From positions 1 through 32,980 of the forward strand of contig JALZUP010000361.1 in the NCBI GenBank assembly GCA_023301505.1: a stretch of DNA of 32,980 bases, read 5' to 3'. The stretch is from Robiginitomaculum sp. (GTDB taxonomy: Bacteria > Pseudomonadota > Alphaproteobacteria > Caulobacterales > Maricaulaceae). The notes below the pieces were generated by a model. It saw only the letters and a list, made by a program, of their open reading frames with translations. It was not told the DNA's origin and made no database searches. Below are positions 1-32,980 of the stretch, piece by piece. Each line of letters starts with the position of its first letter. The stretch's first letter is position 1. A program made the translations under genes and the position numbers.

Positions 1-1
1 T

Positions 2-277
2 CATACAGATGAACGTCTTAGAGAAATTGATGACATCATTAATGCTCAAGATAAAATTGCGGCTGTAGCCTGCCAATCGCAAGCCAGCAGTTTTGAGGGA
101 CTTCTTTATAAATTAGCCTTATGGAGATTAGATACGCCCGATTTTGAAAGCCTGCCAAATGATGCAGACCGTAAAGACTGTATCGTTTACTCTGTCTTTA
201 TGGACCTTATAAACATTACAGGGCTAGAGAATGTCAAAACGAAAACTGACAAGACAGTCAATTTTTTAGGAAATTAA
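2..277 (+). CDS. Unrecognised protein, 3' end only
   Basis: An open frame enters from the left edge and runs 91 codons to TAA at 275-277. The start lies outside the window. The visible part is acidic and probably helical (it begins HTDERLREIDDIINAQDK) and includes the stretch FEGLLYKLALWRLD. It has no obvious membrane segment or catalytic motif. I do not recognise the family. It resembles in style the small hypothetical proteins of Alphaproteobacteria with an 'aGL..K..L' motif, but this is only an impression. The DNA is clearly more AT-rich than the genes that follow, and its codons lack the GCC/CGC bias seen downstream, so it may be acquired or fast evolving. A terminator-like hairpin follows it. 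Confidence 0.6.
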   Translation, partial: HTDERLREIDDIINAQDKIAAVACQSQASSFEGLLYKLALWRLDTPDFESLPNDADRKDCIVYSVFMDLINITGLENVKTKTDKTVNFLGN

Positions 278-330
278 GTCTTTTAAAATTTAGCCCGAAT
301 GTGACGCTTATTTCAAAACAAAGTCAGAAT

Positions 331-355
331 AGAGCCGCCAAAGGCTCTCTCTTTT
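331..355 (+). terminator. Rho-independent terminator
   Basis: AGAGCC (331-336) pairs perfectly with GGCTCT (343-348) across a 6-nt loop, followed by a CT-rich CTCTTTTC tail. It lies 54 bases after the stop of the partial gene and before the lipoprotein gene, so it probably ends the upstream transcript. The stem is short and the tail is not pure T. Confidence 0.5.
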
Positions 356-405
356 CAAGAGCCTCAGCCTTAAAGCCTCTTTAGTTTTTTTGGTTTATGT
401 TCATC

Positions 406-411
406 TATAAT
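406..411 (+). promoter_or_regulatory. Possible -10 element (TATAAT)
   Basis: A perfect TATAAT lies upstream of the C39-like lipoprotein gene. No convincing -35 hexamer is present at 16-18 bp spacing. Transcription starting about 7 bases downstream would leave almost no leader for an ATG at 424, but about 35 bases for the ATG at 454, so this element favours the downstream start. Confidence 0.35.
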
Positions 412-453
412 ATAAATCTATAGATGAATGAGCTCTCATTAGACATGGCCTTG

Positions 454-1104
454 ATGACCCGACATTTTTACAGTTCTAAACTCGCGGCGGGCCTTATCGC
501 TAGCACGCTCATAAGTGCCTGCGCAAGCACGCCCAAACCTGCAACATCAACAGGCCCCGCGCCCATAGCGCAACCCTCCCTGCCTCATACAAAAATGTCA
601 TTGATAGATAGAAGCTCTTTTCATCAACAAGATCCGCGCTGGTCGGCTGTGACCTTGGGCGGATCAGGCGAGCCGCTAGAGAGTGATGGCTGTCTGGTGA
701 CGGCCGCCGCCATGGCTATGTCCAATTTAGGCTTTCAAACTAATCCGGGGGACTTGGCAACCCGCCTTAAATCCGTGGACGGCTTTACCAATCAAGGCTG
801 GCTTGTTTGGAGCGGAATTGAAAAGGTCTCAGGCGGCATTGCCAGCACACGGTTTTACAATAATGACGGCGCACCCAGCCAAACAAATGCCCAAACCCGC
901 GCCTGTTTAGCTGATGGATTTTACCCGCTCGTGCGCTTTACCCTGCCCTCACGCAGCCAGCACTGGGCTATGGTTGTCGCCGAAACCTCAAATGGATTTT
1001 ACATGCGCGATCCCATGGTCAATTCAAAATTGCCAATCCCGCTTAAAAGCCGCGCCAGCGAAATTGAAGCTGTGCGCTGTATTGGCGTCATCAACCAAAC
1101 TTAA
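454..1104 (+). CDS. Lipoprotein with C39-like papain-fold peptidase domain
   Basis: This is a 216-residue envelope lipoprotein. A lipobox LISAC places the lipidated cysteine at residue 23, followed by a Pro/Thr/Ala-rich linker. The rest fits the Peptidase_C39_2 (papain-like) family: QQDPRW, then DGCLVTAAAMAM with the presumed nucleophile Cys80, SQHWAMV with His170 and YMRDPM with Asp186, in the usual Cys-His-Asp order. An in-frame ATG at 424 would add MNELSLDMAL; I prefer 454 because the extension puts acidic residues before the signal peptide and would leave almost no leader after the TATAAT. Neither start has a clear Shine-Dalgarno. It appears to stand alone. The substrate is unknown; bacterial members may act on peptides or be inactive relatives. 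Confidence 0.75.
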   Translation: MTRHFYSSKLAAGLIASTLISACASTPKPATSTGPAPIAQPSLPHTKMSLIDRSSFHQQDPRWSAVTLGGSGEPLESDGCLVTAAAMAMSNLGFQTNPGDLATRLKSVDGFTNQGWLVWSGIEKVSGGIASTRFYNNDGAPSQTNAQTRACLADGFYPLVRFTLPSRSQHWAMVVAETSNGFYMRDPMVNSKLPIPLKSRASEIEAVRCIGVINQT

Positions 1105-1169
1105 ACCGTTCCGCCTAGCTTAGTCTTTGCTCTGCTTAGCCATTTTGCTTTCTCTGGGCTGTCTCTTTG

Positions 1170-1191
1170 CTTTCTGGGGGCTTTCTGGGGG
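1170..1191. repeat. 11-bp tandem duplication, 2 copies
   Basis: CTTTCTGGGGG occurs twice head to tail (1170-1180 and 1181-1191) in the 167-bp spacer between the C39-like lipoprotein and the YifB gene. It is one of several short tandem duplications in this window. Confidence 0.8.
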
Positions 1192-1271
1192 CTGAAATTT
1201 ACCTTTTATTTAAGTTCTTGATTTGTTCTAATTTTTATGGTTAATGTGAGTTAACAAGGTGGGAGCATATT

Positions 1272-2837
1272 ATGGCTATTAGCATGTCAACCGTGGCTTT
1301 TGAGGGCACACAGGCACAGCGTGTTGACGTGCAGGTGCAAATGATACCAGGCAAACCCGTCTTTACCATTGTGGGGCTAGGCGATAAGGCGGTCACAGAA
1401 TCGCGTGAGCGTGTGCGCGCCGCCTTTGCTTCATTGGGACTACAGCTTCCCGGCAAACGCATCATTGTTAATCTTGCCCCCGCCGACATGCCCAAAGAGG
1501 GGAGCCATTATGATCTGCCAATTGCAATCGGCTTAATGGCCGCGATTGGCGTTATTCCAGCCGATATTTTACCCAGCTTCATCGCCATTGGCGAGCTCGG
1601 CCTTGATGGCTCCGTTGCCCGCGTGCCGGGGAGCCTATCTGCCGCTGTCATGGCCAATAGTCACAATCTGGGCCTCATCTGCCCTAAAGCTAATGGCGCT
1701 GAAGCGGCTTGGGCGGGAGAGCTGCCTATTCTTGCCCCGCAAAATCTTATCCAATTGATCAATCATTTTAAAGGCAATCAACTTTTATCTGCGCCCAAAC
1801 CTGGGGAGTTAATCAGCGGTGATGACGGGCTGGATATGCGCGATGTGCGCGGACAAGAAACCGCCAAACGCGCGCTCGAAATTGCGGCCGCAGGCGGACA
1901 TAATATGCTTATGGTCGGCCCGCCCGGCTCAGGAAAATCTATGCTCGCGGCACGGCTGGCGGGGCTTTTGCCTATTTTGTCCCCGCGCGAGCTATTAGAT
2001 GTCTCAATGATTCATTCTGTGGCGGGGCTTTTACAGCGCGGACAGCTCTCGCGCGCGCGGCCCTTTCGCGATCCACATCATAGCGCGTCAATGGCAGCTA
2101 TGGTGGGCGGGGGCATGCGCGCCAAACCGGGCGAAGCCTCTTTGGCCCATAATGGGGTGCTATTTCTCGATGAGCTGCCTGAATTTAGCGCCCAAGTGAT
2201 TGATAGTTTGCGCCAGCCCCTAGAGACGGGAGAAATATCAGTTGCACGGGTCAATGCCCATATTACCTATCCCGCGCGCTTTCAGCTCATTGCCGCCATG
2301 AATCCCTGTAGATGCGGCTCTGGCGGGGCGGATGGCATTGCTTGCGCGCGCGGGCCGCGCTGCGCCGCTGATTATCAAGCCCGCATTTCAGGCCCCTTTA
2401 TGGACCGTATGGATATACAAATTGATGTGCCTGCCGTAACGCCCGCCGATTTAGCCCTGCCGCCTGCCAAAGAAGGCAGCGCGGAGATTGCCGCGCGTAT
2501 AGAGCGCGCCCATGCCATTCAGCTAGAGCGCAATGGCGGTCATGTAAATGCGCGCCTGTCCGCTAGCCAGCTTGATCATGTCGCCGAGCCAGATGCGCAG
2601 GGACGTAGCCTGCTAAATGAAGCCGCACAGACATTGGGCCTTACGGCGCGCGGATATCACCGCGTCTTGCGCCTCGCGCGCACTTTAGCGGATTTATCTG
2701 ACAGCGCTCATATTCACCGCCTACATATAGCCGAAGCCCTCTCCTGTCGCCGCGCGCGCCAAGCCCCCCTAAATTCTAGGTCAAATCTAGGATCCAAAAG
2801 ATCAAATTCGTCTAATATTTACAGCCCTAATCGCTAA
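1272..2837 (+). CDS. YifB/ComM family Mg-chelatase-like AAA+ ATPase
   Basis: This 521-residue protein has the full YifB/ComM layout. An N-terminal ChlI-type domain (about residues 20-145) is followed by an AAA+ Mg-chelatase module with Walker A GPPGSGKSM near residue 216 and Walker B LFLDELPEF near 297, then a C-terminal Mg_chelatase_C domain. In naturally transformable Gram-negatives ComM is a hexameric helicase that promotes branch migration during DNA integration. Many non-transformable bacteria also carry it, so the role here is inferred. The ATG at 1272 has a good ribosome site (GGGAG, 6 bases upstream). The last 20 residues are a Ser/Asn/Arg-rich tail coded by degenerate repeated DNA, beyond the usual family end. 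Length is otherwise typical. Confidence 0.93.
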   Translation: MAISMSTVAFEGTQAQRVDVQVQMIPGKPVFTIVGLGDKAVTESRERVRAAFASLGLQLPGKRIIVNLAPADMPKEGSHYDLPIAIGLMAAIGVIPADILPSFIAIGELGLDGSVARVPGSLSAAVMANSHNLGLICPKANGAEAAWAGELPILAPQNLIQLINHFKGNQLLSAPKPGELISGDDGLDMRDVRGQETAKRALEIAAAGGHNMLMVGPPGSGKSMLAARLAGLLPILSPRELLDVSMIHSVAGLLQRGQLSRARPFRDPHHSASMAAMVGGGMRAKPGEASLAHNGVLFLDELPEFSAQVIDSLRQPLETGEISVARVNAHITYPARFQLIAAMNPCRCGSGGADGIACARGPRCAADYQARISGPFMDRMDIQIDVPAVTPADLALPPAKEGSAEIAARIERAHAIQLERNGGHVNARLSASQLDHVAEPDAQGRSLLNEAAQTLGLTARGYHRVLRLARTLADLSDSAHIHRLHIAEALSCRRARQAPLNSRSNLGSKRSNSSNIYSPNR

Positions 2838-3151
2838 TTTAGGGTTTGAGTTAAGGTTTAGGCTAATCTCTGGCTCAAATTCTGACCCATTTTGGCCTAT
2901 TTTGGCTTATTTTCTGAAAAAACTCTGGCCAAATTTCTAGTGAAAATTATTAAGCCTTGTATTCTTAAGCCAAAACATAGCCCATGCCCGACAAATTTGC
3001 GCCATAATGCGGCAGGATTATCGGCTCATTAAGCCTTAAATTTGTCATTCTTGTCTATGCTGGAATAAAAACCAGTTTGGTAACTTATTGTTCAGTATGA
3101 TCGCCTATCATGCTCTTCAAACGTGTATCTATACAAAGTGAAGGGCTTTCA
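2838..3151. other. Intergenic region with 10-bp tandem repeat
   Basis: This 314-bp AT-rich spacer lies between the YifB gene and the PAS-receiver gene. It contains TTTTGGCCTA followed directly by TTTTGGCTTA (2890-2909) and a partial third copy. TTAAGCC motifs recur around 2950-3040. I see no ORF of substance, no clear terminator and no convincing promoter. The first 42 bases before 3152 could be coding if the upstream ATG at 3110 is used. Confidence 0.6.
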
Positions 3152-4570
3152 ATGTCACCCGACGATATTTTTGCGGCTAATATGTGGATTTGGCCCGACC
3201 CATTACTAAAAAGAGATGCAATGGGCCGCATTCTTTTTGTCAATGCTGCCTTTTTGCAGCTCTATGGAGGCCGTGTTGAAAACTGGGCCGGCAATCCGAT
3301 ACAAGGATGGCCTACGCCAAGCGGGCAAGGTGCGCCTTACCGTTTTGAAACCCGTATTCCAAGCCAGAATGGCGAAATTGTCTATGACTGGGTCGAATTG
3401 ACTATGGCCGATGGCAATGCACTGGCTATTGCCCGTGATGTCACCATTTTCCAAGCCCCATCTCCGCAAGGTTTACCCCTTAGCCATGCCCAAAATAGTG
3501 CACCTGAAAATATGATGGCCTCACATCAGGCTCAGACGAGCACAGAGCAAACAGCAAATTATGCCAATGCAAGCGCTATAGCTGCCCCTCAACACGCCGT
3601 AGCTGAAGCTGAAATAGCTGAGCCAGCTCCAAGTTTTGAGCCTAATATGGCTGTAGATCCTAGCCTTGCCCCGCCCGCTATGGCCCAGATAGCCGCGCCT
3701 GTTGAAGCGGCCCCTATCCCTAACATCATGCCCGATAACGCATCTGTTGCCGCGCCGGTGGCCACGCCTCTTGTGGCATCTGCGGCTGTTGCTGCAACTG
3801 CAGCGGCTTTTAGCCCGCAAGATGCCGCGCAGGATGCCCTACAAGATACCCCACAAGATACAATGGCGTCCAGCGCCCCGCATTTCGAAATGGAGGCGGC
3901 TCCGCAACACGCAGATATGGCGCCAATGGCCCCAGCTGAACACCAAGCCGAACATCTAGCCGCGCCTCTAGTTGAAGCCCCAACCCAAGAGCGTGATTTT
4001 GAACGCCGCGCCCTACCCATTGAGGACGGGGACACTGTTCTTGGATCAAATTGGCGCGATGCTGTCATTGCCCGCGCCGTTGGCGCCGACGCCGAAGAAG
4101 AGGTGCAGCCCGCCCCTGTTTCATTGCGCGTTGAAGATAATGAGGCTCAAACGGATGAGCCATCAAACTCATCCCAAGGCCTTAGAATTCTTCTCGCCGA
4201 AGATAATGCCATTAATGCCCTACTGACACGCACCTTGCTCGAAGCCGAAGGCTGCATCGTGGAAACTGTTGAAGATGGCGCTTTGGCTGTACAAGCTATG
4301 CAAGATAATATGTATGACCTTATCTTTATGGATATGCGCATGCCAAATATGGACGGCCTAGAGGCGACGCGCAAAATTCGCGCCATGGGCTCCCGCACAG
4401 CAGACTTGCCGATAATCGCCCTTACGGCCAATGCCTTTGACGATGACCGTAATGCCTGTTTTGATAGCGGCATGAACGATTTCATGACCAAACCTGTCTC
4501 CGCTGAAGAACTGACTCAAATGGTGTCGACATGGACAAAAAAGCAAAATGAAGCCGACGTCGCCGCATAA
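3152..4570 (+). CDS. PAS domain-receiver domain protein without kinase core
   Basis: This 472-residue cytoplasmic signalling protein has three parts. First is a PAS domain (about residues 1-100; GRILFVNAAFLQLYGG, later LAIARDVT). Next is a linker of about 240 residues that is Ala/Pro/Gln/Met-rich and includes QDAAQDALQDTPQDT repeats. Last is a receiver domain (about 345-465) with LLAEDN, phosphoacceptor Asp394 in FMDMRMPNMDG, ALTA and MTKP. I find no H-box, N-box or G-box, so it is not a histidine kinase; it would need phosphate from a partner. The start at 3152 has GAAGG eight bases upstream; the ATG at 3110 would add 14 residues. It ends in a terminator and is probably monocistronic. The output is unknown; it could be a single-domain-type regulator acting by protein contacts. 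Confidence 0.85.
   Translation: MSPDDIFAANMWIWPDPLLKRDAMGRILFVNAAFLQLYGGRVENWAGNPIQGWPTPSGQGAPYRFETRIPSQNGEIVYDWVELTMADGNALAIARDVTIFQAPSPQGLPLSHAQNSAPENMMASHQAQTSTEQTANYANASAIAAPQHAVAEAEIAEPAPSFEPNMAVDPSLAPPAMAQIAAPVEAAPIPNIMPDNASVAAPVATPLVASAAVAATAAAFSPQDAAQDALQDTPQDTMASSAPHFEMEAAPQHADMAPMAPAEHQAEHLAAPLVEAPTQERDFERRALPIEDGDTVLGSNWRDAVIARAVGADAEEEVQPAPVSLRVEDNEAQTDEPSNSSQGLRILLAEDNAINALLTRTLLEAEGCIVETVEDGALAVQAMQDNMYDLIFMDMRMPNMDGLEATRKIRAMGSRTADLPIIALTANAFDDDRNACFDSGMNDFMTKPVSAEELTQMVSTWTKKQNEADVAA
3818..3865 (+). repeat. 12-bp in-frame tandem repeat, 4 units
   Basis: Four 12-bp units of the type CARGATRCCNNN encode successive QDxx tetrapeptides in the linker of the PAS-receiver protein. 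The units differ at a few positions, so the array is partly decayed. Confidence 0.8.
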
Positions 4571-4581
4571 GGCGGCGTTTT
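4561..4581 (+). terminator. Rho-independent terminator of the PAS-receiver gene
   Basis: CGCCGC (4561-4566) pairs with GCGGCG (4572-4577) across a 5-nt loop, followed by TTTTC. The TAA stop codon of the PAS-receiver gene (4568-4570) lies in the loop, so the stem begins inside the coding region. Confidence 0.75.
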
Positions 4582-4641
4582 CTAACACGCTTTTTCCAAT
4601 AGGTGCTAGACGGCTCACCGCTTTTGGGGCAAGCCATATAA

Positions 4642-6240
4642 ATGTCAAACCGTCCTGCTCAAACTCAGCTGACCCGAGAGGGTATCTGGCGCAAAATTGA
4701 TGACGCCCTGCTAATCTCTAAAATTATCGGCAACCGCAAAAGCCTCGCTATGCTAGCGCTGGCCTTTAGCGCAGGCCTGCCTATTTTACTGGTCTATACT
4801 GTGCTCTCCGCTTGGCTGACAGAGGCGGGCGTGTCGCGCACGGCCATCGGGTTTTTTGTCTGGGTTGGCTTTGCCTATTCTCTCAAAATGCTCTGGGCTC
4901 CGCTAATAGATCGCTGGAGAGTGCCGGGCTTTTCGCGCTGGCTGGGCAATCGAGGCGGCTGGACCTTGCTAGCTATATTTGGCACATCTATGGCCATGAT
5001 CGCGATGGGCTTTCAAGACCCCTCGCGCGATTTGGCAGGCGTGGCTTTATGCGCTGTCTTAATCGCCTTTAGCTCCGCCACACTTGATATTTGCGTTGAT
5101 GCGTGGCGCGTTGATAGCGGCACGAATGAAGAGCAAGCCACCTTGTCTGCCATTTATCAGCTTGGCTATCGCTTTGGCATGATCATGGCCGTATCAGGCG
5201 GATTGCTCTTTGCTGATATTAGCGGCTTTGGCTGGGCTTATGCCCTTTTGGGCCTCATTGCTGCCATTGGCGGCTCGACCCTTTTATGGGCCCCAGCGCC
5301 CAAAGCGCAAGACAGAGCCAAGCTCACTCTCTCTCAAAAACTAAGCTGTCTGATGACGGGCCTTATTTTCTTGCTTGCTCTAGCCGCATTTTTAGGATTT
5401 GGCTTAAAAGAGGGCGGCTATCTGCGCGCTCTTGGCGCTATAATCGGGTCTGGTTTTGGCGCTATTTTTAGCTTTATCCCAGACGGCGCGCGCGGCGCGG
5501 TTTTAAAAAGCCTACTTGGAGCGACTTTGGCCTTGCCCTTTTTTGCCGCGCTTTATTTTCTAACCATAGGCCGCAAAATGCTCGGCGCTGACGCCACCTA
5601 TAATATTCCAATCTTAGGCGATTTTGCCGATATTGTTCGGCGCACAGGATGGATGTCCCTTATGGTCATCGCCATTGTCGCCACATATCGCATTAGCGAC
5701 ACAACGATGGGGGTGATGGCCCTGCCTCTCTATATAGATTTAGGCTATGATAAATCCGTCATTGGATATGTTAAAGGCATATTTGGAATTAGCGTGCTTA
5801 TTTTCGGGGCCTTTTTAGGCGGCATTAGCGCGATGAAAATTGGGCTGGCGCGGTCAATGATTATTGGCGCGATTATTTTAATCCTCACCAATCTTGCCTT
5901 TGCCTGGCTGGCCACGATCACCCAGCCCAAAACCATCTATCTTATGGTCACAATCGGCGCGGATAATATCGCCGCTGGATTTACTGGCTCTGTCTTTATT
6001 GCCTTTATGTCTATAATGACCAGCACCAGTTTTACCGCCACGCAATATGCGCTCTTTAGTTCTATGTTTGCCTTTTACGGAAAATCTCTGGCAGGTTTTT
6101 CAGGGCAAATTGCGGATGCGGTCGGCTATGAATGGTTTTTCATCATCACATCCGCTTTTGGCATTCCTGCGCTAATTTTTGTAATTATTTGCTGGGCGAA
6201 TGGCTTTACCGATAAAATGATGGCGCAAGATCGCGGTTAA
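4642..6240 (+). CDS. ampG: AmpG-like MFS permease (muropeptide transporter)
   Basis: This 532-residue polytopic inner-membrane protein belongs to the major facilitator superfamily. The first segment carries AmpG-type signatures: LAFSAGLPILLVYTVLSAWL, then AGVSRTAIGFFVWVGFAYS, then KMLWAPLIDRW. AmpG proteins import GlcNAc-anhydroMurNAc peptides released from peptidoglycan for recycling. It is longer than E. coli AmpG because of a larger central region (about residues 235-320) with extra hydrophobic segments. The murein transglycosylase MltA encoded later in this window makes products of the type AmpG takes up, which is consistent but not proof. mutS begins about 40 bases after its stop, so the two may share a transcript. 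A related acetyl-CoA transporter-like permease is the main alternative. Confidence 0.82.
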   Translation: MSNRPAQTQLTREGIWRKIDDALLISKIIGNRKSLAMLALAFSAGLPILLVYTVLSAWLTEAGVSRTAIGFFVWVGFAYSLKMLWAPLIDRWRVPGFSRWLGNRGGWTLLAIFGTSMAMIAMGFQDPSRDLAGVALCAVLIAFSSATLDICVDAWRVDSGTNEEQATLSAIYQLGYRFGMIMAVSGGLLFADISGFGWAYALLGLIAAIGGSTLLWAPAPKAQDRAKLTLSQKLSCLMTGLIFLLALAAFLGFGLKEGGYLRALGAIIGSGFGAIFSFIPDGARGAVLKSLLGATLALPFFAALYFLTIGRKMLGADATYNIPILGDFADIVRRTGWMSLMVIAIVATYRISDTTMGVMALPLYIDLGYDKSVIGYVKGIFGISVLIFGAFLGGISAMKIGLARSMIIGAIILILTNLAFAWLATITQPKTIYLMVTIGADNIAAGFTGSVFIAFMSIMTSTSFTATQYALFSSMFAFYGKSLAGFSGQIADAVGYEWFFIITSAFGIPALIFVIICWANGFTDKMMAQDRG

Positions 6241-6279
6241 AGGTTGCCCTTTGACCCTATAAGGGCCAATTTGCGGGCC

Positions 6280-9027
6280 ATGAGTAAAGCCGCAACATTA
6301 AACACCGATAAGGCCCCTAAAAGGCCAGCTGATAAACTGGCCAAGCCGACCCCCATGATGGCTCAATTTATGACCATCAAAGAGCAAGCCGGTGATGAGG
6401 TTTTACTCTTTTACCGCATGGGCGATTTTTACGAGCTGTTTTTTGACGATGCGGTGCGCGCCGCCGCCGCCCTTGATATAGCCCTGACCAAACGCGGCAA
6501 GCATCAAGGCCAAGATATTCCTATGTGCGGGGTTCCCGTTCATGCCGCCGAAACCTATTTACAGCGCCTGATAAAAAAAGGCTTTCGCGTCGCCGTATGT
6601 GAGCAAACTGAAAGTCCAGCCGAGGCCAAAAAACGCGGCAGCAAATCCGTTGTGCGCCGCGAAATTGTGCGCCTTGTCACCCCCGGTACCCTGACCGAAG
6701 ATAGTCTGCTCGATGCGCGCGGGGCGAATTTCATTGCCGCGCTAGCGCTGACGGCGGGGCGCAATTTAGCGATAAGCTGGGCCGATATTTCTGATGGGCA
6801 ATTCTGGGTCATGTCCGCTCCCCTATCAGAGCTTGGCACAGCCTTAGCCGCTATTTCCCCGCGCGAACTTGTCGTGCCGCAAACCGCCTTTAGCGACGCA
6901 GAGCTGCGCCCCGTTTTAACATCTTTGGGCGCAGAATTAACGCCTCAACCTGCTGCCAAATTTGACATGCGCGCGGGCGAGCGCCGCCTTAAGGCGCGGT
7001 TTGAAACAGCGACTTTGGACGGGTTTGGCGCCTTTGAGCGCGCCGAGCTGGCCGCGGCAGGCGCGCTCCTTGATTATATTGAGCTCACCCAAGCGGGCGC
7101 AAAAGCGCAAATCTCGGCCCCGCGCCGCGTTAAAGCCTCAGGCTTTATGGCCATTGACCCCGCCACGCGCGCTAGCCTTGAAATTGACAAAGCGCAGACA
7201 TCTGGCGCGCGAGCAGGAGGGCGTAAAGGCTCGTTACTTGGCGCGATTGACAAAACGGTTAGCGGCCCAGGCGCGCGCCTTTTAGCCGAGCGCCTGCGCC
7301 GTCCTCTCATTAGCTTGCCGGCCATTACGGCGCGTCTTGACGGCGTTAGTTTTTTTCACGCCGCGCGCGATCTGCGCAGCGATATTGTCTCTTTCATCAA
7401 AGGGGCGGGTGATCCTGCGCGCAGTCTAAGCCGTCTGGCGCTGGGACGGGGAGGGCCGCGCGATCTATTGATGATTTGCAACGCACTTTATATTGGCGAG
7501 CAAATTTGCGCCCGCTTTGGCAAAGAAGGCCTGCAAAGCCCGCCCAGCAATATTAAAACCGCCCTGTCTAATATGAGCCTCGCCGCGCAGCCTGAGCTTG
7601 CTAGCTTTGCTCAAAAAGCGCGCCGCGCCCTAAATGAAGATGTGCCTATACTCGCCCGTGATGGCGGCTTTGTGCGCGAGGGCTATCATGCCGCGCTAGA
7701 TAATTTCCTCACCCTTCGCAAAGATAGCCGCAAAATCATTGCCCGCTTGCAAGGTGAATATGCGCAGCAAACAAATATCCCGACCCTGAAAATCAAGCAT
7801 AATAATGTGCTAGGATATTTCATCGAGGTCACGGCGCGATATGGCGATCAGCTTTTAGGCGATGAATTTAAAGCCCAATTCATTCACCGCCAGACTCTTG
7901 TCTCTGGCGTGCGCTTTACCACCACAGAGCTAGCGGAGCTAGACGCGCAAATTGCCAGCGCGGGTGATAAGGCTGTCGCGATTGAGATTGAGATTTTTGA
8001 AGATTTACGCGCCCAAATTAGCGCGCAGTCAGATAAGCTGCGCGCCGCCGCCCAAGCTCTGGCCGCTATGGATGTCTCTTGCGCTCTGGCGAGCTGGGCG
8101 GAGCACAGCGGAGCCGTGCGCCCGATTATTGATGAGAGCGAAATATTTGACATAAAGGCAGGGCGTCACCCCGTAGTCGAAGCCGCGCTTAAGGCGGATG
8201 GTCAATCAGGCTTTACCCCAAATGATTGCGCCCTTGATGCTAGGGGAGAGGCGGCCCACCGCCTGACCTTGATTACGGGGCCAAATATGGCCGGTAAATC
8301 GACCTATCTACGGCAAAATGCGCTGATGTTTATTCTGGCCCAAGCTGGCAGCTTTGTGCCCGCCGCCAAAGCCCATATCGGCATTTGTCATCAGCTCTTC
8401 TCGCGCGTCGGCGCCTCTGATGATCTGTCCAAAGGGCGCTCAACCTTTATGGTAGAAATGATCGAAACCGCCGCTATTCTTAATCAATCAGGGCCGAAAA
8501 GCTTTGTTATTCTTGACGAGATTGGGCGCGGAACATCGACCTTTGACGGATTATCAATCGCATGGGCAACCGCCGAACATCTACATGAGGTTAATGGGGG
8601 GCGCGCGCTCTTTGCCACCCATTATCACGAATTAACAGAGCTGATTGACGCCTTGCCTTATGCGGGCAATGCCTCATTACGGGCCAAAGAATGGGAGGGC
8701 GATTTAGTCTTCTTACATGATGTGCAAAGCGGGGCCGCAGATAAAAGCTACGGCATTCAGGTTGCCCGCCTTGCTGGACTGCCACAGGCCGCCACCCAGC
8801 GCGCGCGCGAAGTTTTATCGCGCCTTGAGAGCGAGCAATCTGGCCGCGGTCATGTTATAAATGATCTTCCGCTTTTCTCCGCCGCCCTGCCCCAAAGCGC
8901 GCCTGCGGCTCCGTCCGAGATTGAGCAGCTTATTGCCGATTTAAATATTGATGATTTATCAGCGCGCGCCGCCCTTGATCTTTTATATGAATTAAAAGCA
9001 AAATCGCGCAAAAATACAGATAGCTAA
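6280..9027 (+). CDS. mutS: DNA mismatch repair protein MutS
   Basis: This 915-residue MutS recognises base mismatches and small loops and starts methyl-directed type repair. The N-terminal mismatch-binding domain shows FYRMGDFYELF near residue 50, containing the Phe-x-Glu pair that contacts the mismatch. The C-terminal ATPase has Walker A TGPNMAGKSTYLRQ near 667, the signature DEIGRGTSTFDG near 746, and THYHEL. The length is slightly above the E. coli protein. A TTG at 6244 would add 12 residues; the ATG at 6280 is the more natural start although its ribosome site is weak. Only 13 bp separate it from glnD, so the two are probably cotranscribed. No sign of truncation. Confidence 0.98.
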   Translation: MSKAATLNTDKAPKRPADKLAKPTPMMAQFMTIKEQAGDEVLLFYRMGDFYELFFDDAVRAAAALDIALTKRGKHQGQDIPMCGVPVHAAETYLQRLIKKGFRVAVCEQTESPAEAKKRGSKSVVRREIVRLVTPGTLTEDSLLDARGANFIAALALTAGRNLAISWADISDGQFWVMSAPLSELGTALAAISPRELVVPQTAFSDAELRPVLTSLGAELTPQPAAKFDMRAGERRLKARFETATLDGFGAFERAELAAAGALLDYIELTQAGAKAQISAPRRVKASGFMAIDPATRASLEIDKAQTSGARAGGRKGSLLGAIDKTVSGPGARLLAERLRRPLISLPAITARLDGVSFFHAARDLRSDIVSFIKGAGDPARSLSRLALGRGGPRDLLMICNALYIGEQICARFGKEGLQSPPSNIKTALSNMSLAAQPELASFAQKARRALNEDVPILARDGGFVREGYHAALDNFLTLRKDSRKIIARLQGEYAQQTNIPTLKIKHNNVLGYFIEVTARYGDQLLGDEFKAQFIHRQTLVSGVRFTTTELAELDAQIASAGDKAVAIEIEIFEDLRAQISAQSDKLRAAAQALAAMDVSCALASWAEHSGAVRPIIDESEIFDIKAGRHPVVEAALKADGQSGFTPNDCALDARGEAAHRLTLITGPNMAGKSTYLRQNALMFILAQAGSFVPAAKAHIGICHQLFSRVGASDDLSKGRSTFMVEMIETAAILNQSGPKSFVILDEIGRGTSTFDGLSIAWATAEHLHEVNGGRALFATHYHELTELIDALPYAGNASLRAKEWEGDLVFLHDVQSGAADKSYGIQVARLAGLPQAATQRAREVLSRLESEQSGRGHVINDLPLFSAALPQSAPAAPSEIEQLIADLNIDDLSARAALDLLYELKAKSRKNTDS

Positions 9028-9040
9028 AGGCACTTAAATT

Positions 9041-11974
9041 ATGGCTAACAGCAAAACGTCACATGATTCGCAAACACAGAATCAGAATCCGGCTCAGGCT
9101 CAGAATCCATCTCAGGCGAAAACAACCATTGCGCCGCGCCTGCGAGATAAAATTTTGCGCCGCGCGCCAATGAGCTTGCCTGCGCAAATTAGTGCGCCCA
9201 ATAGCGGAATAGATATGGATGAGCTGCGCGCGCAGCTAACCCATATTGCAAAAAACACATCAGGGCCACACAGCAATATTCGCGCTCAGGCCCTTACCCT
9301 TTTAAAGACAAAATTGGATGAGGCCAAAGACAACGCCCAAGAATTATTTGAAAGCGCGCGGCTGGGCGGTTTAGAGAGCGCGCGCCTTTTGGCGGCTATT
9401 CATACAGATATTTTGCGCATTATTTATGACTTCACCACACGGCATATTGTGCGCGCCTCTAATCCCACCCCGTCCGAGCGCATTGCCGTTTGCGCCGTTG
9501 GGGGATTTGGACGCGGGGAAATGGCGCCCGGCTCTGATCTGGATTTGCTCTTTTTGCAAGCAGACAAAAAGATCTCCGCTTGGAGCGAGAGCGTAACAGA
9601 ATATATTCTCTATATGTTATGGGATATGGGCCTAAAGGTTGGCCAATCTTCGCGCACAGCCGAGCAATGCATTAATCTGGCTCACGAAGACCAGACCATT
9701 TTAACCGCCTTGCTCGACTGCCGTTTCATTGCTGGTGATGATAGTCTGGCTCTAGAGCTTTTGACAAAATTTCGCCGTGACATTTCTAAAGGAAATGGGC
9801 GCGGATATATTACCGCCAAGCTCACTGAGCGTGATGAACGTCATAAGCGTGAAGGCAATTCACGCTATGTGATTGAGCCCAATATTAAAGAGGGTAAGGG
9901 CGGGCTACGAGATTTGCATGTGCTTTATTGGATTGCGCGCTATCTTGATAAAAACGGGGTGATTAACGATCCCCAACGCGCGGACGATTATGTCGCTATG
10001 GGCCTATTTGATGAGGGCGCAGCAGACCGGTTTGTGCGCGCGGCGGATTTTTTATGGCGCACGCGCTGTCACCTTCATTATACAGCAGGCAGGGCTACAG
10101 AATCGCTAACCTTTGATCATCAAACCAAGCTGGCTCGAAAAATGGGCTATGCGAGCGGGCCCGTAGAAGTTGCCGTTGAAAAATTCATGCGAGAATATTT
10201 CACCAATGCGCGCGAGGTTGGCGCGCTCACCCGCATTGCCTGCGCTAAATTAGAAGCTGAAAAAGCGCTCCTTCTGCCCAAAGGCCTTGATCAATTTTTA
10301 CCGCGCTCGCGCCGCGCCCTCAAAGATAAAAGCTTTATCATTGATCATGGGCGGTTAAGCTTTGCTGACCCCATGCAAATTCGCGAAAACCCCTCGCTTA
10401 TTTTGCGCCTATTTGAGATTGCAGGTCAGAAGAATTATGACCTGCATCCCGACGCGCTTACAGCCATCGATTTTCGGCGCAACCTCGTTGATAATAATTT
10501 TCGCAAAGACCCTAAAAACGCAAAAATATTTCTCTCATCTTTGCTAGATTCAAGCTCTCCTGCCGCGGTGATGAAGCTGATGAATGAGGCGGGTATATTG
10601 GGGCGTTACCTGATTGAATTTGGCGGCATTGTTGGGCGCACGCAATTTAATATGCACCATGCCTATACGGTCGATGATCACACGCTCGGGCTAGTGCGTT
10701 ATTTTGAACAGCTTGAACAAGGCGAGCTAAAAGACGACAATCCAATTGCGACAAAATTTGTGCAAGATTTCACGCACTCCCAGCGCCGTATTTTATATAT
10801 GGCTTGCTTGCTTCACGATACGGGCAAGGGCGTGGGGGATCAATGTATTGAGGGCGCGCGCCTATCGCGCCGTGCGGGACGGCGCATGGGGCTGGATATA
10901 AATGAGATTGATACCATCTCTTGGCTCATCCGCCGCCATCTTGACATGAGCGAAACCGCCCAGCGCCGCGACATATCTGATCCAGAAACCATCAAATCTT
11001 TTGCTGAAAAAATGGGCTCGCTTGAGCGCTTACAGCTTTTGATGGCTCTCACAGTTGTTGATATTCGCGCTGTTGGCCCTGGCATTTGGAACGATTGGAA
11101 AGGCTCGCTCTTGCGCGAGCTTTATTTATCCAGCGCCAGCTATTTAGATGACAAACCTAATATTGCCCCGCGCAGCCGCGCCTTGGCCGCGCAAGAAACA
11201 TTATTTGAGCGCCTGCCAGATACGGTACGCACGGGCGTTGAGCCGCTTATGTCTCATCTTGGCGATAATTACTGGCTAAGCTTTGGCATAACAGATCAAG
11301 TTCGCCATGCGCGCTTTTTTAACAATTCATTTGATGATGGCCAAGACCATGCCGTGCATACCCGCATCAATAAAAAGGCCAATATTACAGAGCTTTGGGT
11401 TCTCACACATGACCGCGCGGGACTTTTTACCGCTATCACAGGCGCTATCTTTGCCAGCGGAGCCTCCATATCTGGCGCGCGCCTCCATAATTATAAAGCT
11501 GGCAATGATGACGCGCCGCGCATATTCGATATCTTTTATTTGCAAAATATTGATGGCTCTATATTTGGGCAAGACAATAAGCGTGTTCTAGATCTTTTAA
11601 CTAAGAACACCCTCGCAGCGGCGCGCGGGCAAGAGGTAGTCATACCCGCCGCCCCCAAAAGCTATTCCAAACGCGCTGATGCTATTCCTATCAAATCTAG
11701 CGTTAGATTTGAGGACCGCCCCGCCGAAGATGTTGTCTTTTTAGAGCTTATGGGCCGAGACCGCCCGGGGCTTTTATATGAGCTGGCCAAAGTTTTAACC
11801 GATGAAGGCATTATTATTCTCTCCGCCCATATTGAAGTTGTCGGCACAATGGCGGTAGATAGTTTTTACCTTAAATATGTCCAAGGCACGGATGAATGGC
11901 GCGCGCAAAAACGCGACCGCATTAAGAACAAACTTTTGACAGTTTTAAAAGGTAAGCGCAAAAATGATAATTAA
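9041..11974 (+). CDS. glnD: Bifunctional uridylyltransferase/uridylyl-removing enzyme GlnD
   Basis: This 977-residue enzyme senses glutamine and adds or removes UMP on PII signalling proteins, controlling nitrogen assimilation. The nucleotidyltransferase motif GGFGRGEMAPGSDLDLLFL lies near residues 153-171. The HD hydrolase region has YTVDDHT near 540 and CLLHDTGKG near 588. Two ACT domains (ELWVLTHDRAGLF near 783 and FLELMGRDRPGLLYEL near 902) bind the effector. The N terminus has a disordered Gln/Asn/Pro-rich extension coded by an 18-bp duplication. It follows mutS by 13 bp and precedes murJ by 54 bp. PII itself is not in the window. Length and motifs are complete. Confidence 0.98.
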   Translation: MANSKTSHDSQTQNQNPAQAQNPSQAKTTIAPRLRDKILRRAPMSLPAQISAPNSGIDMDELRAQLTHIAKNTSGPHSNIRAQALTLLKTKLDEAKDNAQELFESARLGGLESARLLAAIHTDILRIIYDFTTRHIVRASNPTPSERIAVCAVGGFGRGEMAPGSDLDLLFLQADKKISAWSESVTEYILYMLWDMGLKVGQSSRTAEQCINLAHEDQTILTALLDCRFIAGDDSLALELLTKFRRDISKGNGRGYITAKLTERDERHKREGNSRYVIEPNIKEGKGGLRDLHVLYWIARYLDKNGVINDPQRADDYVAMGLFDEGAADRFVRAADFLWRTRCHLHYTAGRATESLTFDHQTKLARKMGYASGPVEVAVEKFMREYFTNAREVGALTRIACAKLEAEKALLLPKGLDQFLPRSRRALKDKSFIIDHGRLSFADPMQIRENPSLILRLFEIAGQKNYDLHPDALTAIDFRRNLVDNNFRKDPKNAKIFLSSLLDSSSPAAVMKLMNEAGILGRYLIEFGGIVGRTQFNMHHAYTVDDHTLGLVRYFEQLEQGELKDDNPIATKFVQDFTHSQRRILYMACLLHDTGKGVGDQCIEGARLSRRAGRRMGLDINEIDTISWLIRRHLDMSETAQRRDISDPETIKSFAEKMGSLERLQLLMALTVVDIRAVGPGIWNDWKGSLLRELYLSSASYLDDKPNIAPRSRALAAQETLFERLPDTVRTGVEPLMSHLGDNYWLSFGITDQVRHARFFNNSFDDGQDHAVHTRINKKANITELWVLTHDRAGLFTAITGAIFASGASISGARLHNYKAGNDDAPRIFDIFYLQNIDGSIFGQDNKRVLDLLTKNTLAAARGQEVVIPAAPKSYSKRADAIPIKSSVRFEDRPAEDVVFLELMGRDRPGLLYELAKVLTDEGIIILSAHIEVVGTMAVDSFYLKYVQGTDEWRAQKRDRIKNKLLTVLKGKRKNDN
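9082..9117 (+). repeat. 18-bp in-frame duplication in glnD
   Basis: Two 18-bp units (9082-9099 and 9100-9117) differ at two adjacent positions and encode QNPAQA then QNPSQA in the disordered N terminus of GlnD. Confidence 0.8.
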
Positions 11975-12028
11975 ACCTGCCATCAACTAACGGCTGACGC
12001 GGCCTGTAAATCACGTTAAAGCGCCCCT

Positions 12029-13648
12029 ATGAAACTGCTTCGCTCTTCCGCCATTATTGGCTTTTTCACTTTGCTTAGCCGCCTATTAGGCTTGCTGCGC
12101 GATGTGCTTATGGCGCGGTTTTTGGGCGTAGGCTATGTCAGTGACGCTCTGTTTACAGCCTTTAAGCTGCCCAATTTATTTCGCCGCATTTTTGCCGAAG
12201 GCGCATTTAATGCCGCCTTTGTCCCGCTCTATGCGCGCCGCATCGAAGAAGAGGGCGAGGAGGCGGCCAGCCAATTTGCGAGCGAGGCCTTTGCCGCCCT
12301 TTTCGTCATTGTCGCCGCCCTCGTGGTTGTCTTTGAACTGACCATGCCAATTGCTATGAATTTGCTAGGCACGGGCCTCTCGCGCGAGGTTCAAAGCGGC
12401 GGCGCTCTAACAGAGCAACTATCAGGAGCGGGGCAGGTTTTAGGCTTATCCGCCCTGCCGGCTTTTGATCTGGCCGTGCTCTATGCCCAGATCACCATGC
12501 CCTATCTTATTTTCATGTCTTTAGGTGCGCTTTTTTGCGGCATGCTAAATACGCGGCATTATTTTGCTGTTGCCGCCGCCGCGCCCATCATGCTCAATAT
12601 TGCCCTTGTTGGCGTGCTCGGTACAGCCAGCGCCGCCACATGGAGCCGCGCGCAGCTTGGCCTTTATCTGTCCATTGCCATGCTCATTGCTGGGGCGCTA
12701 CAAATCGGGCTGGTCATTTGGGGGCTAAGGCGCGCGGGCATTAAAATAGGTTTGCAGCGCCCGCGCCTCACCCCCGGCGTGAAGCGTTTATTTGCGCTTG
12801 GTCTGCCCGGCGCCATTGCCGCCGGCATTACCCAAATCAACCTTATGGTGAGCCATAATATCGCCACCACTTTGCAAGGGGCGGCGAGCTGGCTAAATTA
12901 TGCAGACCGTCTATATCAGCTCCCGCTAGGCATGATTGGCATCGCCATTGGCGTCGCCCTGCTGCCCAGCCTGTCACGGGCCATACGCGCGGGCAATGAA
13001 GACGGGGCGGCCGATAGCTTTAACCGCGCGCTAGAAATAAGCCTCGCCCTGACCCTGCCCGCCGCAATTGCTCTGGCCGTTATACCGCATTTTCTTGTCT
13101 CAGGCCTGTTTGAAAGCGGAGCCTTTAGCGCCGCTGATACGGCCCAAACCGCGCTGGCCTTGCGCATGTTTGCCTTTGGCTTGCCTGCCTTTGTCCTTAT
13201 TAAAGTTCTCACCCCCGCCTTTTTTGCGCGCGAGAATACCCACACGCCCATGTATTATGCGGGCGCATCGGCCATTATTAATGCCAGCCTTGGCGCGCTT
13301 TTATTTTTCACCATCGGGTTTTACGGTCTTGCTCTGGCGACAACTATCGCGGCGTGGGTCAATGTGGCCTTGCTCGCGCGCCGTCTTAGTCAGCAAAATG
13401 ATTTTGCGCTAGATGAGCGCCTGCGGGCGCGCCTGCCGCGGCTTTTTATTGCCAGCCTCATTATGGGCGTTGCTGTAAACTATATTGGCGCATATTTTAG
13501 CCCCATGATTGGCGGAGCCATTCTGCGCGATATAGCTCTTTTATTGCTGGTTTGCGGGTCGGGCGCAGCCTTTTACTTTGCCGCCTGTTTTGCGCTGGGC
13601 GCGCTGCGCCTATCCGAACTAAAGGCCGCCTTTAGAAAATCTGCTTAA
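12029..13648 (+). CDS. murJ: Lipid II flippase MurJ (MviN)
   Basis: This 539-residue polytopic inner-membrane protein belongs to the MviN/MurJ branch of the MOP superfamily. It flips the peptidoglycan precursor lipid II to the periplasmic face. The first helix region is diagnostic: TLLSRLLGLLRDVLMARFLG, then DALFTAFKLPNLFRRIFAEGAFNAAFVPLY. It has multiple hydrophobic segments throughout, as expected for about 14 helices. Family length is about 510-530, so this is full length. The order glnD-murJ-trpS is common in Alphaproteobacteria. The ribosome site is poor. The 3' spacer carries tandem repeats and a GC-rich hairpin before trpS. Confidence 0.97.
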   Translation: MKLLRSSAIIGFFTLLSRLLGLLRDVLMARFLGVGYVSDALFTAFKLPNLFRRIFAEGAFNAAFVPLYARRIEEEGEEAASQFASEAFAALFVIVAALVVVFELTMPIAMNLLGTGLSREVQSGGALTEQLSGAGQVLGLSALPAFDLAVLYAQITMPYLIFMSLGALFCGMLNTRHYFAVAAAAPIMLNIALVGVLGTASAATWSRAQLGLYLSIAMLIAGALQIGLVIWGLRRAGIKIGLQRPRLTPGVKRLFALGLPGAIAAGITQINLMVSHNIATTLQGAASWLNYADRLYQLPLGMIGIAIGVALLPSLSRAIRAGNEDGAADSFNRALEISLALTLPAAIALAVIPHFLVSGLFESGAFSAADTAQTALALRMFAFGLPAFVLIKVLTPAFFARENTHTPMYYAGASAIINASLGALLFFTIGFYGLALATTIAAWVNVALLARRLSQQNDFALDERLRARLPRLFIASLIMGVAVNYIGAYFSPMIGGAILRDIALLLLVCGSGAAFYFAACFALGALRLSELKAAFRKSA

Positions 13649-13680
13649 ACCACACAGCCTTACCTTTGCGCTCATAATAT

Positions 13681-13729
13681 TTGCCCCCTTAACTTGCCCC
13701 CCTAATTGGCCCCCCTAATTGGCCCCTTG
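13681..13729. repeat. 12-13 bp tandem repeat, about 3.7 units
   Basis: Units of the form TTGSCCCCCYTAA(C) start at 13681, 13694, 13706 and (partial) 13719 in the spacer between murJ and trpS. Each combines a C-run with TAATTGG, so neither strand codes for anything plausible. Confidence 0.8.
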
Positions 13730-13768
13730 CAAGCCCGCCCCGCGCGCCCTAAAAGCGCAGGCAATAGG

Positions 13769-13791
13769 GGCGGCCAAGACAGCCGGCCGCC
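13769..13791. other. GC-rich hairpin in the trpS leader
   Basis: GGCGGCC (13769-13775) pairs perfectly with GGCCGCC (13785-13791) over a 9-nt loop, 30 bases before the trpS ATG. No T-tract follows on either strand, so it is not a standard terminator. It could end murJ transcripts weakly or shape the trpS leader. Confidence 0.4.
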
Positions 13792-13821
13792 GCGCATTAA
13801 GATCAAAATAAGAGAAAAATT

Positions 13822-14844
13822 ATGACGTCGAACTATTCGGGTCCAAACCGTGTTTTTTCTGGCGTGCAGCCCACAGGGTTTTTGCATTTAGGCAATTATC
13901 TGGGCGCGCTCAAAAAATTTGTTGCTCTGCAAGATGATCATGAATGTCTTTATTGCATTGTTGATTTGCATGCCATCACAGTTTGGCAAGACCCTGAGCT
14001 GCTTAAAAATCAAACGCGCCATATCGCTGCCGCATATTTGGCCGCTGGAATCAATCCCGCCAAAGCCATTATCTATGCCCAGTCCGGCGTGTCTGCTCAT
14101 ACAGAGCTCGCATGGTATTTTAATTGCGTGGCGCGGATGGGCTGGGTGCAGCGAATGACGCAGTTCAAAGATAAGGCTGGCAAAAATTCGGAAAATATGT
14201 CGGTGGGTCTATTTGACTATCCCGTCCTGCAAGCCGCCGACATCTTAGCCTTTAAAGCCACCCATGTTCCTGTGGGCGAGGATCAAAAACAGCATCTTGA
14301 GCTCTCGCGCGATATTGCCCAAAAGTTTAACAATGATTTCAAAGTAGACGGATTTTTCCCGCTGCCTGAGCCGCTCATTAAAGGCCCGGGCGCGCGGGTC
14401 ATGTCCTTGCGCGATGGCACAAGCAAGATGAGTAAATCCGACCCGTCAGATAATTCGCGGATTAACCTAACCGACACGGCCGACCAAATTGTCAAAAAGT
14501 TTAAAAAGGCGAAAACCGATATGGGCGTTATGCCCGCCATTGGAGAGGATTTAACAGAGCGGCCTGAAGTGGATAATTTGCTATCTATTTATTGCGCCCT
14601 ATCTGAAGAGAGCCGCGATGATGTCACTGCGCATTTTGAAGGCAAAGGCTTTGGCACATTTAAGCCTGCGCTCGCTGACTTAGCCGTCGATAAGCTCGCC
14701 CCGATGAGCGCGCTGATGAACCGTTACCTAGCCGATACGGAAGAAATTGACCGTATCTTAGCCGCTGGAGCAGACCGCGCGAGCGCTATAGCCCAGCCTA
14801 TTATGGCCGATATACGTAAAATTATCGGCTTTTTAGGAGCCTAA
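13822..14844 (+). CDS. trpS: Tryptophanyl-tRNA synthetase
   Basis: This 340-residue class I aminoacyl-tRNA synthetase charges tRNA-Trp. The start region [20 protein letters not shown] contains the HIGH-type motif (HLGN) and the tryptophan/ATP pocket. The second signature KMSKS is present in [30 protein letters not shown] and [15 protein letters not shown] are also typical. Length matches bacterial TrpRS. The ATG at 13822 is set by homology, since almost no residues precede the conserved core. A copper-chaperone lipoprotein gene starts 4 bases after its stop and is likely cotranscribed. Confidence 0.97.
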
Positions 14845-14848
14845 GCAA

Positions 14849-15433
14849 ATGAGATATACAGCAGCCTTCACCTTGTTAATCGCGGCCAGCCTAATGGCGT
14901 GCGGCAACGCAGATCACAGCACGCATCATGGGGCACATCATGGGGCAGATCATAGCGCACATCAGGGCGCGGATACGGAGCACCAGAACGCAGAACATGT
15001 GGGCGCAGAGCATGTAGGCGTCATGGTTGACAATCCGATCATTCGCCCCCCCCTTCCCGGACGCAATACGGCGATGGCGACGATGCGTCTGATGAACCAT
15101 AGCAATATTGATGACCGCCTCATTGAGGTCAGAAGCGAAGCGGGCGGGGAGGCTGAAATTCACACCATGCTCAATGAAGACGGCATTATGAAAATGCGCC
15201 GCATTGAAAATGGCATAGAGCTTTTGGCGGGCAAAACCCATAGCCTTAAAAGCGGCGGGGATCATGTGATGATTTTTAACACGCAGATTCCCAGCGATAT
15301 CAAAACTGTGGGTTTGGTTTTAGTGTTTGAAAAAGCCGGAGACATTCATGTGCAAGCGCGCGTGGATGATGGGAGCCTAAATAATGACAGCTCTCATAGT
15401 GAAGAGCCAGCTAATGACCATAGCCATCATTAA
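14849..15433 (+). CDS. PCu(A)C-type copper chaperone lipoprotein, His-rich
   Basis: This 194-residue lipoprotein (lipobox LMAC, Cys18) has a His-rich stretch at about residues 23-55 built from near-repeats such as HHGAHHGADHSAHQGAD. It then has a PCu(A)C (DUF461) domain with Cu(I) ligands His105, Met116 and the HVM pair His139/Met141. The spacing H-X10-M-X22-H-X-M is close to the family consensus. The C terminus is again His-rich. PCu(A)C proteins deliver copper to cytochrome oxidase in the periplasm. The His-rich N terminus may bind extra Cu(II), as in some chaperones with terminal His/Met tails. The domain usually lies near Sco or oxidase genes; here it follows trpS by 4 bp and no partner is visible. 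Confidence 0.85.
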   Translation: MRYTAAFTLLIAASLMACGNADHSTHHGAHHGADHSAHQGADTEHQNAEHVGAEHVGVMVDNPIIRPPLPGRNTAMATMRLMNHSNIDDRLIEVRSEAGGEAEIHTMLNEDGIMKMRRIENGIELLAGKTHSLKSGGDHVMIFNTQIPSDIKTVGLVLVFEKAGDIHVQARVDDGSLNNDSSHSEEPANDHSHH

Positions 15434-15460
15434 CGCCGCGCGCCGCCAAGACTAAGGGCC

Positions 15461-16135
15461 TTATGGCAGGAGTTCGCGGCCATCATTAATTCGGCTGTCA
15501 ATTTCAGCGCGGGTTTGCTCTATGGAGGAGAGGCGCTTAACCACATCTGGGTGAAATGCGCCGCCCTCTTCAAAAGATTCGCTCATCACAATTTTAGTTA
15601 AAAGGCTTCGCGCCGCATTAAGGTCATAGCCAGAGCGCGCCATCAAAAACAGAGCGATACGGTCTGCCTCAATCTCAATTTGCTCGGCCAGCTCCTCATC
15701 ATCCGTATCCGCTATGCTATGGCCTGCAATATGATGGGCGAGCTCATGAGCGATCACAAAGGCTAGCTCTTCGTCAGAAATGGTGCGCACCAATGACGAT
15801 GTCGCCAGCAAAGTTCCAGAGCCTTCCATATCAAAAAATGCATTTCTCCTCGGGTCGACTAAGACAACAAGTTCGGTCGCGCAAATATCAAAAGGAAGAA
15901 CTTTATTTCCGCTCCGCCGCGTGCGCGCTGGGCATAGCTGAGCATTATCACGCATGATCGGCGTTGCAATTTTAGCCGTGCGCGCCTTTAAGTTTTCAAT
16001 GTCATCTGGAAATCTATTTTTTATCTCTTGGCGCGTATAGGATGGCAGCACGCAAGCAGACAGACCCATCACCGCCGATGCCATAAGCGCGGCGATAAGA
16101 GGCCGGGATATTTTCTGACGCATAATATGTATCAT
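15461..16135 (-). CDS. M48-family zinc metalloprotease lipoprotein (short)
   Basis: This 224-residue predicted lipoprotein has lipobox LSAC at Cys28. The zinc-binding HELAH (residues 130-134) sits in AFVIAHELAHHIAGHS, and EIEAD (154-158) supplies the third ligand, as in M48 (HtpX/Ste24/BepA-type) peptidases. An alternative ATG four codons in (16123) gives the same signal peptide. It lies 66 bp downstream of a longer M48 lipoprotein on the same strand and the two are probably an operon. They differ outside the catalytic motif. A role in envelope protein quality control is inferred from family members such as BepA and LoiP. Confidence 0.88.
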   Translation of the reverse strand: MIHIMRQKISRPLIAALMASAVMGLSACVLPSYTRQEIKNRFPDDIENLKARTAKIATPIMRDNAQLCPARTRRSGNKVLPFDICATELVVLVDPRRNAFFDMEGSGTLLATSSLVRTISDEELAFVIAHELAHHIAGHSIADTDDEELAEQIEIEADRIALFLMARSGYDLNAARSLLTKIVMSESFEEGGAFHPDVVKRLSSIEQTRAEIDSRINDGRELLP

Positions 16136-16166
16136 CTCACTCTACTTTCGCTCTGCTTCTCATATA

Positions 16167-16208
16167 GGGCGGCTATGTCTGGACGGCCATGTCTAGGGCG
16201 GCTATTTC
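16167..16208. repeat. 14-bp tandem repeat between the two M48 genes
   Basis: GGGCGGCTATGTCT (16167-16180) is followed by GGACGGCCATGTCT (16181-16194) and, after one base, GGGCGGCTATTTC (16196-16208). The third copy covers the stop codon and last codons of the upstream (minus-strand) M48 gene, so the array appears to have grown out of that gene's end. Confidence 0.8.
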
Positions 16209-17137
16209 AAATTAGGTATAAGAGGCTCGCCTAAAGCCCGCTTATTATTAATCTCATCTATTGTCGCGGCGAGGCGCGCAAAACGTTCTGCCGTAATCGG
16301 ATGGGATTTTGCTTCAGTCAAAGATGATATAGAGCGCTGGGCATAGCGGCGCCAAAATTGCTCCGCGCCATCTATCACAAATCCCGCGCGCGCCATATAA
16401 TAAAGCCCCGCATAATCTGCCTCACTTTCAAACTGTCGCGTTGACGCCGCCCCGCCGAATGACAAAATACGGTTTTGAACGATTTTGCGAATATGAGATA
16501 AATTATTATGGGCCAGCTCGTGACCAATAATCATGGCTAGCTCATCATCATTTGCAAAATCCATCATGCCCGTTGTCATAATAATACTTTGCCCTGTCGC
16601 TATAGCATTAATGGTGGGCGTAAAGCTCAGCTTAAGCTTATAATCGCATATGGGGGTCAATTCTGGGCGGGTGAAGGTCAATATTTTTCCATCGCGCAAA
16701 ATTCTCAGCTCATCTTGCTCGCTATCGATATCACGCGCCATGATCGGTTTTCCCTCATGCACAATTTGATCGCCTAGCTCTATGCCCGCCTTATCATCTA
16801 CTGCGAAAATAAGATGAGGATGCTCGTCTAAATTCATTTGCTCTTGCGCTATATCGCGCAAAGATTTTGGCATATCTCTAAGCCGCACGGTTTGCAGCCC
16901 CAAATCATCACGACTGCGCGCACATAATGGCGCATTAGCCGCCAAAACTTTATGCCCAATATCCTGAAGTTTTGTATTATATTCAAAATAAAGCGCTAAG
17001 GCCTCTTGGCTTTGTAGTTTTTGCTCCGCCTCAATAGCCCCGCCCTCAAGCTCAGGCAATTTTACCGCCAAGCTCGCGCAAGCCGCCAAACCGGCTATAG
17101 CCGCTACGCTTAATATAATATGGGCCCACAATCTCAT
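16202..17137 (-). CDS. M48-family zinc metalloprotease lipoprotein with PDZ-like insert
   Basis: This 311-residue predicted lipoprotein has lipobox LAAC at Cys20. A segment at about residues 112-165 (KAGIELGDQIVHEGKPI, then ELRILRDGKI) looks like part of a PDZ fold placed before the catalytic core. The zinc motif HELAH is at 206-210 in MIIGHELAHNNLSHIRK, and ESEAD near 237-241 gives the third ligand. PDZ domains usually help recognise unfolded C termini, so a periplasmic quality-control role is a fair inference. It heads a two-gene minus-strand unit with the shorter M48 gene and diverges from nfuA. All catalytic residues are intact. Confidence 0.87.
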   Translation of the reverse strand: MRLWAHIILSVAAIAGLAACASLAVKLPELEGGAIEAEQKLQSQEALALYFEYNTKLQDIGHKVLAANAPLCARSRDDLGLQTVRLRDMPKSLRDIAQEQMNLDEHPHLIFAVDDKAGIELGDQIVHEGKPIMARDIDSEQDELRILRDGKILTFTRPELTPICDYKLKLSFTPTINAIATGQSIIMTTGMMDFANDDELAMIIGHELAHNNLSHIRKIVQNRILSFGGAASTRQFESEADYAGLYYMARAGFVIDGAEQFWRRYAQRSISSLTEAKSHPITAERFARLAATIDEINNKRALGEPLIPNLK

Positions 17138-17179
17138 AATCTGGACTGTGACAAAACTGGCAACTAAATCAATAGACTT

Positions 17180-17209
17180 TTGTTCACAAATAGCGGCGCA
17201 GCTTATATT
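17180..17209 (+). promoter_or_regulatory. Possible sigma-70 promoter for nfuA
   Basis: TTGTTC (17180-17185) and TATATT (17204-17209) are separated by 18 bp in the divergent spacer between the M48 gene and nfuA. It would produce a leader of about 110 bases before the nfuA ATG. This is a match by eye only. Confidence 0.3.
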
Positions 17210-17323
17210 ATGTCTTGACGCAGCCTCCCCTCATCCCCACTTAAAGCTAACGCAGCCAAAAGCCTCCAAAGGCTTATAGTCATGAGCGCGCCGCAAATGA
17301 GATAAAACAAAAGAGACATATAT

Positions 17324-17899
17324 ATGTTTATCCAGACCGAAGACACGCCTAATCCAGCCACGCTAAAATTCTTGCCCGGCAAAGATGTCATGGGCGAGGG
17401 CAAAGCCGCGGTGGAGTTTGAGCGCGGCGGTGATGTAAGCACTGCCCCGCTGGCAGAGATGTTATTTATGATCCCGGGGATTTCGCGCGTCTTTTACGGG
17501 GCGGACTTTGTCTCTGTGACCAAGATGGATGACGCAAAATGGCCGCATTTAAAACCCGCCGTTTTAGGCGCCATAATGGATTTCTATGTCGCGGGCGGCA
17601 CGCCTTATTTTGGCAGCCAAGAGCCTTTAGATGAGAGCGAATTTGTTTATGAGGGCGAAACATTAGAAATCGTCGAGCAGATTAAAGAAATCATTGAGCT
17701 GCGCGTGCGCCCTGCTGTGGCCCAAGATGGCGGCGATATTGTCTTTCGCCGCTATATTGAAGGTGACGGCATTGTCTATTTAGAAATGCGCGGAGCCTGT
17801 GCGGGTTGCCCTAGTTCCTCTATGACGCTCAAATCTGGAATTGAAAACTTGCTCAAACATTATGTGCCCGAAGTCACCGCCGTCGAGCAAGCCCTCTAA
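17324..17899 (+). CDS. nfuA: Fe-S cluster scaffold/carrier, NfuA type
   Basis: This 191-residue protein has an N-terminal Nfu_N domain (MFIQTEDTPNPATLKFLPGK, about residues 1-90) and a C-terminal NifU-like domain (about 110-185). The CAGC motif (Cys159 and Cys162) in GACAGCPSSSMTLK holds a bridging Fe-S cluster in a homodimer. Alphaproteobacterial and mitochondrial NFU1 proteins share this layout; they pass clusters to targets such as lipoate synthase and aconitase. The ATG at 17324 has AAGAGA upstream. tsaB starts 5 bases after the stop, so nfuA-tsaB-rimI form an operon. It is not the NifU of nitrogen fixation, which has an extra scaffold domain. Confidence 0.93.
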   Translation: MFIQTEDTPNPATLKFLPGKDVMGEGKAAVEFERGGDVSTAPLAEMLFMIPGISRVFYGADFVSVTKMDDAKWPHLKPAVLGAIMDFYVAGGTPYFGSQEPLDESEFVYEGETLEIVEQIKEIIELRVRPAVAQDGGDIVFRRYIEGDGIVYLEMRGACAGCPSSSMTLKSGIENLLKHYVPEVTAVEQAL

Positions 17900-17904
17900 T
17901 CCTC

Positions 17905-18639
17905 ATGCTTTGTCTGTCTATGGACACAACCGGCCCCTATTGCAGCGCCGCTTTAGTCACCCATGAGCACATCCTTGGCTATAGCGCGCATAAAATTGGG
18001 CGCGGCCATGCCGAATATCTAGGCCCGCAAATCCAAACTTTATTAGGCGGCGCAAATTTAGCGCCCGCCCAGATTGACAAGATTGCCGTTTGTACAGGCC
18101 CGGGCAGTTTTACAGGTCTGCGCGTGGGCATTGCTATGGCCAAAGGTCTTGCCCTGCCGCGCCGCACGCCCATTATAGGAATGAGCGCGCTCCAAATTTG
18201 GGCTGCAAGCCAAGACCCCGCGCGCACCCATACCGTCATGGCGATTGCCGATGTGCGGCGCAGTGAATATTTCTGGCAAATTTTTGAGCGCGGGATTCCC
18301 CTCGCCCCGCCCCGCCTTAGCCGCCTAGAGCAAGCCCAAAGCGCGTTTAAAGCAAATATGAAACTGGCAGGGACGGGGGCCAACGCTCTGAAATCAAGCG
18401 TTCTGAAGTTAAGTGACCTAAAGTCAAATAATCTGCCAGACATGTCCTCACAAAATGAGCAAGACTTACAAAGCACCGCACATCAAACTGGCGGCTTTGT
18501 AGACCCCGCCATTTTGGCATGGAGCGCGCTTCATGCAAATCCAAGCCGCTATCCCCCATTGCCGCTCTATCACCGTCCCGCCGATGCAAAATTGCCGGGC
18601 GGAATAACTCCGCCCGCAACCCCGTCCCCAAATCCGTGA
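17905..18639 (+). CDS. tsaB: tRNA threonylcarbamoyladenosine biosynthesis protein TsaB
   Basis: This 244-residue member of the ASKHA fold is the scaffold partner of TsaD and TsaE in making t6A37 on ANN-decoding tRNAs. It starts LCLSMDTTGPYCSAAL and contains GHAEYLGPQIQTLL and the signature VCTGPGSFTGLRVGIAMAKGL. The central region (about residues 155-195) is a low-complexity segment with LKSSV/LKLSD/LKSNN repeats that most family members lack; it may be a disordered loop. It sits 5 bp after nfuA, and its TGA overlaps the GTG start of rimI, a classic tsaB-rimI pair. TsaD and TsaE are not in the window. Confidence 0.95.
   Translation: MLCLSMDTTGPYCSAALVTHEHILGYSAHKIGRGHAEYLGPQIQTLLGGANLAPAQIDKIAVCTGPGSFTGLRVGIAMAKGLALPRRTPIIGMSALQIWAASQDPARTHTVMAIADVRRSEYFWQIFERGIPLAPPRLSRLEQAQSAFKANMKLAGTGANALKSSVLKLSDLKSNNLPDMSSQNEQDLQSTAHQTGGFVDPAILAWSALHANPSRYPPLPLYHRPADAKLPGGITPPATPSPNP
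18388..18432 (+). repeat. 15-bp in-frame tandem repeat in tsaB, 3 units
   Basis: Three 15-bp units (18388-18402, 18403-18417, 18418-18432) encode LKSSV, LKLSD and LKSNN. The units have diverged, but length and phase are preserved. Confidence 0.65.
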
Positions 18640-19088
18640 TCCTTGATATATTAGATGGCTCATTTGCCGCCCGCGCCGCGCAGCTTCATAAAGACGGCTT
18701 TAATCCCTCTTGGCCAGAAAGCGATTTTAAAGATCATATAAACCGTCCCAGCGATTATATGATTGGCGCTTATGAGGGCGAGCAGCTCTTCGGGTTTATT
18801 TTATGCCGCGCCGCCGCAAGACAAGCTGAAATCCTCACCTTTATCACCGCCCCAAAAAAACAACGCACGGGAATTGGCACAGCCTTATTGCAGCGCGCAG
18901 AACAGCTTTTAAAAGACGCTGGCGTGCAGCAGCTCTTTTTAGATGTTGCTGAAGATAATATAGCCGCGCAGCAGCTTTACAAAAAAGCGGGCTATTATAT
19001 TTACGCCAAGCGGCCTGGTTATTATCGGCGGATTGAAGGGACAAAAACCGTGCGCATCGGGGCCATTTTATTACAAAAAGCGCTATAG
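18636..19088 (+). CDS. rimI: GNAT N-acetyltransferase, RimI-like
   Basis: This 150-residue GNAT-fold protein acetylates protein N termini; RimI acts on ribosomal protein S18 in E. coli. The acetyl-CoA loop is QRTGIGTALLQRAEQLL (motif A, Q/RxxGxG/A), followed by LFLDVAEDNIAAQQLYKKAGY. I place the start at the GTG at 18636, whose last bases overlap the tsaB stop (GTGA). The frame is open back to 18519, but that stretch lies inside tsaB and shows no GNAT features. It follows nfuA and tsaB and precedes fur, an order common in Alphaproteobacteria. The protein target in this organism is inferred from family and position. Confidence 0.9.
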   Translation: MILDILDGSFAARAAQLHKDGFNPSWPESDFKDHINRPSDYMIGAYEGEQLFGFILCRAAARQAEILTFITAPKKQRTGIGTALLQRAEQLLKDAGVQQLFLDVAEDNIAAQQLYKKAGYYIYAKRPGYYRRIEGTKTVRIGAILLQKAL

Positions 19089-19182
19089 GCTGGTCTTTTA
19101 ACCCGCATCTGTCCACAAATCTGCCAGAATAGGGCGCGCTTACGGGCTTTACCCCGCTGCGCGAATAGCTTAGGTTTAATTT

Positions 19183-19590
19183 ATGACAAGCTGGATTGAA
19201 AATAAATGCGTCGAAGCCGGCATGAGAATGACCGACCAACGCCGTATTATCGCAAATGTTTTATCAGACGCCGAGGATCACCCCGACGCTGAAGAGCTTT
19301 ATGCGCGCTCCGTTAAACTGGATTCGAAAATATCCTTAGCGACTGTTTACCGAACTGTGCGCTTATTTTCAGACGCAGGCATTATCGAAACGCATGACTT
19401 TCGCGATGGCCGCTCGCGTTATGAGCCCGCCATGGATGAGCATCATGATCATTTAATTGATGTCACAACGGGTGATGTTATTGAATTTGTCGATGAAGAT
19501 ATTGAAGCCCTACAAATAAAAATCGCTGAAAAGCTTGGCTATGAATTAGTCGATCACAGGCTAGAGCTCTACGGGAAGCCTAAGCGCTAG
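19183..19590 (+). CDS. fur: Fur family metal-responsive regulator
   Basis: This 135-residue protein has an N-terminal winged helix (MTDQRRIIANVL, HPDAEELYARS, SLATVYRTVRLFSDAGI) and a metal-binding dimerisation domain with HHDHLIDVTTGDVIEF. The C-terminal CxxC zinc site of E. coli Fur is absent, as is usual in alphaproteobacterial Fur/Mur. In many members of this class the protein responds to manganese (Mur) or shares iron control with Irr and RirA, so iron versus manganese cannot be decided here. The DHLIDV core argues against Irr and Zur. It follows rimI by 94 bp. I see no obvious Fur box upstream. Confidence 0.92.
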   Translation: MTSWIENKCVEAGMRMTDQRRIIANVLSDAEDHPDAEELYARSVKLDSKISLATVYRTVRLFSDAGIIETHDFRDGRSRYEPAMDEHHDHLIDVTTGDVIEFVDEDIEALQIKIAEKLGYELVDHRLELYGKPKR

Positions 19591-19618
19591 CGCGCAGCGC
19601 TATAACCAGACCCCAACC

Positions 19619-19657
19619 CTTTAAGGACGGTCTTTAAATGCGCGCTTTAAAGCCGCA
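19619..19657. repeat. 13-bp degenerate tandem repeat, 3 units
   Basis: CTTTAAGGACGGT, CTTTAAATGCGCG and CTTTAAAGCCGCA follow each other at 13-bp period in the spacer after fur. Only the CTTTAA core is strictly conserved. Confidence 0.5.
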
Positions 19658-19690
19658 AACCTCATCACATCATCTCTAAAGAGGTCTTCT

Positions 19691-20818
19691 ATGTCTGATA
19701 AAAACCAGATGAGCCCCGCGCAGATTAAAGCCGCGCTTAAGGCTGGCATAATCACCCCCGAGCAAGCCGCAGCGATGAATGAGAGCGCGCAACCTGCGCC
19801 GTCCCAAGCTGCCCCTGTCAAAGCTGCGCCTGCCCAAACCGCAAATAGCCCTGAAAACGCCGCCATTTTTGGCAATGAAGATGATATGCGCTTTATACGC
19901 GGATTTTCCGATATATTTATCGGCATTGGCCTTATCATGCTCACCCTCGGCGTTGGCGCGCTGACTGGGTTACTCGGCGGCCATGTTTTATTTCTAGCGG
20001 CCGCGGGAGTTATGTGGGCGGGGTCGGAATATTTTGGCCGCAAGAAACGGAGCCATTTCCCCACGCTTATTTTGGCTCTCTCCTTTCTATTCTTTTTCCA
20101 AAAAGGCGCCGCCGCCATCCTGCCTAGCGATTTAGAGACGACCTCCATCAGAGCCGCGCTGATTACACTTGGCGCCATGCTGGCTTATTATATGCGCTTT
20201 CGCCTGCCCTTTTGTATCGCCCTGATTACTCTTGCCGCCTTGGGCCTCATCTATAGCTTACTCATCAGAACGGCTCCCGATATGATGGCTGGCCATTTTG
20301 GGCTGGTTATGCTGATGAGCGGGCTCATCACATTTACCATCGCCATGCTTTATGATATGCGCGATATAGATCGGCGCACACGCTTTGCTGATAATGCTTT
20401 TTGGCTGCACCTTATGGCCGCCCCCCTCATTGTGCATGGCCTCGCCGTCATGACAATTCGCAAGACAACTCAGGTTAAAATGGGCTTTCTGCCTCAGACA
20501 AATTTGGATCAGCCCGATGCCGTTTTCACATTAATCGCGGTCATTATTTTAGCCTTTATCGGACTGGCCATTAATCGCCGCGCTATTATCGCCTCATCTA
20601 TTATCTATGCCATTATTGCGCTTTTATTTCTGATTGGAAAATCAGGGCTGAGCATAAGCGCGACGATTATATCTGTTCTGCTATTGGCAGGCGCAGCTAT
20701 CGTCTTTTTAGGTGCGGGCTGGCATGCGGCGCGCCGCGCCTTGCTTAAAATCTTGCCCAGAGCTGGTGTGTGGGCAAAAATATTTCCTCCAGAAAGCTAT
20801 CAGGAAAACCGCCAATAA
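19691..20818 (+). CDS. Polytopic membrane protein, unknown function
   Basis: This 375-residue protein is not one I recognise by name. The first 35 residues contain a short helix-turn pattern (AQIKAALKAGIITPEQAAAM), similar to SHOCT-like or 'ITPEQ' elements, and then a Pro/Ala linker. From about residue 70 it is dominated by hydrophobic helices, roughly ten, starting with IRGFSDIFIGIGLIMLTLGV. A short loop DMRDIDRRTRFADNAFWLH divides two groups of helices. A good ribosome site (AAGAGG, 7 bases upstream) supports the start. It may belong to the DUF2157-like membrane proteins, but I am not sure. It occupies the position upstream of hslU where hslV would be expected. Confidence 0.8.
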   Translation: MSDKNQMSPAQIKAALKAGIITPEQAAAMNESAQPAPSQAAPVKAAPAQTANSPENAAIFGNEDDMRFIRGFSDIFIGIGLIMLTLGVGALTGLLGGHVLFLAAAGVMWAGSEYFGRKKRSHFPTLILALSFLFFFQKGAAAILPSDLETTSIRAALITLGAMLAYYMRFRLPFCIALITLAALGLIYSLLIRTAPDMMAGHFGLVMLMSGLITFTIAMLYDMRDIDRRTRFADNAFWLHLMAAPLIVHGLAVMTIRKTTQVKMGFLPQTNLDQPDAVFTLIAVIILAFIGLAINRRAIIASSIIYAIIALLFLIGKSGLSISATIISVLLLAGAAIVFLGAGWHAARRALLKILPRAGVWAKIFPPESYQENRQ

Positions 20819-20908
20819 AGCCGTCCATAAAGCTGCGCGAAATAAGGCCTATTGCCTTGAAATAGTCTGCCTTGCCCCTATCTAATATAGGATTGAGAAA
20901 GGATTGCT

Positions 20909-22246
20909 GTGACTGATTTATCCCCGCGTGAAATTGTTTCTGAGCTTGACCGCCATATTGTTGCACAAAAAGATGCCAAGCGCGCCGTCGCCATTGCCCT
21001 ACGAAATCGCTGGAGACGCCGCCGCGTCGCGCCAGATTTAGCGCCTGAAATAACACCAAAAAACATTCTCATGATTGGGCCAACAGGCGTTGGCAAAACC
21101 GAAATTTCTCGCCGCCTTGCCCGCCTCGCTGCCGCGCCTTTTTTAAAGGTTGAAGCCACAAAATTTACTGAAGTTGGCTATGTGGGCCGAGATGTAGAGC
21201 AAATCATTCGCGACCTTATTGAGGCCTCTCTTATCATGATCCGTGATGAGCAGCGCGAAGGCGTCACCGCTAAGGCCGAAAAGGCGGCTGCGGAGAGAAT
21301 TATCGACGCCCTTGTTGGCGAGAGCGCAAGCGAGGCAACGCGGGCCAAATTTCATAAAAAACTCATCGCTGGGGAGCTTGACGACACCGAAGTTGATCTT
21401 GAAATATCCGATAATAGTTCCCCCTTTGGCGGCTTTGATATTCCAGGTCAGCCGCCCGGCATGGGTGGTTTGGGCGGCGGGTCTGGCGGCGCAATGGGCG
21501 GCGCGGGCATGATAGATTTAAGCAGCCTTTTTGGAAAAGGACGCACGAAAAAAGTGACCCTAAACGTCAAAGACGCCTATCAGCCATTGCTCTCCGAAGA
21601 GGCGGATAAATTAATTGATGATGAAGCCATAAAGCGCGAAGCCATAGACCGCGCAGAAAATGACGGCATTGTCTTTTTAGACGAAATTGACAAAATCACC
21701 TCCCGATCAGATGCGCGCGGGGCGGATGTCTCACGCGAAGGCGTGCAGCGGGATTTACTGCCCCTGATTGAAGGTACGACAGTGGCCACAAAATATGGCC
21801 CCGTAAAAACCGACCACATTTTATTTATTGCCTCTGGCGCGTTTCATGTCGCCAAACCCGCAGATCTTTTACCTGAGCTGCAAGGCCGCCTGCCCATTCG
21901 CGTGGAGCTGCGCGCGCTCACTCAAGACGATTTTACGCGCATCTTAACCGAACCAGAAGCGAGCTTAATCAAACAATATAAAGCTTTGCTCGCCACAGAA
22001 GGCGTTGAGCTGGACTTTACCAAAGAGGGACTTGCGCGCATCGCGAAAATATCAGCTGAGGTGAATGAGCGCGTTGAAAATATTGGCGCGCGCCGCCTGC
22101 ATACTGTGCTTGAGCGCCTGTTAGATGAGATTAGTTTTACCGCCTCCGATAAAGAGGGCGAAAAACTGACCATTGATGCAGATTATGTTGATGTCCATGT
22201 CGGCAAACTGGCGGAAAATGTCGATCTCTCAAAATTCATCCTTTAG
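20909..22246 (+). CDS. hslU: ATP-dependent protease ATPase subunit HslU
   Basis: This 445-residue AAA+ unfoldase forms the HslUV (ClpYQ) protease with the HslV peptidase. It starts [20 protein letters not shown]; Walker A is [15 protein letters not shown] near residue 55 and Walker [12 protein letters not shown] near 255. The sensor and pore regions ([15 protein letters not shown]) are present, as is the C-terminal DLSKFIL that inserts into HslV. The I-domain has a Gly-rich stretch (about 170-200). The start is GTG with GAAAGGA upstream. No hslV lies next to it: a membrane protein precedes it and a small exported protein follows on the other strand. The intact C-terminal tail suggests that an HslV exists elsewhere. 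Confidence 0.96.
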
Positions 22247-22273
22247 TCGCCAAATTATTAGCGCGCAATTGGG

Positions 22274-22309
22274 TATTTAAGTCAGTACTCAAGTCAGTAT
22301 TTAAGGCTG
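22274..22309. repeat. 12-bp tandem repeat after hslU, 3 units
   Basis: TATTTAAGTCAG (22274-22285), TACTCAAGTCAG (22286-22297) and TATTTAAGGCTG (22298-22309) are head to tail. The last unit contains the stop codon and final codons of the small exported protein on the minus strand. Confidence 0.85.
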
Positions 22310-22675
22310 CATAAATAGGCTATCTTGCAAGCTCGCGCAGCTATGTATGCGCGGATCTGTTTGCCAAAAGGCGAGCTTTTCTTGGCGCGCAATATGCGTC
22401 TTATCCGCTGCTAATGACAGGCTTGCCGCCTCAAACCGAGCGGCAATATCTGGCTTTAGCTGCCCATTAGGCAAAGTTTGACGCAAGAGCTGCGTTGCCG
22501 TTTCCATATCATCTTGACCTTGAAAACGCTCAAAAAGAGCTGACACATTATCACGGCGCAATTGATGCACCCCATCGCAAAATTCATTCGGCTCATCTTG
22601 GGAAATCGCAATTGTTGGAGCCATAATAGCAATCACTATGATTGCGCCAAGGCCTGCCATAATTTTCTTATTCAT
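22301..22675 (-). CDS. Small exported protein, unknown function
   Basis: This 124-residue protein starts with a clear signal peptide (MNKKIMAGLGAIIVIAIMA, probable cleavage before QDEPNEF). The mature part of about 100 residues is mostly helical and Gln/Ala/Leu-rich. It has two cysteines (Cys33 and Cys113) that could form one disulfide linking its ends. A very strong ribosome site AAGGAGG lies a few bases before the ATG, among the best in the window. I do not recognise the family. Its stop falls inside a 12-bp tandem repeat shared with the hslU 3' spacer. A TTAA-N7-TTAA site lies 131 bases upstream, so CtrA-type control is possible. Confidence 0.75.
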   Translation of the reverse strand: MNKKIMAGLGAIIVIAIMAPTIAISQDEPNEFCDGVHQLRRDNVSALFERFQGQDDMETATQLLRQTLPNGQLKPDIAARFEAASLSLAADKTHIARQEKLAFWQTDPRIHSCASLQDSLFMQP

Positions 22676-22805
22676 ATCGCCTCCTTTTGGCCTTGCCAGC
22701 TTATATACTGCGCAAAACTAAAGCCAAATGCCGAGATTTTAGATGACTCCTGACTATAGGAAGACGCATCTAACTTGCCGACATCGCTAGAAGAGGCTTT
22801 TATAG

Positions 22806-22820
22806 TTAATCTTTAGTTAA
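22806..22820 (-). promoter_or_regulatory. CtrA-type site (TTAA-N7-TTAA)
   Basis: TTAA at 22806-22809 and TTAA at 22817-22820 are separated by seven bases (TCTTTAG), matching the Caulobacter CtrA consensus. It lies between smr and the small exported protein, upstream of the latter. The match is exact, but such short AT-rich motifs can occur by chance. Confidence 0.4.
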
Positions 22821-22859
22821 TTTCACTGAGGCGGATCGCTATTATCTGTACGGCTAATC

Positions 22860-23465
22860 TTATCTGGGCTTTTTCAAAAACACATAATAAGCCCCGCTTC
22901 CTCCATGTTTAATATGAGCGCTAGCATAACGCGCCACCATTGATCGCAATTGAGGCGAGGCGAGCCAAAGCGGTAAATTTCGGCGCAAAACACCGCCTCC
23001 GCTGGCGCGCTGAGACAAGCTTCCTTTTCCTGTCACAACTAAAATACAGCTCTGACCCTGATTAAACCCCGCCTTTAAGGCGCGGCAAAGCTGACCATAA
23101 GCTTGGTCTTGGGTCAAATCATGCAAATCAACTTTGCGGTCTATTGAGATTTTCCCTCGGCGCGTTTTTTTATCTTGCGCAATTTGCGGCGCGTTTTGGC
23201 CGCTATTAACAGATCCGGATTTTGCAAAGCTATAAAGAGGCGGCGCTTTTATCCGTGGATTTTGCACCGCAGAGCCCGCAGAAATAGGCCTAATCGGCAT
23301 AGTCTTTTTAAGCGCCCCCTCAGAAGAGCGCTTCTTTGAGGGTAAAGATAGCGAGCTAGTCTCATAGCTATTGACCGTGCGCGCCACCCGCCGCCAAATA
23401 GCCGCGTCTTCTGCGCTTAGCTGTTTTGACTTATCATTTGATTTATCAAAAGGGCGAGAGGGCAT
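22860..23465 (-). CDS. Smr (MutS2 C-terminal type) domain protein
   Basis: This 201-residue protein has a basic, disordered N-terminal half and a C-terminal Smr domain (about residues 105-200). The domain shows VDLHDLTQDQAYGQL, the glycine-rich ILVVTGKGSL and GVLRRNLPLWLASP, and ends AHIKHGGSGAYYVFLKK. Smr domains nick DNA or act on RNA; stand-alone alphaproteobacterial members near mltA are mostly uncharacterised. The usual DLHG is DLHD here. Its ATG lies one base after the mltA stop, so it is the last gene of timA-mltA-smr. The nuclease role is inferred from the family only. Confidence 0.9.
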   Translation of the reverse strand: MPSRPFDKSNDKSKQLSAEDAAIWRRVARTVNSYETSSLSLPSKKRSSEGALKKTMPIRPISAGSAVQNPRIKAPPLYSFAKSGSVNSGQNAPQIAQDKKTRRGKISIDRKVDLHDLTQDQAYGQLCRALKAGFNQGQSCILVVTGKGSLSQRASGGGVLRRNLPLWLASPQLRSMVARYASAHIKHGGSGAYYVFLKKPR

Positions 23466-23466
23466 A

Positions 23467-24912
23467 TCAAGGCGCTTTTAAATTATCACGGTCAAGGCGT
23501 GCCAAATGGGTTAAATATTGATTGGCCAAAGAGGTGGGCAAAAATAATGTCCAGCCCGCATCATGTTTCATCACCCCAGCCAAATCGCCCGCCTGCGCGC
23601 CTGTTCCAAAAAACAAATCCCCGCGCAGCGCGCCTTTTATTGCCCCGCCCGTATCTTGGGCTGAGACTAACAGGCTCGCGGCCTCGCCCTTATAGTCTGA
23701 GCCTTTTTGCGGCAATGTTGTCTCTAGCCAAATCAGCGCGCCATAAGGATGATAGCGGCTATCAATCGCCAAGCTGCCCATCGCCTCAAGCGGAACGCCC
23801 ATTGCACCATTTGGCCCCCGCCCGGCTATAATCTCTTCTTCTTGGAAATAAACATAGCGCGCATTTACATTCATAAGAGCGCGCACTTCGTTTTGGCTAT
23901 GGCGCGCCATCCACGCTTCAATAGATTGTTTTGAGGCTTGCTCAAGCGTCATCTGCCCGCGATCAACCAGCTCTTTGCCAATAGAGCTATAAGGCTGTCC
24001 ATTATGAGCGGCAAAGGCGGCTAAAAACCGCGCACCGTCATCAAATATGAGGCGGCCAGAGCCTTGAACCTGCATGAAAAATACATCGACAGGCTTGCCA
24101 TAGGCAATAATCTGGCTCGGAGCGGCTTTAACATTTTTGCGCTCTATAGAGCGCGCCGCGCCCTCTTGAGGGACGCGCAATATAGGCTCATAATAAACAT
24201 CATCTGGGCGGCGGCGCGCCTCAATTTCTGGCACATAATAACCCGTTAAAAGCCCTTGCTCGCTTTGCTGCGTGCTCAAAGAAACAGGCTGAAAATAAGT
24301 CTCAAAAAACAGGCGAGTATTATAGGCTCCATTATCGCCTTGATGCGGGACATAATCGGCAGAAAAACACGGCGCGGCCCAGTCTTGATAACGGCCATAT
24401 TCGGGATGGCCTTTGGAGACCGCTTGCTGCGGATCACGCTTGGCCCAAAGCGCGCAGCTTTGTTTAAAAGAGGCAAGGGCGGGGCGCGGGTCATGAAGCT
24501 CCCAAGCCTGCAAAGATTGGAACGCGCTTAGCCGTTCATAAATATCAATATTATCAATCGGCGCAGATGATGACGGCCCGTCTGTTTTAACCCCGTCACT
24601 AGATGTTGATTTTTGCGGGCCTGCATCTGGCAAAGGACTATAGATCGGGCCGCCTGAATTTTGGCTTGAGTTTTGACCTGCACTTTGATCTGGAGCTTGC
24701 CCTGCTCCTTGATTTGTATTTTGCTCCGCAACTTGTTTTGTAGAGCTAAGATCAGGTGTCGTCGATTTTGTCTGGCTCGTCTGGCCCGTCGTGCTACAAC
24801 CGCTCACCCCAAATGCCATCAGGCCTAGCGCCATAAATGCGGGCGTCAATAGGCTGGCTCTGCGCTTAAGGCGAGGGGGTGTCTGCGCAATATCCTGCGC
24901 TCTGAAAAAAAT
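23467..24912 (-). CDS. mltA: Membrane-bound lytic murein transglycosylase A
   Basis: This 481-residue lipoprotein (lipobox VSGC) cleaves peptidoglycan glycan strands to 1,6-anhydroMurNAc products. After a long Ser/Gln/Asn-rich linker come the MltA domain (LLTGYYVPEIEARR, VDVFFMQVQGSGRLIF) and the C-terminal 3D domain with catalytic-type aspartates (LVSAQDTGGAIKGALRGDLFFGTG). The frame is open to an ATG at 24990, which would overlap timA by 65 bases; the ATG at 24912, 13 bases after the timA stop, gives a compact signal peptide and is preferred. Its products are substrates of AmpG, also in this window. The linker carries QNSSQNSGG-like repeats. Confidence 0.93.
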   Translation of the reverse strand: MFFRAQDIAQTPPRLKRRASLLTPAFMALGLMAFGVSGCSTTGQTSQTKSTTPDLSSTKQVAEQNTNQGAGQAPDQSAGQNSSQNSGGPIYSPLPDAGPQKSTSSDGVKTDGPSSSAPIDNIDIYERLSAFQSLQAWELHDPRPALASFKQSCALWAKRDPQQAVSKGHPEYGRYQDWAAPCFSADYVPHQGDNGAYNTRLFFETYFQPVSLSTQQSEQGLLTGYYVPEIEARRRPDDVYYEPILRVPQEGAARSIERKNVKAAPSQIIAYGKPVDVFFMQVQGSGRLIFDDGARFLAAFAAHNGQPYSSIGKELVDRGQMTLEQASKQSIEAWMARHSQNEVRALMNVNARYVYFQEEEIIAGRGPNGAMGVPLEAMGSLAIDSRYHPYGALIWLETTLPQKGSDYKGEAASLLVSAQDTGGAIKGALRGDLFFGTGAQAGDLAGVMKHDAGWTLFLPTSLANQYLTHLARLDRDNLKAP

Positions 24913-24925
24913 CATTTTGCTTAGC

Positions 24926-25612
24926 TTATTTATCGTCAGGCTTATCTTCGGGCGTAAAGTCAGGGGCAGAGCCAGGCGTGTCTTCGCCAACTTCTTGGAC
25001 AGAACTTAACAGCCAGTTTAGATCGCTTGATTTCAAATTGCGTTCAAATGTCCAAACTTCTGTAACGCGGCTTAGCAGATCAGGGTCGCCCTCCACCAAC
25101 TCACCTTGGGCATCATATATGGCCGCCGTCATTTCCGCGTCAAATTCAACGCCAATACGGGCCGCAGATCCCGCGCGCTCGGCAAAGCTAATTTTATGGC
25201 TAATAAGGCGCGCTAAATCCGTAGACTGGGTTTGCCCCGCCGCCTCGCGCGCATCAATTGCCGCGCTATAAGATTTAAAAACGGGATCATCTAACAAGCC
25301 CTCAAGCGTGGCTTTATCGCCCTCAGCATAAGCCTCTAAGATCATTGAATAGGCCGCCGCCGCTCCATTAATAAATTGAGCGGGCGAGAAATCACCATCC
25401 ATTTGAGCAATCTGGCTCAGGCCTGCGCCAGCAGGGCCATTAAATTGCGGGTCGAGCTGAACCATTTTTGGCTCCCCCACCCCCCCGCTAGGCTCGCGAG
25501 GCATTAGCGGGCTTTGCGTATCTGGCGACTCGCCAACATCTTTTCCTAAAACGAAATAAAGCATCAGGCAAAGCACGCCAGCAATGGCGGCATAAAGGAT
25601 TAAATCTGACAT
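24926..25612 (-). CDS. Tim44-like domain protein (TimA)
   Basis: This 228-residue inner-membrane protein has one N-terminal transmembrane helix (LILYAAIAGVLCLMLYFVL), a Pro/Gly-rich linker and a Tim44/TIM44-like domain (about residues 75-215). The domain shows FINGAAAAYSMILEAYAEGD, LLDDPVFKSYSAAI and VTEVWTFER. In mitochondria Tim44 anchors Hsp70 at the import channel; the bacterial TimA function is less clear but it sits at the membrane. It heads the minus-strand unit timA-mltA-smr and diverges from secB, a pairing common in Alphaproteobacteria. Length is typical. Confidence 0.9.
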   Translation of the reverse strand: MSDLILYAAIAGVLCLMLYFVLGKDVGESPDTQSPLMPREPSGGVGEPKMVQLDPQFNGPAGAGLSQIAQMDGDFSPAQFINGAAAAYSMILEAYAEGDKATLEGLLDDPVFKSYSAAIDAREAAGQTQSTDLARLISHKISFAERAGSAARIGVEFDAEMTAAIYDAQGELVEGDPDLLSRVTEVWTFERNLKSSDLNWLLSSVQEVGEDTPGSAPDFTPEDKPDDK

Positions 25613-25919
25613 CTATGTCTTTCTATATTAGCGTCTTAATTAGCGTCTTAGTCTCAATCAGCCCTTTAGGGCGGCGCACTGTTTATCTCTATATAGTGTT
25701 ATATATGCTTTATTCCTACTAAGACTATAATGATGCAAGCAATAGTTCGCCTCACACTGTATATATGTAGGCCGCACTGTATATATGCAGAAAGTAAAGC
25801 GCTGGCTTGATTATAAGCGGGCTGCATGTTAGCGAGCCTAACCCAATATTATGCGCGCGCGATTATATGCGCGGGGTAAGATTTAACGGCCGCCGCGCCC
25901 AGACATGCGAGAAAATATT
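25613..25919. repeat. Divergent timA-secB spacer with two sets of direct repeats
   Basis: The 307-bp spacer holds ATTAGCGTCTTA twice in tandem (25627-25638, 25639-25650) and CACTGTATATATG twice with an exact 20-bp period (25755-25767, 25775-25787). A related CACTGTTTAT sits at 25677. Both divergent promoters should lie here. The 20-bp spaced copies face the same way along the DNA and could be operators or overlapping -10 regions. No other gene is visible. Confidence 0.75.
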
Positions 25920-26426
25920 ATGGCAAAAAAGCCTAAAAAATCTGACCCTGAACTTGATAAGCCCGAAGGTGAGCATGGCTCTGAAATGGCCGCCGAAGGG
26001 CCATTACTGCGTATATTGGCGCAATATGTCAAAGACGCTTCCTTTGAAAACCCAAATGCCCCGAATAGCTTAAGGTCTGGCCAAGACGCCCCAGCTATTG
26101 ACGTTAATGTTGAGGTGAAAGGCGCACCTATTGATCAGGGCACAGCCGAAGTGACAATTATCATTGGCGCAAGTGCTAAGCGCGGCGAGGAAACCTCCTT
26201 CATCGTTGAGCTTGAATATTCAGGCCTATTTGCTTTTGCGAATGTGCCCGCAGATCAGCTCCAAGCTTTACTGCTTATAGAATGTCCGCGCCTCTTATTC
26301 CCATTTGCGCGCCAGATTATCAGTGATCTGACTCAGCAAGGCGGCTTCCCGCCATTAATGTTAGAGCCGATTGATTTCGCTCAGCTTTATCGCCAGCAAC
26401 ATATGGGGGATATGGCCATAAATTAA
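25920..26426 (+). CDS. secB: Protein-export chaperone SecB
   Basis: This 168-residue cytoplasmic chaperone keeps preproteins unfolded and delivers them to SecA. Family features include LLRILAQYVKDASFENPNAP, VNVEVKGAPI, FIVELEYSGLFAF and LLIECPRLLFPFARQIISDL near the C terminus, with GFPPLMLEPIDFAQLYRQQ. An ATG five codons upstream (25905) is possible; MAKKPKKSD at 25920 looks the more usual start, but neither has a strong ribosome site. It is the only + gene between hslU and the origin. A strong hairpin terminator follows it. Confidence 0.96.
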   Translation: MAKKPKKSDPELDKPEGEHGSEMAAEGPLLRILAQYVKDASFENPNAPNSLRSGQDAPAIDVNVEVKGAPIDQGTAEVTIIIGASAKRGEETSFIVELEYSGLFAFANVPADQLQALLLIECPRLLFPFARQIISDLTQQGGFPPLMLEPIDFAQLYRQQHMGDMAIN

Positions 26427-26433
26427 GGGCCTG

Positions 26434-26472
26434 CCTTAAATAGCCACTTTAAATACCCACCTCAAATAGACG
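26434..26472. repeat. 13-bp tandem repeat after secB, 3 units
   Basis: CCTTAAATAGCCA, CTTTAAATACCCA and CCTCAAATAGACG follow each other between the secB stop and its terminator. Unit 1 shares the nine-base core CCTTAAATA (as reverse complement) with the 12-bp repeat after hslU. Confidence 0.75.
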
Positions 26473-26482
26473 TAAAATTAAG

Positions 26483-26522
26483 TCAGCCCTGCAAATTAAA
26501 TTTTGCGGGGCTGATATTTTTT
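26483..26522 (+). terminator. Strong terminator between convergent secB and dnaQ
   Basis: A 13-bp stem (26483-26495 with 26502-26514, one G-T pair) with a 6-nt loop is followed by TATTTTTT. The right arm lies inside the last codons of dnaQ and its stop codon is at the loop. The minus-strand side is followed by AATTTTA, so it may work in both directions. Confidence 0.85.
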
Positions 26523-27290
26523 CCAAATAGCTTTATCGCCTAGCTCAGCAATAAAGCCCTCATGCGCGGCTAGCTCATCTGCGCTGCATAGGCTGCCCAG
26601 CGGCTTAGGACGAGAGCGAGCGGGCGGGCGGTCAAGTTTAAAATCCTGCGCCTGCGCCTCATCAAAAATATCAAGCTTGTGAGCGCGCCCTCCATGCAGG
26701 TCAAGATAAACGGCGGCCAAAAGCTGACTATCAATGATGGCGCCATGCTTGTCTCGATCCGCCAGCGAAATATCAAACCGTTTACATAAGGCATCAAGCG
26801 AGGCGGGAGAGCCGGGAAATTTGGCGCGCGCTATACGCAGCGTATCAATGAAGCGGTCAGTCGGAATTTTCTCATATCCTGCGCGGGCCAGCTCGGCATT
26901 TACAAAACCGCGGTCAAAACTTGCATTATGCGCAATGAGTGGGCTATCCCCGATAAAGTCTAAAAATTCATCCGCGCACTGTTTAAAGCTAGGCTTGTCT
27001 GCCAAAAACTCATCCGTCAGGCCCGTAATCTCCACCGCTTTGGCGGAGACTTTCTTATCACCCGGACATAGAAAAGCATGAAATTCGCGCCCCGTTGGCA
27101 TAAAATCAATAATTTCAATGCAGCCAATTTCAGTAATGCGGTCGGGATCATCCCCTGCCGGATAAAGCCCTGTCGTCTCCGTATCAAATACAATTTCGCG
27201 GCCCTGACCTGCTATATGGCCCGTTATATGAGCCCCTGACATTTTTTGTGATTTGTTTTGCGGTTTATCTGTCTGTTGCGAATAGGTCAT
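26496..27290 (-). CDS. dnaQ: DNA polymerase III epsilon subunit (proofreading exonuclease)
   Basis: This 264-residue DEDDh 3'-5' exonuclease proofreads for the replicative polymerase. It shows Exo I IVFDTETTG (Asp36, Glu38), VEITGLTDEFL, Exo II LIAHNASFDRGFV, and Exo III RDKHGAIIDSQLLAAVY with the catalytic His and Asp. The C-terminal tail after about residue 190 would bind the alpha subunit. An in-frame ATG at 27242 would remove 16 Gln/Lys/Ser-rich residues; the true start is uncertain. It follows coaE by 103 bp on the same strand, in the conserved maf-aroE-coaE-dnaQ order beside the origin, and converges on secB. Confidence 0.96.
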   Translation of the reverse strand: MTYSQQTDKPQNKSQKMSGAHITGHIAGQGREIVFDTETTGLYPAGDDPDRITEIGCIEIIDFMPTGREFHAFLCPGDKKVSAKAVEITGLTDEFLADKPSFKQCADEFLDFIGDSPLIAHNASFDRGFVNAELARAGYEKIPTDRFIDTLRIARAKFPGSPASLDALCKRFDISLADRDKHGAIIDSQLLAAVYLDLHGGRAHKLDIFDEAQAQDFKLDRPPARSRPKPLGSLCSADELAAHEGFIAELGDKAIWKKYQPRKI

Positions 27291-27393
27291 TTTGAAAATT
27301 ATCTATTTTGAATCGATTAATTTCGGCGTGTTTTAGCCGCGTAATTTATGCGTGTAATATAGAGTTGGCTGGCCGCTATTATGCGCTCTTATT

Positions 27394-27978
27394 TTAAGCC
27401 AAATCAGCCATAATCTTTTGAACCTGTTTGCGAGCAAAGTCCAGACCTTGGTCGGTGCGCACAATATAATCTGCGCGCGCGCATTTTTCTTTATCGCTCA
27501 TCTGGCGCGACAAGATTTGCTCAAATTTTTCTGCGCTCATATTTGGGCGCGCTAAGACGCGCTCGCGCTGCACATCATAACGAGCTGTAACAACAATGAC
27601 CTTATCAAGACCGGCCTCCATGCCCGTTTCAAATAAAAGCGGGATATCATTGACGAAAACTTTGACCCCCGCCGCGCGCGCCTCTTGCTGAGCTGTTTGT
27701 CTCATTTGGGAAATAAGCGGATGAATGAAGCTTTCAAGCACCTCAAATAAAAGCGGGTCTTGGCGTAATTTTTGCGACAAAATAGGACGGCTAACCGCGC
27801 CGTCTATAATCGCCTGCGGAATGCCCGCCCTTATAATTGGCACAGCCTTGCCGCCTTTTGCATAAAGTTCGTGAACGGCTTCATCCGCATCAAAAATAGC
27901 CGCGCCCAATTGCGCCATCATTTTCGCGGTTGTTGTTTTGCCCATCCCGATTGATCCGGTCAGGCCAACAATGATCAT
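27394..27978 (-). CDS. coaE: Dephospho-CoA kinase
   Basis: This 194-residue P-loop kinase carries out the last step of coenzyme A synthesis, phosphorylating the 3'-hydroxyl of dephospho-CoA. The P-loop GLTGSIGMGKTTTAKM is at the N terminus. The substrate-binding region DADEAVHELY and the later VNDIPLLFETGMEAGLD and VLARPNMSAEKFEQILSRQMSDKEK are typical. The ATG overlaps the aroE stop (ATGA, 27975-27978), so the two are translationally coupled. Length is standard. Confidence 0.96.
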   Translation of the reverse strand: MIIVGLTGSIGMGKTTTAKMMAQLGAAIFDADEAVHELYAKGGKAVPIIRAGIPQAIIDGAVSRPILSQKLRQDPLLFEVLESFIHPLISQMRQTAQQEARAAGVKVFVNDIPLLFETGMEAGLDKVIVVTARYDVQRERVLARPNMSAEKFEQILSRQMSDKEKCARADYIVRTDQGLDFARKQVQKIMADLA

Positions 27979-28895
27979 GAGCTCGAACCTGAGCCCAGAT
28001 TTAAATTTGGATCAAGAGCTTTGATTAGCAAATCTTTCGCCTTCGCTTTTGGGTTTGGCTCTTCACCAAAAAATAGCCGAAAGCTGGGGCGGGCCTGTTC
28101 AATAAGCATATCCAGACCGCCAATAACGCCCAGTCCTTTTGCTTTAGCTTCGGCCATAAGCGGAGTTTCAAGCGGGGTATAAATTAAATCATAAACCAGC
28201 GCCTCTTTGGAGGCCCCCTCTAGAGATAAATCAAGCGCGGGCTTGCCGATCATACCCGCCGCGCTCGAATTTATAATCAATCCCGCCGCCGCGAGCGCAT
28301 CTATGCGCAGCCCCCAAGGCACAACGCTTAAATTATCAATCTGCAGCTCATCGGCCAAAAGATATGCGCGCTCATCTGTGCGGTTAGTCAAAAATATATG
28401 CGGCACTTTTAAGCTTTGCAGCGCCGCAATAACGGCGCGCGACGCCCCGCCTGCCCCGATTAACATAGCCGGCTTGCTTGCAATTTGCTCTAGGCTAAGG
28501 CGCGATAAAAGCGGCTGCGCAAATCCAGCCAAATCCGTATTATGGCCATAAAGCGTGTTTCCGCGCACATAAAGGCAATTACAAGCGCCCACCCTTTGCG
28601 CGTCTTTCGTTCGCACATCTGCCGCTTCAAAAGCATGGGATTTAAGCGGCAAAGTAACATTCATACCGCTAATATTTGTATGTTTTAAGCCCTTAAAGGC
28701 GCGAACGGCCTCATCAGGACGCACCGCAAAATGAACATAGGATCCAGACATATTGCTTTGCCTGAGCCAAAAATTATGCAGCAAGGGCGATAAAGAGTGG
28801 TGAATAGGCCAGCCCGCCACGCCAGCCACCCGTGATAATTTAGGGCTATTTTTAGATTTATTTTGATGTGTATTATTAGGCTGTATCGAACTCAT
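27975..28895 (-). CDS. aroE: Shikimate 5-dehydrogenase
   Basis: This 306-residue NADPH-dependent enzyme reduces 3-dehydroshikimate to shikimate in aromatic amino acid synthesis. It shows GWPIHHSLSPLLHNFWL (shikimate-binding Ser residues), MNVTLPLKSHAF with the catalytic Lys, YGHNTDLAGF with Asp, and the Rossmann segment AMLIGAGGASRAVIAAL followed by LTNRT. The N terminus has about 25 extra Asn/Lys/Ser-rich residues and the C terminus ends in a Ser/Gly tail. The ATG overlaps the maf stop (ATGA) and its own stop overlaps the coaE start, so maf-aroE-coaE are tightly coupled. Confidence 0.96.
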   Translation of the reverse strand: MSSIQPNNTHQNKSKNSPKLSRVAGVAGWPIHHSLSPLLHNFWLRQSNMSGSYVHFAVRPDEAVRAFKGLKHTNISGMNVTLPLKSHAFEAADVRTKDAQRVGACNCLYVRGNTLYGHNTDLAGFAQPLLSRLSLEQIASKPAMLIGAGGASRAVIAALQSLKVPHIFLTNRTDERAYLLADELQIDNLSVVPWGLRIDALAAAGLIINSSAAGMIGKPALDLSLEGASKEALVYDLIYTPLETPLMAEAKAKGLGVIGGLDMLIEQARPSFRLFFGEEPNPKAKAKDLLIKALDPNLNLGSGSSS

Positions 28896-29524
28896 GACAA
28901 TAATATGCCCCGAATTCGCAAATAATCCAAGACGGGCAATAAGGGCAATCCAAGAATAGAGAAAAAATCACCGTCAACATGCTCAAAAAGCTGCGCGCCG
29001 CGCCCTTCAAATTTATAGCCGCCCACAGAGCTTAAGAGCTCATCGCCTTCGGTCTCAATATAATTGTCTAAAAAATCTTGCGAAAATTCGCGCACTTTTA
29101 AGCTTGTTTTTGAGATATGGCGCCACTGAGCGGCCCCATCTTGGGCAATTACAACCGCACCAATTAAATTATGCGTTTTGCCCCGCATGGCCCAAAGCCG
29201 CTCGCGTGCCTCGCTCACCGATTTAGGTTTATCAAAAAGCTGGCCATCCATGACCATGATCTGATCCGCGCCAATTACAAAACCGGGCACGGTGCGGCTA
29301 ACCCGCAGCGCTTTTGCCTCTGCCAGGGCATCAGCAATATCGCGCATAAGCGCGCCCTGCTCGAGCATAGTTTCTTTAATGGCCGCCTCATCAATTGGCC
29401 GCACCATAACGCTATAATCAAGGCCTGCCCCGTCAAGAATTTGGCGGCGTATCGCGCTCCCAGACGCTAATATTATCGGCTTTAAGGGGGGCTCGTTCTG
29501 ATGGGCCATTTCTGCATCACCCAT
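28892..29524 (-). CDS. maf: Maf-like nucleotide pyrophosphatase
   Basis: This protein of about 210 residues hydrolyses non-canonical or modified nucleoside triphosphates. Maf signatures are PIILASGSAIRRQIL near the start, VIGADQIMVMDGQLFDKPKS, LSSVGGYKFEGRGAQLF and FFSILGLPLLPVLDYL. The frame is open to 29617, but the extra residues would overlap the PPSR gene; the ATG at 29524 (8-bp overlap with the PPSR stop) or at 29509 is more likely. Its stop overlaps the aroE start. The GADQI form (rather than GADTV) is common in alphaproteobacterial Maf-2-type proteins. The exact substrate is unknown. Confidence 0.92.
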   Translation of the reverse strand: MGDAEMAHQNEPPLKPIILASGSAIRRQILDGAGLDYSVMVRPIDEAAIKETMLEQGALMRDIADALAEAKALRVSRTVPGFVIGADQIMVMDGQLFDKPKSVSEARERLWAMRGKTHNLIGAVVIAQDGAAQWRHISKTSLKVREFSQDFLDNYIETEGDELLSSVGGYKFEGRGAQLFEHVDGDFFSILGLPLLPVLDYLRIRGILLS

Positions 29525-30362
29525 TTTTATAGTCCTGATAAATAGTAATGATGCGCGCCGCGGTCTCTTCAATAGAGCGGCGCGAGACATCCACCGTTCG
29601 CCAGCTATTTCTAACAAAAAGCCGTCTCGCTAAAACCATTTCAGCCCGAACCTCCTCCTCATCCGCATAGCTGCTATAGCTCTCTTCGCTTAAGGAGGAT
29701 AAACGCTGCTCTCTTATTTGAGCAATGCGCACAGGCGCTGCAACCAGCCCAATGATTAAGGGCCCGCCCGGCTTTTTGCCAAGTTCAAAAAACCAGTCTG
29801 GCAAAACCGTATTTGGGACAAGCGGGATATTTCCCGCCTTTATCCCGCGATTGGCCAGATAAATACAGGTCGGCGTTTTTGATGTTCGGCTCACGCCCAG
29901 TAAAATAATATCAGCCTTTTTAAGCCCATTTAAATTTTGGCCATCATCATGGGCCATCGCATAATCAAGCGCTTCAATACGGCCATAATAAGCCGCGTCC
30001 AAATTACGCTGCGCGCCAACTTCCGATGACATAGGCGCGCCCAGATAGCGGCCCAATGTCGCCAATGTCGGGTCCAAAACAGAAACAGCTTGAATATTTA
30101 GCTCCGCGCAGCGCGCTTCTAACATGCGGCGGCGCTCTGAATTAACCAATGTATAAAGTACAAGTCCGGGGCGGGCTTCAATTTGTTCTAAAACGCGCTC
30201 CATTTGAGCGGGCGTTCTGACAAGAGCATGTAAATGCTCAAGCGCGGTTGCATGAGAAAATTGCGCGCAAGAGGCCTTCATAACAGCAACAAGTGTCTCC
30301 CCCGTTGAATCAGAGACAAGATGCACATGAAAATAGATTGAAATATTTTGCTTCGGGTCCAC
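29517..30362 (-). CDS. PPDK/PEP synthase regulatory kinase-pyrophosphorylase (DUF299)
   Basis: This 281-residue protein belongs to the PPSR/PDRP family (Pfam Kinase-PPPase). Members inactivate pyruvate phosphate dikinase or PEP synthase by ADP-dependent phosphorylation and reactivate it by Pi-dependent dephosphorylation. It shows VHLVSDSTGETL, the P-loop-like LLGVSRTSKTPTCIYLANRG, and LVPNTVLPDWFF. The start is GTG at 30362, just two residues before the conserved core and at the edge of the origin region. In Caulobacter the gene beside the origin is a member of the same family. It is the first gene of the minus-strand run leading to dnaQ. Whether the target is PPDK or PEP synthase cannot be told here. 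Confidence 0.93.
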   Translation of the reverse strand: MDPKQNISIYFHVHLVSDSTGETLVAVMKASCAQFSHATALEHLHALVRTPAQMERVLEQIEARPGLVLYTLVNSERRRMLEARCAELNIQAVSVLDPTLATLGRYLGAPMSSEVGAQRNLDAAYYGRIEALDYAMAHDDGQNLNGLKKADIILLGVSRTSKTPTCIYLANRGIKAGNIPLVPNTVLPDWFFELGKKPGGPLIIGLVAAPVRIAQIREQRLSSLSEESYSSYADEEEVRAEMVLARRLFVRNSWRTVDVSRRSIEETAARIITIYQDYKNG

Positions 30363-30495
30363 AAATACTCTTTTCTTATCAAGCCAATATACAGCCCATT
30401 GGCTATAATAATTATGTGCATAGCGCGGGACTTAACCCCAGTTCAATCTTTAATAGAGCTGCTTTTGTGAATTGCGAACATCAATAGCCTAAATT

Positions 30496-30510
30496 TTAAG
30501 GTTTTGTTAA
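30496..30510. promoter_or_regulatory. CtrA-type site 1 in origin
   Basis: TTAA-GGTTTTG-TTAA, an exact TTAA-N7-TTAA. Its right half is part of GTTAAC (30506-30511), which recurs at 30524-30529, 18 bp on. Confidence 0.5.
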
Positions 30511-30569
30511 CATCTGAATAGCTGTTAACGGGCTAATAAAATTTACGGGGATGATATTTACTCAAATAT

Positions 30570-30578
30570 TTATCCACA
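30570..30578 (+). promoter_or_regulatory. DnaA box
   Basis: TTATCCACA is an exact match to the high-affinity DnaA consensus TTATNCACA. It sits centrally in the AT-rich origin gap between CtrA-type site 1 and the half-site ladder. Confidence 0.8.
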
Positions 30579-30680
30579 GAGCTATACATATTTACAGCTT
30601 AGATTTCAAAGTGTTAGATATTTATACAAGAGATGTATCAATTTTAATAAATTAATACAATGTTGATAAAATTTAGCAGA

Positions 30681-30716
30681 TTAAGATTTTCTTAAGATAA
30701 GTTAAAGCTTTCTTAA
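30681..30716. promoter_or_regulatory. CtrA-type half-site ladder in origin
   Basis: TTAA occurs at 30681, 30692, 30702 and 30713, that is, at steps of 11, 10 and 11 bp. The outer pairs are exact TTAA-N7-TTAA sites and the middle pair has N6. All four lie on roughly the same DNA face, which suits cooperative binding of a dimeric response regulator such as CtrA. The ladder lies next to the weak DnaA boxes at 30661 and 30719. Confidence 0.6.
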
Positions 30717-30808
30717 AATTAGCCACAAAGTCACAGGCCCTATCACTATCACTTCCTATAAATAAAGATTAGAAGGGATAAGATTTGGACTAAAAATAGA
30801 GGATAAAT

Positions 30809-31846
30809 GTGACTCGTAAACTTTTGAGCGTGATAAAAAATGAGCCAGCTTGGCAAAAAGGCGATATAGCGCCTATCTGGTTCATGCGTCAGGCAGGACG
30901 GCATTTACCTGAATATTTAGAGCTTAGATCTAAAGCGAAAGACTTTATTGATTTTTGTATGCGCCCAGATATGGCCGCAGAGGCAACCTTACAGCCTATT
31001 AGGCGCTATGATGTTGATGGGGCGATCCTTTTTGCTGATATTTTGCTCATTCCAGGGGCATTAGGACGCAAAGTAGACTTTATTAAAGGAACAGGGCCTG
31101 TATTAGAGCCTATCACGCCAGATGATGTTTCAAAACTCACCTTAGAGGGCGCGGCTGATCGGTTATCTAATATTTACGAGACTGTTTCGCGGGTTAAATC
31201 TGAATTAGGAGCGGATAAAACACTTATCGGCTTTTGCGGCGCGCCGTGGACAGTAGCTACCTATATGATTGAAGGGCGCGGCACTCCGACTAAAGAAGCA
31301 GCGAAACGATTTGCTTATGAGCACCCACAAATTATGGATGAGCTTTTATCTATCCTTGCAATAAGCAGCGCGGCATATATGGCGCAGCAAGCAAAGGCTG
31401 GGGCAGATGTTTTGAAAATATTTGAAAGCTGGGCAGAAGGCCTCTCCCCTTATCAATTTGAGCGCTTTGTGATTAAGCCGACCCAAGAGATGATTACCCA
31501 TATTCGGGCAGCGGGTATAGATGTGCCTATTATGGGCTTTCCGCGCGGGGCGGGTCTTAATGCGGTTAGCTACGCGCATAAAGTTAGCGTGCAGGCCATG
31601 GCCGTGGGAACGGATACATCTCTTGCTGATTTTCGCGCCCATATTCCAAAGGGTATGGTTCTTCAGGGTAATTTAGATCCTTTATTATTGCGTATGGGCG
31701 GACAAGCTTTGATTGACGGGGTTGATAGAGTGTTAGAAGATGCGGCAAGCGGGCCGCATATTTTTAATCTTGGTCATGGCGTTGCACCTGATGTACAGAT
31801 AGAGTCAGTACATGCTGTGATTAACCGTATTCGGAGACGATCTTAA
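30809..31846 (+). CDS. hemE: Uroporphyrinogen decarboxylase
   Basis: This 345-residue enzyme decarboxylates uroporphyrinogen III to coproporphyrinogen III in heme synthesis. Signatures are IWFMRQAGRHLPEYLELR near the N terminus, the catalytic Asp in AILFADILLIP, GFCGAPWTVATYMIEG, and FNLGHGVAPDVQIESV near the end. The start is GTG with AGAGGA close upstream, and a GACTC (CcrM-type) site overlaps codons 1-3. It flanks the probable origin, the same arrangement as in Caulobacter, where hemE transcription is tied to origin control. hemJ, another heme gene, follows 68 bp later. Confidence 0.97.
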   Translation: MTRKLLSVIKNEPAWQKGDIAPIWFMRQAGRHLPEYLELRSKAKDFIDFCMRPDMAAEATLQPIRRYDVDGAILFADILLIPGALGRKVDFIKGTGPVLEPITPDDVSKLTLEGAADRLSNIYETVSRVKSELGADKTLIGFCGAPWTVATYMIEGRGTPTKEAAKRFAYEHPQIMDELLSILAISSAAYMAQQAKAGADVLKIFESWAEGLSPYQFERFVIKPTQEMITHIRAAGIDVPIMGFPRGAGLNAVSYAHKVSVQAMAVGTDTSLADFRAHIPKGMVLQGNLDPLLLRMGGQALIDGVDRVLEDAASGPHIFNLGHGVAPDVQIESVHAVINRIRRRS

Positions 31847-31914
31847 GCTGAGCAATATTGAGTAATAGGGATAGGCCCTAAATATTTTGACGATGATAAA
31901 ATGAAGGTGATATT

Positions 31915-32364
31915 ATGAGTGCTGATATGATTTTATGGCTAAAGGCCCTTCATATAATTTCCGTTATGTTTTGGGTCGCGGCTTTGCTGATCTTGCCAAG
32001 ATTTTATGCCTATCATAGTAGCGCCGTACCAGGCGGAGAGCTTGAAGCTAAAATGCTAGTCGCTGAAGAGCGTTTATGCTCCATCATTATGACGCCCGCT
32101 ATGTTTAGCTCGCTTTTATTTGGCGCAGCTTTAATTGGCACGCGCGCGGATCAAATGGGCGGAATTAGCTGGTTGACGATTAAGCTTTTTGCCGTTTTTT
32201 GCTTGTTTTTCTTTCATGGTATGATGTCAGCCGATCGCAAGAAATTTGCCCGCGGAGAGCGTCCGCGGAGCGAGAAAACATATCGCAGGCTTAATGAAGT
32301 CCCGTCCATATTGGTGATTATCATTGTGATAATGGCCCTAGTAGAGCCATTCCCTGTTATTTAA
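31915..32364 (+). CDS. hemJ: HemJ protoporphyrinogen oxidase (UPF0093/CopD-like)
   Basis: This 149-residue integral membrane protein oxidises protoporphyrinogen IX to protoporphyrin IX in organisms lacking HemG and HemY. It shows LKALHIISVMFWVAALLILPRF with the conserved His13 in the first of about four helices, RLCSIIMTPAMF, and the family end RLNEVPSILVIIIVIMALVEPF. AAGGTGA gives a good ribosome site. hemE upstream and rho downstream reproduce the gene order known near alphaproteobacterial origins. The bases around its start (GTGATATTATGAGTG) recur exactly at rho. Confidence 0.94.
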   Translation: MSADMILWLKALHIISVMFWVAALLILPRFYAYHSSAVPGGELEAKMLVAEERLCSIIMTPAMFSSLLFGAALIGTRADQMGGISWLTIKLFAVFCLFFFHGMMSADRKKFARGERPRSEKTYRRLNEVPSILVIIIVIMALVEPFPVI

Positions 32365-32504
32365 TTTATCAGCTCATCTATCATTTAATATCTTGACGCG
32401 GCGCTAAACTTTTATATGAGAGGGTTATAGGCAGGCTATAAGCTTGCTATGCGCCCGCTTGTTCTAAGATGTGGCGACCCTAATTTAAAAGATAAAGTGA
32501 TATT

Positions 32505-32980
32505 ATGAGTGACAGCCCAGCTGCGCCTAGCGCTATGACAGATATGAAAACACCCGCTTCAAAAGATAATCCAAAGGCAAATGAAGAGATCAATCTTGAT
32601 GATCTTGAGATGATTAGTCTTGATGATCTAAAAGCAAAAAAGCCAAATGAGCTTATTGCTTTTGCCGAAGCTGTTGGCGTTGAAAATGCGGGATCTATGC
32701 GCAAGCAAGATATTTATTTCCGCGTGCTTAAAGATTTAGCCGAAGAAGAGGTTGAAATTCACGGCGGCGGGGTCTTAGAGGTCTTGCAAGATGGGTTTGG
32801 GTTTTTGCGCGCCCCTGAGGCCAATTATCTAGCCGGCCCTGATGATATTTATGTAAGCCCTAACCAAATTCGCAAATTTGGTCTTCGTACTGGCGATACA
32901 GTATCAGGCGAAATTCGCTCGCCTCAAGAGACAGAGCGTTATTTTGCGCTCACCAAAGTTGTCTCGCAAAATTTCTCAAC
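32505..32980 (+). CDS. rho: Transcription termination factor Rho, 5' part
   Basis: The first 158 codons of rho run to the window edge. After a Pro/Lys/Asp-rich N-terminal extension of about 45 residues, the Rho N-terminal domain begins ([37 protein letters not shown]). It is followed by the cold-shock-like RNA-binding domain ([43 protein letters not shown]). The hexameric ATPase domain lies beyond the window. Many alphaproteobacterial Rho proteins start closer to this domain, so the extension with [13 protein letters not shown] repeats is slightly unusual. It is 140 bp downstream of hemJ. Confidence 0.95.

Follow-up and report, generated by a model that had tools for sequence, protein, structure and literature searches.

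Does the gene-free stretch between ppsR and hemE hold the chromosomal replication origin of the genome it comes from? The window analysed here (32,980 bp) spans contig C361 in full; the assembly, from a Robiginitomaculum-like member of the Caulobacterales, has 474 contigs and 3.84 Mb. Judged by hemE, its closest named relatives are uncultured Robiginitomaculum assemblies. In this organism, the gap at 30363–30808 almost certainly serves as the origin of chromosome replication (oriC, Cori-type). The origin type is already known, and the gap is a further example of it. An origin can thus be placed for an uncultured lineage in which box counting alone says little.

The gap between ppsR and hemE and its motifs

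The gap has a length of 446 bp and an AT content of 70%, compared with ~50% across the window. It separates two divergent genes. The left boundary is ppsR (DUF299/COG1806; 29517–30362, minus strand; PF03618, 5.3e-84) and the right boundary is hemE (30809–31846, plus strand; PF01208, 6e-100). The gene-free, AT-rich gap between divergent genes was found as the original prediction had described it. The predicted flanks were also recovered by family searches, with ppsR-maf-aroE-coaE-dnaQ on one side and hemE-hemJ-rho on the other. Of the latter, hemJ (UPF0093) is located at 31915–32364 (plus strand) and the 5' part of rho at 32505–32980 (plus strand), where the contig end cuts the gene. The order by family searches was yifB ... 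ampG-mutS-glnD-murJ-trpS ... hslU ... secB ... dnaQ-coaE-aroE-maf-ppsR | hemE-hemJ-rho. Divergent hemE-ppsR gaps of 342–516 bp were present in 29 other relatives.

The motif search identified three DnaA boxes with at most one mismatch in the gap, where 0.12 were expected. One was exact (TTATCCACA, 30570–30578, plus strand), and two had a single mismatch (TTATCAACA, 30661–30669, minus strand; TTAGCCACA, 30719–30727, plus strand). The last of these is the first of two tandem box-like repeats. Exact CtrA-type sites (TTAA-N7-TTAA) were also found three times, compared with 0.13 expected: TTAAGGTTTTGTTAA at 30496–30510, TTAAGATTTTCTTAA at 30681–30695 and TTAAAGCTTTCTTAA at 30702–30716, all on the plus strand and the last at a conserved position. 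The expected values came from dinucleotide shuffles of the gap itself (300 each), and the observed counts were reached in 0 of 300. The exact DnaA box, the weaker boxes on both strands and the three exact TTAA-N7-TTAA sites had all been named in the original prediction. A CtrA orthologue is encoded in the genome and shares 85% identity with the CtrA query sequence from C. crescentus.

The gap contained no CcrM sites (GANTC) and no TGATCCACA G-boxes, the DnaA-site class of the C. crescentus Cori. The IHF motif WATCAANNNNTTR matched at one mismatch only, in a gap that is AT-rich. No Rfam families were found in the window. Clusters of three TTAA were considered as a marker of the gap and rejected, as such clusters are not specific to it genome-wide.

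Two minor observations were made in passing. The sole other exact TTAA-N7-TTAA of the window (22806–22820) is intergenic, near an SmrA-like gene (22860–23465, minus strand), and may belong to a CtrA-regulated promoter. Moreover, a second protein with a weak DnaA-domain match was seen elsewhere in the genome (G000:C124:2832-3137, L002; a 335 aa frame), which could be HdaA or another DnaA-like protein.

Skew, dnaA and the parABS neighbourhood

The window adjoins another contig of the assembly, C16, as we infer from rho. C16 was placed beside the window because the gene is split between both contigs: the 5' part is at 32505–32980 of the window and the 3' part at L173:13402 to about 14049–14074 of C16. 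With respect to the rho profile, the window contig ends at about position 121 of 415 and C16 carries the gene from position 201. Hence, ~240 bp, or ~80 codons of rho, are missing between them; no exact overlap was found between the window end and C16.

Over both contigs, the minimum of the cumulative GC skew was at 30448, within the gap. The third-position skew left of the gap was −0.16 for plus-strand genes and −0.15 for minus-strand genes; right of the gap, it was +0.09 and +0.20, respectively. As genes on either strand show this flip in third-position skew, gene orientation and coding bias are not the cause of the switch. The hand-sampled lines on which a skew switch had first been proposed were weak evidence, and the claim now stands on the minimum and the third-position flip, with the minimum of these two contigs inside the gap and not elsewhere.

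The chromosome scale was covered by G006, a member of this family whose chromosome is complete, with skew computed on 2.0 Mb, i.e. 58% of that chromosome. The raw cumulative-skew minimum was rejected as a locator there, since the skew of the two arms does not add up to zero and places the minimum at the record start; for this reason, the switch was located by a two-level circular fit. The fit gave a GC-skew switch at 3.12–3.15 Mb and an AT-skew switch at 3.12–3.17 Mb; hemE is located at 3.150 Mb, and the skew switches back near 1.46 Mb. When the origin was set at dnaA (the record start), the fit was worse, with twice the log-likelihood difference being 9.7 and 22.2. Within these 2.0 Mb of G006, no DnaA-box cluster was as dense as that of the hemE gap (five boxes; the runner-up had three).

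We checked for a denser DnaA-box cluster near dnaA and found none. The dnaA contig of this genome, which covers ~350 bp upstream of dnaA, showed two lone boxes and no cluster, and no cluster was found around dnaA in a second relative (G005). In relatives with long contigs, dnaA was located 28 kb to ~0.7 Mb from hemE or on another contig.

Family searches found mnmE, mnmG, parA and parB on C16, and rsmG was recognised from its translation. The window itself contained no parS; the sites are on C16, three exact and one with a single mismatch. The distance from the gap to the parS sites was ~5.4–7.8 kb, including the missing piece of ~240 bp. Exact parS sites were found in 12 of 13 relatives with long contigs, and each has sites 4–20 kb from hemE. 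Similar arrangements are published: in C. crescentus, parS is within 8 kb of Cori (PMC4468827), and in Hyphomonas neptunium, the marker-frequency peak is near hemE, with parAB ~7 kb from hemE and two parS upstream of parAB (PMC6650430). A CtrA ChIP peak adjoins the origin of H. neptunium (PMC7200025). By these published features, the gap resembles the H. neptunium origin in its hemE setting, the nearby parAB/parS and CtrA at the origin. The difference is that the H. neptunium origin was located experimentally and the gap by its sequence.

Two other explanations place initiation outside the gap. The dnaA-dnaN setting is the commonest among bacterial origins, and the origin could be near dnaA, with hemE merely near the skew switch. 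This is extremely improbable, as the box cluster is absent on the dnaA contig here (~350 bp upstream covered) and around dnaA in G005, and the skew of G006 has no switch at dnaA. The gap could also be the divergent ppsR/hemE promoter region only, where CtrA and DnaA act as transcription factors. Every divergent pair needs promoters, both proteins are transcription regulators, and weak sigma-70-like matches are present within the gap. However, these matches were at the chance level (3 found, 2.9 expected), and the skew minimum in the gap, the chromosome-scale switch of G006 at hemE, the parS linkage in relatives and the marker frequency of H. neptunium (PMC6650430) all argue against a promoter-only region, which we consider very improbable. 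The interpretation as an origin, as originally proposed, is supported by the gene order, the AT-rich gap, the motifs above chance, the skew minimum, parABS at 5–8 kb, the chromosome-scale skew of G006 and, for a relative in the family, the marker-frequency and ChIP results in the literature.

A conserved block on the hemE side

The most conserved part of the gap had been left out of the original prediction. It is a block of ~86 bp at 30680–30765 (plus strand). In an alignment of 16 gaps from the clade of the window, the mean column identity was 0.61 in 30681–30762 and 0.34 elsewhere. A profile of the block, built from 15 genomes, gave one strong match per genome in 18 genomes, each between hemE and ppsR only (E 3.5e-19 here); three of the 18 (G010, G016 and G029) had been left out of the building. 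We propose from the sequence that this block is the unwinding core of the origin, shut by CtrA~P. It could instead, or additionally, be the hemE promoter. No prior description of the core was found in openly readable main texts.

The layout of the block was, in order, TTAA elements, the CtrA-type site at 30702–30716, the tandem box-like repeats at 30719–30735, a GGCC, a trio-like tract and an AT tract. In 14 of 16 genomes, a CtrA-type site with no more than one mismatch occupies this position, whereas shuffles of each gap gave such a site in ≤6% of cases; the sister genomes G003 and G004 had two to three mismatches there. The array of CtrA-type sites (30681–30716) stops 2 bp short of the box at 30719–30727. 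The second repeat, AAAGTCACA (30727–30735, plus strand), is weak and was seen in the alignment; it may also bind DnaA. Relatives have another TCACA or TCCACA a few bases after the first CACA. The repeats are followed by the GC-rich spacer GGCC (30736–30739, plus strand), the trio-like tract CTATCACTATCACTTCCT (30740–30757, plus strand) and the AT tract TATAAATAAAGATTAG (30757–30772, plus strand), for which a role in melting is suggested.

The trio-like tract begins 12 bp past the box at 30719–30727, which falls within the published peak of 10–13 bp for the box-to-trio spacing (PMC8287927). Its core reads CTA TCA CTA TCA CTT, and the B. subtilis trios on the same strand read CTACTATTACTTCTACTA (PMC10201434). 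The bias for T depended on the phase: in the gaps of the clade, the T frequency in the tract was 0.69 in the trio-middle phase and 0.22 and 0.27 in the other phases. In 12 more distant gaps, the signal was weak (0.43 in the trio-middle phase; 0.12 and 0.32 in the others). Trios 1, 3 and 5 were invariant in the clade, and trios 2 and 4 were mostly non-matching, usually without the critical base.

The published BUS rule expects a box and then, within 16 bp, at least three consecutive 3'-NAN-5' trios (NTN on the other strand) (PMC8287927). In its strict form, it did not match at the core tract (30740–30757), and the matches elsewhere in the window were at the chance level. The rule was rejected as a discriminator: ~half of the shuffled gaps of this composition passed it by chance, as did 24–76% of random gaps matched in composition to the AT-rich relatives. 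Because the rule failed at the core and is often passed by chance, the assignment was left to layout and conservation, which suggest that the tract may consist of DnaA trios.

Proposed control by CtrA and comparison with other origins

In the proposed mechanism, DnaA would fill the spread boxes and, last, the tandem box-like repeats (30719–30735). A DnaA filament would then form across the trio-like tract (30740–30757), and the AT tract would melt toward hemE. CtrA~P on the array at 30681–30716 would keep DnaA off the repeats, so that the trio-like and AT tracts stay closed; after removal of CtrA, DnaA would open the region beside hemE. ParABS would segregate the duplicated origin from parS ~5–8 kb away. 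Repression of Cori by CtrA~P is established for C. crescentus, where DnaA exclusion is the simplest mechanism (PMC4468827). The array provides a concrete, testable claim on the site where CtrA may block initiation, and the block a candidate unwinding site for hemE-type alphaproteobacterial origins.

The C. crescentus Cori is located between hemE and COG1806/ppsR, is AT-rich and has several CtrA sites and DnaA boxes (PMC1914354; PMC4468827). The gap shares these boundaries, the AT-richness, several TTAA-N7-TTAA sites and DnaA boxes, and parS nearby; unlike Cori, it has no TGATCCACA G-box. The position of the CtrA sites also differed: they are at the hemE-side core here and mostly 220–390 bp before hemE in the Caulobacteraceae gaps examined. 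These gaps showed an GACAGGCCCTAC element after a spacer and an TTATCCACG-like box, 80–112 bp before hemE. Because this box-spacer-GACAGGCCCTAC element is also present in Caulobacteraceae, the hemE-side core is perhaps older than the CtrA wiring. According to a review, the origins of marine Caulobacter probably came to use CtrA through independent evolution (PMC4468827); the placement of the CtrA sites agrees with this statement. The conserved CtrA site beside the core in the clade of the window may be new. Tentatively, and with somewhat more doubt than confidence, we suggest that in this Caulobacterales clade CtrA acts directly on the unwinding core, with its conserved site abutting the tandem DnaA boxes, that constraint on the trio tract recurs at every other trio (a 6-bp period) and that CtrA control of the origin arose or was moved independently, over a hemE-side core that is older and shared. 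Whether marine CtrA use evolved independently can be tested directly through where the CtrA site sits with respect to the core.

The block resembles the BUS of the B. subtilis oriC in its tandem boxes, GC spacer, CTA-starting tract, trio-middle T bias, AT tract and distance of 12 bp. It differs in that trios 2 and 4 of the clade usually lack the critical base and in the failure of the strict rule in the core. This failure also speaks for a further explanation, namely that the gap is the origin and the block (30680–30765) mainly a CtrA-controlled hemE promoter, with unwinding elsewhere, e.g. beside the box at 30570. The block stops ~45 bp short of hemE, and the C. crescentus Cori has promoter activity, perhaps CtrA-controlled (PMC4468827). 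However, the tandem repeats, GC spacer, trio-phase T bias and AT tract resemble characterised unwinding regions (PMC8287927; PMC10316083), and the Caulobacteraceae gaps have the similar box and GACAGGCCCTAC element. We consider a mainly promoter role of the block rather unlikely and prefer the unwinding core.

The origin of Rickettsia prowazekii, a distant relative, is located at the boundary of hemE and COG1806 and contains sites for CtrA and IHF (PMC1914354). By this published description, it resembles the gap in its boundary and CtrA sites; it is shorter (384 bp). CtrA sites were nearly absent in the Rhizobiales-type gaps examined. In the equivalent position, the ~120 bp next to hemE, most gaps of this type (among L023–L082) showed a different, strongly conserved element, CAACAGACTCTAAGAATCAGAA, which may be the core of Rhizobiales-type origins. 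One record (L029), titled Bacillus subtilis SK6B4, has a Brucella-type, Rhizobiales-like hemE and gap and looks mislabelled or contaminated.
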